Shown: positions 1 to 64,000, numbered from the stretch's first letter. The stretch: DNA of 64,000 nt from Methanosarcina horonobensis HB-1 = JCM 15518 (GCF_000970285.1 NZ_CP009516.1:2273036-2337035); one strand, 5' to 3'. The notes: generated by a model from the letters alone, not told the origin. A program made the numbers and translations.

Positions 1-2399
1 ATGTCTTTGAAAAACTGGGAATTTTTATCCAGAACAACCGTTCAGTCATAATGGCTGTCATATTTTTACTGGTTCTGCTATCCTTCCAGGCTGCTCAGTA
101 TATCGAAATGGCATCCGGAACCGAGACTCAGGTGTCGAAGGATTCGCAGCTGTACAAGGACTATGACCATCTTTTCCTTAACACCTTCAGTACTGAAAAC
201 GTTATTGTGATGGTTGAGGGAAATGATGTGAAAACCAAAGAGCTCATGAAAGCTGCTGACAGGCTGGATCAGCAGGTCTCGCTAATTCCTGGTGTTACTT
301 CGGTTTCAAGCCCGGCATCCATCCTGAAGCAGATTAACTATGCGAAGTCCGGGAGGTTAAATGTTCCCGATTCCGAACGGGAAATCCAGGAGATGATGGA
401 GAGCTACCCGGAATATTTTGAGTCCCTTGTGCTTGATGAAACTCACATGCTCACGGTCATTGAAATTGAAGGGAGCAGTACTAACCAGCAGCAAGAAGAC
501 ATTATCAATAATATAAAAATATCATCAGATGAAGCCGATTTCCCTCCAGGATATAAAATTATTATAACCGGCAGGTCTTCTCTGATGCTTGACATCCAGA
601 GTGAAATGGGAAAAAGTATGGGTTTGTTGCTCGGAATCGCCGGAGCCCTGATGGTAGTCGTGCTTTTCCTTGTGTTCAGGCATGTCAGGTGGGGGCTGCT
701 TCCGCTCCCTGTCGTACTCCTGGGAATAGTATTTACTTTTGGGATCATGGGATATACAGGTGTTCCCATGACAATGGTTTCAATGTCTGCTTTTCCGGTA
801 CTGATCGGGATAGGAATTGACTATGCTATTCAGTTCCACAACCGGATGGAAGAAGAAATCAGGTGCGGTAGAACTTCTTCACAGGCCCTTGTCTCTACAG
901 TTAAGAATACCGCACCCGCCGTGCTGATCGCTCTTGTAATGACAGCGCTAGGTTTTGTTTCGCTTTTCACTTCTGTTGTCCCCATGATCCAGGACTTCGG
1001 AAAACTCCTGCTCATCGGGGTAATCATGTGTTACATTGCCTCTCTCTTTTTCGGGTTGATAACCCTGTATGGTTTTGACTGGATAGCCCGGAAAAATCCA
1101 TACGGGCTATTCAGGAAGAAAGATGAGAAAAACGGTATAGCAGGCGAAAACAGCAAAAATGGGCAAAAAGCAGACCTGGAAAACCCAGTATGTGCAGGAG
1201 ATATCCCTGTGCATGAACCGGGAGTAATTGAAAAAACCCTGAAAAAACTCACAGGTATTACTCTCAAGTATTCCACAGTGATTCTTGTTATATCTTTTTT
1301 GACCTGCTGTGCCGGAATTTATGCTGACCAGTCAATTCCTATCCAGACCGATACTAACTCTATGATTCCACAGGACATGCCTTCCCTGATCAACTATAAA
1401 CACATGCAGAATATCATGTCGGGTTCAGGAGACCACCTTAACGTCATCCTGAGAGTTGATGATGCAAGCGACCCGGAACTTCTGGAGTGGATCGATGAGT
1501 TTTCCCTGCATGAGGTTGAAAACAGAGGGCACATTTACGGTGCTTCAAGCATAGTGGATCTTGTAAAGGAACAAAACGGCGGGACAATTCCGAAGACCTC
1601 AGAGGAAATAAAGGCAATATATGATGACATTCCAGCCAGCCAGAAACAAAAGTACATTGAAGGAGGTCAGCTGCTTCACATTGATCTTGATATAGGGACC
1701 GCTATGGCCGACCTCGAAATTACGGGAATCGAGGAGCTTCGAAATATTGTCCTGCAAGATATTCAATGGATGCAGCCGCCACCCGGAGTTTCTGTTACAA
1801 TTACGGGCAGCTCGGTGGTTATTATCGATATGATTGACGGGCTTACGAACGGCCGGAGCCAGATGACCCTGCTTGGTGTTTTGCTGGTACTTATGGGCCT
1901 CCTGGTTGTTTACAGAGATATCGTAAAAGCTCTTTCTCCTATTATCCCAATGCTTGTAGTAATCGGCTGGTCAGGCCTTGTGATGTCCGCTCTGGATATT
2001 GCATATAACCCTATGACTGCAGTTATGGGAGCCCTGATCCTTGGAGTCGGGTCCGAGTATTCAATTCTGATGATGGAGCGCTACTTTGAGGAAAAAGACG
2101 CTGGAATGGACTCTGTTGATGCTATCTATCAGGCAGTATCCACCACGGGAACAGCTCTTATAGCTTCAGGTGCCACAACCGTGTTCGGGTTTTCAGCCCT
2201 TATAGTTTCCCCGTTCCCTATGGTCAGCAGTTTCGGGCTAGTAACGGTTATAGATGTCCTCCTGGCAATGGTTGTAACCTTCGTGATCTTCCCGCCTCTC
2301 ATAGTCCTGATGGATAACCACAGGAAGAAGAATATCGGGATTCTGGAGAAATTACAGGATTTCAGGAAAAGCCGCAGGGCAGGAAATCTCAATACATGA
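1..2399 (+). CDS. HAE3/MMPL family RND exporter, 5' end outside window
   Basis: An integral membrane exporter of the archaeal HAE3 (hydrophobe/amphiphile efflux, MMPL-like RND) family, probably proton-driven export of lipophilic compounds. It shows the RND pattern twice: one N-terminal helix, a large extracytoplasmic loop, then a block of about five helices, with a second half starting near residue 400. The halves carry the typical GIGIDYAIQFHNR and GVGSEYSILMMERYFEE segments. The first ATG is at 51, but the open frame continues to the left edge, encoding VFEKLGIFIQNNRSVI. This matches the N-terminus of the paralogue at 16.8-19.1 kb, so the true start lies a few bases outside the window. A MarR and a TrmB-like regulator follow. 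Substrate unknown. Confidence 0.9.
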   Translation, partial: VFEKLGIFIQNNRSVIMAVIFLLVLLSFQAAQYIEMASGTETQVSKDSQLYKDYDHLFLNTFSTENVIVMVEGNDVKTKELMKAADRLDQQVSLIPGVTSVSSPASILKQINYAKSGRLNVPDSEREIQEMMESYPEYFESLVLDETHMLTVIEIEGSSTNQQQEDIINNIKISSDEADFPPGYKIIITGRSSLMLDIQSEMGKSMGLLLGIAGALMVVVLFLVFRHVRWGLLPLPVVLLGIVFTFGIMGYTGVPMTMVSMSAFPVLIGIGIDYAIQFHNRMEEEIRCGRTSSQALVSTVKNTAPAVLIALVMTALGFVSLFTSVVPMIQDFGKLLLIGVIMCYIASLFFGLITLYGFDWIARKNPYGLFRKKDEKNGIAGENSKNGQKADLENPVCAGDIPVHEPGVIEKTLKKLTGITLKYSTVILVISFLTCCAGIYADQSIPIQTDTNSMIPQDMPSLINYKHMQNIMSGSGDHLNVILRVDDASDPELLEWIDEFSLHEVENRGHIYGASSIVDLVKEQNGGTIPKTSEEIKAIYDDIPASQKQKYIEGGQLLHIDLDIGTAMADLEITGIEELRNIVLQDIQWMQPPPGVSVTITGSSVVIIDMIDGLTNGRSQMTLLGVLLVLMGLLVVYRDIVKALSPIIPMLVVIGWSGLVMSALDIAYNPMTAVMGALILGVGSEYSILMMERYFEEKDAGMDSVDAIYQAVSTTGTALIASGATTVFGFSALIVSPFPMVSSFGLVTVIDVLLAMVVTFVIFPPLIVLMDNHRKKNIGILEKLQDFRKSRRAGNLNT

Positions 2400-2507
2400 A
2401 CAGGCAAGGATCTCAATAAAAAGAGAAGAAAGAAAAAGCTAAATAATCTACATCTGTTTTTTACTAATTTTCTGAGCTTTTTCTTTCCCTTACTCTTTTT
2501 TTCTATC

Positions 2508-2555
2508 TTTCTTCTATCCTTTCTTCTATCCTTTCTTCTATCCTTTCTTCTATCC
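2508..2555. repeat. 12-bp tandem repeat, four copies
   Basis: Four perfect head-to-tail copies of TTTCTTCTATCC sit in a pyrimidine-rich tract just after the exporter gene. They look like a simple-sequence expansion; no function is evident. Confidence 0.85.
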
Positions 2556-2706
2556 TTTCTTTCTTCTTTTTAACGGGAAACCAGAAAAGCTGGAGGGGTC
2601 TCTGATGCATATTAATTCAAAGCTAGTTAAGAAATTGAGACGAATTTCAGGTTGTGCGAAACTTTTAAGTTTATTTTTAAATTCAGTTTGAAAATAATTC
2701 GGAGTA

Positions 2707-2786
2707 TTTATATACTATAAGTGTTAGTTGATTTATCAACTATACAAATATCAATTATACGATTTATTATAATTGAATTTTCAATT
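2707..2786 (+). promoter_or_regulatory. TATA box and operator-like palindromes upstream of MarR gene
   Basis: A consensus archaeal TATA box, TTTATATA, is at 2707-2714. About 25 bp downstream, where transcription should start, is a perfect palindrome TAGTTGAT-tt-ATCAACTA (2725-2742). It is followed by TCAATTATA (2751-2759) pairing with TATAATTGA (2768-2776), and AATTGAA-tt-TTCAATT (2771-2786). The shared TTGA/TCAA half-sites overlapping the start region fit a MarR repressor that controls its own gene. Function is inferred. Confidence 0.6.
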
Positions 2787-2887
2787 CATATATGATAATT
2801 CGTTATATTTACAAAAATTACAGGTCATTTTCCGGGCAAGGGTCCGACGAAGGCCGGTAAAATCAGGCAATAAGGGATGATTACAAA

Positions 2888-3364
2888 ATGGATGAGGCAA
2901 CACTGAGTAAAATAATCCTTTTATCAATGGAAAGGGACGCTCTCGATAATTTGGTTTTTGAGCAGACCTTTCAGAAAAAAATTGCAGGCAAGTTCAGGGA
3001 ACTGAGCAAAAACCAGCCATTGGTAATTAAAATCATAGGGATCGAAGGAGAAATCATGCCTTCTACTCTTGGAAAATATACTGGTTTGGAGAAGAGTAGC
3101 CTGACAAGGATGGTTGATGACCTGGAAAAGAAAGGGATTGTGTACAGAAAAACCGACCCCGGAGACCGGAGAAAGGTGCTTGTTTCCCTTACTGAAAAGG
3201 GACTTAATTATTACAATTGTTTGAGCCAGATTACCGCCGAAATGGCTGATGAAATTCTTCAATTTGTTAATGATACGGACGTCGAAAATTTTGTGCATAG
3301 CCTTGAAACCATGGTAAAAATCCTGCGTAAAGTAGATGCCAGCCGTTCTGCAGGAGTAAGGTGA
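2888..3364 (+). CDS. MarR family transcriptional regulator
   Basis: A 158-residue winged-helix regulator of the MarR family. The helix-turn-helix lies around residues 55-80 (STLGKYTGLEKSSLTRMVDD) and the wing follows with the family hallmark DPGDRRKVLVSLTEKG at about 98-113. N- and C-terminal helices would form the dimer. Position after the exporter and the palindromes overlapping its own promoter suggest autoregulation and possibly control of the exporter. A close paralogue (19536-20024) accompanies the second exporter copy. The ATG at 2888 is the start that leaves the whole domain intact; the ribosome site is weak. Confidence 0.88.
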   Translation: MDEATLSKIILLSMERDALDNLVFEQTFQKKIAGKFRELSKNQPLVIKIIGIEGEIMPSTLGKYTGLEKSSLTRMVDDLEKKGIVYRKTDPGDRRKVLVSLTEKGLNYYNCLSQITAEMADEILQFVNDTDVENFVHSLETMVKILRKVDASRSAGVR

Positions 3365-3481
3365 ATGCTATTGGCTCTGGGGAACTGCTAGTTATATGAA
3401 ACTATTGACCAACTTGAACTTTCAGATAATGAAGAGTGTCAGATATATCAGATCTTAGCATGAAAGAAGGAGGAAACCGGA

Positions 3482-3841
3482 GTGACTCTTAAGCTTATTG
3501 AGAACCTTCAGAAATTGGGGTTTACCGGTAACGAAGCCAAGGTTTATTCATCCCTTGTCTGCCTGAAGCAGGCAAAAGCGAGTGATATTGCCGAAAGCGC
3601 TGGAGTTCCGAGGCCCAAGATCTATGGAACCCTCAGAGGGATGGAGAAAAAAGGCTATGTCAGGATAATTGAAGGAGAACCAACCCTTTTTTGCTGCGTG
3701 CAGCCAGAAGTGCTCATTCTGAGGATAAGGGCAGATTTTATGCTTTCTTTAAGTGAAACCGCCAGTGAACTAAGTTCCTTATCTCCCGGAAGCAATAAAT
3801 TTACTTCAGAATATTTCTATGGAGAACAGATCAGGGTTTGA
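3482..3841 (+). CDS. TrmB-like HTH regulator lacking sensor domain
   Basis: A 119-residue protein with the N-terminal winged helix of TrmB-type archaeal regulators: a leucine-rich first helix (LIENLQKLGFTGNEAKVYSS), then KASDIAESAGVPRPKIYGTL as HTH and a wing ending in EGEPTLFCCVQPE. The usual C-terminal ligand-binding domain of TrmB (full proteins are about 250-350 residues) is missing; only a short helix follows. The start is GTG, fixed by a strong AAGGAGG about 8 bases upstream. A very similar short paralogue is at 16315-16644, so the short form appears to be stable, not a random truncation. Confidence 0.82.
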   Translation: MTLKLIENLQKLGFTGNEAKVYSSLVCLKQAKASDIAESAGVPRPKIYGTLRGMEKKGYVRIIEGEPTLFCCVQPEVLILRIRADFMLSLSETASELSSLSPGSNKFTSEYFYGEQIRV

Positions 3842-4078
3842 AGAAAAAAGGAGAAAACGTTTTATTTTTTCAACTTATTTAGGTTTTTCAATTTTTTATG
3901 TTTCTTAGTATTATATATTTTTCAATTCCCAGTTTCTGGACTTCAGCGGACTAAAGGAACTATTATTTATATTTTTAAAGAACTATCTGGACACTAAAAA
4001 ATTTATTCAAAAACTTACCTGAAACTAAAAACTTTTTATCAAAATAATTACCAGATAAAATTCCAAAGGTAGAAGTGC

Positions 4079-5131
4079 ATGTCCCTCAGTACTAACCGGA
4101 ATATATGGCAGTTTCTGGCATTAACAACCATACTTTTCGTATTGTTTTTTGCGATACTCTTCTATTTTGAGGACATTTTCATAGTCCTTATTGCAGGCGC
4201 AATCCTGATCCTGATTACGGAAAAAATGATACAGTTATTCAACAGGTGCATGGACAGGTTTCCTGATTGCAATAGAAAAGTGGTGGGTTTAGTCCTTCTC
4301 ACGGGTATGGTGCTTCTTTTTCTGATTTTTGTGAGCAGTCAGGTACAGAGCCTTGGGGTCCTGATAGGGGATTTCAGTAATATACAGCAGGACTACACAA
4401 GTGGAGCTTCCGCCCTTTTTTCCGAGCACGAGTCCGAACTTTCAAAGCTTGCGGCTTCCGGTGTTATTAAACCCCAGGACCTGCAAAAAATCGGAAATAC
4501 TATCTTTTCCGGGATTACCGATCTTGTTTCGAAGGTTTCGTATTATCTTTTTACCGGTATACTGGTAATTCCTCTCATGTTTGGCATGTACTTTAAGCAC
4601 CATAATAAAATAGGAAGCTACATTCAGGCTTATGCTCCGCCTGAACATGCAGAAGGGATTATCAGGGCCTTAAAAAGTATAGGTCGTGAGCTTGAGGACT
4701 TCTTCAGTGCTAAAATGCTTGAGTCTGCTATCGTAGGTCTGATTTGCTGTATAGGTTTTTATCTGGGTGGTCTTGAAGGGTGGCTCTTCCTGGGTATTCT
4801 GGCAGGTTTTCTAAATATTATTCCTTATCTTGGTCCACTTCTGGGGGCAATTCCTCCGGTTATTGTAGGGTACATTGATAGTCCCATAACAGCTGTCTTT
4901 GCAGTGATAACAGTTATAATTGCCCAGACTATCGACAATCTTTACCTCATACCGTTCATGATCTCGGAAAAAGTGGATATTAACCCGCTCTTGAGTGTAG
5001 TCCTAACTCTTGCCGCCTCCAAGCTTTTAGGCCCTCTCGGCATGATACTCGCAATCCCCATATACATCATCTATAAAATAATTATTAAAGAGTCTTACCG
5101 GGAACTAGTTAATATATATAGCAAAGATTGA
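4079..5131 (+). CDS. AI-2E/PerM family (UPF0118) membrane transporter
   Basis: A 350-residue polytopic membrane protein of the AI-2E transporter (PF01594, PerM/UPF0118) family. The C-terminal half has the family signature NIIPYLGPLLGAIPPVI (about residues 240-256), followed by the QTIDNLYLIPFMISEKVDI segment. Two helices are at the N-terminus and a long soluble loop lies around residues 90-150. Substrates differ across this family (signal molecules, Na+/H+ exchange) and cannot be read here. It is a single gene with an AAAGGT-type ribosome site, not clearly part of the neighbouring units. Confidence 0.87.
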   Translation: MSLSTNRNIWQFLALTTILFVLFFAILFYFEDIFIVLIAGAILILITEKMIQLFNRCMDRFPDCNRKVVGLVLLTGMVLLFLIFVSSQVQSLGVLIGDFSNIQQDYTSGASALFSEHESELSKLAASGVIKPQDLQKIGNTIFSGITDLVSKVSYYLFTGILVIPLMFGMYFKHHNKIGSYIQAYAPPEHAEGIIRALKSIGRELEDFFSAKMLESAIVGLICCIGFYLGGLEGWLFLGILAGFLNIIPYLGPLLGAIPPVIVGYIDSPITAVFAVITVIIAQTIDNLYLIPFMISEKVDINPLLSVVLTLAASKLLGPLGMILAIPIYIIYKIIIKESYRELVNIYSKD

Positions 5132-5338
5132 TGCTCTTTTATACCTCCGGAGCCCAGCAGTCATCATAAAATAAGGTTTTTGAGGCGGATAGTGAGTCCA
5201 GATGTTCTTTTTTTTTCAGAAATTCCCGGATATCTCTTATCATACTCTGTAATAGAGAAAAGTTTAAAAATATATTAAGAGTATTTAAGAAGAGTTATTT
5301 AACTGTTGAAGCATTAAAGCTTTGAAGGAGCCTGAAAT

Positions 5339-6103
5339 ATGATTGAAGTAAAGGGTCTTTCTAAATCTTACGGACAAACAAAAGCAGTAGATATCGTTGA
5401 CCTTTCTATCGGAAAAGGTGAGCTTTTTGGCCTTCTGGGTCCAAACGGCTCAGGGAAAACGACTATGATCAAAATGCTTACAGGGCAGCTAAAGCCGACC
5501 TCAGGTACTCTTAAAGTACACGGAATAAACGTGCTTGAAGACCCTCTGAGAGTCAGGGAACTTGTAGGCGTTATTCCGGAGCAGGAAACTCCTCCCAGTT
5601 TTCTGACAGCGGAAGAGTATCTGCATTTTGTTGCAAAAATTCGAAAAATGGAAGATTATGAAGAAATCTGTAATAAATGGTTTGAGTTCTTTGATTTTGG
5701 GGACCAGAGAAATTTACTATGCAAAGATCTCTCAAGGGGTACAAGGCAGAAACTCATGTTTGCCCAGGCTTTTCTACATGAGCCCGAACTTGCCATTATC
5801 GATGAGCCGCTTATTAATCTTGATCCTGTAATGCAGAGGAAAGTCAAGGATTTCTTGCAGGATTATGTAAAGAACGGGGGGACTATCTTCATTTCCACGC
5901 ATATTCTTGAAATTGCAAAAGAAATTTGCACAAATATAGGAATTATTTACAGAGGGAAGCTGGTTTATACAGGCCACCTTGACGACACCAAACTTCAGGG
6001 TCGAAGCTTTGAAGGTTTCTTCCTGGATCTTGTCAGCAGGGGGAAAGGAGCCTCAAATGATATTCTAAAAGATCCTTTAGAAGAGATTTCTGCCCCAGCC
6101 TGA
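5339..6103 (+). CDS. ABC transporter ATP-binding protein
   Basis: A 254-residue nucleotide-binding subunit of an ABC exporter. Visible motifs: Walker A GPNGSGKTT (about residues 35-43), a Q-loop region near PEQE, a signature variant LSRGTRQK, Walker B LAIIDEP followed by a D-loop (INLDP), and the switch histidine in STHILE. The layout is of the ABC-2/CcmA drug or polysaccharide exporter kind. A GAAGGAG site precedes the ATG. The next gene is a polytopic protein and the probable permease partner, although 288 bp separate them. Substrate unknown. Confidence 0.9.
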   Translation: MIEVKGLSKSYGQTKAVDIVDLSIGKGELFGLLGPNGSGKTTMIKMLTGQLKPTSGTLKVHGINVLEDPLRVRELVGVIPEQETPPSFLTAEEYLHFVAKIRKMEDYEEICNKWFEFFDFGDQRNLLCKDLSRGTRQKLMFAQAFLHEPELAIIDEPLINLDPVMQRKVKDFLQDYVKNGGTIFISTHILEIAKEICTNIGIIYRGKLVYTGHLDDTKLQGRSFEGFFLDLVSRGKGASNDILKDPLEEISAPA

Positions 6104-6391
6104 AACATCCTTTTATGCTTTTACTGGATTCCTCAAGTACTTTACAGTATCATTACAATCTCACAACTCAACAGTATAACTCACAACCTCGTAGTCTAAT
6201 ATTCAGGTATAGTAAATTCTGCGGAATACACCACTTCAAAGCTGCTCAGGACGTTCAGAGCAGAATTTGTGAGAAGACTGTCATCTGTGTATGAAAACAG
6301 GTGTGGAAAATGCAAGCATAAATGAGTTAAGTGCAAAAAATAGCAAGTGTAAAAACAATAACTATCAAAAATAACGAGCTGCAGGGATTTT

Positions 6392-7807
6392 ATGTTTGAT
6401 GTCCTCAAAAGTATGATCAAAGAAGAATGGCGGATGCATTCAAGTCTCTTTGGGCACAGCGGTTTTGCCCTTTTTCCGGTCTTTATTTTCTCGTTTACAT
6501 TTTTTGTAAGCCTGGTCTTGCCTGTATTCAGGGAGATCGTTACCGATGCCCAGATAGCTCTCGGGATACATTATTTATTCCTGCTTGTGGGAGCCATGGT
6601 TGGTGCTTTCGGACTCCTGGGTCGCGAATTCATGAACCGCCGATTCGGACAGGCTAGCCTGATTGCGTATTCTTCACGTGTGCTTCCGGTTTCTGAAAGA
6701 TTTATTTTTGCTAACTTCCTTGGCAAAGATATCTTATATTATTTTGTCCTTTATATTATGCCTTTTGTTTCAGGCTTTGCTCTTGCTGTAAAATTTGTTC
6801 CGGCAGGCAATTTCAGTGCTTCTTCAACCATTCTGACTCTTCTCCTGACCCTTTCCCTTTCCTTTATGATCGGGCTCTCTGCAGTGTTTTTCCTATCTAC
6901 CGTTTACGCCCACTCAGGGAAGATCTCGCTTTTCTGCCTTTTTGCTGCTTCTTTTCTCCTGCTGCATGTCTCCGGAAATCTGAACCACTATACTCTTTAT
7001 AGTCTGCCGAGCCTCTCTTTTTTCCTTTCTCCGTCCGAAAACCAGCTCCTGCTTTCCGGTGTTCTAATTTTAGTTCCTTCGGCTCTATCACTTGTTTTTC
7101 TGAAAATAGATTTCCCGCAGTCTCAGAGGAGTTTCTCCAATTCTTTTTCAAAACTATGCAGGTATCTGGGTACATACAGGTACGCAGCCTTTGTTGCAAA
7201 AGATTCCCTTGATCTTAAAAGAAGTGAAGGCGGGCTTGGGAAGATTGTATTCTCTTTTGTGCTGCCTCTTCTTCTTGTCTGGATACTGCTGTCCGCTCTC
7301 GGGAGGGTTATGCCGGCTTTGAGCACACTTACTCTTTTTGCCCTGGTACTGGGCGTGCTTTCATCTTCGATGTATAACTGGCTTACCGAGTACGATATTT
7401 TTGCTTCTTGCGCCTTTCTCCCCTTGAAGGTTTCTGACATGATAAAGAGCAAGCTGAACAGTTACCTTATCCTTAACCTGGTTCCACTGGTAGTTCTTAC
7501 GCTGCTCGCACTTAGAAAAGATCCCTCATCCTTGATCCCATCACTCCTGCTCTTCCTGACGATCTCTCTTTATATGGTTTCGGTACTCATTTACCTGACC
7601 GGGCTTTCCCCGTCCATTTACCTGTACAACGGAAAGACCTTTGCCTTTTATACATTTTCAGTCATGCCCCTCCTGCTGCTTAACATAGTCCTGTCCATGT
7701 TCGGACCTTACTATGCATTTGTAGATCTCTTGCTTTTACCAGTTGCCCTGTACCTTCTCCTGAAAGGGTTCACAAAATGGGATCGCAATGAGAGCCGGTG
7801 TTTTTAA
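6392..7807 (+). CDS. ABC-2 type permease-like membrane protein
   Basis: A 471-residue hydrophobic protein with roughly ten to twelve predicted membrane helices and few soluble stretches. No catalytic motif is visible. Its position directly downstream of an ABC ATPase on the same strand, together with its size, suggests it is the membrane subunit of that exporter. The early REFMNRRFGQASLIAYSSRVLPVSE-type loop (about residues 76-100; shown only in part as key basic residues) resembles the cytosolic coupling loops of ABC-2 permeases. Assignment rests on context. Confidence 0.65.
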   Translation: MFDVLKSMIKEEWRMHSSLFGHSGFALFPVFIFSFTFFVSLVLPVFREIVTDAQIALGIHYLFLLVGAMVGAFGLLGREFMNRRFGQASLIAYSSRVLPVSERFIFANFLGKDILYYFVLYIMPFVSGFALAVKFVPAGNFSASSTILTLLLTLSLSFMIGLSAVFFLSTVYAHSGKISLFCLFAASFLLLHVSGNLNHYTLYSLPSLSFFLSPSENQLLLSGVLILVPSALSLVFLKIDFPQSQRSFSNSFSKLCRYLGTYRYAAFVAKDSLDLKRSEGGLGKIVFSFVLPLLLVWILLSALGRVMPALSTLTLFALVLGVLSSSMYNWLTEYDIFASCAFLPLKVSDMIKSKLNSYLILNLVPLVVLTLLALRKDPSSLIPSLLLFLTISLYMVSVLIYLTGLSPSIYLYNGKTFAFYTFSVMPLLLLNIVLSMFGPYYAFVDLLLLPVALYLLLKGFTKWDRNESRCF

Positions 7808-8023
7808 GGGTGGGCAGTTTCTGATTACCCTTGTTATGACCTGTGTTTATTCTTTCAAGTGGAATAAATCACGGGTTTTCCCTAATAGATGTCTTTTTAA
7901 CTTTAAGGCGGGAAGTCTCCCCTTCCTCGGAGCGAAGCGACAGGTGGGGGATGAAAGCCGTCAACTTCACTATATTAAGTTTAACAAAACCTATATATCT
8001 CTTTAAAACGCATAATATATAGT

Positions 8024-9139
8024 ATGTTAAAAGCCTACAAATATCGAATCTACCCTAGCAAAAAACAAAAGGAAATGATACAAGTTCATTTTGGTGCATG
8101 TAGATTTGTCTATAACTGGGCTTTAGAACAAAAGATAAAAACTTATGAACAAACTGGGAAATCAATATCGAGGTTTGATTTCCAGCACATTTTAGTCCAT
8201 GAAGTAAAACCTTCTAACGAATGGTTAAAAGAAGCTAATTCACAGGCTCTACTTGCCTCTTTAGTAAATATAGAATCAGCATTTACTAAATTCTTTAGAG
8301 AGAAATCCGGATTTCCCAAGTTCAAGTCTAAGAAAAATCCGGTTCAATCATATCAAATGCCTCAACATTATGCGGTAGATTTTGAGAAGCAGATAATTAA
8401 GCTTCCTAAAATAGGTGAAGTTAAAACCATACTTCATAGAAGGTTTGAAGGCAAACTTAAAACCGCAACAATTTCAAGATCAAGTACAGGAAAATATTAT
8501 ATCAGTATCCTTGTAGATAATGAAAAAGATATTCCTGAAAAGCAGAACTTTTCAGAATCAACTACAATAGGTATTGATGCAGGCATCAAAGATTTTGCAG
8601 TTATATCAAATGGAGAAAAGGTTGAAAATCCAAAATACCTTAAAAATTCTCTAAAAAGAATGAAATGTTTGCAAAAAAGAGTATCGAGAAAAGTTAAAGG
8701 CTCTAAGAATAGGAATAAGGCTAGACAGCATCTTTCAAAAATCCATGAAACTATTAGCAATCAGAGAAATAATTTCCAGCATCAACTCTCTTTCAGACTG
8801 ATTAGCGAGAACCAAGCTATTGCGCTGGAAACTCTGAATGTTAAAGGTATGGTAAAAAATCATTGTCTGGCTCAGTCTATTTCCGATGCTTCGTTGAGTA
8901 GTTTTGTAACAAAATTAGAGTATAAAGCTGAATGGTTGGGAAAAACCATTTTACGAATAGGAAGATTTGAGCCATCTTCTAAATTATGCAATGTTTGTGG
9001 GCATCACAATTCTAATCTAACTCTTGATGTTAGAGAGTGGACGTGTCCTGATTGCAAAACAAAGCATGACAGAGACGTAAATGCTGCAATCAATATCAAA
9101 AAGTTCTCTCTTCAAGATCAAAATCTTATAGTTATCTGA
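8024..9139 (+). CDS. tnpB: TnpB, RNA-guided nuclease of IS200/IS605 family
   Basis: A full-length (371 residues) TnpB, the ancestor-type RNA-guided DNA nuclease that helps IS605-family elements persist. The N-terminal helical domain starts MLKAYKYRIYP. The RuvC residues are the Asp in GIDAGIKDFAV (about 187), the Glu in AIALETLNVKG (about 268) and the Asp in DRDVNAAINI (about 351). Between the last two is a four-cysteine zinc finger, CNVCG...CPDC. All catalytic residues are present, so the protein may be active. Its guide RNA would come from the 3' end of the gene and the right end of the element. Confidence 0.93.
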   Translation: MLKAYKYRIYPSKKQKEMIQVHFGACRFVYNWALEQKIKTYEQTGKSISRFDFQHILVHEVKPSNEWLKEANSQALLASLVNIESAFTKFFREKSGFPKFKSKKNPVQSYQMPQHYAVDFEKQIIKLPKIGEVKTILHRRFEGKLKTATISRSSTGKYYISILVDNEKDIPEKQNFSESTTIGIDAGIKDFAVISNGEKVENPKYLKNSLKRMKCLQKRVSRKVKGSKNRNKARQHLSKIHETISNQRNNFQHQLSFRLISENQAIALETLNVKGMVKNHCLAQSISDASLSSFVTKLEYKAEWLGKTILRIGRFEPSSKLCNVCGHHNSNLTLDVREWTCPDCKTKHDRDVNAAINIKKFSLQDQNLIVI

Positions 9140-9249
9140 CACCTATGGAACGTAGGGGATGAGCTTGTGGACTTGCGAACGGTAGTTCGAGGGATGAAGC
9201 AAGAAGCCACTTCCTCGCTTTCATCAGAAAGCAGGGAGGGGTAGTTCAC
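9140..9249 (+). ncRNA. Probable omega-RNA 3' part / right end of tnpB element
   Basis: By analogy with studied TnpB systems, the transcript spanning the tnpB 3' end and this right end gives the guide RNA. The stretch contains the 6-bp stem-loop at 9217-9232 and ends at the element boundary, so a guide would be read from the flanking mscS sequence. Extent is inferred. Confidence 0.4.
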
Positions 9250-9251
9250 TT

Positions 9252-10075
9252 GTGATCCTTCTGGCCTACGTTATAAATTCTCTTGCAGGAAACTTTATTC
9301 TGAAAAGAGTATTACCTGCCAAAGACAGGTATACTCTGAGGAAAACCGTATCAATTCTTATTACGGTTCTCGCTCTTGCCTCATTTTTTGCAATCTGGAT
9401 TGAGAGAACCAGCACCCTGATTATTGCCTATGGAATTCTGAGCGCAGGAATTGCAATAGCGCTTCAGGACCTCCTTAGGAGCATAGCAGGAGGAATTATG
9501 GATAATTATATCCAAATCCCTTTAAAGCAGGAGACATGATTCAGGTGGGTGACAATATAGGCGATGTGCTGGATACCGGCAATTTCAGCACCAAAATTAT
9601 GGAGATTAGGGAGTGGGGAAACTCGGACCAGTACACGGGCAGGATAATTCAGCTGCCGAACAGCTTCGTCCTTAACCAGCCGATTAAAAACTATACTCGG
9701 GACTTCTCTTTCATCTGGGATGAGATCCGAATTATGCTTATCTACGGAAGCAACTGGAAAAAAGCTCGGGAAATTGCCCTCAATATTACAAACCCCGTAG
9801 TAAAGGAATTAGAATCCCGGGCAAAAGAAGAACTCATGCGCATGGGAGAGAAGTACTTCATATCCACCTATGATGTGAAGACCAGCATCTATACATCGAT
9901 AGGAGAAAACTGGATTGAAATGAGGCTCCGGTATGTGGTTGACCCAAGAAAAAGGAGAGCAGTCAACAACCTCCTTACCTCAAGAATTCTGGAAGCTTTT
10001 GAAAAAGAGGAGGATATCGTTGTTGGGACCGTTGTCAGCATTGACGCGGTGAAAGCTTCTACGAAAGAAGAATAA
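9252..10075 (+). pseudogene. Frameshifted MscS-type mechanosensitive channel
   Basis: Two adjacent frames together encode one MscS channel. The first (9252-9539) gives membrane helices and the pore region, with GIAIALQDLLRSIAGGI. The second (9536-10075) gives the cytosolic beta domain, starting in QVGDNIGDVLDTGNFS, and the C-terminal domain. The break is in ATCCCTTTAAAG near 9515-9525: restoring one C would give the usual I-P-F-K-A-G-D-M reading. The 5' end, before the first helix, is cut by the tnpB element. Two lesions make it a pseudogene, unless a separately made fragment has some use. Confidence 0.75.
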
Positions 10076-10166
10076 AAAAGAAGTGATATAAAAATTGACT
10101 TCTCTGCTTCCAGAACAAGGTCCAAACACAAAACATTAATTTCATGCCGTATATTCTACAATTTCA

Positions 10167-11207
10167 ATGTATAGAGTAGTCCGGATTCAGTCTGAAAAAG
10201 GCGAGGAAATAAGGGAAAAAGCAATTGCCGGAAAATTTCTGGATACTACAAGAAAAATCCGGAAACTTCAAATCAGGGAAGGCACTTTTCTCGAAATTCC
10301 TGTCACAGAGGCAGCAGGTGAAACAATTGAAGGATTCCCTGTAATTGAACAGGAAGATCCTGAATTCCTTAAACCTTCGTCTTCTCTCAAAGAATACATG
10401 AAAGACTTCCTCTCCGAAACCGAACTTGTTCAGGTTCCTTCGGGCTGGCACGTACTCGGAGATATAATTATAGTCACCATTCCTGAAAGCCTTGATGAAA
10501 AAAAGTTCCTGATAGCCGAAGCTCTCCTCTCCATATACCCGAAGTGCAGGAGCGTTGTCAGAGATTTCGGAATCGAAGGACAGTTCCGCCAGCCCAAAAG
10601 AGAACTCCTTCTCGGCAGCGGGACCGAAACCATCCATAAAGAGCACGGCTGCTTTTTCAAGCAGGATGTAACAAAAGTGATGTATTCCAAAGGGAACCTT
10701 GAAGAAAGGAAAAGGATGAGCAAGCTAGGGAAAGGCGAAATTGTTGTGGATATGTTTGCAGGAATAGGATATTTTTCAATTCCCATGGCTGTCCACTCAA
10801 GGCCGAAAAGGATTACAAGTATTGAGATAAATCCGGAATCTTTTGCCTACCTGAAGGAAAACATCAGGCTAAACCAAGTGGAGAATATGATTACCCCGAT
10901 TCTTGGAGACTGCTCTCAAGCTGCTCCCGAAGGAGAGGCTGACAGAGTTATTATGGGCTATGTGGGAACAACGCACCACTATCTGGAACCGGCTATAAAA
11001 GCTTTGAGAAAAAGCGGAGGCATCCTGCATTACCATGAAACAGTGCCTGAAAGTCTCGCCAGAACAAGGCCTGAAGAAAGGATAGAGAAAGCTGCCGAAG
11101 CCATGGGAAAAAAAGTCGAGATTCTGGAAACCAGAAGGATAAAAAAATATTCTCCCGGTGTCCTGCACATAGTTGTGGATGCGCGAATTTTTGAACAAAA
11201 GCTTTAA
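10167..11207 (+). CDS. taw2: tRNA wybutosine aminocarboxypropyltransferase Taw2
   Basis: A 346-residue class I SAM-binding enzyme of the Trm5/Taw2 family. It would transfer the aminocarboxypropyl group of SAM to 4-demethylwyosine at position 37 of tRNA-Phe. The SAM site is VVDMFAGIGYFSIPMA (about 193-208) with the acidic IEINPES after it. The motif IV region reads ADRVIMGYVGTTHHYL and is followed by GGILHYHETV. This is the Taw2 pattern; Trm5 methyltransferases have an N-[LP]-P signature there. The N-terminal 120 residues form a Trm5-like extension. No clear ribosome site is present, so the message may be leaderless. A Trm5 paralogue is the main alternative. Confidence 0.75.
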   Translation: MYRVVRIQSEKGEEIREKAIAGKFLDTTRKIRKLQIREGTFLEIPVTEAAGETIEGFPVIEQEDPEFLKPSSSLKEYMKDFLSETELVQVPSGWHVLGDIIIVTIPESLDEKKFLIAEALLSIYPKCRSVVRDFGIEGQFRQPKRELLLGSGTETIHKEHGCFFKQDVTKVMYSKGNLEERKRMSKLGKGEIVVDMFAGIGYFSIPMAVHSRPKRITSIEINPESFAYLKENIRLNQVENMITPILGDCSQAAPEGEADRVIMGYVGTTHHYLEPAIKALRKSGGILHYHETVPESLARTRPEERIEKAAEAMGKKVEILETRRIKKYSPGVLHIVVDARIFEQKL

Positions 11208-11279
11208 ATCTGATTTTTTGGTCCGAAGCCCTCTCCAGCCTGAAAATTTATCCGGAAAATTAATGGTTATCTCACCTTT

Positions 11280-11879
11280 TTACTTCATGTGAGGAGAACC
11301 AGGTAAAACATTTACATCCGTGTTAAGAATCTTTCCGTAAATATTTCTTTTTTGCACAATAGGCCACCACCCATAAAGGAAAACGTTAATAGGTTCCCAC
11401 ATAGCAACCCAGCCGATGATAATCAGACCTTCGGAAAGCATGGTACTCAGGAGCCCGCTTTCAAAGGTTGAAAGAAGTCTGATCATAAGCAGGCAGAGAA
11501 AGAGGAAGATAACGGCAATTGTTATGTTTCTCCTCCCCCTCTGAAGAAGCCTCCTCAGGTCAATTTCCGTCAGAACTTTCCTGTAGAGGAAATGATTCTT
11601 TATTGCTTCTTTAAGGGTACGTTCCGTTTCCCGATTAAATTCGGAAGGAGGAACATATATTATAATCTCAAGAGGCTTTTTTAGAGGGAATTCTCCAACT
11701 ATATTATAAATATACACTTCCGCATCTTCGTCAAGCTCTTTTTCGTGAAAAGGGGCAGGATCAAAAGAATTAAAGATCTGCATCATACTGTGAAGTTCAA
11801 GTTCAATTAAGAGCTTTCCTTCACGCTCTCTGTAAAGGGCTTCCGTCCCACTCGGGGATAAATCCACCCTCCTGGCCAT
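11280..11879 (-). CDS. Two-helix membrane protein of unknown function (copy A)
   Basis: A 199-residue protein with a soluble N-terminal region and two membrane helices (about 115-137 and 142-165). The N-terminal block FDPAPFHEKELDEDAEVYIY and the end block WEPINVFLYGWWP are conserved in the next gene and, from memory, in a widespread family of unassigned bacterial and archaeal proteins. The gene is the downstream member of a tandem pair. The start has a GAAGGT site. No enzymatic motif is seen. Confidence 0.75.
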   Translation of the reverse strand: MARRVDLSPSGTEALYREREGKLLIELELHSMMQIFNSFDPAPFHEKELDEDAEVYIYNIVGEFPLKKPLEIIIYVPPSEFNRETERTLKEAIKNHFLYRKVLTEIDLRRLLQRGRRNITIAVIFLFLCLLMIRLLSTFESGLLSTMLSEGLIIIGWVAMWEPINVFLYGWWPIVQKRNIYGKILNTDVNVLPGSPHMK

Positions 11880-11982
11880 TTTTTATCTACCTTCTATAGA
11901 ACACTTTTTAATTCATATAAATATACTTTAAACTGTTGTTATGTTCTATATAAGGTTTTACTTCTGGTGTTCGGATATTGAG

Positions 11983-12618
11983 TCAGTCAGGACTCTTTTT
12001 TGACGTAAAAAGATATCCTGGAGCTTTCTCCCCTGCCTGAGACCCGGTCCCGATGTACACATCCATATGTGTGATTTTTTCGTAAATATTGCGTTTATGG
12101 ACAATCGGCCACCAGCCGTAAAGGAAAATATGCACCGGTTCCCACATGGCAACCCAACCGATGATAAGGAGTCCCTCAGAAAAAAGGGTATTCACAAGGC
12201 TTTCTTCAAAAGTTGCAAGCAGCCGGATTACGAGCAGACACAAAAATAGGAAGGTAAGGGCTATTATGAAGTTCTTTCTACCCTGATCAAGAAGTCTTTT
12301 CAGTTCTATTTCGGTCAGGAGTTTTTTGTAAGAAAAATGGTTTTTTATAGCTACTTTAAGGTCAGCTTCGATTTCTGCACTGACTTCGGTAGAGGGGAGA
12401 TGTATCATGATTTCAAGAGGCTTTTTCAGGGGAAATTCATCTACGGCATTGTAGATGTACTCTTCTGCTTCCGGGTCGAGATCTTTTTCTCGAAACGGAG
12501 CAGGGTCAAAAGAGTCAAAAAGCTGTAACAGGCTTTTGAGTTCGAGCTCGATTACAGGCTTGCCTGCGTGCTCTCTATAAAGAGCTTCCGTCCCTTCGCC
12601 GGAAAACCTTCTCTTCAT
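11983..12618 (-). CDS. Two-helix membrane protein of unknown function (copy B)
   Basis: A 211-residue paralogue of the preceding minus-strand gene (11280-11879), alignable over nearly its whole length: FDPAPFREKDLDPEAEEYIY near residue 36, two helices around 115-165 and WEPVHIFLYGWWP near 165. The C-terminal 25 residues differ. The two genes are 103 bp apart, with copy B upstream. The start follows a GGAG site. The pair looks like a local duplication; function unknown. Confidence 0.75.
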   Translation of the reverse strand: MKRRFSGEGTEALYREHAGKPVIELELKSLLQLFDSFDPAPFREKDLDPEAEEYIYNAVDEFPLKKPLEIMIHLPSTEVSAEIEADLKVAIKNHFSYKKLLTEIELKRLLDQGRKNFIIALTFLFLCLLVIRLLATFEESLVNTLFSEGLLIIGWVAMWEPVHIFLYGWWPIVHKRNIYEKITHMDVYIGTGSQAGEKAPGYLFTSKKSPD

Positions 12619-12838
12619 GCCTGCTCCGGTGCCTTCTATGATATCATTTCCCCCTTGCCAGTTTCGTAAAGCATGTATCTGTATTGAAAAAACACAGCTT
12701 CTCTCTGAAGATTTTTCACTTATTTATCTGTTTGAAACCCCTGATTAATATTGGGCAGGCAAGATATAAAGCATGAGATAATCCAGAAAAAAGCATGAAA
12801 TAATCCAAATGTTTGGAAAAATTATTTTGATTCACAAC

Positions 12839-13333
12839 TCAGAAACCAGATACCGCAGACATAATTGCCTGGTGGAGTTCTTTTGGATTCCTTGAGCTGA
12901 TTACGACTTTTTTCCCTGTGATGAGTTTCAGAATTACAACGAAATTCGCTTTCTTGGAAGGGGGTTTGTCCACGCAATCTTTCCCGGTAAAAGGCTCGTA
13001 TGCCTGAATTTTGCACTCTTCAACAATATAAATAGGGATTTTCTTAAACGAAGGATTTAGAGGTATTAAACGGGTATAGATCCCATCCTTTCGAACCTCT
13101 GTGATATATTTTGTACAGTAGAACAGAAGGGGGAAGAACACACCGAAAACAAACCAGAGAGCTAATAAATAAAGATCAGGGACATTCTGAATTCCGGCAG
13201 GCTTTCCGAAGAAAAGGCTATGTATCTCAACGTACCAGAGTATAAGGGCTGGGTAAAGGACAGAAACCAGAAATATGTTATTGTGCAGATTCTGTACTTC
13301 TCGAAAGATCAATCCTGATTCCGGCTGTTCCAT
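12839..13333 (-). CDS. Two-helix membrane protein, diverged DUF6141-like paralogue
   Basis: A 164-residue protein beginning near FREVQNLHN with two membrane helices (about 20-40 and 55-80), then a beta-rich soluble C-terminus containing YITEVRKDGIYTRLIPLNPSF. That ITEVRKDG block is shared with the gene at 13878-14423. The fold hinted at is a PH-like membrane-anchored domain. The start is well supported by GGGAGGGG upstream. It lacks the YGGWGIR motif present in its neighbour. Role unknown. Confidence 0.65.
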   Translation of the reverse strand: MEQPESGLIFREVQNLHNNIFLVSVLYPALILWYVEIHSLFFGKPAGIQNVPDLYLLALWFVFGVFFPLLFYCTKYITEVRKDGIYTRLIPLNPSFKKIPIYIVEECKIQAYEPFTGKDCVDKPPSKKANFVVILKLITGKKVVISSRNPKELHQAIMSAVSGF

Positions 13334-13877
13334 TGTAACCCCTCCCTTATAATACGGCTAATACAGCTTGACATATGCCCTGATTAACACATTCCTTCTC
13401 TTTATCAGGCAAATTCCCTTACTGCTAAAAGCAGGCACGACATACTTCCCTCAACGTCCTCACAGTAAATACATATCGTACCTTATTTAAACGCGTGCCT
13501 TTTAAAGAAACTGATTAAATAAGCAGGTATCTGCTTTTGAATGCATTTTTAACTGAAATTGTCAATTAACTGAAAATCATTCTATTTTTCTCTATTAAAA
13601 CTGAGTAGAAAAACTGAGTAGATAAATCTTCCGAAAAAAAATGGAAATTCTATATTATATTTAATTTAAAAACCTGAATTATAATTAAAAATTATCCTTA
13701 GTAATAAAGTAATAATAAAAATATATAGTAAGTTATTAAATTCAAGAACATTATTGGAAAATTAATAAACAAGACGAATAAACAAGAAGATTTGATGAAA
13801 TTTTGAGTTACATGATGAATTAGAAATAAGACACAGAAAAGTATATTTGAAAAACGAACAAGATAGCGCAACTATCC
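13334..13877. other. AT-rich intergenic region without a gene
   Basis: This stretch separates the two paralogous membrane-protein genes and should contain the promoter of the 12839-13333 gene. An ACTGAGTAGA direct repeat occurs twice near 13600-13620. No coding potential was seen. Confidence 0.6.
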
Positions 13878-14423
13878 TTAATTCTGCATTTTTATTGCCC
13901 TTCTAACAGCTTCGGAGAGCTTTTCCAGAACCTGAGAACCAATCATCAGCTTCTTTACTTTGCACCCTTCCGCAAATTCAAAATGTACCCCTCTATTGCC
14001 CTTTGTATTATATGCTGTCCCTTTTAACCCGTAGCGTATACCCCAACCTCCGTAGTCCCTGATCGGATTGTAAGTTACTACTTCATAATTCTGGATAGTC
14101 TTGATAGGAAAAAATCTAAAAGAAAAATGAAACGGATAAAAACGAATATACAGGCCGTCTTTCCTGACCTCGGTAATCATTTTGAGGGAATAGAAAAAAA
14201 GAGGAAAAAGAATCCCGAAAACCAGCAGTAAAACAAGCATCATCCAGTCAGGGGCAGGATTGTTCCCGAAAGGTCTGTGCAGAAAGAGTTGCTGGTAGGC
14301 ACCATACCACGAGAGAACTACCGGAATCCCGATGAGTCTGATCCACACCTGGTCCATCTTCTGAACTTCTCTGAAAAGAACTGGATTACATATCTTGCTC
14401 ATTCCTTCAGTTGTGCAGTACAT
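13878..14423 (-). CDS. Two-helix PH-like membrane protein (DUF6141-like)
   Basis: A 181-residue protein with FREVQKMDQVW near residue 18, two helices (about 30-48 and 65-85), the block MITEVRKDGLYIRFYPFHF, and a C-terminal beta domain with YGGWGIRYG, NTKGNRGVHFEF and a closing amphipathic helix. This organisation fits small membrane-anchored PH-like proteins (DUF6141, from memory). It is paralogous to the gene at 12839-13333. GGAG lies eight bases before the chosen ATG; an internal ATG seven codons later is possible. Confidence 0.68.
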   Translation of the reverse strand: MYCTTEGMSKICNPVLFREVQKMDQVWIRLIGIPVVLSWYGAYQQLFLHRPFGNNPAPDWMMLVLLLVFGILFPLFFYSLKMITEVRKDGLYIRFYPFHFSFRFFPIKTIQNYEVVTYNPIRDYGGWGIRYGLKGTAYNTKGNRGVHFEFAEGCKVKKLMIGSQVLEKLSEAVRRAIKMQN

Positions 14424-14623
14424 TGGACGGGCTCCGGGTACTATTATCAGTGTTTTATTGGGTTGGAAGAGAAGTTCACGAAATTGAAGGAAAATTTATA
14501 CAAATTATTCTAAGACTGAAACATTGTACGGTTCAATGAAATAAACTGACACATGAATTATAATAAATATATAGAAGAACTGATTTAAAAATTATTCTAA
14601 AAAAAGTAGAGAGGAGTAGCTTA

Positions 14624-14983
14624 TTAATAGCCCAGTCTCTCCATTTCTTTCAGCACTGCCGCACTGAAATCCGTAAAATTCTGAATACCGCCAGTCCAGG
14701 CAGCCATCATCATAGCGTCCGTGATTTCAACTCTTGTAGCTCCGAATTTCTGGAGCCTTTCAAGGATCTTCACTGCACTCTGGATATTATTGTTGGAACA
14801 GGCGATAGCGAAAACCATCAGATGCTTCTGTTTCATGGAAAGCCCACCTTCCCTTTCAGCCCAGATGGATTCATAAAAACCTGCGAGCCCTTCGCCAAAG
14901 TCCTCATTTATCCGCTCAGCATACGCAATAGATCTGGGCAAAAAGCCCTTTACTTCTTTGATTTCTTGGATATTCTTCCCCAT
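14624..14983 (-). CDS. Carboxymuconolactone decarboxylase (CMD/AhpD-like) family protein
   Basis: A roughly 119-residue all-alpha protein of the CMD family. It has the typical EREGGLSMKQKHLMVFAIAC segment and the later DAMMMAAWTGGIQNF helix. The C-x-x-C-x3-H peroxidatic motif of AhpD is not complete: a single Cys remains in FAIACSNNN. Peroxidase activity like AhpD is therefore doubtful. The ATG at 14983 is preferred to an upstream TTG. It is divergently arranged with the aldo/keto reductase. Confidence 0.75.
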   Translation of the reverse strand: MGKNIQEIKEVKGFLPRSIAYAERINEDFGEGLAGFYESIWAEREGGLSMKQKHLMVFAIACSNNNIQSAVKILERLQKFGATRVEITDAMMMAAWTGGIQNFTDFSAAVLKEMERLGY

Positions 14984-15105
14984 AATAATCAATATGTCAT
15001 AGGTAAGGATCGGATATAACAGTATCTCTTAATGGTATCTCTGTTAGTAAAGGTTTAGACTCATTAACCCTATAATGCAGACAGGCAAAATCACTGAGGC
15101 AAAAA

Positions 15106-16242
15106 ATGTTATACCGCAAATTGGGAAACACGGGTGAGAAGGTTTCGATCCTTGGCTACGGCTGCATGAGGCTTCCGGTTCTTGACGGAAATCCGGAAAA
15201 GATAGACGAAAAGAAAGCAACCGACCTCCTCCGCTATGCTATTGACCACGGGGTAAATTACGTTGATGCTGCATATTCGTATCACGGTGGGATGGGTGAA
15301 GTTTTCCTGGGAAAAGCTCTTGCCGACGGCTACCGGGAAAAAGTCCATCTGGCAACCAAGCTCTCGTGCAAGCGCGTAAACTGCAAAGAGGACATGGACC
15401 GTTTCTTAAACGAGCAGCTTGGAAAGCTTCGGACGGACTGCATCGACTTCTACCTCCTGCATGCCGTAAAAAAGAGTTACTGGGAGAAGATGAAAAAATT
15501 TGGAGTCATAGAGTTTCTGGAAAAAGCTCGCACGTCCGGGAAAATCAAATATACAGGTTTTTCCTTTCACGACGATCTGGAGGTTTTTAAGGAAGTTGCG
15601 GACGCTTACGTCTGGGATCTCTGCCAGTTTCAGTTCAATTACCTGGATGAGGACTTCCAGGCCGGAATCGAGGGCCTAAAATATGCAGCTGAAAAGGGTT
15701 TTGCTGTCGTTATCATGGAACCCTTGAGGGGAGGGAACCTGGCATCAAAAGTTCCGGAAGAAGCTAAGAAGTTGTGGGACAAAGCTGAAACTAAAAGGAC
15801 CCCGGCAGAATGGGCTTTTCGCTACCTCTGGAACTATCCGGAGATTAGCGTTGTCCTGAGCGGAATGTCAGAAACGGAGCACCTGAAAGAAAACCTGAGA
15901 ACTGCGGAGGAAGGGTACCCCAATTCTCTTTCAGCTGAAGAAAAAAGCCTGATCTCTGAAGTAAGTAACATCTACAAATCCAGAATCAGGGTTAACTGCA
16001 CAGGTTGTAAGTACTGCATGCCATGCCCGATGGGTGTAAATATTCCGCGTAACCTCAGTTATCTGAACGATATTTTTATGCTTGATGATGTAGGGAATGC
16101 CAGATTTCAGTATGGAGTTCTTCTGTTGCCGGAAGAGAAAGCTGGAAATTGTATTGAATGCGGGGAATGTGAAGAGGTCTGTCCGCAGAATATTAAGATA
16201 AGGGAAATGTTAAGGGAAGTAAGAGAGTTTATGGAGATGTGA
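15106..16242 (+). CDS. Aldo/keto reductase with C-terminal 4Fe-4S domain
   Basis: A 378-residue fusion. Residues 1-290 form an aldo/keto reductase barrel: GYGCMRLPV at the start, the catalytic Asp and Tyr in DAAYSYHGG, and Lys in LATKLSCK. Residues 300-370 add a ferredoxin-like domain with CTGCKYCMPCPMGV and CIECGECEEVCPQNI, two cysteine sets able to hold clusters. This architecture is common in anaerobes and suggests electron exchange with ferredoxin rather than only NAD(P)H. TGAGG precedes the ATG. Substrate unknown. Confidence 0.9.
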   Translation: MLYRKLGNTGEKVSILGYGCMRLPVLDGNPEKIDEKKATDLLRYAIDHGVNYVDAAYSYHGGMGEVFLGKALADGYREKVHLATKLSCKRVNCKEDMDRFLNEQLGKLRTDCIDFYLLHAVKKSYWEKMKKFGVIEFLEKARTSGKIKYTGFSFHDDLEVFKEVADAYVWDLCQFQFNYLDEDFQAGIEGLKYAAEKGFAVVIMEPLRGGNLASKVPEEAKKLWDKAETKRTPAEWAFRYLWNYPEISVVLSGMSETEHLKENLRTAEEGYPNSLSAEEKSLISEVSNIYKSRIRVNCTGCKYCMPCPMGVNIPRNLSYLNDIFMLDDVGNARFQYGVLLLPEEKAGNCIECGECEEVCPQNIKIREMLREVREFMEM

Positions 16243-16314
16243 AGGAGAATTAAAGTTTCTTGAATATAGCCATTTTTTCATTTGAATTTTCAAAATTCTG
16301 GTTTCCGCGGACCT

Positions 16315-16644
16315 TCAGGAAATCGTTATTTTGTCTTCAAGACTTAGAGCGTTAAGTCCGCAGGAAGTCTCTTTCAGGGAACGCATGAAATCAGCTCTGA
16401 TTCTTGCGATCATTTCTTCAGGCCGCGTACAGCAAAAGAGGATCGGATCACCTTCAAGGATCTGGACATAACCCTTTTTCTCCATACCCCTGAGGATGCC
16501 GTAAACTTTGGCCCTTGGAACACCGGAAGCTACGAAAATTTCACTGGCTCTTGCTTTGCCCAGACAGACAAGAGCATAGTAAATTTTTGCTTCATTTTCT
16601 GTGAAACCAAGCCTCTGGAGATTTTTTATTAGTTTAGAGCTCAT
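16315..16644 (-). CDS. TrmB-like HTH regulator lacking sensor domain (paralogue)
   Basis: A 109-residue protein closely similar to the one at 3482-3841: LIKNLQRLGFTENEAKIYYA, then ASEIFVASGVPRAKVYGILR as HTH and a wing ending EGDPILFCCTRPEE. It ends soon after RADFMRSLKET, so it again has only the DNA-binding part of TrmB. AGAGG lies before the ATG. It lies downstream of the second exporter on the same strand, 150 bp beyond its stop. Confidence 0.8.
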   Translation of the reverse strand: MSSKLIKNLQRLGFTENEAKIYYALVCLGKARASEIFVASGVPRAKVYGILRGMEKKGYVQILEGDPILFCCTRPEEMIARIRADFMRSLKETSCGLNALSLEDKITIS

Positions 16645-16797
16645 ACTCGTTTCCTCTGGAGGGACAAACGGAAAAAAATCAATATATTATTTTCATCCAT
16701 TATTCAATTCGCGGTTCAAACCGCAGGCATTTAAATCCTTTTCCGTCATTCTACAAGCTGTCTGCAAACAAAATATTTTTTTTCTTCTCATGTTCTT

Positions 16798-19071
16798 TCA
16801 AACTGCTGGGGCAGCTGTTACTGTTGTCGCTCTTCTCTTTTCACGGCGGGTGTCCATCATCACCATGAGAGGCGGGAAGACTATAAAGGTAGCAAAGATT
16901 GCCAGACAAACGTCAATTACCGTTACAAGCCCGAAATTGCTCAAAATGGGAAATGGAGAGAATATAAGAGCCGAAAACCCGAAAACCGTTGTAGCTCCCG
17001 AAGCTATAAGGGCTGAGCCTGTGGTAGTTACTGCCTGGTTGATCGCTTCTACAGGGGTCAGGCCATTATCTTTTTCTTCAAAGTAACGTTCCATCATCAG
17101 GATAGAGTATTCGGATCCAACACCAAGAATCAGAGACCCGAGAACTGCAGTCATGGGTGTATAGGGAATATCCAGCCCTGTCATCACAAGACCCGACCAG
17201 CCCACTACAATAAACATGGGGATTATTGGGGAGAGAGCTTTCACCGGGTTTCTGTAAACTACGATTAAACCTATCAACACAAGCCCTACGCCAAGCATGG
17301 TCATAAGGACTCTTCCGCTTGTAAGGGCACTGATTATATCAATCATTGCTACACTCTGACCGGTAATAATGACAGCAACACCAGGAGGAGGCTGCATCCA
17401 CTGTACATCTTCCCGTACAATATCCCGCAGTTCTTTTATGCCTGTTATTTCGATATTCTCCATGGCCTGCCCTATATCAAGGTCAATTGTAAGCAGCTGG
17501 TTACCCAGCATATATTCTTTCTTCTGGCTTTCCGGGATTTTTTCGTATATTGCCTGTATTTCCTCGGAGGTTTCAGGGATTGTCCCGCCATTTCGCTCCT
17601 TTACAAGGTCCACTACACTTGTGGTCCCGTATATTTGGTCCCTGTTTGTAACTTCATGCCGGCTGAACTCTTCCATCCACTTCAGAACTTCAGGGTCGCT
17701 GTTATCCTTAACTCTAAGGATAATATTGAGATGGTCTCCAGTTCCTGAAAGCAGGTCCTGCATTTGTTTGTAATTCACAAGGGAAGGCATATCCTGTGGA
17801 ATGAAGGAGTTTGTGTCGGTCTGGATAGGAACTGATTGATCTGCGTAAAGCCCCGCAAAACACGTAAGCAGAGAAATAACCAGAATAACTCTTGAATGTT
17901 CTATAGTAAAGTCGGCGACTTTTATCAGGGCTCTTTCAAGGGCTTTAGCTTTCTGAACCTTTGACGATGAAACATTTGAAGGGAGGGTTTCGGTTTTGAT
18001 TTCTTCTTTCTTTTTAAACAACCCAAAAGGGTTCTTCCTGAAAATCCAATCGAAACTGTACAGAGTTACCAGTCCGAAAAAGAGTGCAGAGAGGTAACAC
18101 ATAACGATGCCTATCAGAAGCAGTTTTCCAAAATCCTGGATCATAGGTACGGTGGAGGTAAAAAGTGGGATAAAACCAAGAGCCGTCATTGCCAGGGCGA
18201 TCAGGACGGCAGGACCTGTATGTTTTACCGTGCGGATAAGGGCTTCTTCCGAACTGTTTCCGGCATGGATTTCTTCTTCTATCCTGTTATGAAACTGAAT
18301 AGCATAGTCAATTCCCAGCCCTATCAGGATAGGAAAAGCTGCCATGGAGACCATTGTCATTGGCACCCCGACATATCCCATAAACCCGAAAGTAAAAAAG
18401 ACACCAAGAAGCACAACTGGTAGAGGCAAAAGTCCCCACCTTACATGCCTGAAGACCAGAAGGAGCACGAAAACCATAAGGATGGAGGCTATTCCGAGCA
18501 GCAGACCCAAACTCTGGGTCATCTCTTTGTTGATATCAACCCGCAGGGCGGGAGAACCGGTAACTATGAGGCTGTATCCCGGAGGAAAAGTAGCTTCTTT
18601 GAGCGAGATGTCCAGGGCATTAAGGATATCTTTCTTCTGCTGATCAGTTGCGCTGCCTGAAACTTTTATCACTATCATCATATGAGTCTTGTCAGGCATG
18701 AGAGATTCGAACAGAGCCGGCTGGCTATCAAGTACTTCCTTAATCTCCCGATCCGAATCGGGGATCCTGGACCTTCCAGAGATTTTATAATTGATCTGCT
18801 TTATTAGCACAGCAGGACTTGTGACAGACTGAACTCCCGGGACAATCAACATCTGCTGCTCCAGCCTGTTCGTAGCTTTCATTACAGCTTCAGACGCAAC
18901 CTCATCTCCCTGAACCATCACTACAATGCTGTCGGTCTCGAAGTTTTTCTTAAAGAGGTGATCGTAGTCTTTGTACAGTTGTGTACCTTTAGAAACAAAA
19001 GTTTCCGTCCCGGAAGCCATCTCGATCAGCTGTGTCCCCTGAAGGGAAATCAGGATAAGAAGGAATATCAT
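16798..19071 (-). CDS. HAE3/MMPL family RND exporter (second copy)
   Basis: A paralogue of the exporter at the left edge, collinear over its whole length: a first helix, a large external loop, GLGIDYAIQFHNR, a second half from about residue 390, and GVGSEYSILMMERYFEE. It has about 12 helices. The ATG at 19071 is the only standard start after the upstream stop, but the frame continues to encode KNIFEKLGILIQSNRPAI, matching the other copy. A GGGGG run (19142-19146) sits 7 nt before an ATA codon at 19134 that would give this longer N-terminus. The true start may thus be ATA or a mutated ATG. Confidence 0.9.
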   Translation of the reverse strand: MIFLLILISLQGTQLIEMASGTETFVSKGTQLYKDYDHLFKKNFETDSIVVMVQGDEVASEAVMKATNRLEQQMLIVPGVQSVTSPAVLIKQINYKISGRSRIPDSDREIKEVLDSQPALFESLMPDKTHMMIVIKVSGSATDQQKKDILNALDISLKEATFPPGYSLIVTGSPALRVDINKEMTQSLGLLLGIASILMVFVLLLVFRHVRWGLLPLPVVLLGVFFTFGFMGYVGVPMTMVSMAAFPILIGLGIDYAIQFHNRIEEEIHAGNSSEEALIRTVKHTGPAVLIALAMTALGFIPLFTSTVPMIQDFGKLLLIGIVMCYLSALFFGLVTLYSFDWIFRKNPFGLFKKKEEIKTETLPSNVSSSKVQKAKALERALIKVADFTIEHSRVILVISLLTCFAGLYADQSVPIQTDTNSFIPQDMPSLVNYKQMQDLLSGTGDHLNIILRVKDNSDPEVLKWMEEFSRHEVTNRDQIYGTTSVVDLVKERNGGTIPETSEEIQAIYEKIPESQKKEYMLGNQLLTIDLDIGQAMENIEITGIKELRDIVREDVQWMQPPPGVAVIITGQSVAMIDIISALTSGRVLMTMLGVGLVLIGLIVVYRNPVKALSPIIPMFIVVGWSGLVMTGLDIPYTPMTAVLGSLILGVGSEYSILMMERYFEEKDNGLTPVEAINQAVTTTGSALIASGATTVFGFSALIFSPFPILSNFGLVTVIDVCLAIFATFIVFPPLMVMMDTRREKRRATTVTAAPAV

Positions 19072-19535
19072 GACAATTATAGCTGGGCGGTTACTCTGGA
19101 TTAAAATCCCTAATTTTTCGAATATGTTTTTTATGGCGGTGCCCCCTTATAAGTAGTATTTCCTTTTTCTGGAAAGTTATCAGCAGTTATTCAGGAAAAA
19201 ATCCACAGCCACGGCTGGTCAAAATAAATTTCTCCATGAAAAAAATCAGGTCAGACTACTTTCATAGGACCATATAAAAATGCTTGCAGGTACAGGCTCA
19301 AAAGGACTGAAGGCAACATTTTTTGGGGTATAGAGATTCAGCTGGAACCGAATTTCGGGGTCAGTTTTTCGCCAGCTCTTTCGGGTTTGCAGTACTATTT
19401 ATAATATATCCTTAATGCTTTTTGATGACTTACTTCTTAAGGAGCTGACTAAATTCCTGCAAGCATTTTTTCTACGTTTCTGTGTATTTTCTTTTAGACA
19501 TCCCTCCTATTTTTTACAGGCACTTCTCTCCAGGG

Positions 19536-20024
19536 TTATTCTCCTGCCTCCAGTCTGGAATCGATTATTCTCAGGAAATTTACTTCTGTTTTCAGGCAGG
19601 CTTCATACCTTTCAATATCCTGCTCGCCAAGAAAACCTATGACGGAAGCGTGGATCTCTTCTATTATTCCCAGAATGATTTGATAGTACCTTTCTCCTTT
19701 TTCAGTTAAGGATATCAGAACTTTTCGCCTGTCTTCCGGGTCTATTCTTCTTTTGACAATTTCCTTTTTTTCCAGGGAATCTACCATTCTTGAGAGGCTG
19801 CTTCTATCCAGGTTCATACACAGGCCAAGGTATGAAGGGATGACTTCCCCCACCGTGCCGATTATCATGATAACTGTAGGTTGTTGTTTGCTAAGATTTT
19901 CGAGTCCTTCCAGTTTGGCTCTGGAAATACGCTGAAAAATTTCTCTATCAATCAGTTTGTTGTAGAGCATCTCCCTTTCCAGAAGCAACAGGTAGCTTTC
20001 TCTTGTTTTTTCTTTATCGTACAT
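19536..20024 (-). CDS. MarR family transcriptional regulator (paralogue)
   Basis: A 162-residue MarR protein similar to that at 2888-3364: QPTVIMIIGTVGEVIPSYLG, then LDRSSLSRMVDSLEKKEIV and the wing RIDPEDRRKVLISLTEKGE. It lies upstream of the second exporter on the same strand, with 464 bp between them. GAGG precedes the ATG. Two 19-bp direct repeats lie in its promoter region. Probably a repressor of the exporter module; ligand unknown. Confidence 0.87.
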   Translation of the reverse strand: MYDKEKTRESYLLLLEREMLYNKLIDREIFQRISRAKLEGLENLSKQQPTVIMIIGTVGEVIPSYLGLCMNLDRSSLSRMVDSLEKKEIVKRRIDPEDRRKVLISLTEKGERYYQIILGIIEEIHASVIGFLGEQDIERYEACLKTEVNFLRIIDSRLEAGE

Positions 20025-20170
20025 ATTTCCTCAGGAACGCCATATCTGTAACTGCAGGGCGCAAAGGTACTGTTTTGAGCCCTGAACCTTAAGCTGGATT
20101 CAGCTCTGGTCTTTAAGCGTCTGGGAGTTTACATGAAGTTCATTTAATGAAAACTTACTGTTTGACAGCA

Positions 20171-20208
20171 ATAAACGATGCAATTATCAATAAACGATGC
20201 AATTATCA
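20171..20208. repeat. Two 19-bp direct repeats upstream of MarR gene
   Basis: ATAAACGATGCAATTATCA occurs twice without a gap (20171-20189, 20190-20208), about 150 bp upstream of the minus-strand MarR start and next to an AT-rich promoter-like tract (20215-20260). This is a candidate operator for the MarR protein; binding is inferred. Confidence 0.6.
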
Positions 20209-20904
20209 ATAATTAACAATTACAACAAATAACAATATAATATTTAAAGTTATCTAATTTTTATAATAGTTTATAAAGCAGTCTGGAAATATGACAAAAC
20301 AGTCCTCAGACGGCAATTTATTAATTACAGAACGGTATCCTGAACTTAAACAAATAAAAATATTCAGATCCAATTCCGGAATATGCAGTTCATCAGTTTT
20401 TAAAATTTATCGTTATCTACAAGATCTAAAAGCAAATTTTAGAGATAGTAGTAAGGCTGCGCAAGACAAGCAGATATGAGCAAAATATCACCCAAAAACA
20501 CTCGAAAGCAAAATACAGCATTTTCAGATACAGGCTCTGAATTTTCCTTTTGCCTGAAAACTGGCAGATTTACTTTATTAGAGAATTACAGTATTTTAAC
20601 AGTCGGTATATGTATAAAGAATCCGATGGTGAAGGCTTGTCCTAATATGGAGGACTCAACTGTGAGATTGAAGGATATATCTGCTAGAGAATGTCTATAT
20701 TTAACTTCTAATTGTTAAAAAGGGTACTTCAATACAATTTACAAGGTCATGGCCTTTTAAAAAATAAAGTAAAGCTTTATAAAGCTTTAAATTTACTTTC
20801 TGATTTTTATTTTATATTTAAAAAATAAGTATCTTTATATTTTCATTTTCCCAGTGAGCCTTGAACTTTTGTTCTAAGATTAAAAATAAAATAGGAGGAA
20901 AAAA
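20209..20904. other. AT-rich region without a supported gene
   Basis: Two short overlapping open frames (20291-20479 and 20476-20718) lack ribosome sites and recognisable composition and are not called. The right part should contain the promoter of the Cys-rich gene; a TATA-like TTTATATT is near 20810-20820 and AGGAGG is at 20893-20898. Confidence 0.5.
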
Positions 20905-21687
20905 ATGAATTTCAATAAGAAGTCTATTTTTAAAGTTATGGCGTCTGTCTCTACCGTATTGATGCTGTTGGCTTTACTTCCTGCAGGAGTCTCTGCAGCA
21001 GCATGTAATCAGACAGATAGTAACCAGGCAGCATGTGTCCAGACAGCCGATGAACAGGCAACATGTAATGTAACATGTAATGGAGACTGTAGCCAGACAA
21101 ACTGTGATGGAACCTCCTGTAACGAAACTTCGTGTGATGTCACTTCCTGCGATGGAATCATGTGTGATGAAACTTCATGTGGCGAGACATGCTGCAATGA
21201 CGAAACATGCTGTAATAGAACTGCATGCGATGCGGGCTGTGACCAGGAAAATCGTAACGACGACTGTAACAGCACCTGCTGTAACGGAACTTCCTCTGAA
21301 GGAACTTCCTCTGAAGAAAACTGCTGCAATGGCATATGCGGGGAAACTTGCTGTGTAGGAACCTGCGGTGAAGCAAACTGTGACAGTGAGTGTGATCAGG
21401 CAACCTGTGATGACTGCTGTGAAGGAGATTGCGGTGATGGAACCTGCTGTAAAGAGTCCTGCACCCAATCCGGCTGTGAAGGTGACTGTGAACAGATAAG
21501 CTGCAATGGGACCGAGTGCAATAATGCCTGCGGACGTATTGCCTTTGATGGTAACAGTGGTACAGGATACCTTGAGAATGGAATATGCGACCTGTCTGGA
21601 CCCGAAGGCAACTATGGCTTTGACTGCACACAGACAGAGAGCCTTGAGGGAGCCTGCCCTGTACAGGCTGCATCAGCCTGCAACTGA
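20905..21687 (+). CDS. Secreted cysteine-rich repetitive protein
   Basis: A 260-residue protein with a Sec signal peptide (basic start, hydrophobic core, cut near GVSAA at about residue 31). The mature part contains 44 cysteines in about 228 residues, mostly spaced three residues apart in degenerate units such as CNET-SCDVT-SCDG, with several CC pairs and many N-x-S/T sequons (NQT, NVT, NET, NRT, NST, NGT). Few hydrophobic or basic residues are present. The layout suggests an extracellular, disulfide-cross-linked or metal-binding, perhaps glycosylated, surface protein. AGGAGG lies 7 bases before ATG. No family was recognised; it stands alone between two transcription units. Confidence 0.8.
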   Translation: MNFNKKSIFKVMASVSTVLMLLALLPAGVSAAACNQTDSNQAACVQTADEQATCNVTCNGDCSQTNCDGTSCNETSCDVTSCDGIMCDETSCGETCCNDETCCNRTACDAGCDQENRNDDCNSTCCNGTSSEGTSSEENCCNGICGETCCVGTCGEANCDSECDQATCDDCCEGDCGDGTCCKESCTQSGCEGDCEQISCNGTECNNACGRIAFDGNSGTGYLENGICDLSGPEGNYGFDCTQTESLEGACPVQAASACN

Positions 21688-22299
21688 AAGCCTTGAAATG
21701 ACCTTTTCAGGCTTAAGTAAAAGATAAATTCGGGATTTCGAAAGCCTCTAAATTCAGCTATCTTAAATAAATGAATATTAACAATCAGTTGAAAGAGGTC
21801 GTTGAAATTCTCTTTAATTTCTTTTTTTGCATATGCGAAATGAGACTTTGCATATAACAGGGTATTTGATGATTTTTTTACTGATTTTCAATCAGGTGAG
21901 ACAAAAGTTCCCTATATTGTGGGCAGAACCGTCAAAAAGACAAATAATCGACAAATTTCGAGTCCTTTCTACCTCTTACTGCATCTACCAAACAGCCTGA
22001 TATGGTCTTTTTTCTGCAAATGGAGTAGCATTATTGAAATTACTGATATACATCTTACTGATAATATATTTCTATATAAACTAATTTTTAACAGACCTAA
22101 ATTCGTTTTACTCACAAAAACCAAATTTTTCCCCGAGAAAAAAGTGAGGCAGTTTATCTAATTTCAGGGTGATTAAGAAATTGAGCAAGATGTCAGTCTA
22201 TCTTTCCAATAAGAGATTGTTCGTTTTACTGCAGTGAAATAAACAATCTCTCTAAATTTATTAGAACTTTTCATTAAATACAGGTCTTATCCAATCAAT
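21688..22299. other. Intergenic region with a dispersed-repeat copy
   Basis: No convincing gene. It contains one copy of the roughly 70-bp dispersed repeat (22127-22195). The 80-codon frame at 21919-22161 ends inside that repeat and has no ribosome site. Confidence 0.5.
22127..22195 (+). repeat. Dispersed ~70-bp repeat, copy 1
   Basis: The stretch with AGGCAGTTTATCTAATTTCA at its core is nearly the same as 41033-41102. Copy 2 sits between an IS5-like relic and a MerR gene and covers its start codon. Probably debris from an insertion sequence end and its flank. Confidence 0.7.
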
Positions 22300-22917
22300 T
22301 TATACCGCTGTGATAATTTCATCTACTACAGATCTGTCTCCCTGAAGCTCATTTTCAGCATCTGGATCGAATAGCATAGTGAAATTGACATAGGCAACTT
22401 CTCCAGGAGATAATTTATTATTTCCATTAATTTTAACTTGACCAGCTTGATTAAGATCATCAAGATCAATGTAATCATTTTCGTTATAGTCAGTGTAAAG
22501 ATTGACGATGCTTACATCATTATATCTCATTTTAGTTATTTGAATCCACTTACTGATATTAGTTTTTCCTCTGTTAGTTCCGGCTTCGTTGGTTATTCCA
22601 AGTAGAATTTCAGCTTCTCGCTCAGCATCTGTATCATCACTAATCTCTATATCAGTAACATCAATTTCCAAATAGACATCATTTGCTTCGATAGACTTTG
22701 GGTCATTATAAATATATATTGATTCTTTTTTGGAAAGGCCTGGAGGAACGTTATCAAAGTGAAAAGTATGACTTATATTAATGTCCAGAGCTTTTATGGT
22801 AAATGTGTTATTTTCACATACCTCTGTATCACTAAAATATGCTTTTGTTCCGACACTGGCTAAAATTATAGCTATACTAATGACAAATAAGCTCAAAATT
22901 ACTTTTTTGCTTTTCAT
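22300..22917 (-). CDS. TasA/camelysin-like exported protein with SipW-type signal
   Basis: About 205 residues. The N-terminus is a SipW-dependent signal peptide: KKVILSLFVISIAIILASVGTKA then YFSDTE, the hallmark of TasA, camelysin and archaeal bundling-pilus-like subunits. The rest is a beta-rich domain with a conserved-type ENNTF(T)IKALDINI strand. An acidic insert near DYNENDYIDLDDLN could bind Ca2+. ATG at 22917 is chosen because it follows a GAGTGAT site; a GTG seven codons earlier is possible. It lies with two related genes and two signal peptidases. Likely a cell-surface fibre or matrix subunit. Confidence 0.78.
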   Translation of the reverse strand: MKSKKVILSLFVISIAIILASVGTKAYFSDTEVCENNTFTIKALDINISHTFHFDNVPPGLSKKESIYIYNDPKSIEANDVYLEIDVTDIEISDDTDAEREAEILLGITNEAGTNRGKTNISKWIQITKMRYNDVSIVNLYTDYNENDYIDLDDLNQAGQVKINGNNKLSPGEVAYVNFTMLFDPDAENELQGDRSVVDEIITAV

Positions 22918-22979
22918 CTTAATATCACTCTTACGCACATACTATAACTTATTTGGTGGTTATTTGTATGTTTTATTTT

Positions 22980-24056
22980 TCACCTGGCATTTTCCACTGA
23001 AGATGTGTCGTAAAAAATATACAATACATTATCATGAATTATGAAATAAGCACAAGATTCGATATCCCTGATCACGCGTTCACTCATATCAACAGCAGCA
23101 TCTATAAGGTCCTGAAGTGAAGAAATCTCAACCTGTCTAAGAGAACTCCAGTTATCTGGAATTTTACCCTTGCTAATAAATTCTTTAAAAGAAGAATATG
23201 TCTCTTCTTTTTCTAATTTTTTGATATATTCAGGATCAATTTTATTCATTTTTGTGCATGGGAGAAGTATCCCTACTAGAATTATGCTAAGCAGAAATAA
23301 GGAAAGAGGCAGTTTAATTACCGATACTGAAGGCTCCTTTTTAATTCTTAATTTCTCATATGTATCAACGTTTTCACTAAATTCCAGTTGATCAGGTATC
23401 TTATAATATGCAGAACTGATTATTAGGGGTAAAGCAAAAGCTGTTGTATTGCTAATTTTTTCTCCATTTATTTCTCCCTCATAATTGACATGAGTAACAA
23501 TTTCTATCGTTGTATCCGATGAATATTTTAGCTGGTTCTGTATTTCTGTTACCTTTGACTGGATCTCCGATACATTAAGGGAAAACTCATGGATAAGTAC
23601 ATCTTTATTCTCAATGCCAGTATATTTTATTTCTTTCACAGGAAATTCCTTTTCCCATATAATTTTCTTACTCTCTCCAGAATTCTCCTTACTGGTTGCA
23701 ACAACCAAAGTTTCGCATTCTACACTAAGAATCGCGGAATCTGTAGCATTCAGGTTATATGCAAATGAAACATCAAGAGTAGGAGACGCAGCAAAAAAAT
23801 ACATTGGTTTTCCCATTTCAAGTCGGGTTCCTTTGGAATAAAGAGGATTTTTTTCTGTTACAGGGGCTGTGTACGTATATTTTCCGTGTTGCGTATAAGA
23901 AGAAACTAACTCTTCTCGTTCTTCGTATAAATCTTTTGTATATGTTTCATAAGCCCAAGAGCTGAAAAATATTATCCCCATCCCTAATACAACAATAAAC
24001 ATTCTAGAGTTGTTTATTAATTTATTTTTCAGTTTAAGGAACAATATTCTCAGCAT
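22980..24056 (-). CDS. DUF5305 family membrane protein
   Basis: 358 residues: one N-terminal helix (about 18-35), a 220-residue outside domain with the sequence GKYTYTAPVTEKNPLYSKG typical of DUF5305, a second helix at about 255-275 and a cytosolic tail of 80 residues. It lies 63 bp upstream of the 22300 gene on the same strand. DUF5305 proteins are often found next to SipW-type signal peptidases and TasA-like subunits in archaea (from memory), so a role in assembly or anchoring of the exported proteins is likely but inferred. Confidence 0.75.
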   Translation of the reverse strand: MLRILFLKLKNKLINNSRMFIVVLGMGIIFFSSWAYETYTKDLYEEREELVSSYTQHGKYTYTAPVTEKNPLYSKGTRLEMGKPMYFFAASPTLDVSFAYNLNATDSAILSVECETLVVATSKENSGESKKIIWEKEFPVKEIKYTGIENKDVLIHEFSLNVSEIQSKVTEIQNQLKYSSDTTIEIVTHVNYEGEINGEKISNTTAFALPLIISSAYYKIPDQLEFSENVDTYEKLRIKKEPSVSVIKLPLSLFLLSIILVGILLPCTKMNKIDPEYIKKLEKEETYSSFKEFISKGKIPDNWSSLRQVEISSLQDLIDAAVDMSERVIRDIESCAYFIIHDNVLYIFYDTSSVENAR

Positions 24057-24388
24057 ATTATCTCTCGCAATAAGTGTACCAATTTATTACTTACTTATGA
24101 ACTCAAACATATTTAAATTTTTCATATTGTCCAGCGTGTTATTTTTATTCCCCTGCTTTTATTCATTATCATTCTAACAATACATCCTTATCAGGATAAA
24201 ATCTTATTTTTTTAACAAAGATTCATGCATTTGTAACTTCGAAAAATCTTCCATTAAGAATTGTTATTAGTCTTGGAGCATAATATGATATTTATAAATT
24301 TAAAGGACTATTGAAGCAAAAGGTTAGGACTAAACACAGGCTAATGTTAGACAGAAGAGATAATGGCAGATTCAATTTATAATAAAGT

Positions 24389-24638
24389 GCAGTTACTCTG
24401 ATACCTGCGTAGAAGAATCAAATCTTCTATTCTCGAAAATAAGAGAAACAGAAAGAAGAAATCTGAAGGAGATCTAAAAATTTAGTAAAGAGTCGTATGC
24501 GAAAATATCAGTAGAAAGGTTCTTTTCAAAAATAAAAAAATGGGATTCCGAAGAGTTGTCATAAAGTATAAAAGATCGGATAGAATATTCAGGATGTTAG
24601 TAGTAATAGCAACATTCTTTATTTGGAAAAGAGTATAG
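24389..24638 (+). pseudogene. Decayed DDE transposase C-terminus
   Basis: Read across two or three frames, this stretch gives AVTLIPA*KNQIFYSR, then KESYAKISVERFFSKIKK, then MGFRRVVIKYKRSDRIFR and MLVVIATFFIWKRV. This is the end of an IS4/IS5-like DDE transposase, with the catalytic Glu in SVERFFSKIK. In-frame stops and at least two frameshifts show it is a fossil. Confidence 0.6.
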
Positions 24639-24820
24639 GGGCAGTTTTGAAATGGGCACAATAACAATTTGATTTCTGTTTTTTATATAGTATCAAATAT
24701 AGTTCCGAATAAAACTGTCAGATTGATGATTATTGTATAGCATCGAATAAAAATAAACAGAATTTCATTCTAATGAACATCCAAACATCCTGATGAACGT
24801 TCTGATGAATATTTGCATGT

Positions 24821-25846
24821 CTATACTAAATTGAGCTTTCTTTTCCACAGAAAAAACAAGCGATTAAACCTTCCTCTTTTAACCTTTCTTCCGAGTTCTA
24901 TCTTTCTATACCACAAAGGAAATATAGATAATGTAAAAATCGAGGTATAAAACACAATCTCTGCAACCACAGGTAAATAGGGATTTATTTCTGCTAGCGA
25001 AATTACCCAGAATACAGGTAGGATATAAGGTGCTGAACTTATCTTTACACGCATGTTTTCGGGAGCATTAACTAGAATTTCACTATATGGGGGAATCACT
25101 GCGTACCAAGGTTCGATAGCAAACCTATTCTTGGAATCTTCCGGCAGAAGCACGCATACGGAAGGGAGAAAATATGAGCTTTCTACCGTGTTCTCCTTCT
25201 GAAGGACCGCAGGTCCGTTCTCTCCCAAATTACTCAAAATAGTTCCTGTAAAAATAAACCCGCTTACCAGAACGACTGTTGCCAGCCGCTTTCCCCGGAT
25301 AGTAAATGAAATACGTCTTGAGATCTTTTCCTTCTTATTTTCAGCTTTACGAGCACTAATAGGGTTGGAATATCTAATTATTGTCTTGATTTCGTCCAGA
25401 ACTATGACAGTTGCCGGAATTATTACCGTGAAAAAGAAAAATATCTTGTTCTTAGAAGTTTCAGGAAGATACCCTGCAAATGGAATAACAAAGACAAGTT
25501 TTCCAACTACTTCCGATGCCGGAACTTTAAAAATATCTTCCTCCTCGTTTGCATCCCCTTTCGTCCTGAAGATCCGTTCCTCTCCTTCTTCTATACCGAT
25601 AATCCTATGTGTTACAAATGTATCTTTGCCTCCAGGATCTTGGAAAGCTATAATATCTCCGGCCATGAGTCCATCCGGAGTGACGGATTTCACAACTATT
25701 ATATCTCCGGGCAGCATCACCGGAGTCATACTTCCACTCAGTACGACCAGAGTCTTTTCCGATCCTAGCACAAATGGAATTAAGGCACTTGCCAGAAATA
25801 TGGCAACTAGAAAAATAATTGCTATCTGAATAACTCTTTTTTTCAT
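24821..25846 (-). CDS. Signal peptidase I, ER/SipW type, with C-terminal membrane extension
   Basis: 341 residues. The peptidase domain (about 1-155) has an N-terminal helix, the nucleophile Ser in VVLSGSMTPVMLPGD and the His of the ER-type Ser-His dyad in VTHRIIG, followed by the usual RTKGDAN box. After a helix at 135-155 there is an additional region with two or three helices and an outside loop (about 185-300) absent from ordinary archaeal signal peptidases. GGAG sites precede ATG. It probably processes the SipW-type signal peptides of the neighbouring exported proteins. Confidence 0.88.
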   Translation of the reverse strand: MKKRVIQIAIIFLVAIFLASALIPFVLGSEKTLVVLSGSMTPVMLPGDIIVVKSVTPDGLMAGDIIAFQDPGGKDTFVTHRIIGIEEGEERIFRTKGDANEEEDIFKVPASEVVGKLVFVIPFAGYLPETSKNKIFFFFTVIIPATVIVLDEIKTIIRYSNPISARKAENKKEKISRRISFTIRGKRLATVVLVSGFIFTGTILSNLGENGPAVLQKENTVESSYFLPSVCVLLPEDSKNRFAIEPWYAVIPPYSEILVNAPENMRVKISSAPYILPVFWVISLAEINPYLPVVAEIVFYTSIFTLSIFPLWYRKIELGRKVKRGRFNRLFFLWKRKLNLV

Positions 25847-25899
25847 AACTCCGTCTCCGATCGGAATTTATCTCCCTAGGCTTCCGAAATATCCTAACA

Positions 25900-26571
25900 T
25901 TATTCTGGATCCGTTACAAAACTCTTTACAGATTCGTCTTCCATAGTTATGTTAATAGTAAACGGAGCAATTTCCGAAACATCACCATCAAAATAGATTT
26001 TTACCTTTGCAATAGAATTTGCTTCAAGCAAATGGTCTGACCCGTCAATTATTTCTCCAGACGAATTGTTGCCGCTGAAGAATTCCCTTCCTTCTATCGT
26101 TATCTCTGTTATACGACTGGTATTCCCTTGAGGGACATTCCACCATGCCTGAGTTTTGTCAATAGTTACACCCCAAGTTCCACTGATATTGAAAGTAATC
26201 CCATTAAATTTTTCGTTGTTTTCTGTGTTTTCTATAAGTTTGCTGTCGGATATTGTTAGAGAGTCAGCTTCATTGCCGGCTGGAACTACAGCAGTAGTTT
26301 CGGTTGAATTTTCGTCCGGAGCTTCAGTTGAATTTTCATCGGAAGTTTCGTCAGGAGTTTCGGAAGGAACTTTATTATCGGGGAGTGCTTGGCTGCTGCC
26401 GGTAGAGGCAGCTCCGCTCTCCCATACACCTGCAGTAAGTGTATTTCCGGTACTTTGCTCCATATCGGAAAAATATGCGAATGTACCGATAGTACTTGTC
26501 CATATACCGTTCAGTGATAAAAATGAAGCAAACAGCAAGCAAAAAAGTATTAATTTATTTGTAATTTTCAT
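25900..26571 (-). CDS. Exported protein with SipW-type signal peptide (TasA-like)
   Basis: 223 residues. The signal peptide ends GTFAYFSDMEQSTGNTLTAG, the SipW/TasA hallmark. Next comes a Thr/Glu/Asp-rich linker with repeated PDE(T/N)S-type units (about 70-95), then a beta-rich domain. It overlaps the end of the upstream signal peptidase gene (26555-27055) by 17 bp, so the two are co-translated, and it starts after GGGAGAAATAAGG. Probably a surface-exposed fibre-type protein and direct substrate of that peptidase. Confidence 0.78.
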   Translation of the reverse strand: MKITNKLILFCLLFASFLSLNGIWTSTIGTFAYFSDMEQSTGNTLTAGVWESGAASTGSSQALPDNKVPSETPDETSDENSTEAPDENSTETTAVVPAGNEADSLTISDSKLIENTENNEKFNGITFNISGTWGVTIDKTQAWWNVPQGNTSRITEITIEGREFFSGNNSSGEIIDGSDHLLEANSIAKVKIYFDGDVSEIAPFTINITMEDESVKSFVTDPE

Positions 26572-27055
26572 CCTTATTTCTCCCGTTATCCATTAAATTC
26601 TTTACTTCTTGAATTATCAGGATAAGAGCTGGCACAATAACAAGTATGAGAAATCCCGTTAAGGTATTAGCAAAATGTATAAGAGCACCCAGATAAGGAA
26701 TTTTAAAACGCATAACTCCGATTACATCTTCAGGTACCACCACATAGTTGTCCGCATACGCGCATCCGTCTCCTTTTGTTCTATAACCTTCAGGTGCAAA
26801 TCCTATTACTCTGTGCGTGATTATGAATGGTAAGGGATTATCCTCAAATTGATAATAGTAAGATATGATGGTCCCTAATTCAATGGAAGTCTCCCTGGAA
26901 TCTATCACAATGATATCATTCGAGGTTATTGTGGGCTCCATACTGGTGCCCGTTACAGTCATAAAACGAAACGGGCCCGTTGGAATCATGGTACATATGA
27001 TAGGGGCTATTAAGATAATCAGGAGTATTACAGTAAATGCATCTTTTCTGTTCAT
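26555..27055 (-). CDS. Signal peptidase I, short ER/SipW type
   Basis: 166 residues, the compact form of the family. N-terminal helix (8-25), nucleophile Ser in VTGTSMEPTITSND, general-base His in ITHRVIG, then RTKGDGC, and a C-terminal helix at about 130-152. It overlaps the next gene, a SipW-type substrate. It differs clearly from the 341-residue peptidase, so the cluster has two dedicated processing enzymes. No good ribosome site is visible. Confidence 0.87.
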   Translation of the reverse strand: MNRKDAFTVILLIILIAPIICTMIPTGPFRFMTVTGTSMEPTITSNDIIVIDSRETSIELGTIISYYYQFEDNPLPFIITHRVIGFAPEGYRTKGDGCAYADNYVVVPEDVIGVMRFKIPYLGALIHFANTLTGFLILVIVPALILIIQEVKNLMDNGRNKDENYK

Positions 27056-27297
27056 ATGTATTGAGAGATTTTGTTCAGATAGTATGAATGCTTCAATTAG
27101 CGATCTGAATCGCCTAATTTGCCTTAGATTGCAGCAATTTGCAGAACTCCGTTTTCACTTATTATTGCATATCTGGGCACACCTTTGATAGGACAGATTC
27201 TCTAAACACAATTAATACATCATGATTCAACAATATCAAATTTACTATACAGTATTCGAAATTTAAATAGTGGGGATTAGCCCACTATTTGTTAGCA

Positions 27298-27963
27298 TTA
27301 TGGTGTGTCTACATCAGCCTGTTCAAGAATGAATGCGACATCAAAGCTAACGCTGTCTCCCTGAATTGTGTTGTCAACTTCCTCTCCAAGTGGAATTCTC
27401 CACTTGAAAATGACGTCGTAGTCATCAGTAGGGCCCATCGATTCTATGGCCTTATCGAAGTGATCTGAGGCATACGAATTTATTGTAGCGAAATAAGTAT
27501 TTTCAACTGGAGTTTCGGGAGCTGGGACGACAGTTCCAGTCCCGTCAGATGTCAGTATAATGTCACCTTCAGTAAGTGTTCCCGAGGAGCTATCTACGTC
27601 AATAAATACTAGCATCTCTGCTACTCCTCCGAGTTCTCCTACACCTGTACCACCAATATTATCTGACTCATACTGAGTAGTTCCTTCACTTTCCGTATTC
27701 GCAATTGCAGAGAACGTAACGTCCAGTTCTCCAATGAGAGATCCAACATTTTGGATTGTCTGAGTTTCAGTGCCAAAATCCCCAGGTTGTTTGTTGTTGA
27801 GCGTAAACGGAGCATTAGTTAAAGTAAGGTCAAGCGTTCCTGCAGTAAGAGTATTATCTTCACTTATTTCTGTATCCTGGAAGTATGCCCATGTTGCGGA
27901 TCCTGCCATAACACCGACCATGCCAATGATGAGCACACTTAAAAGTATTTTCTTGTTGAACAT
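27298..27963 (-). CDS. TasA/camelysin-like exported protein with SipW-type signal
   Basis: About 221 residues when started at the ATG at 27963, which has GAGGT upstream; the frame is open for 45 more codons but these do not look like protein. The N-terminus FNKKILLSVLIIGMVGVMAG leads to ATWAYFQDTEISEDNTLTAG, the classical TasA/camelysin signal and first strand. The mature part resembles archaeal TasA-like beta-sandwich subunits (NAPFTLNNKQPGD, then IQNVGSLIGELDV). It ends in a strand, with no membrane anchor, so polymerisation or secretion is likely. Confidence 0.82.
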   Translation of the reverse strand: MFNKKILLSVLIIGMVGVMAGSATWAYFQDTEISEDNTLTAGTLDLTLTNAPFTLNNKQPGDFGTETQTIQNVGSLIGELDVTFSAIANTESEGTTQYESDNIGGTGVGELGGVAEMLVFIDVDSSSGTLTEGDIILTSDGTGTVVPAPETPVENTYFATINSYASDHFDKAIESMGPTDDYDVIFKWRIPLGEEVDNTIQGDSVSFDVAFILEQADVDTP

Positions 27964-28556
27964 TTCTATACCTCTTTTCGTGTTGATATTGTCAATATTT
28001 TGATTGTCAATGTGGCCGATCATCGGAAAGTCAAAGGGAAGAAAAGATTCCATTTGTGCATATTTGCGGATTCTTTTTTCCCCAGATTTCGATCCCACTT
28101 ATGGATTTTTGTCTTCGCACCATTTGTGGTGATCTTTCCCCACTCCCGCTGATCTGAGCTATTCTCTCTTATGAGTTTTTTGAAGATAGTTATTTGTGGA
28201 TTAGCGGAAGTTTGGGCAGTTAACGGGACATTAAACGCTGTCAAGAAGCTTTCTAACTCTATATGGTGGTAATGGAAGTTTCTATCGGACTGCTGCAAAA
28301 AAAGGTACATTACTTGATTTATCTAAGGCATATTATAACTCTTATATTTAAAGAACAGATATCTTTATATAGTTTTTAATGACGACGTAAGTCTAACATG
28401 CAAAAATTTGTTCTGGATATGCCTTACATCCAGGAAGAAAAATAATTAAAATTTGGAAAAGTAACGGTAAAGAGTTTTTGCTCCGATAATAGTTGATTAC
28501 CATTATCAGTAAATCTTCAGTCTGTATGTGGATACACAGCATACTTTGAGAAAGAT
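27964..28556. other. Intergenic region between TasA-like gene and its regulator
   Basis: No supported gene. It must contain the promoter of the 27298-27963 gene. AT-rich with a TTTATATAG TATA-like sequence near 28363-28372. Confidence 0.45.
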
Positions 28557-29096
28557 CTATTCTTCAAGTTTTTGAGTGTGGAGTTGATGGACTGTTGAGG
28601 AGGCTAAAAAGGCCAAGCTTATAAAAAGCATCCATTGAGAGCTTGAGATCCATTCGATAACCTCTTCATGGATTATTACACTACCGAGAATGGTAAAAAC
28701 GCTGAAACCCAGGTAAAATTGGCTCCATGGAATGTCGCCTTTTTTGACGGTTTCCATGTATATATCAAAATTGCGAGATGCAGGAAGAAGTTCCACACTT
28801 TCCTTTTCTCTATTATAGACTATTACTCCCAGACTTTCCATTTTAGGAATGTGGGTTTGGATCAAAGATACATATATACTTTTTCGTATACTGCTTTTAG
28901 GTTCTTCAATTCCGGATTCTAGGCGTGCTATTTCTTCAGAAAGGGAGCGTACACTCTGGCTTCCTTTGTTGTGAAGAATTTCGAGAACATACCTTCTTCG
29001 ATCGTTCTGAAGAACTCCGAAAATATCGCTCTTCGGCAACTGCGCGTATTGGAAATTTGTTTTGATATCTATCGCATCAATTTCCTTCCCGTTCAT
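28557..29096 (-). CDS. Membrane-anchored winged-helix regulator (DUF7344-like)
   Basis: 179 residues. The N-terminal winged helix starts at about residue 22 (DIFGVLQNDRRRYVLEILHN), and continues with the recognition helix region SIRKSIYVSLIQTHIPKMES and LGVIVYNREKESV as wing. Two membrane helices follow (about 125-145 and 150-168). This composition matches archaeal DUF7344-type regulators (from memory). GGGAGAT precedes ATG. Being the last gene of the SipW/TasA cluster on the same strand, it is a candidate regulator of that cluster, sensing at the membrane. Confidence 0.75.
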   Translation of the reverse strand: MNGKEIDAIDIKTNFQYAQLPKSDIFGVLQNDRRRYVLEILHNKGSQSVRSLSEEIARLESGIEEPKSSIRKSIYVSLIQTHIPKMESLGVIVYNREKESVELLPASRNFDIYMETVKKGDIPWSQFYLGFSVFTILGSVIIHEEVIEWISSSQWMLFISLAFLASSTVHQLHTQKLEE

Positions 29097-29593
29097 AAAA
29101 TATCTCCCAAAGTATTTAAGTTACTTCCAAAGATATTATTTTTTCATCAATTATTAAATAAATATTTTAATCGTTTTACTTTTGAATTAACGTATTATTA
29201 AAGTTTAATATCGCAAAGAACTTAATAAATTATTTATTAAACTAGGATGTTCAACTATAAAAATTGTATCAATTTTCAAAAGCTTTCCAGAATAATTCAA
29301 AATTTTATTTTTTTGTTCCCGCATTTACTTTATATTAAAAAACTCTAATATATATCCTATTAATATAAAGTTCAGACTGGAACTGCCTGAAAATTAAAAT
29401 TTAGATCATTAACAAAGGTCCAGAAATTTTCTATAGAGATTCTTAATTTACTACAAATTATTTCCATCATTTTTTGTTGATGTTCATTATACAAAGGATT
29501 AATCTCTTTTTCCAGTATTTAAAAGAAAGAAAGCGCCAGAATAGAAGATTTGCTTGTACTTTATTACTAATGGAGCGCAGAGGGTCACGAATA

Positions 29594-30271
29594 CCCCGTC
29601 CTTCAGGTCGGGGATGAAGTGAACCCTCGCCTCTTCGTTTTTTCACTTTAATTATCTAAATCCTCACTTTTTTTGTAAAATAAGGTTTTTTTGGCACCAT
29701 AACCAGAGGTGGTGCCAGCCACCTTTGGCTAGGATGTGATATAAGTTGGAATTACGCAGTTTTAGCCATGGCTATGGTCAGATTACTTACCACATCGTGT
29801 TGGTGCCTAAGTATCGATACAATATATTCTACAATAAGAGAATTAAAAAGGATTGCGAGTTGATTCTCAGTATAATTTGTGCTAAAAATGGCTACAAAAT
29901 ACATGCAATGGAAGTAGTAGATGATCATGTTCATTTGTTTCTTGAATTTCATCCAAGTAATTCTCTGTCAGAGGTAATTCAGTATTTGAAAGGAGGTAGT
30001 TCTTACAGCTTATTCAAGCTTCATCCTGATCTTAAAAAACGATATTGGGGTGGAAATCTATGGTCAAGTGGAAAGTTCTATCGATCCGTTGGAAACGTAA
30101 CTGCTGATACAATTAAGCATTACATTAAAGAATCGCAAGGAAAACCGAGTGAAGAGTCTCGATTGCATAGGTTCATGAGATCCAAGCAAAGAAGACTTGA
30201 TGATTTCTAATTACCAGAACAACCGGGCGGGCGGCCCGAAGCATACCCCATCCTTTAGGGTGGCCGCCCGC
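29594..30271 (+). mobile_element. IS200-type element with tnpA only
   Basis: The gene is flanked by subterminal hairpins. On the left is CCCCG-tccttcaggt-CGGGG (29594-29613). On the right is a perfect 10-bp inverted repeat, GCGGGCGGCC (30227-30236) against GGCCGCCCGC (30262-30271). Such hairpins are the sites bound by Y1 transposases. Exact cleavage ends are not determined. Confidence 0.8.
29746..30210 (+). CDS. tnpA: Y1 (HUH) transposase TnpA, IS200/IS605 family
   Basis: 154 residues, full length for the family. The HUH pair is in DDHVHLFLEF (about residues 61-70) and the catalytic Tyr in NVTADTIKHYIKESQG (about 127). The palindrome-binding basic C-terminus is present. All active residues are intact, so this could be active and could also mobilise in trans the tnpB-only element at 7898-9249. 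TTG/ATG choice is uncertain by a few residues. Confidence 0.92.
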   Translation: MELRSFSHGYGQITYHIVLVPKYRYNIFYNKRIKKDCELILSIICAKNGYKIHAMEVVDDHVHLFLEFHPSNSLSEVIQYLKGGSSYSLFKLHPDLKKRYWGGNLWSSGKFYRSVGNVTADTIKHYIKESQGKPSEESRLHRFMRSKQRRLDDF

Positions 30272-30532
30272 AATTTGATTTCATTGTATTCAGACAGGAG
30301 GTCATGTTAAGAAGAGTAATCGAATTTGATATGCTCGTAGTGAGCTTTCAACTGTCTACTCTGATTATCTGTAGGTGTAGTTCTGTATATGTAATTTACC
30401 TGTCTTTTCCAGGTGTGCCATTATTAAAAAAAGCGTTTCAAGTGTTTAAATTTCCTTTATAGAATTGTTAGGAAAATAAATACAACCATCTTTTAAGGCT
30501 ATTTGTACTCTTATACTAAATATTTTAAACTT

Positions 30533-30730
30533 TTATCCATCGGATGAGTTGATACCTCCTTCTGCCTCCATAATTTTTAAACTTGCAATAAATCTAGGAC
30601 AATCGGAAAACTTTTCTCCAATACAATATTTAGATCTGTCTTCTTCAGTTGTTTTGTAATAACCGGGACCAGCTATACATTTATCGGGATTGATACCCGC
30701 AGATAAAACTTCGAGGTAGTTACATTGCAT
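30533..30730 (-). CDS. Small cysteine-containing protein, likely metal-binding
   Basis: 65 residues: MQCNYLEVLSAGINPDKCIA, then KYCIGEKFSDCPRF near the middle. The four or five cysteines in a C-x-C/CPRF-type arrangement recall small Fe-S or zinc proteins seen in methanogens. It starts 6 bp after the stop of another small gene (30737-30916), which suggests an operon. Function not known. Confidence 0.55.
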   Translation of the reverse strand: MQCNYLEVLSAGINPDKCIAGPGYYKTTEEDRSKYCIGEKFSDCPRFIASLKIMEAEGGINSSDG

Positions 30731-30736
30731 GTTATA

Positions 30737-30916
30737 TCACTTATCAGCGTTTAATAGAATTTGAAACAGCTTTATGAACTCTGAATCCAACATAATTGAA
30801 TGCAACTCATTGTATAAATAAATTTCAACAGTTTGTCTTGAGATAATGTCTGTTATTGAGCAGGATAATCCGTAACTATCTGTATGTTCTTCTCGAAAGG
30901 TTAGGTCTTCCCACAT
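30737..30916 (-). CDS. Small conserved-looking protein upstream of Cys protein
   Basis: A 59-residue open frame, starting at the ATG at 30916, reads MWEDLTFREEHTDSYGLSCS, then DIISRQTVEIYLYNELHSIM and ends FQILLNADK. The mixed hydrophobic/acidic pattern is protein-like, and its stop is 6 bp before the next start (30730), with AAGTGAT between them. No family was recognised. Confidence 0.42.
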   Translation of the reverse strand: MWEDLTFREEHTDSYGLSCSITDIISRQTVEIYLYNELHSIMLDSEFIKLFQILLNADK

Positions 30917-31593
30917 TTTAAAGTCAAGTCAAAAAATAATTATTTCCCGAAAACTACTCTGCTTCCGCTTAATGTTTGTAATAGATTAATTTAAAAAGAC
31001 GTAATAATAACGTCTTTTTTATGAAAAATTCTTTGATAAAAAGAAGTTATTTATAAGAGAAGGGTTAATCTTTCTTGGGGCAAACTGAAAAAAAATAGAG
31101 TGTTAAGATCTTTTATCTCTTTGTTTGTGACCTCCTGACATAAATGAATGATATGAAATCAGTTTGCCCCTTTCTTCTTTTGTGTTGACATCTAAATGAT
31201 TTCGATCCTGATAGTACAAAAACTTTTTACAAAGTAAGTTCTCATAGTCTGAAGACATACTTAAAAAACCAAACATTTGTTACCTTCTTTAGACCCCTTT
31301 AATATTGTGGTTTCGCTTCTAGATCATGCTTTTCTGTACTTTTTAGGTTATTATGATTATGGTGAAGATCCTGCATCTTTTAAATTATCCTCAAATTACC
31401 TTAATAATACTTGAGATACTTTGACATTTGAGTAAGGAAGTAATGGAGAAATGTTAGTCCATCATCTTTTTGAATATATTTTTCTCCTATTGGATCGCTG
31501 TTCACTCAAAAACATTGGATGTTTGAGATACTCAATCTTAGTTTCAAAAATGAAAACCATTCTAAACCCTCTACAGTTTTTTTCTAAAATACC
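30917..31593. other. AT-rich intergenic region with a wide inverted repeat
   Basis: No gene supported. A perfect 12-bp inverted repeat lies at 31077-31170. Confidence 0.5.
31077..31170. repeat. 12-bp inverted repeat around a 70-bp AT-rich core
   Basis: GGGGCAAACTGA (31077-31088) and TCAGTTTGCCCC (31159-31170) are perfect inverted copies. They could fold as a hairpin in RNA or be the ends of a small non-autonomous element. No target duplication was found by eye. Confidence 0.6.
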
Positions 31594-31767
31594 ATAAAAG
31601 CAATCATTAAATACGCAGGGGACGGTATAGACGACGTGAGAAGAGAGGCCATTGATATCTACGATCATATGGATAAGAAGGAGTTGAAGGAAAACTATCT
31701 GGCTCATATACCGCAGCTAAGGGATATAAGCCCTAATTTAACTGTACCTACCATCATTATTTCATAA
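31594..31767 (+). pseudogene. 5'-truncated gene fragment of unknown family
   Basis: The frame reads AIIKYAGDGIDDVRREAIDI, then YDHMDKKELKENYLAHIPQL and RDISPNLTVPTIIIS before a stop. Composition is clearly coding, but an in-frame stop sits just upstream and no start or ribosome site exists. It appears to be the leftover of a larger gene. Confidence 0.5.
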
Positions 31768-31810
31768 GATATAGAATTAAGTTAGAAGTATCAAGCGGTA
31801 ATATCTGGAT

Positions 31811-32722
31811 ATGTATTGGCTTATTTATGCGTTTTCCGGGCCCGTTCTGTGGGCGCTATCCACACACATCGATAAGTATCTGGTGGAACGCTATTTCAAA
31901 CAGGGAAGCGTGGCGGTGCTGATGGTCTTTACTGCGATCATCGGTGCTCTTGCCTTGCCCTTTGTCTGGCTTTTCCATCCTGGCGTAGTTGCATTGGACC
32001 CCGAATCTATGGTGATCATAGCAGCTTCGGGAATCCTTTACATGAGTGCGATCTATTTCTACCTCCAGGCATTGCAGACAGAGGAAGCATCAACGATCGC
32101 ACCATTCTTCCAGGCGGCAGGAGTCTTCGGGCTTATCCTGGGATATTTCATCCTTGGGGAACAAATTTCTTATTCTCAAATCATCGGCGTTTTGCTGATC
32201 ATTGCCGGATCGATTGTCCTTTCTTTGAGGTTTGGGCAAGGCACCAGCCGCGTTAAAAAACAGCTGGTTGTTTTGATGCTCCTTTGTGCCCTGGCGATTT
32301 CGCTGGGTTCTCTTATTTTTAAATTCTATGCTGTACGTGACGAATTCTGGACTACCACCTTCTGGAACTTCTTTGGCCAGGCATTGTTTGGAGTGATTTT
32401 AATGTTGGCTGCCGAAAACCGCAAACAATTTTCAGAAATGATTCATGCCAATGCAGGAGCTTTGCTTTCTGTGAATATGGCAAATGAACTGATTAACCTG
32501 GGTGGCAACCTGGGTGTGCGCTACACGCTTCTTCTAGCGCCCCTGGGAGTCGTGCAGGCTATTTCCAGTACAACTTCATTTTTCGTTCTCTTCTTCGGCG
32601 TCATCCTTTCGCTCTTTTTCCCGAATCTCGCAAGAGAGGAGATCAGCATTGGCAGCCTCATGCAAAAAATCATAGCCACTACCCTTGTTATTGCTGGAGT
32701 TCTATTGATCAGCATGCAATAG
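31811..32722 (+). CDS. EamA/DMT family permease
   Basis: 303 residues with about ten helices and the twofold EamA pattern: the first repeat ends with FILGEQISYSQIIGVLLIIA, and the second in the C-terminal half. A drug/metabolite transporter; substrate unknown. The base composition is richer in G and C than its neighbours and no Shine-Dalgarno site is visible, so it may have been acquired, together with the next gene. It follows a truncated gene fragment. Confidence 0.85.
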   Translation: MYWLIYAFSGPVLWALSTHIDKYLVERYFKQGSVAVLMVFTAIIGALALPFVWLFHPGVVALDPESMVIIAASGILYMSAIYFYLQALQTEEASTIAPFFQAAGVFGLILGYFILGEQISYSQIIGVLLIIAGSIVLSLRFGQGTSRVKKQLVVLMLLCALAISLGSLIFKFYAVRDEFWTTTFWNFFGQALFGVILMLAAENRKQFSEMIHANAGALLSVNMANELINLGGNLGVRYTLLLAPLGVVQAISSTTSFFVLFFGVILSLFFPNLAREEISIGSLMQKIIATTLVIAGVLLISMQ

Positions 32723-32848
32723 TGGCAAATTATTCAAGTGGGTACTCAGGAATATGCCGACAGTCTCGGGTGATGTAATTATCCATATACGAGGAATAAA
32801 TGTTATCGAACATTCTCGCAAGTTTTTTAAGCTGTCATTTAGTATTTA

Positions 32849-33736
32849 ATGCGCATGCCCTTGCTAAATCTATGCTTTCTCGCCTTCGAGATTCTGGTTT
32901 TAGTGCTCTTTCTGGCCTGTCTGCAAAATGCATGGCAACGAGGCTCTTGGGTAGCCTGGCAACTTCTTGCCGGGGTGCTCTTCGGCTTGCTGCTGGAATG
33001 GGCTACAATCCAACAGCTCAACGCCTACGAGTACGGATGCTTTTTGGTAATGCTTGGGCCTGTCCCTGTGGTCATTGGGGTGGCCTGGGGAACTATCATC
33101 TATAGCGTTCGCTCCTTTTCCGATAAAACTAATCTTCCAGAATGGGCACGACCGGTGCTCGATGGCCTGATGGCCTTGAACATCGACCTTTCCATGGATG
33201 CAATAGCCATCCGCCTGGGCATGTGGGATTGGGGAAATGGTTTTGATTATCAGTACTTCGGTGTTCCTTACAACAACTTCTGGGCATGGTTCTGGGTTGT
33301 GTTCTCATTTTCAGCAAGCCTTCGATTACTATCAAAGCTCCCTGGCTTCTGGGGACGTTGGTTCTCCCCTGCAGGAGTTATAATCTGCGGCACTGCGGGC
33401 GTGCTTATTACCAACGAGCTCATTACCAACATTTCCAATGACCTGATACATTATGCTACTATCATTACAGTCTTAGGAGGTGCTCTGCTATTGATTTTGG
33501 CACTACGCCCAGAAGTCTCGATCCAGTCTCAGGCTGCATTTGTCTTTCTTGTGCCTCTCGGATTTCATGCTTATTTCCTGATAGCAGGATTAGTTTCAAG
33601 CGCCATCCTTGACCCGCCCTTTTTGCTAGTGGTAAGTATGGTTATGAGCATAATAGCACTATGGCTTCATCGTGATGCTCTAAATTACTGGTATCGGTCT
33701 AAATATGTCACTTATATTTTAAATAAAATTTTTTAG
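32849..33736 (+). CDS. Carotenoid-biosynthesis-like (PF04240/CruF-type) membrane protein
   Basis: 295 residues with eight or so helices. The middle region PVLDGLMALNIDLSMDAIAI then GMWDWGN and YFGVPYNNFWAWFWVVF fits the Caroten_synth (PF04240, CruF-like) family, in which hydratases act on carotenoid ends; related proteins in methanogens have no proven substrate. The first 60 residues overlap another frame without consequences. It lies 126 bp after the DMT permease in DNA of similar composition, suggesting joint transfer. Role in a methanogen is uncertain. Confidence 0.55.
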   Translation: MRMPLLNLCFLAFEILVLVLFLACLQNAWQRGSWVAWQLLAGVLFGLLLEWATIQQLNAYEYGCFLVMLGPVPVVIGVAWGTIIYSVRSFSDKTNLPEWARPVLDGLMALNIDLSMDAIAIRLGMWDWGNGFDYQYFGVPYNNFWAWFWVVFSFSASLRLLSKLPGFWGRWFSPAGVIICGTAGVLITNELITNISNDLIHYATIITVLGGALLLILALRPEVSIQSQAAFVFLVPLGFHAYFLIAGLVSSAILDPPFLLVVSMVMSIIALWLHRDALNYWYRSKYVTYILNKIF

Positions 33737-34243
33737 TCACTAAGAAATAAACCTTAATCTTCCTTTTTTTCTCTTAACTCTCAAGAAAAATTGTTTTATA
33801 GATTGACAGCCTGATATTTTCTGACACGTTCTTTAATATTCAGGATGTCCGGCAAGGTCAAAGGCACCACGTTCAGAATCTATTCTCGTAGGAGTTCGTG
33901 CATTCAAATCGCATCTCTTGAACTAATTCTTCAGGATATAGAAATCTCAAAAAAGTGTACGTTTTTGTAGAGAATGCACAAAACCCTAATTTTCTAAAAG
34001 TTGCCTTAACTAAAAATATATTTTGTAATATCTGCTTAATAAAGAGTTAATTTTTTTGTACGCATGTGTAAGAAATTTACACTATTTATTCTTGGAGAGT
34101 ATCCTTAACAAAATAAATGATTATTTTATAGTAATTACATAATGAAAACATAGTTTGAAGAAAAAATTAATGAGAAGTACTTTCCGTTTCTCACAGTGCT
34201 TCCCATCCTCTCTTGCCCATCCCTCTTGTTTACACTTGTCAGA
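33737..34243. other. Intergenic region, possible gene debris
   Basis: No intact gene. On the minus strand around 33835-33900 a short stretch reads ARTPTRIDSERGAFDLAGHP and ends EY-stop, which looks like a gene end without a body. Otherwise AT-rich. Confidence 0.35.
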
Positions 34244-34879
34244 TCAGTATCGTTTACACTCGTTAATATTGTTTACACTTGTATTATTGTTCACACTTTC
34301 GTTTAATTTCGCTTCGAAATAACCGGCAGTTACCTCATTCTTATGTGCTGCGAAGGCAGCTAAGACTTCCTGTTTTTCTCGTTCAGGAACATTGTAGTAG
34401 TCAAGTGATTCTTCGAGATCTGCTGCGACCGCATCGAACTCCTCAGGTGAGATTCGCAAGTCACGATGAGCATCTGCAAGGTTTTTGCCTGTATAGTTGA
34501 ATGGTCCACCTGACACTGCGGCAACCCATAGAGTTCTCATGAATTTGAGGCCTGGCAATCTATTTAATTTATTGTTGTGCCAATCCCTTAGGGCAGGGTT
34601 TTTTGAATTTTTGCCAGCAACCGTATCGTTCACAACTGTATCGCTGAAACGATTCACTACCAATGCGATGGCATAGATCCCACCAAGACGTTCATACAAA
34701 GATTTTTCTTGTTTCCCCTCATTCTTTACTTCCTTACACGTCTCGTTTACTACTTTATCTTCCGTATCATCAAGCTCTCCGCCATTAGCATATGCTGCAC
34801 TTACTGCCGTATCAGTCAATGACACTAAAAAACAGACTGCCAGCAAAATAGCTATTGCCCTTTTGATTTGACTTTTCAT
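34244..34879 (-). CDS. Exported group I truncated haemoglobin
   Basis: 211 residues from the ATG at 34879. Residues 1-30 are a signal peptide (KRAIAILLAVCFLVSLTDTA, cut near VSAA). Residues about 58-185 form a truncated globin: SLYERLGGIYAIALVVNRFS, GGPFNYTGKNLADAHRDLRI with the proximal His at about 138, then EEFDAVAADLEESLDYYNV. The linker and the C-terminal tail are Asn-rich with N-x-S/T sites. Group I trHbs bind O2, NO or CO. An exported one in a strict anaerobe suggests NO or oxygen detoxification outside the membrane. The frame is open further upstream, where it continues into a broken membrane-protein gene. Confidence 0.82.
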   Translation of the reverse strand: MKSQIKRAIAILLAVCFLVSLTDTAVSAAYANGGELDDTEDKVVNETCKEVKNEGKQEKSLYERLGGIYAIALVVNRFSDTVVNDTVAGKNSKNPALRDWHNNKLNRLPGLKFMRTLWVAAVSGGPFNYTGKNLADAHRDLRISPEEFDAVAADLEESLDYYNVPEREKQEVLAAFAAHKNEVTAGYFEAKLNESVNNNTSVNNINECKRY

Positions 34880-35208
34880 ATCTACACCCCATATTTTCCA
34901 CTTCCATTGATTGGTAACGAATAGGATTCCAGTGATAATTGTCACAATACCGAGAAGCATGTGAAGGCTCAGAACCCAGTTGTAATAGGGTAGTGTAAGG
35001 CCTCTTGTCTGTTATACAGCATGTAAAATACTGCAGGCAATGCCAGACAAAAAGCAACTGATGCGATTTTCCCATGGCTGGCTATGCTTTTTTTTCTCCT
35101 GTAAACCGCATGTATAAGAAATAAAAAAGCTGAGATCTGAATCAGTAGTGAGAGGTCAGACGGCATAAAGGGTCTTGAGCCTGAAAACATTTTACCTTCC
35201 GCCGACAT
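34880..35208 (-). pseudogene. Frameshifted small membrane protein (DUF420-like)
   Basis: The first frame (35208-34972) gives two helices and RQEALHYPI. A shift of one base then gives YYNWVLSLHMLLGIVTIITG and NQWKWKIWGV. Together they form a plausible four-helix protein with the heme-protein-like H...H spacing of DUF420. The break is at TACCCTATTAC near 34995: one inserted base would restore Y-P-Y-Y-N-W. Restored, it would run directly into the globin reading frame. Confidence 0.55.
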
Positions 35209-35445
35209 TTTTTCAAATATTATTCAAAATTATCTTGAACCTGTTTACAATTAAAAAGTACTATAAAAATCACAAAACGTGATAGGGATTACTATGCATA
35301 TATTTCTACCTCATAACTTTACAATATCAGTCTCCCAGAGACAATTACAAAAAAAATGTAATATAGAATTCTTTGTTGAATGAAGGCATTTCTTATCATT
35401 GATCAACAAAGAAAGATTGTAATTAACTGAGAGGAATTATCATAA

Positions 35446-35772
35446 TCAAACTGCTTTACCGTTCTGGCAGAAATACATCGAAGGAGTGCCGTCTCCGAGA
35501 TTGTATTCTTTCCAGACAGCGCAGGTGTAACATATGCATTGTTCTTTAGGGTTAAGATCCTGACAGGTAGCTTTACCCGTTGAACAGTATATTCCTGGGA
35601 CGTTCTGAGGTTCAGGAACCTCTCCTTCTCGTGCACTTTCCAATTCCTTTGTTAAGCTGTTAAGTTTATCCTTTGCACATTTGCTGTCAGCCTGGACAGG
35701 ACATTTTGGGCACATACATTTTTTTATATTTTCTCTAGTGTACGGAACTTTCGAATTACCACTCGTATTCAT
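35446..35772 (-). CDS. DUF2769 cysteine-rich protein
   Basis: 108 residues. VPYTRENIKKCMCPKCPVQ, then SKCAKDK, then GIYCSTGKATCQDL and CICYTCAVWKEYNL, ending with MYFCQNG. This cysteine layout is that of DUF2769, a family frequent in Methanosarcina and other anaerobes. With about twelve Cys, Fe-S or zinc binding is likely; it has no signal peptide. Biochemical role not established. Confidence 0.85.
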   Translation of the reverse strand: MNTSGNSKVPYTRENIKKCMCPKCPVQADSKCAKDKLNSLTKELESAREGEVPEPQNVPGIYCSTGKATCQDLNPKEQCICYTCAVWKEYNLGDGTPSMYFCQNGKAV

Positions 35773-36026
35773 TTTATCCCCCGAATTACATTAATGAAAA
35801 AATATTCATTTCATATCTTGGGTTTAGAACATAAAAGCCTTTTCAGTTTTTAAAAGACTTTTCAGTTTTCGGAAAGATTATAACTTATGCGGGGACTGAA
35901 AAAGCAGTTTTTTACATGCTGGTAAATTCGACCGCGTAAATCCTGTTGCATACCTGTATTATATATCAGTTTATCTAAATTATACAAAGATCGATTTTCG
36001 AATAATATCGATTGGTGAGGGATAAA

Positions 36027-36725
36027 ATGATTTTTAAAACAAATGTAATTGAGACTGTTCAGAGAACACCTGATATAAAGAGCATAAGATTTGAGAAGCC
36101 TCAGGGATTTCATTACCTTGCAGGCCAGTATATATTCGTGACTCTGGGTAACGGTCCTGACCAGATGACAAAACACTTTACATTGTCCAGTAGCCCTACT
36201 GAAGGCTTTCTCGAGATTACCAAGAGACTGACAGGCCATCCCTTTGCAAATGCTCTGGCAAGCCTGAGTTCAGGTGATAAGGTTTCTATGATGGGAGCTT
36301 ATGGCGATTTCACCTTCCAGGGCGAGTATGATAAGGTAGGCATGCTGTCAGGAGGTATAGGTATAACTCCATTACGAAGTATGATCAAATACTCAATCGA
36401 TAAGAAGCTAAGTGTTAACATAATCCTGCTTTACTCCAATAGATTTGAGGATGATATAGCCTTCAGAAATGAACTGAAGAATATGCAGACTGAAAACTCA
36501 AACATAAAAGTAGTTGAAACAATTACCAAACCCGGTCCAGACTGGAAAGGGGAGTCAGGAAGAATCAATGCTGAGATGATTAAAAAATTTATGCCGGATT
36601 ATATGGAAAGCACATTCTACTCAAGTGGCCCACAGAAGATGGTAGATGCAATGGTCTCTCTTTTAAAGGAGCTGGGAGTTCCGGAGAAGCAGATTAGGCA
36701 AGAATACTTTCCCGGCTATGATTGA
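36027..36725 (+). CDS. FAD/NAD(P)H oxidoreductase of ferredoxin reductase (FNR) family
   Basis: About 232 residues. The FAD domain has HFTLSSSPTEGFLEIT (the R-x-Y-S/T-like isoalloxazine loop in variant form, about residues 52-67), and the NAD(P) domain has MLSGGIGITPLRSMI (about 112-126) and STFYSSGPQKMVDAM near the end. There is no attached 2Fe-2S domain, so a separate carrier is needed; the Rieske protein at 37026 is a candidate. The ATG at 36027 is preferred because GGTGAGG lies 6 bases upstream. Confidence 0.85.
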   Translation: MIFKTNVIETVQRTPDIKSIRFEKPQGFHYLAGQYIFVTLGNGPDQMTKHFTLSSSPTEGFLEITKRLTGHPFANALASLSSGDKVSMMGAYGDFTFQGEYDKVGMLSGGIGITPLRSMIKYSIDKKLSVNIILLYSNRFEDDIAFRNELKNMQTENSNIKVVETITKPGPDWKGESGRINAEMIKKFMPDYMESTFYSSGPQKMVDAMVSLLKELGVPEKQIRQEYFPGYD

Positions 36726-36787
36726 TTTGCAAGCAAAATCTTCAAAAAGAATCAAGGCTTCAAAGCCTCATTATCTCGGGTTCTGCC

Positions 36788-36922
36788 TTAATTCCCTCCT
36801 TTGTTCTTGATTTGATATGTGCCATTGCCTATGATGTTTCCCTTTCCAGAAATACTATGCAATCCGCAATTTTTGTTTGGACAGAAAATATTAGTGAATT
36901 TTGGTTTTTGTCCTCTTTTTCC
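36788..36922 (-). pseudogene. Transposase N-terminal fragment with zinc ribbon
   Basis: The minus strand reads GKRGQKPKFTNIFCPNKNCG, LHSISGKGNIIGNGTYQIKN and KGGN before a stop. This is the N-terminal zinc-ribbon part of an IS1-like archaeal transposase (C-P-N-K-x-C, G-N-G-T-Y). The rest is missing; it interrupts the gap between the reductase and the Rieske gene. Confidence 0.55.
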
Positions 36923-37025
36923 ATTAAATAGAATTACATCAGTTCTAATATACAACATCAACTAAATAATAAAGGAGCAACTAAATATGGATGAATGACA
37001 TTAATCGAGCTACTTTGGAAGCATA

Positions 37026-37361
37026 TCATAAAGTGTAAAATCTTGTCTTTGTCTTAAGCTCCAACAGCAATTGACCATCCTTTATCTCATATCTATAAAC
37101 ATTCAGGGGCTTCTTTGCAGGTCCATTAATCACTGAGCCATCTGTAATTTTGAATCGTGAATAATGCCAGGGGCAGGTAAGGACTTCTCCTTCCAAAGTC
37201 CCTTCTGCCAGGGGTGCCCCTGCATGGGTACACCTACCATCAAGGCAGTGGAGCTGGCCATTTAAGTTGACAACTAGGAACTCCTGCTCCCTCAGATAGA
37301 ATTTCTTCATACTCCCAGCGGGAACGTCATTCGTATTACATAGTTTTAGGTACATCTGCAT
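37026..37361 (-). CDS. Rieske-type 2Fe-2S protein
   Basis: About 111 residues. The two cluster boxes are complete: C-T-H-A-G (Cys44, His46 from the ATG at 37361) and C-P-W-H-Y (Cys63, His66). No membrane anchor or signal peptide; size and PAKKPLNVYRYEIKDGQ ending fit the soluble Rieske ferredoxins of NirD or biphenyl-dioxygenase type. AGGGCAGGG precedes the start, which lies inside the end of the GH15 gene (26-bp overlap), so the two are translationally linked. Likely an electron carrier; the FNR-like protein at 36027 could reduce it. Confidence 0.85.
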   Translation of the reverse strand: MQMYLKLCNTNDVPAGSMKKFYLREQEFLVVNLNGQLHCLDGRCTHAGAPLAEGTLEGEVLTCPWHYSRFKITDGSVINGPAKKPLNVYRYEIKDGQLLLELKTKTRFYTL

Positions 37362-39327
37362 CCCTGCCCTTGATGGCGACAAAAGATGATATCTCATTAT
37401 ACCTGTTCAAATATTTGCACACAGCGGTTACAAACTCCGCATGGCTCCAGAATAGTGGAGAAACGCTCAAAGGTGCTCCGGTACTGGGGTCTATCTGCTC
37501 CCCCATTACCCCTGAAGGTTGAGCGTGTTTTGTAGCCCAGAAAAGCAGATCTAAACCTTCTTTGAGCTGATCCAGCCTGGAAGCCCTGGCAATGTGCCAC
37601 CTGGCTAGCCATAGGGTGCATATGAACCAGGGGTTTCCGGCAACATTTTTAGAGACACGGAAATATCCATCATTCTCATAGCGTGCAACGCCTCCTATAT
37701 CCGTTTTTACCCAGAGTTTATCTGCAACTGCCCTCATTGTGCCCTCGACGACTTCGTCAGATGCATCGAAAACTTCGAATAAGAAGACCCCTGAAAGGCT
37801 GCTGTCTATAGTCATATCCTGAGACCCGTCCTCATTGATCGCTTTAGCAAATCTGTGCATATTGCTATTATATAGATAGGTAATCATTGCTTTTCTGATA
37901 CCTTCTGCAGCACTGCTCAAGACCTCTTGACGATCTCTATCAAAGAAGACCTTTGCAAAATTAGCAGCAGCTATTAGGGCAGCATAGACTGCAGAGACGG
38001 TCCAGGTAAATGTCCCTACTTTTTCCTCCCATAGATCGAAGGATGGCCTGGGAAGCCCTGTTTTGGGATCAATATAATCCAGAAGAAACTCTGAAGCCTT
38101 TACCACCAGCTTATCGTAAACTTTCGCTATGAATTCGATATCATTGTGGCTCTCAAAGTGCTTCCAAAGAGCATAGAGAACTATAGCAGTCTCGTCTTCC
38201 TGAATTGGAAGTCGAATTCTGCCGTTTTGGTCGATGGATGCGAGCCAGCTGCTGCCTACAGAGCCATCTGGGGCATACTTGTGATGGAAATACCCCTTAG
38301 TAGTCATCGTCTTATTGCAGAATTGGAAGAATAGTCTGGAGACATCCTGAAAGCCTGCCAGGTCCCAAGCGTTGGCTATGAAGGCTCCATCCCTCATCCA
38401 GATGTATGCATAGGTATCTCTATTGAATTGAAGGTTATCAGAATCACATGAGGCGATTATACCACCGCCGTTGTCCATGCCTGCTCTCATTATCAGCAAT
38501 GATTCCTTGAACATTCTTGTTATCTCGTTAGGCAAAATGTTAAGGTTTAATCCCTTCTTGTTCACCCAAGCGGCAAAATAGTTTTCAGTCTCCAGGAGCA
38601 GTTGTTCTACACCTGTCCTTTTAATCCTGGAATCAAGATTCTGTACATCATTCAAATCTTGGCCACAGGCTATCCAGTAATAGAGTACTTCATAGGACCT
38701 GGGTGCCAGATCAAGCTCAAAGGAAACCGTCGAATCTACAGATCCTTGGGAAATGGGGAATCCGCCTAGCAGTCCATCCTCTGCATCTACCCAGGTGCCT
38801 TCCATGCCGGGTATCTCTTTGACTCCAGTAGCAAACTGATAGATCCCTTTGCCTTGACCAGTGACACCATCAATAAGGAAGTAGCGTTTACGCTTATAAT
38901 GGATTATAGAGTTTAGGGCAGAGTCATACATTGCGGTATCGCCAAAATCGTCGCCATATATGTGAAAGTCATGACTGAAGAAGAGTCTGGTTTTCCTCTG
39001 TGAATCCTCTTTGTTATGGATTATCAATTTCTTAAGGTAAACATCCAAATAATTATGGACTCCTTCATTGGTTTCTATAGTGATGCCCAACTCCGAGTGG
39101 CTAGCTCTGGTCCTGCTGACTAGTGTCTCTGGCATGTATTCCATCTTAATACCCCAGCTGCCATCGACCCATCTGAATTTTCCATCTACCCAAATGCCAT
39201 TCCTAAAAATATGACCTCCTACATGATTCTCCAGGCCGATTTGGGGATAGTATAGATCCCTGATTCTCGATTCCCTATCAAAGGCAATAGCCAGCCTGCC
39301 ATTACCTATTATAGTCCCTCTTGGCAT
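37336..39327 (-). CDS. GH15 family glucoamylase / glucan glucosidase
   Basis: 663 residues, the full bacterial/archaeal GH15 length. N-terminal super-beta-sandwich (GNGRLAIAFDRESRIRDLYY), then an (alpha/alpha)6 barrel. The first catalytic Glu is in FDLWEEKVGTFTWT (about residue 429) and the second near GVMGEQIDPSTGAP (about 625). QFNRDTYAYIWMRDGAF is a substrate-site hallmark. No signal peptide, so it acts inside the cell, on glycogen-like glucans or trehalose. It is followed by an overlapping Rieske gene. Confidence 0.9.
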   Translation of the reverse strand: MPRGTIIGNGRLAIAFDRESRIRDLYYPQIGLENHVGGHIFRNGIWVDGKFRWVDGSWGIKMEYMPETLVSRTRASHSELGITIETNEGVHNYLDVYLKKLIIHNKEDSQRKTRLFFSHDFHIYGDDFGDTAMYDSALNSIIHYKRKRYFLIDGVTGQGKGIYQFATGVKEIPGMEGTWVDAEDGLLGGFPISQGSVDSTVSFELDLAPRSYEVLYYWIACGQDLNDVQNLDSRIKRTGVEQLLLETENYFAAWVNKKGLNLNILPNEITRMFKESLLIMRAGMDNGGGIIASCDSDNLQFNRDTYAYIWMRDGAFIANAWDLAGFQDVSRLFFQFCNKTMTTKGYFHHKYAPDGSVGSSWLASIDQNGRIRLPIQEDETAIVLYALWKHFESHNDIEFIAKVYDKLVVKASEFLLDYIDPKTGLPRPSFDLWEEKVGTFTWTVSAVYAALIAAANFAKVFFDRDRQEVLSSAAEGIRKAMITYLYNSNMHRFAKAINEDGSQDMTIDSSLSGVFLFEVFDASDEVVEGTMRAVADKLWVKTDIGGVARYENDGYFRVSKNVAGNPWFICTLWLARWHIARASRLDQLKEGLDLLFWATKHAQPSGVMGEQIDPSTGAPLSVSPLFWSHAEFVTAVCKYLNRYNEISSFVAIKGRDADVPKTM

Positions 39328-39837
39328 ATTCTGTCTCTTAAAAATAGTCTATGATTAATTATCAGCAGCATAAGGATATAAAGCTACAGGAGTAGTTCAG
39401 GCTTGGAGAGTTCAACGAGGTCATTTAATCTTAGGTATAGTAGCTTATTTGGCGTAGATTATTTTGAGAATGAGCTAAAATAAGTGATATCATATAGAAG
39501 AGAACCAAGTTAGCAATACTTCGCTATGGACGGCTTACATGCGTGCCTATCATTCCAGACATGCTACCGACAAATCTTTGATGACTTTCTTGCCTATGAT
39601 TTGGTACCCAAGGATATGCGAGAAAAGATTGAACGAGCTCATCCCGAAACCCAGTTTTAATTTCAATTATCAGAATTATTCAGGATTGCTTTCACAATCA
39701 GAAGCTCTATTGGTCACTTAAAATACAATACCCAGAGAAGTAAACTTTGAGTTTTGGGATCGACTCAAATAATACTAAACAATAATGTCGACTACAACCA
39801 ACTCTGATAGTATCAACCTTGAGCGAGAAATGATGTT
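39328..39837. other. Intergenic region holding one short open frame
   Basis: Nothing else supported here apart from the 44-residue frame at 39526-39660. The left part should hold the promoter of the GH15 gene. Confidence 0.4.
39526..39660 (+). CDS. Short protein-like open frame, possibly a gene fragment
   Basis: Encodes MDGLHACLSFQTCYRQIFDD, then FLAYDLVPKDMREKIERAHP and ETQF. Composition is protein-like (amphipathic helix, polar end), but there is no ribosome site and an in-frame stop 5 codons before the ATG. It may be the end of a lost gene. Confidence 0.3.
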   Translation: MDGLHACLSFQTCYRQIFDDFLAYDLVPKDMREKIERAHPETQF

Positions 39838-40608
39838 ATGGGAGCGAAGTCTGAGCCTATTGGAGAACAGTCCTTAAATCTCATTCTAATGGCCGGGCAT
39901 GCTGGAAGTTTTCGAGAAATCGATGAGGGCAGGAAAATAGCAAAAAGGACAAATCAAAAAGAATATGAGATCTATGCCAGTCCAAGTGAGCTTCGAGAGA
40001 TTATACCTGCTGTAGAGCGAACAAGCAAGGATAATCAAGAAGTAAGTGATATGGGCGAGAATGTTGTAATAATGCAGAACTTATTTTATGGTATCCGAGC
40101 GCAATCACTTGTAGCTCTTGATATAAAAATAGGGAAAAGTACAGCTTCGAGAGCTCAACTATTGGAGTCCGGGGAAAAAAGTCAAGCTGGGGCTTTTTTT
40201 AAAGAAGTGAAGATGAGGTTTTACGACCATTATACTAAATCTTCTACTCGAGGATGGCGGTTTATTCCAGTAAGTGATAGAAATAGGGCAAAAATAGGTC
40301 GAAATTCCGAGATATTCTTGAGGAAACAACTTGATAGAATAAGTGTGAATAAAGATGCCGTGTTAAGAAGTATTATAAGTCAACTTGATCTGATTAAAAA
40401 GAAAATGGAGCAAAGTCAAAAAACATTTATCGCATCTAGTGTCCTGATTGTAATCGATCTTCAGCATCCGGAGGATGTACGTGCAAAGTTGATTGATTTA
40501 GCGCATCCTATCGATGTGAGTAATAAACTGTTTCAAAAAAATAAAGAAAATTTTAATGAAGGAATAAATGCACTTATTGCTTTTTTTAAAAGCCGTGCAG
40601 CCGGATGA
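39838..40608 (+). CDS. Inositol polyphosphate kinase-like (IPK family) protein
   Basis: 256 residues, close to the usual IPK domain size. In order: NLILMAGHAGSFREIDEG (15-31) like the Q-V-A-G-H start of IPKs, then KEYEIY (41-46); VVIMQNLFYGI and ALDIKIGKST (93-102), matching the P-x-x-x-D-x-K-x-G inositol-binding motif in variant form; RGWRFIP; then IASSVLIVID (198-207) as the S-S-L-L motif and AKLIDLAHPI (216-225) as the I-D-F-A metal-binding motif. This would phosphorylate inositol phosphates. The start is uncertain. The family is typically eukaryotic, so this is unusual in an archaeon and may be acquired. Confidence 0.6.
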   Translation: MGAKSEPIGEQSLNLILMAGHAGSFREIDEGRKIAKRTNQKEYEIYASPSELREIIPAVERTSKDNQEVSDMGENVVIMQNLFYGIRAQSLVALDIKIGKSTASRAQLLESGEKSQAGAFFKEVKMRFYDHYTKSSTRGWRFIPVSDRNRAKIGRNSEIFLRKQLDRISVNKDAVLRSIISQLDLIKKKMEQSQKTFIASSVLIVIDLQHPEDVRAKLIDLAHPIDVSNKLFQKNKENFNEGINALIAFFKSRAAG

Positions 40609-40666
40609 GAGATAAAAATAGATTGCACAGAAAGATTATACGGGTGAGTATTAATTCACGTTAAGA

Positions 40667-41000
40667 GCTTATCCGAAATTTCTGCTACTCTAAGTGTTAT
40701 CCATGCACATGCTAAATGAAGCATAGCAAGGTAATTCTTAATTTTCTTTTCCCATCTTATAATTGTCTTCTGAATCTGTTTAGCCAAGAATGTCTCCTCT
40801 CCACAACCCATTTTCTTGCCTTAAAACCTTGTATTTCTATTCTTATGTTTTCCTCTCCCCTCTCTTATGTTTTCCTCTCCCTTGCTTTTGATATGGGCAT
40901 TATAACCGTATTCTTTAACCAATTCTCCGATATCAGGAAAGTCATATCCTTTGTCCATACACATATTACCCAAACCGCAAGTAATTTACTTTTCAGATAA
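40667..41000 (-). pseudogene. Decayed IS5-family transposase C-terminus
   Basis: Minus-strand pieces read MCMDKGYDFPDIGELVKEYG, YNAHIKSKGEENI, then GFKARKWVVERRHSWLNRFR and ITLRVAEIS near the end. This is the IS5-type transposase C-terminus with the catalytic Glu in VVERRHSW. A 22-bp tandem duplication around 40842-40885 and a later one-base error break the frame. Confidence 0.7.
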
Positions 41001-41032
41001 GCGCTTATCATCTGCGGTCACTTACAATGGGG

Positions 41033-41102
41033 TCTTCCCCGGGGAAAAGTAAGGCAGTTTATCTAATTTCAGGACAATTAACGGATTGAGCAAAATGTCG
41101 GT
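41033..41102 (+). repeat. Dispersed ~70-bp repeat, copy 2
   Basis: Nearly the same as 22127-22195. It begins with the palindrome TTCCCCGGGGAA (41035-41046) beside the IS5 relic and runs through the start codon of the MerR gene, so it may mark the edge of an old insertion. Confidence 0.7.
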
Positions 41103-41949
41103 AGATCAGATCCCAATCGGTAAATTCTCTTTCATGACCCGCCTCTCGCAAAAAGCTCTCAGGCTATATGACCGGAAAGGGTTGCTTGTTCCGGAAGCAA
41201 AGGACCCTTTTACCGGGTACCGTTACTATACTGTTCCTCAGCTGGAAAAAGGAATGAAAATTAAAACCTTAAGCTTCCTTGGTTTTTCCCTGGAAGAGAT
41301 TTCCATGCTACTGGATGCGGAAAGTAATGGAAACTACGAGCAGATGGAAGCATGTTTCAGGAAGAAACTTGAAGAGACACGAACCGGAATCGGAAAACTG
41401 CAACGGATCGAGGGCATTTTGCAGGGCGCCTGCAAACATAATGGAAAAATTATGGAGTTGTTTAAGATGTCTGTTACAGAACCCGTTATTAAGGAAATTC
41501 CCGAATTTAGAGTGGTAAGCAAGCGTGAAAAAGGGACTTTTGACGGAACCATCCATAAACTTATAGGCGAAATCTGTGCATGTGTCAGCAGCCCTGAAAA
41601 CCAGCGGAACAGGGTAAAGGTCACGGGCCCTATTATGTTCCTCTGCCATGACGAGGAATACAAAGAAACTGACGCCGATATTGAGATTGCCCTTCCGGTT
41701 TCGGGCAGAGTCTCAGTAGAAGACCCTAAAATGGAGATTAAAACCATACCTGCTGCAAGGGTGGTTTCTGTTATCTATCGGGGTCCGTATCCCGGAGTTG
41801 AAGCCGGCTACAATCGGGCTCTTTCATTTGCCAGAGAGAATAATCTAGAATCTTTCGGCCCGAGCAGAGAACTATATCTTAACGATCCGGCAGAAGTCCC
41901 GGAAGAAGAACTCATGACTGAAGTTCAGATTCAGGTCAGGGAAAAGTAA
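41095..41949 (+). CDS. MerR-family regulator with GyrI-like effector domain
   Basis: About 284 residues. The MerR HTH is at the N-terminus (IGKFSFMTRLSQKALRLYDR, then GLLVPEAKDPFTGYRYYTV), followed by a long dimer helix (about 75-110) and a C-terminal GyrI-like/SOUL-fold domain (about 135-284) with VVSVIYRGPYPGVEAGYNRA. This is the BmrR/effector-binding design, sensing hydrophobic or cationic compounds. ATG at 41095 is preferred to TTG at 41086; the start codon falls in the dispersed repeat, so its native promoter may have been exchanged. Confidence 0.85.
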   Translation: MSVDQIPIGKFSFMTRLSQKALRLYDRKGLLVPEAKDPFTGYRYYTVPQLEKGMKIKTLSFLGFSLEEISMLLDAESNGNYEQMEACFRKKLEETRTGIGKLQRIEGILQGACKHNGKIMELFKMSVTEPVIKEIPEFRVVSKREKGTFDGTIHKLIGEICACVSSPENQRNRVKVTGPIMFLCHDEEYKETDADIEIALPVSGRVSVEDPKMEIKTIPAARVVSVIYRGPYPGVEAGYNRALSFARENNLESFGPSRELYLNDPAEVPEEELMTEVQIQVREK

Positions 41950-41983
41950 TTTTTTATTCTCCCAGGGCAGTACTCATATTAAT

Positions 41984-42010
41984 GCTCCAGATTTCTGGAG
42001 TATTTTTTTT
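41984..42010 (+). terminator. Stem-loop terminator after MerR gene
   Basis: CTCCAG-attt-CTGGAG (41985-42000) is followed by TATTTTTTTT, a stem plus T-run 40 bp past the stop. Confidence 0.7.
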
Positions 42011-42632
42011 CAAAACATATCATACTGTGTTGTTAGCTCTGCCTTGGCACCTTTTGCAGAACCGGCAGATTTTATCACGTGATAAGCCTTGAATCACGAA
42101 ATTAGCTTAGAAGAATTTTAATTCTCAAAAAGTAAGCTGGCTTTCAAAAATCAGCTACTAACCAGTTCAGGAGAAGATAATAGATCTGCCTGGATCTGCT
42201 AAGAAAAAGACCAGCTTAATTGGAAATTATTAAGCTCCAGAATCTATTTTTTAGTTCGTCCAAAATATTTTGTTAGAGTTTATATAAATTTGTAAACTAT
42301 CGCTGATTGAATATGCTGTCAGTATTCTTTTTGGTTCTTGAATTAAGTGAGAAGAACCCTTAGAAATGTTATTGTTGGAGAGATACCTGTAGAGTATGGC
42401 TAAATAATTTCGAGCTCTTATTTTTATCAACTTCTGAATTATAGTTCTTTCAGTATTATATTCTCTGAAAATTAATACTTTGTCGATACAATTTGAAACC
42501 ACTTTCACTGGCAAGCAAAGATAGATTTATACCAATAATATTTTCTTCCGGAAGTTGATGGAGAAGATTTTCTGGTAACATAATACTCACTCAACGCATC
42601 TTCTATAAAGTAAATCGAAGAGTCAGGTCAAA
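42011..42632. other. Intergenic region with a 14-bp palindrome
   Basis: No supported gene; an 87-codon minus-strand frame (42251-42514) has no ribosome site. A perfect palindrome TTATCACGTGATAA at 42072-42085 could be a regulator site. Confidence 0.4.
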
Positions 42633-42668
42633 TTGTATCAAACTTATCAAAATCTGGAGAGTATAGCA

Positions 42669-44354
42669 ATGGGGAAACAAAAATCTGATAGAACACGCAA
42701 GATACTGAGTATTTTCACGGTAACTATTTTTCTAATATCAATAACTGTTGCGTCAGTAAGCGCACAGAATGGAGAAACATTATTCCCAATAGAGCCCGGT
42801 GCTAATGAAACAGAAGAAATAATAGAACCTACAGAAGAAGTAATAGAAGAAGTAATAGAACCTACAGAAGAAGTAGCAGAGCCTACCGAAGAAGTAATAG
42901 AACCTACCGAAGAGGTAACGGAACCTACCGAAGAAGTAATAGAACCTACCGAAGAGGTAGTAGAACCTACCGAAGAGGTAGTAGAGCCTACTGAGGAGGT
43001 AGTAGAACCCACTGAAGAGGTAGTAGAACCCACTGAAGAGGTAGTAGAACCCACTGAAGAGGTAGTAGAACCTACCGAAGAGGTAACGGAAGCAATTGAA
43101 ACAATACCTGTTGAAACAATACCACAGGAAGATGTAATAGTATCAGGAGATAATGTAACAGTACCAGAAGAGGCTGTAACACCACCAGAGGAGAATGTAT
43201 CATTACCTGAAATCATATCACCAGCATTGGAAACTAATGGTACTTTTACTATCATTAATGAAGATAATACCACATCCACATTGGAATTAGGCCCCGATAC
43301 TGGAGGAGTTGCGGTCAATCCAAATGACACACGTGCATATGTGACCAATATTAACAATAATACTGTCTCTGTGATTAACACAATAAACAACAGTGTTGAA
43401 GCCACAATTAATGTTGGAAATTATCCTTCAGGAATTGCATTTGCAGGAGAGAAGGCATATGTAACCAATGTTAATAGTAACACGGTCACTGTAATTAACA
43501 CAATAAACAACAACGTTATAGGCACAATTAATGTCGGAGAGCGTCCTGGTGCTATTGCAGTTGCAGGAGATAAGGCATATGTGACTAATATTAACAGCAA
43601 CACTGTCACTGTAATTAACACGATAAACAACAACGTTATAGGCACAATTAATGTCGGAGAGCGTCCTGCTGGAATTGCAGTCGCAGGAGAAAAGGCATAT
43701 GTGACTAATGCTAACAGCAACACTGTCACTGTGATTAACACGATAAACAACAACATTATAGGCACAATTAATGTTGGAAGCTATCCTACTGGAGTTGCAG
43801 TCGCAGGAGAAAAGGCATTTGTTTGTAATGCTAACAGCAACACTGTCACTGTGATTAACACGATAAACAACAACATTATAGGCACAATTAATGTTGGAGA
43901 ATATCCTGCTGCAATTTCAGTAATAGGAAATGAAGCACATGTGACCAATCTTAACAGCAACACAGTCACTGTAATTAACACGATAAACAACAATATTATA
44001 TCAACAGTGCCTTCAAGGAGCATTCCTGTTCCTCCATCCGGACATTGTGTGTGTGTTATTCCAGTACAAAAACCACCATGTCCTACGTGTCCGTGTCCTA
44101 CATGTCCTTCAGTACCAAAATGTCCTACTGCAAACTTTACCAGCAGTCTCGTTCTGGTGGTGAAGTTTACTGACCTATCAAAAGAAGCGAATAAATGGTA
44201 CTGGACCTTTGGAGACGGAACAAACTCAACTGAGCAGAACCCTATACACGTATACAATAAACCTGGAAACTACAAGGTTAATCTGACCGTAAGCAACAAT
44301 AACTGTACAGTTAGGAAAAGTAGTGTAGTCAATGTCTGTACCTGTCCCAAGTAA
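42669..44354 (+). CDS. Surface protein with EPTEEV repeats, YVTN repeats and PKD domain
   Basis: About 561 residues. Signal peptide at the N-terminus (ILSIFTVTIFLISITVASVS, cut near AQN), then 12 acidic EPTEEV-x heptads (a stalk), a linker, six 40-residue YVTN beta-propeller repeats (AYVTNxNSNTVTVINTINNN pattern), a Cys/Pro linker with PPCPTCPCPTCPSVPKCP, and a PKD domain (WTFGDGTNSTEQNPIHVYNK). YVTN and PKD domains are typical of Methanosarcina cell-surface proteins. Six rather than seven blades would leave an incomplete propeller unless the divergent N-terminal strand adds one. ATG 42669 follows GGAGAG; an upstream TTG is less likely. Confidence 0.88.
   Translation: MGKQKSDRTRKILSIFTVTIFLISITVASVSAQNGETLFPIEPGANETEEIIEPTEEVIEEVIEPTEEVAEPTEEVIEPTEEVTEPTEEVIEPTEEVVEPTEEVVEPTEEVVEPTEEVVEPTEEVVEPTEEVVEPTEEVTEAIETIPVETIPQEDVIVSGDNVTVPEEAVTPPEENVSLPEIISPALETNGTFTIINEDNTTSTLELGPDTGGVAVNPNDTRAYVTNINNNTVSVINTINNSVEATINVGNYPSGIAFAGEKAYVTNVNSNTVTVINTINNNVIGTINVGERPGAIAVAGDKAYVTNINSNTVTVINTINNNVIGTINVGERPAGIAVAGEKAYVTNANSNTVTVINTINNNIIGTINVGSYPTGVAVAGEKAFVCNANSNTVTVINTINNNIIGTINVGEYPAAISVIGNEAHVTNLNSNTVTVINTINNNIISTVPSRSIPVPPSGHCVCVIPVQKPPCPTCPCPTCPSVPKCPTANFTSSLVLVVKFTDLSKEANKWYWTFGDGTNSTEQNPIHVYNKPGNYKVNLTVSNNNCTVRKSSVVNVCTCPK
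42825..43088 (+). repeat. 21-bp coding minisatellite (EPTEEV-x heptads)
   Basis: Twelve copies of a roughly 21-bp unit, GAACCTACCGAAGAGGTAGTA in consensus split over two codons groups, with the central six copies almost the same. Recent unequal exchange is likely, so length may vary between strains. Confidence 0.85.
43335..44001 (+). repeat. Six 120-bp coding repeats (YVTN units)
   Basis: Successive units start with GCATATGTGACCAAT-like sequence exactly 120 bp apart (for example 43335 and 43455). They share long near-perfect stretches, showing recent internal duplication. Confidence 0.85.
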
Positions 44355-44376
44355 CGGAACAACTCCTGGCTCTAAT

Positions 44377-44410
44377 GCTCCAGAGACCTGGAGCAATTAC
44401 TCTTTTTTCT
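44377..44410. terminator. Shared terminator between converging genes
   Basis: A perfect stem GCTCCAG-agac-CTGGAGC (44377-44394) followed by a T-rich run lies between the surface-protein stop and the end of the minus-strand gene. The AATGCTCCAG arm is the same as in the terminator at 41984. Confidence 0.65.
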
Positions 44411-45266
44411 CCAGAAATTCTTTCTTCTCCAGAAACACAACTGTGTTATAGGCAGGAGGTTCAGGCCGGATTCTCTGCTCCTTAAAGCCTTCAGGAAAAT
44501 TAAGCAAAAAATCTCTATTCAGCAGTTTCATTAATCCTTTCTCATAAATTCTGTAAGAGATTTTACACCCGGCAGGTGCTATTTTCAATAGATGAGCAAG
44601 AATTTCTTCTTTAGGCTCAGCCTGGGCAGCTATCATAATGACTCTGGTACTTACGTCAGGAGTTATGAAATCTCCTGTGCTCAATGAAAAATGATTTCCA
44701 TTGAGTATACTGATATCTTCGGAAACTCCAAGCTTTTTAATTACCTCTTTTGAGAGGTCTGCGCTCACCGTATCCTGTTCTATCCCTGTACTTTTTACCC
44801 CATGCTGCTTTAAAAAAACAATCAGAGTAAGAGGGAGAGGTCCGCTCCCGAGAAAAAGTATTCTATCCTCTCTTTTGAGCCCGAAACCTTCGAATTCTGT
44901 TCTAACCAGTTTGAGATAGTTCTCGTAAAAAGGGAATTCCTTAAGGGTTTTCCAGGGCGATTTACTTGCAAGAATCTTGTTTGAATATCCTGTTTCAAGC
45001 CTTATCGTATAGAGATTTCTAAACCTGTAAATGGAGATAAAAATTGGTTCCAGTTCCCGGCTGTTCAAAAGTTCAGTGACTGCATTATCTTCAATATCCA
45101 GTGTAATAAGGGAATTCAACCTCTGGAAAAATGACCCATATAGATCGGAAGAGCCGTAGAGAATCTCTTTTTCAGGCAGATCCTTTATTTCCTCATACAG
45201 CTTGAGAATTTCCCCTAGAATGAACCCGGATGAAAGTTTAACGCTTTCGCTGACCTCTCCAACCAT
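44397..45266 (-). CDS. Nicotianamine synthase-like protein
   Basis: 289 residues of the nicotianamine synthase family (SAM-dependent aminocarboxypropyl transfer, Rossmann fold). The N-terminal helical domain includes LSSLITLD-like segments; the SAM site is RILFLGSGPLPLTLIVF (about 135-151), followed by STGIEQDTVSADLS. VSTRVIMIAAQAEPKEEILA fits the later conserved block. Archaeal members make nicotianamine-like metal ligands, perhaps for nickel or iron. The C-terminus has a doubled EFLEKK unit due to an 18-bp direct repeat. GGGGAT precedes ATG. Confidence 0.78.
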   Translation of the reverse strand: MVGEVSESVKLSSGFILGEILKLYEEIKDLPEKEILYGSSDLYGSFFQRLNSLITLDIEDNAVTELLNSRELEPIFISIYRFRNLYTIRLETGYSNKILASKSPWKTLKEFPFYENYLKLVRTEFEGFGLKREDRILFLGSGPLPLTLIVFLKQHGVKSTGIEQDTVSADLSKEVIKKLGVSEDISILNGNHFSLSTGDFITPDVSTRVIMIAAQAEPKEEILAHLLKIAPAGCKISYRIYEKGLMKLLNRDFLLNFPEGFKEQRIRPEPPAYNTVVFLEKKEFLEKKE

Positions 45267-46197
45267 AATATCCCCGAAGAATATTATGGCGCTTTTGAAT
45301 AAAAAGACACAGTATAAGGAGTGATGATGCAGAGTTAGATTTAATCAGTCCTCTTGGGCAAAGCAAGACGTGAGGACAAAACGTTTTTCGATAGGTAATT
45401 CTATTTTACTTTCACCTATCAGGGTTTTTAGTTATTTCGTTTTAGCTCTTTCATTTCTTAGCTCACTAAGTACCTTTCCTTTTTGTCCTTTTCTTTTATC
45501 CTTTTTTCGCTATTCTTATCTACTCTGCTTGTCTGTCCTTTTTATCCGGGCGACTTCTCCCGAAGCACTTCTACAGCAAACACAGGATCTCCTTGCAGTG
45601 CAGCGAAGGGATTCCTTGCACTTTTTTCATTCCCTATCCAGATGGAGTGAGCACAGTAAAGGCAGCAGCAGCGTGTGGTGTACAGATTATTTTTCGGCAC
45701 ATAGGCTTTGCAGCAGTTGCTGCCTCTTAAAACTCCATGTTTGCATAGAACAAGCTGCCTTGTCAGGTGCAGGTCCTATTCCAGACTATTCTGTTTACAG
45801 TCCCAGCTATCCGGTTCATTGAAATTCAGTATTTCACCCAATTTATAATTTGGTTTTATATACATTTAAAACTTTCCTATTCTGTCCTATGTTTTTATAT
45901 TAGTTAAATTATAAATGTGAGTGAGCTTTCAGGCAAAAAAGAAAGCTTTAATTTTAAAGGACTTTAACCGAGAATTTTGCCGTTGTGAAGGAAGTTTTTT
46001 ATCTGTGTCCCGCAATATACGCAACGTTTTTAAGCATCTTATAATTATTATGGTGCAGACCGGTAATCGTTTATCTTTAAGTTCGTTTATCTTTTATTCC
46101 ATACAGCATTCGGGCTACCGAAAAATATGTGAAAACCCGATTAATCTCGAGATTCTAACTTAAAAAATATAAAGATCCAAAATTGAGGCTTACAAAA
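45267..46197. other. Long region without a supported gene
   Basis: A 150-codon plus-strand frame (45370-45822) is pyrimidine-driven and lacks a ribosome site. Around 45650-45730 a short frame reads STVKAAAACGVQIIFRHIGF and ends AAVAAS-stop, protein-like but isolated; it may be a relic. No known RNA was recognised. The right end should hold the purS promoter. Confidence 0.4.
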
Positions 46198-46449
46198 ATG
46201 CAGTACCAGGCAACAGTAACTATTGAACAGAAAGCAGGCATGCTTGACCCTGAAGGCACCACAGCTAAAAGGGCTCTCGGACACCTTGGATATGCAGTCG
46301 AAAGCGTGAAGACTGCAAAACTCTACGAACTAGTGCTCGAAGCCGAATCTGCTGAAGTTGCGAAGCAGAAAGTTGATGAGATGTGCCAGAAGCTTATTGC
46401 AAACCCAATCATCCACAACTATACTATAGAGCTTAAGGAACTCAAATAA
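46198..46449 (+). CDS. purS: Phosphoribosylformylglycinamidine synthase subunit PurS
   Basis: 83 residues, the normal PurS size: YQATVTIEQKAGMLDPEGTT, then ALGHLGYAVESVKTAKLYEL. PurS bridges PurL and PurQ in the FGAM synthase complex of purine synthesis. ATG at 46198 is chosen over an upstream TTG because TTGAGG is well spaced. purQ follows after 83 bp. Confidence 0.93.
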   Translation: MQYQATVTIEQKAGMLDPEGTTAKRALGHLGYAVESVKTAKLYELVLEAESAEVAKQKVDEMCQKLIANPIIHNYTIELKELK

Positions 46450-46532
46450 AGTCTCTGAAGGGAATAAAGGATTGAAGATTAAATCCGGAAAGCTAAATGC
46501 TCGAAAATTTGAAGGAAGATTGAGGGAAAAAA

Positions 46533-47231
46533 ATGAAAATTGCCATTATTCAGTTCGGAGGCACAAACTGCGACATGGATGTTCTTCATGTTCTTAAAGA
46601 CGTGGTTGGTGTGGATGCCGAAACTGTCTGGTACAAAGAAGAAAGCCTGACAGGCTTTGACGGTGTTGTTGTTCCAGGCGGCTTTTCCTATGGAGATTAC
46701 CTCAGGGCAGGAGCTATTGCAGCTCGAACCCCTATTATGGATTCCGTAAAAAAGATTGCAGCCGAAGGAAAACCTGTTCTAGGTATCTGCAATGGTTTCC
46801 AGATTCTGACCGAAGCCCGGCTTCTCGAAGGAGCTCTTACAACAAACGAATATCCCAAATTCAGGTGCCACTGGACAAACCTTAGAGTAGAAACAGCCAA
46901 TACCCCCTTTACCTCGAAGTTCAGGAAAGGTGAGGTTATAAGGCTGCCCATTGCTCATATGGAAGGAAAGTTCTACGCTGAAGAACCAACCCTGGCAGAG
47001 CTCGATGAGAATGAACAGGTAGTTTTCCGTTATGTGGATGAAAAAGGAAGGGCGACCGATAAAGCCAATCCTAACGGCTCTCTGGAAAACATCGCAGGAA
47101 TAGTAAACACTTCAAGAAACATTCTCGGACTCATGCCTCACCCGGAAAGGGCTTCGGAATCAATCCTTGGTTCTGATGACGGCAGGCGGGTTTTCGAGTC
47201 CATGGCGGATTATATCACAGAAAACTTCTAA
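46533..47231 (+). CDS. purQ: Phosphoribosylformylglycinamidine synthase subunit PurQ
   Basis: 232 residues, the glutaminase subunit of FGAM synthase. Class I amidotransferase residues are all present: the oxyanion region PGGFSYGDYLRAGAIA, nucleophile Cys in LGICNGFQIL (about 87) and the His/Glu pair in LMPHPERASE (about 207-209). It delivers ammonia to PurL. purL is not in the window. Same strand as purS with a shared leader; GAGGG upstream. Confidence 0.95.
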   Translation: MKIAIIQFGGTNCDMDVLHVLKDVVGVDAETVWYKEESLTGFDGVVVPGGFSYGDYLRAGAIAARTPIMDSVKKIAAEGKPVLGICNGFQILTEARLLEGALTTNEYPKFRCHWTNLRVETANTPFTSKFRKGEVIRLPIAHMEGKFYAEEPTLAELDENEQVVFRYVDEKGRATDKANPNGSLENIAGIVNTSRNILGLMPHPERASESILGSDDGRRVFESMADYITENF

Positions 47232-47668
47232 TTTACAGAAAATCTCTAATCCGCTATTCATTTCTTTTTAAATTCCTTTCTTTTTTAATAAAAGCTTTTT
47301 AAATTTCTGTTTTTTAATGAAATGTTATTTTTATTTTTGATACTTTATTTTTTCAATTGTATATTAACTTCCGTTATTTTACTTCAATTTTTTTTCTTTA
47401 ACTTGTATCTTTCCCCTATCAGTTTTACAGATTGTTGGAATCCGGATTTTTTTGCTTTTTTAATCCTCAAATCTTCCTTTTCAACTGATTTTCCCGGTAT
47501 AGAAGAGTATGTTTGCAGAGGGAAATAAATGAAAGTTCAGGTTTATTTTTCAGAACATATATTTCAAAATCTTTTTATTACTTCAGATTATATTCTTATG
47601 AGTTATTATAAATACAGTATTTATTTTTCTGTATGGATAATTCAATCAATTAAGGGGAGTATTGGATA
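47232..47668. other. T-rich intergenic region
   Basis: Low-complexity pyrimidine-rich DNA; no gene. A possible TATA (TTTATTTT/AAATACAG region near 47610-47625) may serve the beta-helix gene. Confidence 0.4.
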
Positions 47669-48694
47669 ATGAATGAGAAATCAGTTTTTAAGACTTTTGC
47701 AGCCTTCCTTCTCGTGCTCGGGATAATTGCAACCCAGGCAAGTGCTGCAGTTATTACCGTAGGTTCCACCGGAGGAGAAAACTACACCTCTATTCAGGAA
47801 GCTATTAACAATGCACAGAATGGAGATACAATTCTTGTAAACCCTGGAGTTTACAAGGAAAACGTAAAAGTGAGTAAAGAAGTTTCAATCATCTCAAACT
47901 CTGCATCAGAGAACCAGATTAACCGCACATATGTACTGGGTGCGTTTTCTAACGAAGATGTCTTTTCCGTTAATTCAAGCAACGTGACAATATCCGGGTT
48001 CCATATCTCAGGAGGTCCTTCCAGTGGGGACTTGCATGAAGTTGGGATTTATCTTGAAGGGGTAAATAACTGTTCATTAGTCAATAATGCTCTGGTATTG
48101 AACGATGTAGGCATCGTTCTCAATGATTCTCAGCGCAACTACATTAAAGACAACCTTGTGAGCATCGGATACAGTGGGATTATTCTCATTGATTCCGAAG
48201 AAAATGAGCTGTCAGACAACTGGTTAGCAACGAACAGCGAGGGAATCTTGCTGAATAATTCTGTCAACAATAGTATTTTTAACAATACAGCAAGTGGAAA
48301 TGAAATAGGGATTTATCTCGGAATGTCTGGAAGAAATATAATTAATTCTAACTTCATCTCGAAAAATGACTATGGAATCATTGGAAAAGTGGCAGAATAC
48401 AATACTATGTTTAATAATTCCCTTTACCAGAATGGGCTTGGAATATACCTTAACGAATCTTCCAACAACACTATCTACCAGAATGAGTTTTCGAATTTCT
48501 TTGATGTATTGGATGAAGGAACTAATATATGGAACAGCAGTTCCTCAGGCAATATGTGGAGTAACTACACAGGCGAAGATGCCAATGGAGACGGTATTGG
48601 GGACACTCCATTCGTTATCAATGAAACAACCGGAAGCACGGATTACATGCCTCTGGTAAATGAAATTTCTTCAGACAACAACTCAGGAACGTGA
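47669..48694 (+). CDS. Secreted parallel beta-helix (NosD-like) surface protein
   Basis: 341 residues. Signal peptide (FKTFAAFLLVLGIIATQASA), then YTSIQEAINNAQNGDTILVN, the usual start of Methanosarcina beta-helix proteins, followed by about ten degenerate 22-24-residue rungs with repeated N-N-S-I-x-N and G-I-x-L patterns. The last part, GDGIGDTPFVIN, is typical of NosD-like ends. It has many N-glycosylation sequons and no anchor. Probably a carbohydrate- or surface-binding S-layer-associated protein. GGGGAG before ATG. Confidence 0.85.
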   Translation: MNEKSVFKTFAAFLLVLGIIATQASAAVITVGSTGGENYTSIQEAINNAQNGDTILVNPGVYKENVKVSKEVSIISNSASENQINRTYVLGAFSNEDVFSVNSSNVTISGFHISGGPSSGDLHEVGIYLEGVNNCSLVNNALVLNDVGIVLNDSQRNYIKDNLVSIGYSGIILIDSEENELSDNWLATNSEGILLNNSVNNSIFNNTASGNEIGIYLGMSGRNIINSNFISKNDYGIIGKVAEYNTMFNNSLYQNGLGIYLNESSNNTIYQNEFSNFFDVLDEGTNIWNSSSSGNMWSNYTGEDANGDGIGDTPFVINETTGSTDYMPLVNEISSDNNSGT

Positions 48695-48808
48695 GTGAAA
48701 AACCCTGAACTGATTCAGAAGAGCTATCAGGAAACTGGAAAGTGAGGAAGAAAACTGGGAAGTGAGGAAGAATAATCCAAAAAAAGTGCTCATGGAGAAC
48801 TTTTTAGC

Positions 48809-48834
48809 AAAATCCTTTAAGGATTTTAATTTCA
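48809..48834. terminator. Possible stem-loop terminator
   Basis: AAAATCC-tttaa-GGATTTT (48809-48827) between the converging beta-helix and rnhB genes. The U-run is weak, so this is tentative. Confidence 0.4.
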
Positions 48835-48944
48835 GGATTTTTGTTCGTTCTCCTGGAATTCTTCTTCACACTTTTTGGTTTTTCTATTCTTATTTTTGCT
48901 TATTGTAATTTTATTACTTTTTTATCTGCTTTCCAAATCTGACT

Positions 48945-49616
48945 TTACTCTTTTTCGGCTTTATCAATTGCTTCCTTTATATTTTCTATTGTCTGCCAGG
49001 AATGCCTGACGATACTGGGAAATTCTCCGCAGTGCTCTTTTCCCCATTTTACAAGGAAATCTCTTGTCTTCGGGTCAGAAGGATAGCCGCTCCCTAAATC
49101 TACTCCCCACTCTTTCTTGAGTTCTTCGATCAGCTCATCCCTGCGCACCTTTGCAATAATCGAGGCTGCCGAGACTATGGGATAGATGGCATCTGCCTGG
49201 TGCATGGAGATAATCTCTATTTTTTTTGCATGATCAGGACTGGTTTTTGCATACTGTCTGCGGAGATTTTCTGCAAAACGTTCGGCTTTAACATCAGCCG
49301 CGTCAGCATATACGATATCTGGTTTCAGCTGTTCAAGCACCTTTGCAAAGCAGACAACCATGATCTCGTTCATGCTCATTATTTTCCGGAGTTCATCAAT
49401 CTGAGATGGGCTGACCTCAAGGATGAAATAGCCTTCTGCATGTTTTTTGATCTGGGCTGCAAGCTGCTCCCTTTTTTTAGGCGTCAGCTTTTTGGAATCC
49501 GCAACTCCCAGTACCTTGAGGATATGGGCTTTGGACTCATCGATCTTTACGCCTCCAATGCACATGGGCCCTATTACCGGACCTTTTCCGGCTTCATCAA
49601 TTCCTGCGATCATCAT
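48945..49616 (-). CDS. rnhB: Ribonuclease HII
   Basis: 223 residues. Cuts RNA in RNA/DNA hybrids, removing primers and misinserted ribonucleotides. The four carboxylates are visible: Asp and Glu in GIDEAGKGPVIGP, Asp in VYADAADV and Asp in MHQADAIYPIVSAASI. RHSWQTIENI is the archaeal end motif. The first two codons are both ATG, so the start may be either. Confidence 0.95.
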   Translation of the reverse strand: MMIAGIDEAGKGPVIGPMCIGGVKIDESKAHILKVLGVADSKKLTPKKREQLAAQIKKHAEGYFILEVSPSQIDELRKIMSMNEIMVVCFAKVLEQLKPDIVYADAADVKAERFAENLRRQYAKTSPDHAKKIEIISMHQADAIYPIVSAASIIAKVRRDELIEELKKEWGVDLGSGYPSDPKTRDFLVKWGKEHCGEFPSIVRHSWQTIENIKEAIDKAEKE

Positions 49617-50155
49617 TTTCTGGCTGCCTCCTTATTGAGGGAAAAGATTTTTTTAGGTATTAAAGTTTGCTCCCCTTAGAATCTCTCCACTTTGATTTGC
49701 AAGATAAATTAATTCAGAATGTGTACTCTTAAAACTTTTTCTTAAGGAGTTAATTCTTAGAGGACTATTTCTTAAAGAATCGCTTTTAAGAGAATTATTT
49801 ATTAAAATTTATTAAGGAGACCTTTTATCTTTTCATTTTTTCATACTATATGCATTTAGCTTTACATAGAAGTTAGTTCTAACTGAGAAAATAATTTAAA
49901 ACTAGAAAAATCTCCTAAAATTAGAATAACTCTTAGATTAGAATGATTTTTGAGAGCTAATTTAAAATACTTTAAATTTAAATTATTGTCTAACTTAAAC
50001 CATATATACTTGATGAAGTATAGTTAATACTTAGTCGAAATTTCTTTGGGCAGGGAAATCATCGATTTTGGGAAGTGAGCAATCGGGCGATGAAAACTTC
50101 CCTGGCTAGTAGAGACGTTGGATCTTATTAAACGTTAAATGTTTAATTTTCCTGC
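49617..50155 (+). promoter_or_regulatory. Intergenic region with probable promoter of the eCIS operon
   Basis: AT-rich with several degenerate TTCTTAAAG/CTTAAGGA repeats (49735-49830). AACCATATATAC (49998-50009) is a good BRE/TATA candidate that would start transcription near 50030, ahead of the first gene. No other coding sequence seen. Confidence 0.45.
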
Positions 50156-50620
50156 TTGAATTTTGAATTTACCTGTTATCCATTTATTTTTGAGCCGGCC
50201 GGAGATTTATTTTTGGCTTTTAGAGGAATACGGAAAGGGGGTTATAATATCATTTTATGTGAATGTGGGGAGCTAGTGGAAGAAAATATTTTTATAGCTT
50301 ATACGAAAACATCAGCTAATCCTTCAACCAGAACCATAGGTCACCAGAAATGTGGGGTTATTTTCAATTTTATTGACGGTAAAAGTCCAAAGAAATACTC
50401 TTCTCGAAAAGAATTGAAAATACTGGCTGCGAAGTTTGCAGATAAAAATGAGTTACTTGTGGAAAATACCGGGAAATTCCTGCTTGAGGTAGATAGACTC
50501 AAATCCAGTGGCCGTTTATCAGACATCGAAATATTAATCAGTGCATACAGGCGGATTCTGGAGTTAGAAAATAAACTCAAGCTATGTCCGGACAAAATGA
50601 AACACAGTCCGGATGATTAA
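50156..50620 (+). CDS. Zinc-ribbon-like protein at the head of the eCIS locus
   Basis: Up to 154 residues if started at the weak TTG at 50156. The recognisable part begins at LCECGELVEENIF with a second half GHQKCGVIFNF, so C-x-C ... H-x-x-C could hold zinc. The C-terminal half is a long helix (about 100-145). A strong AAGGGGG (50235-50241) lies 7 nt before an ATC codon at 50249, which would start the protein immediately before the zinc motif. It precedes the AAA+ gene by 43 bp, so it may be co-transcribed; whether it regulates or belongs to the particle is unknown. Confidence 0.5.
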   Translation: MNFEFTCYPFIFEPAGDLFLAFRGIRKGGYNIILCECGELVEENIFIAYTKTSANPSTRTIGHQKCGVIFNFIDGKSPKKYSSRKELKILAAKFADKNELLVENTGKFLLEVDRLKSSGRLSDIEILISAYRRILELENKLKLCPDKMKHSPDD

Positions 50621-50663
50621 AATGCCTGTTCTAGTAATGAAATCTTTCTTTTGCTGACTTTAT

Positions 50664-52859
50664 ATGACGCCATATGTTGACAATCTCGAACATCTTCTTG
50701 ATGAGCTCTCCAGAATCGACAGGCTAATCCGCAGTTATTTCGAAGTCTTCTGGACAGATCCTTCTGAGCCGATGGATGAATTCAGGGGCCTGTATATTTC
50801 GGAAGCCGAAATAAGTACGCTCCTGAACGCAGGGGGGTTCGGAACAGACTCAAAAACGCTGCCGGACTCTGAGATCGAAGAAATAAGAGAGATGCGCAGA
50901 AATATAGGTCTTAGAAAAATTGAAACCCTGAGATATAGCAAAGAACTGAGACTTCAAACCCTATCTGAACTTTTCAGCCTTGACCCGTTTGAGATTGATA
51001 TCCTTTTAATAGGGCTTGCCCCTGAACTGGATCTGAAATATGAAAAGATCTATTCTTACCTTCAAAATGATGTGACCAAAAAACGACCCGGAGTCGATCT
51101 GGCCCTGAACCTGCTCTGCCAGACAGCTGAAGAAAAAGTTAAGGCAAGAGCATATTTTTCGCGAGAATCACCCCTGGTCAAAAATTATCTCATATACCTT
51201 GAAGGAAGAGAGACAGGCGGGAATTCGGAAGGACAGCAATCTCTTCTGTCTGCATACATAAAAGTTGACGAGAGAATAATTGATTTTTTACTTGCGTTCG
51301 ATGAGCCTGACCCGAGGATCCGGGATTTTTCATACATAATGGAAACAAAAAGGTCTTTCGAAGACCTTATCCTGCCCGAAGACCTGAAAAGCAGGTTAAA
51401 AGACTCTGTAAGCTGGCACATAAGGAATAAAGTTCCTTTAAAATTCTTTTTCGAGGGTCCGGCGGGCAGCGGAAAAAAGATTACCGCAGAGGCTACTTGC
51501 AGGGAGTCAGACGCTGATTTGCTTATTGTGGATTCAAAAGCCCTTCTAAAAAACCATTTTTCTGAAACAGTGACCCTTGTGCTCAGGGAATCGCTTTTGC
51601 AGGATTCAGCACTTTATCTTGAAAACTTTGATGCTCTGCTTGCAAATAACGAAACCGAGGCTAAAGAGACTGAAATTCCTGTGAAGAATTTACTTCAGGA
51701 CCTGAGAAACTTTCCAAAAGATGTTTTTCTGGCAGGAAGAAGGTTTTCTGAACGAAGAGAGGATTTGATAAATAATGGTTTCCTTTCTTTTCCTTTTCCT
51801 CGTCCTCCTTATCTTCTCAGAAAAAAATTATGGGAAGCTTGCCTGGAGGAAGACTGTATCCTGGCAGGGGATATAGACTTGAAAGAACTTGCAAGCAAGT
51901 TCAGGTTCACGGGCGGTCAGATTGAAAATGTTGTCAGTACGGCACGGGAGATCTCAAGGGCAAAAAATCCGGATGTCCCGGCACTCTCAGCTGAGATTCT
52001 CTACGAAAGCTGCAAAGCCCGGTCAAATCAGAGGCTGAGCGGTCTCGCTGTAAAAATTAACCCGCATTATAACTGGGAAGATATTGTCCTTCCGAAGGAT
52101 ACTCTTGAGCAGTTAAAAGAGGTCTGCGATTTTGTCAAATATAGAGGGATAGTATACTCCGACTGGGGTTTTGAAAAGAAATTATCCCTTGGCAAAGGCT
52201 TAAACGTGCTTTTTTCAGGTCCCTCCGGGACAGGGAAAACTATGGCAGCTGAAATTCTTGCACGGGAAGTCCGGCTGGACCTTTACAAGATAGATCTGTC
52301 GAGTATTGTCAGTAAGTACATTGGGGAAACCGAGAAGAACTTAAATAAAATATTTAAGGAAGCTGAAACAAGCAATGCAATTCTCTTCTTTGACGAAGCT
52401 GATGCCCTTTTTGGCAAAAGGTCCGAGGTAAAGGATGCTCATGACCGTTATGCAAATATTGAGACCGCTTATCTGCTCCAGAAAATGGAAGAACATGAAG
52501 GGACCGTGATACTTGCAAGTAATTTCCGGAAAAATATGGATGATGCATTCCTTCGCAGGTTACACTTTACAATTGAATTCCAGGTTCCTGACGAAAAATC
52601 CAGAGAGCTTATCTGGAGACATACCTTTCCTGCTGAAACTCCTCTTGAGGCTGAAGTGGATTTTGTTTTCCTGTCAAAATTCAAACTTACAGGCGGAAAT
52701 ATCAAAAACATAGCTCTCTCAGCTTCTTTTCTGGCTGCGGGAGGCTCTGGCAGGGTCGGGATGGAACACATCATCAGGGCTACGAAACGGGAATACCAGA
52801 AAATTGGAAAACTGTTTACAGAAGCTGATTTTGGTGAGTATGCAAGCTATTTGAGATAA
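50664..52859 (+). CDS. Two-domain AAA+ ATPase of the eCIS (Afp15/Pvc15-like)
   Basis: 731 residues. N-terminal region 1-230, then a first AAA domain with Walker A GPAGSGKK at about 268 and a degenerate Walker B (ALYLENFDAL). The second AAA domain (about 480-731) is intact: GPSGTGKT near 518, ILFFDEADALFGKR near 573, and sensor/arginine-finger region NMDDAFLRRLHF. eCIS gene clusters nearly always encode such an ATPase, thought to help particle assembly or disassembly. The start has a poor ribosome site. Confidence 0.88.
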   Translation: MTPYVDNLEHLLDELSRIDRLIRSYFEVFWTDPSEPMDEFRGLYISEAEISTLLNAGGFGTDSKTLPDSEIEEIREMRRNIGLRKIETLRYSKELRLQTLSELFSLDPFEIDILLIGLAPELDLKYEKIYSYLQNDVTKKRPGVDLALNLLCQTAEEKVKARAYFSRESPLVKNYLIYLEGRETGGNSEGQQSLLSAYIKVDERIIDFLLAFDEPDPRIRDFSYIMETKRSFEDLILPEDLKSRLKDSVSWHIRNKVPLKFFFEGPAGSGKKITAEATCRESDADLLIVDSKALLKNHFSETVTLVLRESLLQDSALYLENFDALLANNETEAKETEIPVKNLLQDLRNFPKDVFLAGRRFSERREDLINNGFLSFPFPRPPYLLRKKLWEACLEEDCILAGDIDLKELASKFRFTGGQIENVVSTAREISRAKNPDVPALSAEILYESCKARSNQRLSGLAVKINPHYNWEDIVLPKDTLEQLKEVCDFVKYRGIVYSDWGFEKKLSLGKGLNVLFSGPSGTGKTMAAEILAREVRLDLYKIDLSSIVSKYIGETEKNLNKIFKEAETSNAILFFDEADALFGKRSEVKDAHDRYANIETAYLLQKMEEHEGTVILASNFRKNMDDAFLRRLHFTIEFQVPDEKSRELIWRHTFPAETPLEAEVDFVFLSKFKLTGGNIKNIALSASFLAAGGSGRVGMEHIIRATKREYQKIGKLFTEADFGEYASYLR

Positions 52860-52991
52860 TTATGTGTACTGGACATGTTTACAGGCACGGAGTATGTCTA
52901 CGAATACTAAACGTTTTAGCAGTATAGATTGAACTATAAATTTTTCAATGGATATTCATCCTTTGCAATTAAGCAGTGGGAGGTGAGCTCA

Positions 52992-53594
52992 TTGTCTGAT
53001 TACAGAGCAATAGCTGATGTTGGAGAGACTTTGATAGAGCTCTTAAGGGACAATATGGAGGATCTGGTTGACAGGGAGTCAATAGTGCTTTTTTCTCCCG
53101 GAGAAATAGATTCCAGCGACAATGTGAGGTTATCCCTTTTTCTGTATCAGGTTCTTGAAAACACTCATCTGAGAAATCAGGAAATGCAGGTTAAGGGTCC
53201 GGATACGCTTACATTTCCGCCATTAACTCTTGAACTGTACTATATGCTAACGTCTCATACATCCTCCGGAGTGCAGGATAAAACAGCCAGGTCACTGGAG
53301 GAGCATACTGTACTGGGCAGGGCTGCGAGAGTCCTGTATGACAATTCCGTTTTGAAAGGGTCGCTTTTGAAGGGGAACTTGAATAAAAACGAGGAGCTTC
53401 ACATAATGATGAGTTCCCTGAACATGGAAGATCTGACCAAAATCTGGAGCACATTCCCGAGTAAACCTTTCAGACCTTCAATTTGTTATGTCGTTACTCC
53501 CGTACAGATCAATTCGGGTAGGGAGGTTGGTGTTCAAAGAGTAGTATCAAGGGAAATAAACTATGCCTATTATGCCAGAAAAGGGGGTAAATGA
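52992..53594 (+). CDS. DUF4255 protein, eCIS tail terminator/cap (Pvc16-like)
   Basis: About 200 residues: SDYRAIADVGETLIELLRDN at the start, NVRLSLFLYQVLENTHLRNQ, and LTLELYYMLTSHTS are the DUF4255 (Pvc16 N-terminal) hallmarks. In Afp/PVC particles this protein caps the sheath-tube end. The frame is open from a TTG at 52929, but the TTG at 52992 is the better start: GGGAGGTGA lies 5 bases upstream and the homologous N-terminus begins there. The next gene starts right after its stop. Confidence 0.88.
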   Translation: MSDYRAIADVGETLIELLRDNMEDLVDRESIVLFSPGEIDSSDNVRLSLFLYQVLENTHLRNQEMQVKGPDTLTFPPLTLELYYMLTSHTSSGVQDKTARSLEEHTVLGRAARVLYDNSVLKGSLLKGNLNKNEELHIMMSSLNMEDLTKIWSTFPSKPFRPSICYVVTPVQINSGREVGVQRVVSREINYAYYARKGGK

Positions 53595-54206
53595 ATGGCT
53601 TTTGCCAGGATCTATGAGACCGATATCTGCACCGCATATGCCGGAGATATTCGATCTCTCAAACTCTCTTTTGCAGTAGGGGTGATTGACGATTATACGG
53701 GGCAAAAACCATTAGGCAAAATTCGGATGGAGATAAAAGAGACGGGTAAAAAAGCGTTCCAGAACCTCAGCGGGTATTATTTTTTTACTAATGTCGATGC
53801 CGAAGAGAGTTACATATTGAGCATTAAACCGGAGTTGTATTTCCCGGAAGAAATAACAGTGGATATGTCAGCTTTTTCTGATCCGAAAAAACCGGTAGTT
53901 GAAATTAACGGTAAACCTAAAATTGCCCTTAAGCCCAACCCCCGGTATCCGTTTCCTGCCAATGCGACTCTTCTTAGAGGACAAATAGAATCAAGCTCAG
54001 GAAAACCTGTAACTGGCCTGAGAGTTGGAGTGGAAGGCAAAGATATAGAAAACTTTACAGACAGCAGAGGAGAATTCGTGCTTTATTTTAAAAATATTGT
54101 AAAAACAGAGGAAATAACCCTGAAAATAGACGGAGAAGCTGTTGAGAACTCTTTTACGGTACAGGAAGGAAAAACAGTTTCTGCAAAAAAGATTTCGATC
54201 CAATAA
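53595..54206 (+). CDS. eCIS-associated protein with carboxypeptidase-regulatory-like beta domain
   Basis: 203 residues. A first domain (1-110) has SLKLSFAVGVIDDYTGQKPL and YYFFTNVDAEESYILSIKP. A second domain (about 125-203) has LLRGQIESSSGKPVTGLRVG and FTDSRGEFVLYF, the pattern of carboxypeptidase-regulatory-like/Ig beta sandwiches. Placed directly behind the DUF4255 gene without a gap, with GGGGG 7 nt before the ATG. Possible roles are cap extension or receptor/surface binding; not known. Confidence 0.65.
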   Translation: MAFARIYETDICTAYAGDIRSLKLSFAVGVIDDYTGQKPLGKIRMEIKETGKKAFQNLSGYYFFTNVDAEESYILSIKPELYFPEEITVDMSAFSDPKKPVVEINGKPKIALKPNPRYPFPANATLLRGQIESSSGKPVTGLRVGVEGKDIENFTDSRGEFVLYFKNIVKTEEITLKIDGEAVENSFTVQEGKTVSAKKISIQ

Positions 54207-54244
54207 ATGATTCGATAAATGATTCGATAAATGATCCAATAAAT
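54197..54244 (+). repeat. Four 12-bp tandem repeats at a gene boundary
   Basis: GATCCAATAAAT, GATTCGATAAAT, GATTCGATAAAT, GATCCAATAAAT follow head-to-tail. The first copy contains the stop codon of the previous gene. A further degenerate AATAACT-rich tract follows to about 54270. Confidence 0.85.
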
Positions 54245-54352
54245 AACTTAGCAAATAATTCAATAACTTATGTTTCAATCTCAAAGCACATGACCTGAAA
54301 AGCTAACTTCCAGAACCAGGATGCTGAAGCTGCCAGGATCAAAATATAATTA

Positions 54353-56845
54353 ATGATCAAAATAGGGGGAATAAATATACCGGAATATTTAGCACCAGGG
54401 GTATATATTGAAGAATTCGAAATCGGGGCAAAACCTATCGAAGGTGTCAGTACAAGTACAGCCGGTTTTGTAGGATTTGCGGAAAGAGGTCCTCTTAACA
54501 GGCCTACTCTGGTAACAAGTGTTGCAGAGTATCAGAATACCTTCGGAGGATATTTACCTGAAGATAAGGAGTATGACAGCGTACGCTGGCTGCCTTATGC
54601 TGTAGAAGGATTTTTCAGCAACGGAGGTAAACGGGCTTATATAGTAAGGGTAGCTGTCAAAGACAGTGAAAACGAAGATTCAAATGCAAAAGCTGCCTCC
54701 GGCTTTGTACCTGATATCTCGGGAGTCACCACTCTCCTGACTGAAGAAACAAAAGCAGGGTCTTTTGTCCTGAAGGCGGATAATATAACAGGCTTGGAGC
54801 ATGGGGATGTTCTATTCCTTAGAGACGGAGCTTTCTCAGAGTATATCCAGCTCAGATTTGCAGGTACAGCAAAAGTTCTTACCCTTAATGCTCCACTGGC
54901 AAATGGTACATATGCGGAAGGAACCGAAATCACTAAACCTGTACCAGGCCCCACGGATCCCGCTGATCCTGATGCTTATGAGGTACAGGAAAAACTCGAA
55001 GCCGGAGACACGGAAATTGTACTTGACGATGTTTCCGGACTTATAGTAGGCGATGCGGTCCTGCTCGATAAGAATGAAAATGCGGAGATCTGCATCCTCA
55101 GCGCGGTCAACGATACGCAAAAGTCAATCACAGTAACATCGACGTTAAAATTAAAACATGACAAGGGTGCAGAAATACAGAAACTATCCATTCCCGAAGT
55201 TGACCCGGTAACTGCAGCCACACTTATGGAACTGAAAGCTGGGGACCTGATTATTCCGGTTGCTCAGGGAGCTACGGAATTTGATGTGAACAGCGCACTC
55301 AAAATAGGGGATGAGTATTTCCTTATAAAAGCAGTCGAGACTGGTAACCTGCTCCTTTCAGAAGAAAAACTAAAGTACCAGCACAAAATGAACGCAGAAA
55401 TAAAGCAGCTGGTAAGAGCTCTCAATGTCAGTGCTTCAAGTGAAGGAAAATGGGGAAACCGGATAAAGGTCATGTCAAACCTGAGTTCCCTATCCGAAGC
55501 CAGCCTGACAGAACCTGCCTCAAATAAAGATACTCTCACATTGAGTACGGTAAACGGTATGGAAAAAGGCACCCTGCTCAAAATCGAACCCAAAGATAAG
55601 GCTCCGATATACGAGACCGTAAAAGAAGTGATTAAAACAGGTAATAGCAAAAAGGTAGTCCTTGAAAATGTGATTAATGAAAACCTCGATACGGGCACGA
55701 GAGCCTCTACGGTTGAATTTGATCTCAAAATCAGGTTTGATGGCTCGGAAGAGATTTTTAAAAGTCTCTCCATGAACAGCAATCACAGCCGGTATATTAC
55801 CAGGATAATTTCGGAAGAGAGTTCCCGCCTGATTCGGATAAAAGATGTCAGCAGCACACAGGACCCGGCTAAGAAAATTCCCATGCCAGCACAGGATACG
55901 GAGCCAGGCTGGCTTCTTGCCGGAGGAACCGACGGAATTCCGGAAGATGAAGGAAAAATCAACGAAACCTATGCTGGCAAGGATGACCTCATCCCTGAAA
56001 ATAGGACCGGACTTCATACTTTGAAAAATAAAGAGGATATAAGTATAGCCGCGGTTCCTGGCATTACCACACAGGCAATACAGGACAAGATCATCGCTCA
56101 ATGCGAAGAAGCGAAAGACCGTTTTGCGGTTCTGGATCCGAAAATGGGTTCTGACCTTGATGAGATCCAGGGACAGCGTAATTTATACGATTCCAAATAT
56201 GCTTCCCTTTATTACCCCTGGATTCAAGCATATGATCCCGTATCAAAGAAACAGGTCAATGTTCCTCCAAGCGGGCATATTTGCGGTATTTATGCTCGCA
56301 GCGACATCGAAAGGGGAGTCCATAAGGCACCTGCCAATGAGAAAATCAACGGAGCTCTGGATCTGGAAAAAATTGGCAGTGCTGCAAGGATTATCACAAA
56401 AGGCCAGCAGGAAGTTCTGAACCCCAAAGGAATCAACTGCATTATTCCCTTCCCGGGCAGAGGAATCAGGGTCTGGGGAGCTCGAACGATATCCAGCGAT
56501 TCTCTCTGGAAGTACATAAACGTCCGACGCCTGTTTATCTTTATTGAAAAATCCATTGAAAACGGGACTCAATGGGTTGTTTTTGAACCGAATAATGAAA
56601 AGCTCTGGGCAAGGGTTAATGCAACCATAACTCAGTTCCTCACAGGAGTCTGGCGGGACGGGGCTCTTATGGGAACAAAGCCTGAAGAAGCTTTTTTTGT
56701 CAAATGTGACCGGACCACAATGACCCAGGACGATATCGACAATGGAAGGCTGATATGCGTTATAGGGATTGCTCCTGTAAAACCTGCAGAATTTGTTATC
56801 TTCAGGATAGCGCAGTGGGCAGGAGGGTCTGCAGCAACTGAATAA
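54353..56845 (+). CDS. Contractile sheath protein of the eCIS, with large insertion
   Basis: Up to 830 residues, about twice a minimal Afp/PVC sheath. The N-terminus PEYLAPGVYIEEFEIGAKPI and TAGFVGFAERGPLNRPTLVT, and the C-terminal domain (from about 690; GARTISSDSLWKYINVRRLF, WARVNATITQFLTGVWRDGA, KPAEFVIFRIAQW) are classical sheath. Residues about 120-450 are an insertion with three or four beta-rich repeat units (VSGLIVGDAVLLDK-type), likely exposed on the outside. The ATG at 54353 adds eight residues and has no ribosome site, while GGGGG at 54365 is 7 nt before an ATA codon (54377) that would give the usual N-terminus (x-P-E-Y-L-A-P). Confidence 0.93.
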   Translation: MIKIGGINIPEYLAPGVYIEEFEIGAKPIEGVSTSTAGFVGFAERGPLNRPTLVTSVAEYQNTFGGYLPEDKEYDSVRWLPYAVEGFFSNGGKRAYIVRVAVKDSENEDSNAKAASGFVPDISGVTTLLTEETKAGSFVLKADNITGLEHGDVLFLRDGAFSEYIQLRFAGTAKVLTLNAPLANGTYAEGTEITKPVPGPTDPADPDAYEVQEKLEAGDTEIVLDDVSGLIVGDAVLLDKNENAEICILSAVNDTQKSITVTSTLKLKHDKGAEIQKLSIPEVDPVTAATLMELKAGDLIIPVAQGATEFDVNSALKIGDEYFLIKAVETGNLLLSEEKLKYQHKMNAEIKQLVRALNVSASSEGKWGNRIKVMSNLSSLSEASLTEPASNKDTLTLSTVNGMEKGTLLKIEPKDKAPIYETVKEVIKTGNSKKVVLENVINENLDTGTRASTVEFDLKIRFDGSEEIFKSLSMNSNHSRYITRIISEESSRLIRIKDVSSTQDPAKKIPMPAQDTEPGWLLAGGTDGIPEDEGKINETYAGKDDLIPENRTGLHTLKNKEDISIAAVPGITTQAIQDKIIAQCEEAKDRFAVLDPKMGSDLDEIQGQRNLYDSKYASLYYPWIQAYDPVSKKQVNVPPSGHICGIYARSDIERGVHKAPANEKINGALDLEKIGSAARIITKGQQEVLNPKGINCIIPFPGRGIRVWGARTISSDSLWKYINVRRLFIFIEKSIENGTQWVVFEPNNEKLWARVNATITQFLTGVWRDGALMGTKPEEAFFVKCDRTTMTQDDIDNGRLICVIGIAPVKPAEFVIFRIAQWAGGSAATE

Positions 56846-56952
56846 CAACAACCGAATTATCGTCGGCAGAATTGAAACCAGACCCGGCAGAAAGTCGATA
56901 AATTGAAACAGGATACAGATTAAAAATTATGATAGGAAAAGGGGGATAATAT

Positions 56953-57387
56953 ATGGTAAGAGCGGATCCTTACAGACAGTTCAGGTTCAGGGTTGAAATT
57001 GACGGGATTACCCAGGCGGGTTTCAGCGAATGTACCTTTGGGGACACCACAACAGATGTAGCTGAGTACAGGGAAGGGGACGAGCCTCCAAGGTTTAGAA
57101 AACTTTCCGGGCTAACAAAGTACGGAAATATCACCCTGAAGTGGGGAATTACTGATTCACTTGACCTCTACAGCTGGAGGCAGCAGGTAATAGACACAGG
57201 TGCAGAAAGTGCACGGAGAAATATGTCAATTGTCCTCATTGATGAAGCAGGTGCGGATAAAGCCCGCTGGAATATTGAGAGAGCCTGGCCCAGCAAGTAC
57301 GACCCTGTAGATTTCAATGCAAAGGGAAACGAAGTGGCTATAGAGACTCTTGAGATTGTCCATGAGGGTTTCAAGCGAGCTTCCTGA
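56953..57387 (+). CDS. Inner tube protein 1 of the eCIS (gp19-like)
   Basis: 144 residues of the phage tail-tube (T4 gp19-like) family: DPYRQFRFRVEIDGITQAGF near the start, VAEYREGDEPPRFRKLSGLT, WGITDSLDLYSWRQQVID and AIETLEIVHEGF at the end. It forms the hexameric rings of the inner tube with its paralogue at 58096. GGGGG lies 7 nt upstream of the ATG. Directly downstream of the sheath, as in other eCIS. Confidence 0.93.
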   Translation: MVRADPYRQFRFRVEIDGITQAGFSECTFGDTTTDVAEYREGDEPPRFRKLSGLTKYGNITLKWGITDSLDLYSWRQQVIDTGAESARRNMSIVLIDEAGADKARWNIERAWPSKYDPVDFNAKGNEVAIETLEIVHEGFKRAS

Positions 57388-57505
57388 GCTATGAATAATT
57401 TTAAATTATTTCTGATTTAATTTTAAAATATTTTAGTTTGTAGTTGTTAAAATATGTTTTAAATTAGAAAAATTAAGATATTAAAGAGTTTAAGGGGGAA
57501 TTTTT

Positions 57506-57871
57506 CTGGGATTTCAAACAGAATTTGATTTTACCCTGCCTAAAGGTTATGTGGACAGCGATGGGAACCTCCATAATAAAGGGATCATGAGGTTGGCTAC
57601 AGCGGCGGATGAGATCCTTCCATTGAAGGATCCGAGGGTCAAATCCAACCCCGCATATCTGACTATAATCCTGCTTTCAAGGGTAATTACAAAACTCGGG
57701 TCCCTTGAAAGCATCAACCCGGCTGTAATAGAGAACCTTTTTGCCTCTGACCTCGCATACCTGCAGGATTTGTATGCCAGGATCAATGAAAACGCTACAA
57801 ATGAAATCCATGCAGTCTGCCCGAAATGCGGGCACAAATTCGACCTGGAGGAGCCTGAACAGGGGGAATAA
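57506..57871 (+). CDS. eCIS chaperone-like protein with zinc ribbon end
   Basis: About 121 residues. GFQTEFDFTLPKGYVDSDGN, HNKGIMRLATAADEILPLKD, RVKSNPAYLTIILLSRVITK and a C-terminal C-P-K-C-G-H zinc half-ribbon are recognisable as the conserved protein that follows the tube gene in many eCIS loci; by position it resembles a tail assembly chaperone. The conserved part begins upstream of the only GTG (57551), so the start is probably the CTG at 57506, 7 nt after GGGGG. Its stop overlaps the DUF6760 frame. Confidence 0.7.
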   Translation: MGFQTEFDFTLPKGYVDSDGNLHNKGIMRLATAADEILPLKDPRVKSNPAYLTIILLSRVITKLGSLESINPAVIENLFASDLAYLQDLYARINENATNEIHAVCPKCGHKFDLEEPEQGE

Positions 57872-58053
57872 CCGGCTACCCCCTCAGCAGATTGTATGAG
57901 GAGGTAGCCTTTATTGCCTACCATTTTCACTGGTCCCACGAAGAGATTATGAATTTTGAACACAGGGATCGCCAGCGCTGGTGTGAAGAAATCTCAAAAA
58001 TTAACCAGCGCCTGAGCAAGGACCGTGAAAAGAGCATACTCGATGTCGAATAA
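57868..58053 (+). CDS. DUF6760 small eCIS protein, overlapping frame without standard start
   Basis: Sixty-one residues: ITGYPLSRLYEEVAFIAYHF, HWSHEEIMNFEHRDRQRWCE and EISKINQRLSKDREKSILDV. This is the DUF6760 family found between the tube genes of eCIS loci. The frame opens at 57859 after a stop and has no ATG, GTG or TTG before the conserved GYPLSRLYEE block. It lies -1 relative to the previous gene and overlaps its end (AGGGGGAATAA, 57861-57871). It could start at ATA 57868 or be reached by frameshift from the upstream gene. Confidence 0.72.
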   Translation: MTGYPLSRLYEEVAFIAYHFHWSHEEIMNFEHRDRQRWCEEISKINQRLSKDREKSILDVE

Positions 58054-58095
58054 TAACGGGTCAGATGCCAAAGTTTACGGAGGGAAAATAAAATA

Positions 58096-58539
58096 ATGGC
58101 AGGTACGGCAGGGAAATCGGATCCCTTTATGTCTTATCGCTTCCGAGTGGAAATCGGAGGGATTATTGTCGCCCAGATGTCCGAAGTAACCGGGCTTCAG
58201 GCACAAACTGATACCGAAACTTACGAAGAGGGTGGAGTAAATAATTTCGTGCATATCCTTCCGAAACGGACCAAGTTCAATAACCTCGTTCTCAAAAGAG
58301 GTATAACCGATCTCGATCAGTTGTGGCAGTGGCATCAGGATGTTGTTAACGGGAGGTTTGAGAGGAAAGACGGAGCCATAATTCTGATGGATTCTGAAGG
58401 AAATGACAGGTGGCGCTGGGAATTTTCAAGGGCTTACCCTGTCCGATGGGCTGGACCCGATTTGAAGGCAGACAGCAGCACCATAGCTTTTGAGACCATT
58501 GAACTTGCCCATCAGGGAATATGGAAGGGGAGAAGGTGA
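58096..58539 (+). CDS. Inner tube protein 2 of the eCIS (gp19-like)
   Basis: 147 residues, paralogous to tube protein 1: DPFMSYRFRVEIGGIIVAQM, TYEEGGVNNFVHILPKRTKF, RGITDLDQLWQWHQDVVNGR and AFETIELAHQGIWKGRR. Second tube genes of this kind usually build the ring near the baseplate in eCIS. GGAGGG is upstream. Its stop overlaps the next GTG start (GTGA). Confidence 0.92.
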   Translation: MAGTAGKSDPFMSYRFRVEIGGIIVAQMSEVTGLQAQTDTETYEEGGVNNFVHILPKRTKFNNLVLKRGITDLDQLWQWHQDVVNGRFERKDGAIILMDSEGNDRWRWEFSRAYPVRWAGPDLKADSSTIAFETIELAHQGIWKGRR

Positions 58540-59705
58540 ATAAACGGAAGTTTTCAGGAGCAAAAAAATTGTATGCAAAAGGGTCACACGCCATTGTCTC
58601 AAACCTCCGCTTCCATTCAAAAATTATAGAAAAATATTCTGGAGGGAAAAAGAGATTCTTCAGCTTTCCATTTCTTCTTTTCAGGGAAAATTCCGAAGAG
58701 AAACTTGGTAGGAGAAACAAGTTTTCCTTTCCAATTCATATTCAGGTTCTCAAATACCCTGTTTCTCGAGAAACCGTCTCTAGTGGATTCACCGAAAAAA
58801 AAGTAATAATCGTTAATCAGTCTCTGAAGCCTGTTTTCCTGAAGGAAAAAGAGAAGGAAAGAGAGATATTGAGGACATATGAAAATGTGACAAATACCAG
58901 AGACATAATCAGACAAAATAACGGCGATACAGTTCAAAGAAGCGAGTCTGTCATTCAAAAAACAGCATATGATGTTCAAAAAGAGATTCGGGCTTTATCT
59001 CGAAATGGAAATTTCCATCCGGTCTCGGGCTCATTACCAGATACAAACCTCGCAAACATTGTGCGCAAAAAAGTTCCTAAAGGAGATCTCCTGAGAAATC
59101 CTATCGGTGCCAGAATGGCAGAAAATTCTGTATTTCGCCCTTATGTATTCTATCAGGGAAGAAGCCTTAAATCTGTAAACCAGATTAATTTTGGGGATAA
59201 AACTTCCGGAGAATCCTTTGAAGCGCCTTCTTGGGAAAGTGAAGGAATATCAAAATTAAGCAGGCTTTACCTGAGAAATGTTGATTCTGGAATGAATTCA
59301 CCTGGCAGAAACCCCGTTTACGAGGATATTTCTGTCTTAAACCCCATTCCTTTCTCCAGATCGAAAGTTAGCCTGAGGTTCCATCTTGCTGTGCCTTCAG
59401 TTTCTGCTTTTGATGAAGGGCTTATTCTGGACAGTGCTTCTGGAAAAGGAACTTATCACCAGGCTCCCGGGCTGGTTTTTAACTCGGCGGGCAATCTCAG
59501 CCAGGAGATAGAAAGAGAAATGGAAGCGATTAAAGAAGAACTGGCTCAGGCTGAAAAGGCAGCCAGGGAAAGTTATTCCTCGATTTATTCTAAGATGGAA
59601 GAGGAATTAAAGCGAAATCTCGAAATAAATAAAATCTCCGAGCAAGTTATACGGCAGATTACGATGAGACTGAAAATAGAAAAAGAAAGAAGAGGGCTTC
59701 TTTAA
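58536..59705 (+). CDS. eCIS locus protein with C-terminal coiled coil, unknown role
   Basis: About 389 residues from the GTG at 58536, which overlaps the previous stop and has AAGGGGAGAAG upstream. The first 320 residues are polar and basic with no recognised domain. The C-terminus (about 325-389) is a strong coiled coil, LSQEIEREMEAIKEELAQAE then KAARESYSSIYSKMEEELKR. In eCIS loci a variable protein commonly sits between tube 2 and the LysM gene; it may be a tape-measure-like or baseplate-hub accessory, but this is inferred. Confidence 0.6.
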   Translation: MNKRKFSGAKKLYAKGSHAIVSNLRFHSKIIEKYSGGKKRFFSFPFLLFRENSEEKLGRRNKFSFPIHIQVLKYPVSRETVSSGFTEKKVIIVNQSLKPVFLKEKEKEREILRTYENVTNTRDIIRQNNGDTVQRSESVIQKTAYDVQKEIRALSRNGNFHPVSGSLPDTNLANIVRKKVPKGDLLRNPIGARMAENSVFRPYVFYQGRSLKSVNQINFGDKTSGESFEAPSWESEGISKLSRLYLRNVDSGMNSPGRNPVYEDISVLNPIPFSRSKVSLRFHLAVPSVSAFDEGLILDSASGKGTYHQAPGLVFNSAGNLSQEIEREMEAIKEELAQAEKAARESYSSIYSKMEEELKRNLEINKISEQVIRQITMRLKIEKERRGLL

Positions 59706-59749
59706 TTAAAGAAAGATATTAGAAGAGATATTGTAAACTGGGGGAGAAA

Positions 59750-60397
59750 ATGAAGCAAAAACCAAAGAAAGGTTTTATCGAAATTTTCAGAGGAGGGAAA
59801 GAGCAGCCGGAACAAATTGAAATCCTTTATTTTCCTCCAGAATATTCGATTGATAAAAGTAACAATTTTTCTGAAATTTCAGTTCCAGGGCTTGAGTCCC
59901 CTTACCTGCAATACATAAAAGGGAATTCCGGAAGCATTAGCCTGGAAGTATTTTATGATACTTACGAGGAAGGCGGGGTAGATGTCAGAAAATATACGGA
60001 TCAGCTGACAGGGCTTATGAATATTGATCCCGAATTGCATGCTCCTCCCGTGCTTCGCTTTATATGGGGTCTGGATTCGAAAGAGCCTTTTTACTGCGTG
60101 CTTGAGAAGGTGACCAGACGGTTCACAATGTTTAACTCGGACGGCATCCCTGTTCGGGCAAAACTTAACATTACTCTCAAAGAGTTCAAAGTTGAACTCA
60201 ACAGCCGCGAAAGAAGCCTTCAGTCTCCAGATAAAACTCATGTTTATACTGCAAAACAGGGAGACAGCCTGTGGCTGATAGCTTACAGGGAATACGGGGA
60301 TCCCGGGCTCTGGAGACCTATTGCACTGGCAAATAAAATCGAATATCCCGAGCTGCTCAAGCCAGGCACGGAATTGATCATACCTCCGGTGGAATAA
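59750..60397 (+). CDS. LysM baseplate protein of the eCIS (Pvc7/gp53-like)
   Basis: 215 residues. Residues 1-155 form the conserved baseplate part (YFPPEYSIDKSNNFSEISVP, VFYDTYEEGGVDVRKYTDQL, LRFIWGLDS) and residues about 165-213 a LysM domain (HVYTAKQGDSLWLIAYREYG, LLKPGTELIIPP). This is the Afp7/Pvc7 arrangement, which holds the tube to the baseplate. GGGGG is 5 nt before the ATG. The next start follows 4 bp after its stop. Confidence 0.9.
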   Translation: MKQKPKKGFIEIFRGGKEQPEQIEILYFPPEYSIDKSNNFSEISVPGLESPYLQYIKGNSGSISLEVFYDTYEEGGVDVRKYTDQLTGLMNIDPELHAPPVLRFIWGLDSKEPFYCVLEKVTRRFTMFNSDGIPVRAKLNITLKEFKVELNSRERSLQSPDKTHVYTAKQGDSLWLIAYREYGDPGLWRPIALANKIEYPELLKPGTELIIPPVE

Positions 60398-60401
60398 AAA
60401 C

Positions 60402-61481
60402 ATGACACAGCTGATTTCTTCTGCCGAGATTTATGCCCCGACTTTTACAGTTTACCGGGCAGACAGTGGTGAAGCTGTTCCAAAGAATGAGATCACTGGA
60501 ATTGAAATCGATGAAGACCTGGAAAACCCGGGGATGTTTCGCATTTATTTTAATGAGGCACTTGACCCGAAGACGCAGAGATTCAAATGGCTGGATGCAG
60601 AAAGCATTTTCCCAGGAACCATGCTTGTGACTTCTTTTGGATACGCCTCTCCTCGAAAAGAAAGCAGGATAACCGGCAGGATCAGGGCATTATCCCCTGG
60701 TTTTTTTACAGGGGGTCCTCCAACGCTTACCGTTGAAGGGTATGACCTTTCCCACGACCTTAAAAAGACACATTCCGATGTAAATCTCAATGAAGTGACT
60801 TATTCTGACGTAGCCAGGGGGATTGCCGAGAAAAATAAACTTGACTCTTCAGGAGTGGAAGATCCGGAAATAGGACCGTTCAGAAAAATCGAGAGAAAGG
60901 TAAACGAAAAGGATTATGCTTTCCTGAAAAGGCTGGCAGAGGATATCGGATTTGAGTTTTTCATCAGGAACCGGATTCTCTATTTCCGAAAACCTGCAGA
61001 TGAAAGAAAAGGAAGCACGGATTTTGAATATTATAAAAATATCATAAGTTTCAGCCCGAGAATGAGCGCTGCAAACTTGGTAAACGAGGTAAGGGTAACA
61101 GCCTGGAACGAAAAAAACAAGGAAACTATTTCAGAAACTGCTGAACTCGATGAAATAAAAAGCAGTATCGGGATTCAAGGGTTTGCCGATATCGTGGAAG
61201 AGTCTCAGGGGACCAGGCTAAGTGTGAAGATTGAAGGGCGGGTTGTCAGGTCGAGGGAGGAGGCAAAAGCAATTGCCCTCTCAGAGTTAAAAAAGCGAAA
61301 TATGGGGTTCATCACAGGAACCCTTGAGTGTGCCGGAAACCCGGAACTGAGACCCGGTGTCACCGTCAATATCACAAAAGTCGGGGAACGCTTCAGTGGA
61401 GTATATTATGTTATGAAATCAAAACATGTGCTTGGAGATGCCGGTTACAAAACAACCCTTGAGGTTCGGAGGTGTCTTTGA
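60402..61481 (+). CDS. Spike/hub protein, phage late control D (gpD)-like
   Basis: 359 residues of the gpD/gp27-like hub family: PTLTVEGYDLSHDLKKTHSD, DYAFLKRLAEDIGFEFFIRN and the region AANLVNEVRVTAWNEKNKET with GTLECAGNPELRPGVTVNI near the end. It joins the tube to the spike (Afp8/Pvc8 N-terminal part when fused). Here it is separate from the spike gene, whose TTG start overlaps its stop. Confidence 0.9.
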   Translation: MTQLISSAEIYAPTFTVYRADSGEAVPKNEITGIEIDEDLENPGMFRIYFNEALDPKTQRFKWLDAESIFPGTMLVTSFGYASPRKESRITGRIRALSPGFFTGGPPTLTVEGYDLSHDLKKTHSDVNLNEVTYSDVARGIAEKNKLDSSGVEDPEIGPFRKIERKVNEKDYAFLKRLAEDIGFEFFIRNRILYFRKPADERKGSTDFEYYKNIISFSPRMSAANLVNEVRVTAWNEKNKETISETAELDEIKSSIGIQGFADIVEESQGTRLSVKIEGRVVRSREEAKAIALSELKKRNMGFITGTLECAGNPELRPGVTVNITKVGERFSGVYYVMKSKHVLGDAGYKTTLEVRRCL

Positions 61482-62134
61482 CGGATCTGAGTGAACTTTT
61501 AGGAGAGACTGAAGAAGGTCAGGCTAAAAACATATACGGAGTTGCAGTCGGGATTGTAACCAACAATCAGGACCCTGAGAAACGCGGAAGGGTGAAGGTA
61601 AACCTGCCCTGGAGGGGAGAAAATGACGAAAGCCATTGGGCAAGAGTTGCAAGCCCTATGGCTGGGAGCGGAAGGGGTATGGTTTTTTATCCCGAAGTTA
61701 ACGACGAAGTCCTTGTAGCATTCGAGCAGGGAGATGTAAACCATCCCTATATAATCGGAGGCTTGTGGAATTCTCAGGACCTTCCTCCCGAGACTAACAG
61801 CAGCGGAGAAAATAACATCCGCAAGATAAAGTCAAGGAGCGGGCATGAGCTTACATTTGACGATACTCCTAGGCAGGAAAAGGTTGAAATCAAAACGCAA
61901 GGAGGGCATATGGTCATCCTTGACGATACTTCAGGTCAGGAAAAAATAGAAATTACTGATAAAACCGGAAATAACAGGATTGTGATCGACTCCGCAAAAA
62001 ACTCCATTGTAATGGAATGTGCCATGCAGCTTACTATCAAAGCCGGCATGCTTGAAATCGAAGGAACCAGTTCCCTTAGCCTGAAGTCTAATGCAATTCT
62101 CACGATCCAGGGCCTGCCTGTAAAAATAAATTAA
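61478..62134 (+). CDS. VgrG/gp5-like spike protein (baseplate V)
   Basis: About 218 residues. The OB-fold part has GVAVGIVTNNQDPEKRGRVK, VNLPWRGENDESHWARVASP and NDEVLVAFEQGDVNHPYIIG, followed by a beta-helix stalk with repeats HELTFDDTPRQEKVEIKTQG and HMVILDDTSGQEKIEITDKT. TTG at 61478 (TTGA overlap with previous stop; CGGAGG upstream) is preferred over GTG 61472. It forms the membrane-piercing spike; a PAAR tip follows. Confidence 0.92.
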   Translation: MTDLSELLGETEEGQAKNIYGVAVGIVTNNQDPEKRGRVKVNLPWRGENDESHWARVASPMAGSGRGMVFYPEVNDEVLVAFEQGDVNHPYIIGGLWNSQDLPPETNSSGENNIRKIKSRSGHELTFDDTPRQEKVEIKTQGGHMVILDDTSGQEKIEITDKTGNNRIVIDSAKNSIVMECAMQLTIKAGMLEIEGTSSLSLKSNAILTIQGLPVKIN

Positions 62135-62179
62135 GAGTAAAAAATTGGTAATTAAGAGTAAAAAAAAGTGGAGAAAACA

Positions 62180-62473
62180 ATGCCACCTGCTGCAAGAGTT
62201 GGAGATGCCACATCCCATGGTACTCCTCTAGGACCCGGTCCCGGAAGCCCGAATGTTTTGATTGGAGGGATGCCTGCCTGGAGGGGGGCAGCCGATTTCC
62301 ATGCATGTCTGCTCTCTTCAGGCCCTGCACCGCATGCCGGAGGAGTGGTTGTGCAGGGCAGCCCCACTGTTCTAATCAATAACTTGCCGGCTGCCCGTCA
62401 GGGAGATATGGTTATTGAAGCGGGACCTCCGAATGCGATTATAGTCGGGTGTCCTACGGTGCTTATAGGGTAA
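62180..62473 (+). CDS. PAAR-domain spike tip protein
   Basis: About 97 residues, one PAAR domain: PPAARVGDATSHGTPLGPGP, then VLIGGMPAWRGAADFHACLL with the metal-ligand His/Cys residues, and GSPTVLINNLPAARQGDMVI, ending CPTVLIG. It caps the spike with a metal-stabilised point. ATG 62180 follows GGAG, preferred to the GTG at 62168. Confidence 0.93.
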   Translation: MPPAARVGDATSHGTPLGPGPGSPNVLIGGMPAWRGAADFHACLLSSGPAPHAGGVVVQGSPTVLINNLPAARQGDMVIEAGPPNAIIVGCPTVLIG

Positions 62474-62594
62474 AGCTCATTTCACACTTATTTCACACTT
62501 ATTATTGCATGGAATTATTATTACACTGAACTATTACAACGAATTTTTTTCTATCCGGATTTTTGTAAATATCACTGGGGGATTGAAGATTAGT

Positions 62595-62984
62595 ATGGAT
62601 TTTCTCGGTAAAGGATGGAAATTTCCTTTCAATATAGACCATAGGGGAAAGGTAGATATTTCCAGCTATGAAGCTGACATAAAAGAGGCTATTTTCATAA
62701 TCCTGGGGACAGCCGAAGGTGAACGCCTTATGAGACCCGGTTTCGGGTGCAGAGTCCATGAATACCTTTTTTCTACAATGGATACGCTCAGCCTTCGCCT
62801 TATAGAAAATGCCGTAATTGATGCTCTAACCAGATGGGAACCTCGTATTGAGCTAATTGATGTTAAGGCTCTGCCTGACCCTGCAAACGACGGAAGGCTC
62901 TTGATAAACATTGACTACAGGGTCAGGACCACAAACACCAGTTTTAACCTGGTCTATCCGTTTTATGTAAAAGAAGGGGTGTGA
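62595..62984 (+). CDS. gp25-like baseplate wedge protein
   Basis: About 129 residues of the GPW/gp25 family: MDFLGKGWKFPFNIDHRGKV, EADIKEAIFIILGTAEGERL and MRPGFGCRVHEYLFSTMD, which includes the family E-R-x-M-R-P-x-F-G motif. It nucleates the sheath at the baseplate. ATG at 62595 fits homologues; a GGGGG run (62577-62581) lies 7 nt before an in-frame ATT at 62589, two codons earlier. The next gene begins 3 bp after its stop. Confidence 0.92.
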   Translation: MDFLGKGWKFPFNIDHRGKVDISSYEADIKEAIFIILGTAEGERLMRPGFGCRVHEYLFSTMDTLSLRLIENAVIDALTRWEPRIELIDVKALPDPANDGRLLINIDYRVRTTNTSFNLVYPFYVKEGV

Positions 62985-62987
62985 CAT

Positions 62988-64000
62988 GTGAAAGCTCCTG
63001 AAATCAGCCGGTTGGATGCGGATACAATTCTTCAGGAAATCAGGAAAAAAGCTCCCTTTTATCTCCCTGAATGGAAAGCGGAAGCCTCAAAGGATGTGGG
63101 ATTTGCCCTTTCAATGATTTTTTCCAGCATGGCAGGAAGTATTTCTTCCAGGCTGAACGAAGCTCCAAACAAGCATTTTCTGTCTTTTCTCGAAATGCTC
63201 AATTTTTCCCTGATCCCGGCAAGACCTGCACGCGCTCCTCTCAGCTTTGTGCTGAGTGAGGGAGCTCCCGGAGATGTCCTGATCGAAGCTTCTACCCGGG
63301 TATCGGCTAAAGGCTCTGATGGAGAGACAGTTATTTTTGAGACTGAAAAAAATATGCTTGCAACTCCCTCAAAAATTATGTCCGTATACAGTACAATAGC
63401 AGAATACGACGAGATTTTTGACCACTCACTTTCAGTAAATGGGAGAAATCAAACAGACCTTTTTGCAGAGCAGGACTCTTTACAGGAGCACACTCTTTAC
63501 ATAGGGGATGAAGAGCTCTTTAACCTGAAGCAGGGAACCATAGATGTCTTTTTTGAGGGAGCCGAGAGAAGCTCCATAAAAAAACTTGGAGATGTAAAGA
63601 ATGCATTATGGGAATATCCTGTTGAGTTTGCAGAAAAGAAAGACGGGGAAGAGAAAAAAATTAAATGGATCTCTTTTAAGAGCATGGAAGCCAGAGATGA
63701 AGGGAATACACCTTTAATCAGGCTGGAAATGGGCCCGGTAGAAGGAGAAGGGGATAAAAAAATCTTCCTGCCTGTTGCTGAACTTAAAGTGAATACGTTT
63801 GAGAGCAGGTGGATAAGATGTAAAATTAAAGAATCAAAAATTAACGAATTTAAAGATTTAAAAGTGACAAACATAAAAGTTTCAACTTCCCCTTCTCCTT
63901 TTAAAACTCCCATAAATGAAGATTCCATACTAAGGGTCCAGGGCATAGGGAACACTTATTATTCAAGGCTTGCAGGAAATCAGGCTGAACATAGGATCAG
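62988..64000 (+). CDS. Baseplate J / gp6-like protein, 3' end outside window
   Basis: An open frame from GTG 62988 to the right edge, at least 337 residues. It starts KAPEISRLDADTILQEIRKK and contains FLSFLEMLNFSLIPARPARA, SFVLSEGAPGDVLIEASTRV and VIFETEKNMLATPSKI, as in the N-terminal part of Afp11/Pvc11-type baseplate wedge proteins (gpJ/gp6-like). AAGGGG lies about 8 nt upstream. The rest of the baseplate and possible fibre and effector genes should be to the right of the window. Confidence 0.85.
   Translation, partial: MKAPEISRLDADTILQEIRKKAPFYLPEWKAEASKDVGFALSMIFSSMAGSISSRLNEAPNKHFLSFLEMLNFSLIPARPARAPLSFVLSEGAPGDVLIEASTRVSAKGSDGETVIFETEKNMLATPSKIMSVYSTIAEYDEIFDHSLSVNGRNQTDLFAEQDSLQEHTLYIGDEELFNLKQGTIDVFFEGAERSSIKKLGDVKNALWEYPVEFAEKKDGEEKKIKWISFKSMEARDEGNTPLIRLEMGPVEGEGDKKIFLPVAELKVNTFESRWIRCKIKESKINEFKDLKVTNIKVSTSPSPFKTPINEDSILRVQGIGNTYYSRLAGNQAEHRI

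Follow-up and report, generated by a model that had tools for sequence, protein, structure and literature searches.

The window analysed here is a stretch of 64,000 nucleotides from Methanosarcina horonobensis HB-1 = JCM 15518 (NZ_CP009516.1:2273036-2337035), and positions 22300 to 29096 of it carry, on the minus strand, a group of genes for predicted fibre proteins and signal peptidases. Family assignments were made with Pfam and NCBIfam. Read in the direction of transcription, the group begins with a DUF7344 winged-HTH protein (28557-29096; PF24035, 3e-24) that is hydrophobic towards its C-terminus, with a segment at residues 129-147. It is followed by a TasA/camelysin-type fibre subunit with a SipW-type signal, termed subunit 1 (27298-27963, 221 aa; PF12389, 6e-9; TIGR04088, 29.9 bits; NF046066, 2.6e-7), a short ER/SipW-type signal peptidase with two TM segments (26555-27055, 166 aa; TIGR02228, 9.5e-22) and an exported protein that we term donor-strand-only (25900-26571, 223 aa; TIGR04088, 21.4 bits). 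A long ER/SipW-type signal peptidase with a C-terminal membrane extension (24821-25846, 341 aa; TIGR02228, 1.1e-31), a DUF5305 protein (22980-24056, 358 aa; PF17231, 2.7e-40) and a second TasA/camelysin-type subunit, subunit 2 (22300-22917, 205 aa; PF12389, 6e-7; TIGR04088, 23 bits), complete the set. The original prediction had named three exported proteins with the SipW-type signal, two different ER-type signal peptidases, a DUF5305 protein and a membrane-bound HTH protein on one strand, and all of these are recovered, the three signals each passing the curated TIGR04088 cut-off of 19.

Gene organization and genomic context

From the DUF7344 gene to the subunit 2 gene, the intergenic gaps are 593, 242, -17, 53, 764 and 62 nt. 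By these lengths the short peptidase, donor-strand-only and long peptidase genes form one tight unit, in which the first two overlap by 17 nt, and the DUF5305 and subunit 2 genes form another. A single transcript for the whole cluster is not assured, because a gap of 764 nt lies ahead of the DUF5305 gene. The host genome is a single contig of 5.02 Mb, and 6.8 kb of it hold every SipW-type exported protein that it encodes (three), two of its three archaeal signal peptidases and its sole DUF5305 gene. TIGR04088 is matched only three times genome-wide (E<=0.05), each time within one 5.2-kb part of the cluster, and the probability of this by chance is about 3e-6. TIGR02228 is likewise matched three times, twice in the cluster; the third enzyme (188 aa) is encoded elsewhere and belongs to a type that almost all genomes of the genus possess. 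The single DUF5305 match of the genome is the one in the cluster.

Relatives of the DUF7344 protein stand first in almost all copies of the cluster in Methanosarcina, and the protein is probably a membrane-bound regulator of it. Control of this sort would agree with reports of membrane-bound HTH proteins that regulate the pilin genes of archaea and bacteria (PMC10269533).

TasA-family subunits and a donor-strand-only partner

For subunit 1 the most likely start is ATG 27963, which an AGAGGT site precedes, rather than GTG 28098; for subunit 2 it is ATG 22917. Cleavage is predicted between GSATWA and YFQDTE in subunit 1, whose mature chain would begin at Y27, and between VGTKA and YFSDTE in subunit 2. 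With 36.4 and 29.9 bits, respectively, both exceed the PF12389 cut-off of 22.5. A profile of 30 relatives matches the solved B. subtilis TasA at E-values of 9e-12 (5of1) and 1e-11 (8aur), and the alignment spans profile positions 33-197 of 201, hence nearly the whole chain. Leave-out HMMs, made from sets that lacked the window sequences and those nearest to them and run on the mature parts alone, still recover subunit 1 at about 2e-23 and subunit 2 at about 1e-15. Within the subunit alignment T24 and P60 (proline box) are invariant and N72, N198 and Q201 nearly so, N198 and Q201 occurring in at least 90% of the 30 rows; both window subunits carry the proline box and the C-terminal N..QGD motif. 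In TasA itself conservation is strongest in the proline box and at a Gln near the C-terminus, both of which lie in the protomer interface, and its donor strand is the N-terminus that is exposed by signal cleavage (PMC10151520, PMC9674648). Judged by their sequences, subunits 1 and 2 are TasA-family proteins. Whether they co-assemble is uncertain because they share only 24% identity. Camelysin was first described as a protease, from which the Pfam name Peptidase_M73 derives. A metalloprotease reading of PF12389 was rejected here, as no HExxH motif is visible in subunits 1 and 2 and the best solved relative is TasA.

The prediction of three TasA-like fibre proteins holds for these two, but the third exported protein (25900-26571) has no TasA body according to the alignment and the leave-out HMMs. 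It shares with the subunits the SipW-type signal and an AYFSDxExSxGNTxTAGxW segment and then diverges into an acidic, Thr-rich linker and an Ig-like beta domain, and neither the proline box nor QGD is found in its part of the alignment. Its PF12389 score of 13.6 bits is under the cut-off of 22.5, and outside the N-terminus it matches the TasA HMMs weakly. In the AlphaFold2 model the linker is disordered, and the chain beyond about residue 90 forms an all-beta domain (pLDDT mostly 62-84). The fold matches obtained with Foldseek and VIA-align are generic Ig-like sandwiches, among them adaptin ears, ApaG, TRAP and archaeal pilin heads; no TapA chain appears in the PDB matches at E<=1 or among the folds listed. 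In TapA a complete Ig domain follows a disordered N-terminal part; the Ig-like sandwich predicted here, of middling confidence, may or may not be of that kind. At over half of the other Methanosarcina loci a PKD-repeat protein stands in place of this protein; its N-terminus is similar, and PKD repeats come after it, as many as 11 matched stretches over 1,343 residues. The protein is thus best described as a putative donor strand with a variable C-terminal part and not as a TasA subunit. Since it would donate a strand but could not accept one, it would belong at a fibre end, and by analogy it looks like a TapA-like starter, cap, anchor or adhesin. In Bacillus the N-terminus of TapA is donated to TasA, and tapA and sipW overlap (PMC10151520). 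The likeness to TapA is functional, an analogy with no detected homology.

The exchange of the end-piece bears on the purpose that such fibres would serve. With the same chemistry, a few fibres tipped with the donor-strand-only protein or a PKD adhesin might bind partner cells or minerals and thus act as an adhesive pilus, a function other than biofilm scaffolding. The large PKD-repeat proteins at this place in many Methanosarcina loci, the single cluster in most genomes and the fimbrial names that NCBIfam gives to the haloarchaeal relatives of the cluster all point in this direction, whereas TasA-type fibres of Bacillus bundle and scaffold. We regard an adhesive pilus of this kind as quite possible, and adhesion and a biofilm matrix as equally likely functions.

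Signal peptidases, DUF5305 and conservation of the gene set

Both window peptidases have intact Ser-His catalytic motifs and the conserved Asp (GxSMxP, THR, TKGD), which read GTSMEP, THR and TKGD in the short and GSMTP, THR and TKGD in the long enzyme. The long peptidase matches Sec11C (7p2q) at an E-value of 1.6e-11. An extra membrane domain had been ascribed to it; extra segments are indeed present, but what they form is an extension at the C-terminus that adds three hydrophobic segments, between which an exposed stretch of about 60 residues lies. In a tree of cluster-type enzymes, from which the housekeeping peptidases were left out, the short and the long peptidases form two separate clades that each span several families, and the haloarchaeal peptidases form a further one. 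The short/long pair is therefore old, and a recent duplication as the source of the two enzymes was rejected. Their co-localisation with proteins that bear SipW-type signals suggests that the cluster peptidases process the neighbouring camelysins.

The gene set of DUF7344, TasA, short peptidase, donor-strand-only protein, long peptidase and DUF5305 is found in 11-12 of 31 Methanosarcina genomes and also in Methanococcoides and other families. The Methanosarcina regions (L080-L094) contain a DUF7344 gene or two, between one and three TasA-type genes, and the short peptidase, donor-strand-only, long peptidase and DUF5305 genes. Two of them (L088 and L094) have DUF5305 inverted, one (L089) has an inverted long peptidase, and the short peptidase is absent from three (L081, L085, L086). 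Methanosarcina sp. DH2 and M. spelaei are further carriers of the cluster; control searches gave neither a DUF5305 nor a SipW-type match in M. acetivorans. Methanococcoides seepicolus (L159) has the full set in order, and its short peptidase, donor-strand-only and long peptidase genes overlap by 4 nt each. Compact versions occur further away in the phylum, for example TasA, TasA, short peptidase, donor-strand-only protein, long peptidase and DUF5305 (L140).

We found no mention of DUF5305 in the literature searched. Alignment and model describe a TM helix, an exposed beta domain (sandwich), a second TM helix and a conserved C-terminal part, and the Foldseek and VIA-align matches of the model, which is of middling confidence, are generic Ig/FN3-like folds. 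Of 393 genomes sampled across the phylum, 107 carry DUF5305, and in the set of 31 Methanosarcina genomes it occurs in 11. All 11 encode a cluster-type signal peptidase, and ten have SipW-type matches (E<=0.001), the eleventh having one at 0.048; such a match occurs in one of the 20 DUF5305-negative Methanosarcina genomes, on a 3.6-kb contig. Over the 31 genomes, DUF5305 co-occurs with SipW-type proteins and cluster-type peptidases (Fisher p ~1e-6). In the haloarchaea, TafA is matched in 23 genomes, 21 of these have DUF5305, and a TafA-like gene lies within 10 kb of DUF5305 in all 21. TafE-like and TafF-like genes and a signal peptidase are also found near haloarchaeal DUF5305. The most economical reading of this distribution is that DUF5305 may act in the anchoring, assembly or processing of fibres. 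One could instead imagine it as assisting the long signal peptidase as an accessory subunit, comparable to SPC22/23 beside Sec11, given that a signal peptidase gene accompanies it from Methanosarcina to the haloarchaea and that a membrane-anchored, exposed beta-sandwich is predicted. However, neither SPC22/23 nor a pilus chaperone is among the fold matches shown for this middling-confidence model, and the conserved C-terminal part has no obvious counterpart in SPC22/23, so that we think an accessory-subunit role in place of an assembly or anchor function unlikely.

Proposed mechanism and relation to known fibre systems

We consider it likely that the cluster is a dedicated TasA-type fibre system. 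This agrees with the original prediction of TasA-type fibres with dedicated SipW/ER-type peptidases, and the profile match to solved TasA, the leave-out HMMs and the conserved gene set argue for it; it may also be the complete matrix-fibre system of a methanogen that had been proposed. Following what is known of these families, both TasA/camelysin subunits would be exported by Sec via their SipW-type signals, and the ER-type peptidases of the cluster would trim them between a terminal A and YFxDxE, freeing the N-terminal donor strand. By homology with B. subtilis TasA, the subunits would then polymerise into fibres on the cell by inserting this strand into the next subunit. The donor-strand-only protein, with a freed N-terminus and no strand-accepting body, would be placed at one fibre end, where it could be an adhesin or, like TapA, start or anchor the fibre. 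DUF5305 and the long peptidase, both membrane proteins with exposed domains, would probably hold or feed the nascent fibre, and the DUF7344 protein probably controls expression of the cluster. A more elaborate version, to which we attach little weight, sorts the two peptidases by substrate and makes the long one and DUF5305 a platform that couples cleavage to polymerisation: the donor strand would be released only into a waiting acceptor, as in a peptidase-driven counterpart of an usher, and the donor-strand-only or PKD protein would be the exchangeable fibre end. That the camelysin-like proteins form no fibres and act as monomers at the surface or in the envelope, with a signature that tells of peptidase specificity only, is very improbable: TIGR04088 does mark the signal peptide only, and camelysin was originally called a protease, but the conserved residues are those of the TasA interface, HExxH is visible in neither subunit, and a donor-strand-only partner and, in haloarchaea, fimbrial neighbours accompany these proteins.

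The proposed fibre system resembles the tapA-sipW-tasA operon of B. subtilis in its TasA-family subunits, its SipW-type signals, an ER-type peptidase within the cluster, a partner whose N-terminus is TasA-like and the overlap of peptidase and partner genes. Unlike that operon, the Methanosarcina cluster has two peptidase clades, two subunits, DUF5305 and a DUF7344 regulator, and its partner has no detectable homology to TapA and can be a PKD adhesin. Two camelysin-family subunits together with SipW are also known from B. cereus (sipW-calY1-bc_1280-calY2 and CapP/TasA/CalY), where the subunits co-assemble with a helper protein (PMC10151520, PMC13082335). The B. cereus system, however, has one peptidase, no DUF5305 and, as described, a different helper. 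In archaea, AbpA of Pyrobaculum and AbpX build bundling pili whose donor-strand fibres are reported as TasA-like, and archaeal TasA homologues have already been reported (PMC10151520, citing Wang et al. 2022). Our subunit profile matches AbpX insignificantly (E 0.18 over about 50 positions), and AbpA is not among the structure matches listed for it. The haloarchaeal Taf fimbriae (NCBIfam TafA, TafC, TafE, TafF; DUF1102) likewise adjoin a signal peptidase and DUF5305, but their subunits are DUF1102-type, their peptidases form a clade of their own, unlike those of the window, and TafA (NF052520) has no match in the window genome. We found no literature behind the haloarchaeal Taf names, and no complete TasA-type gene set of a methanogen in the literature searched. 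The kind of system is known already, and what varies here is the presence of two conserved clades of peptidases, an end-piece that can be exchanged, and DUF5305. Part of these features may already be described by Wang et al. 2022 or in the Taf literature.

As a module, the two peptidase clades, the donor-strand-only end-piece or exchangeable adhesin and DUF5305 name the parts by which the processing, initiation and anchoring of archaeal donor-strand fibres may proceed. A first functional context is thereby given to DUF5305, which can also mark such clusters throughout Halobacteriota. In Methanosarcina, aggregation is important in digesters and for syntrophy, and it can now be tested by gene deletion.

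The short signal peptidase gene in the closest relative

The cluster most closely related to that of the window lies in the Methanosarcina region L093. Its short signal peptidase gene is broken into two fragments by a frameshift and a stop (L093 8290-8679; about 1706364-1706800 of G025:C1). The same genome, G025, encodes a second cluster, in which this gene is intact.

Spacing within and upstream of the cluster

The long peptidase and DUF5305 genes are separated by an AT-rich intergenic stretch of 764 nt (24057-24820), and no clear gene was found in this part of the cluster. Immediately upstream of the DUF7344 regulator gene lies an IS200-type transposase gene (29746-30210, plus strand; Pfam match PF01797).

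Genes beside the cluster

Convergent to the cluster, 20905-21687 (plus strand) encodes an exported, repetitive Cys/Asn/Thr-rich protein of 260 aa, in which units resembling CNETSCDxTSCDG are repeated. A Pfam search of this protein gave no match; it possibly binds metal. The region 16798-20024 (minus strand) encodes a protein of 757 aa that, judged from its sequence, is a large RND/MMPL-like membrane protein, with a MarR regulator gene upstream, and this region adjoining the fibre cluster is probably an efflux unit.
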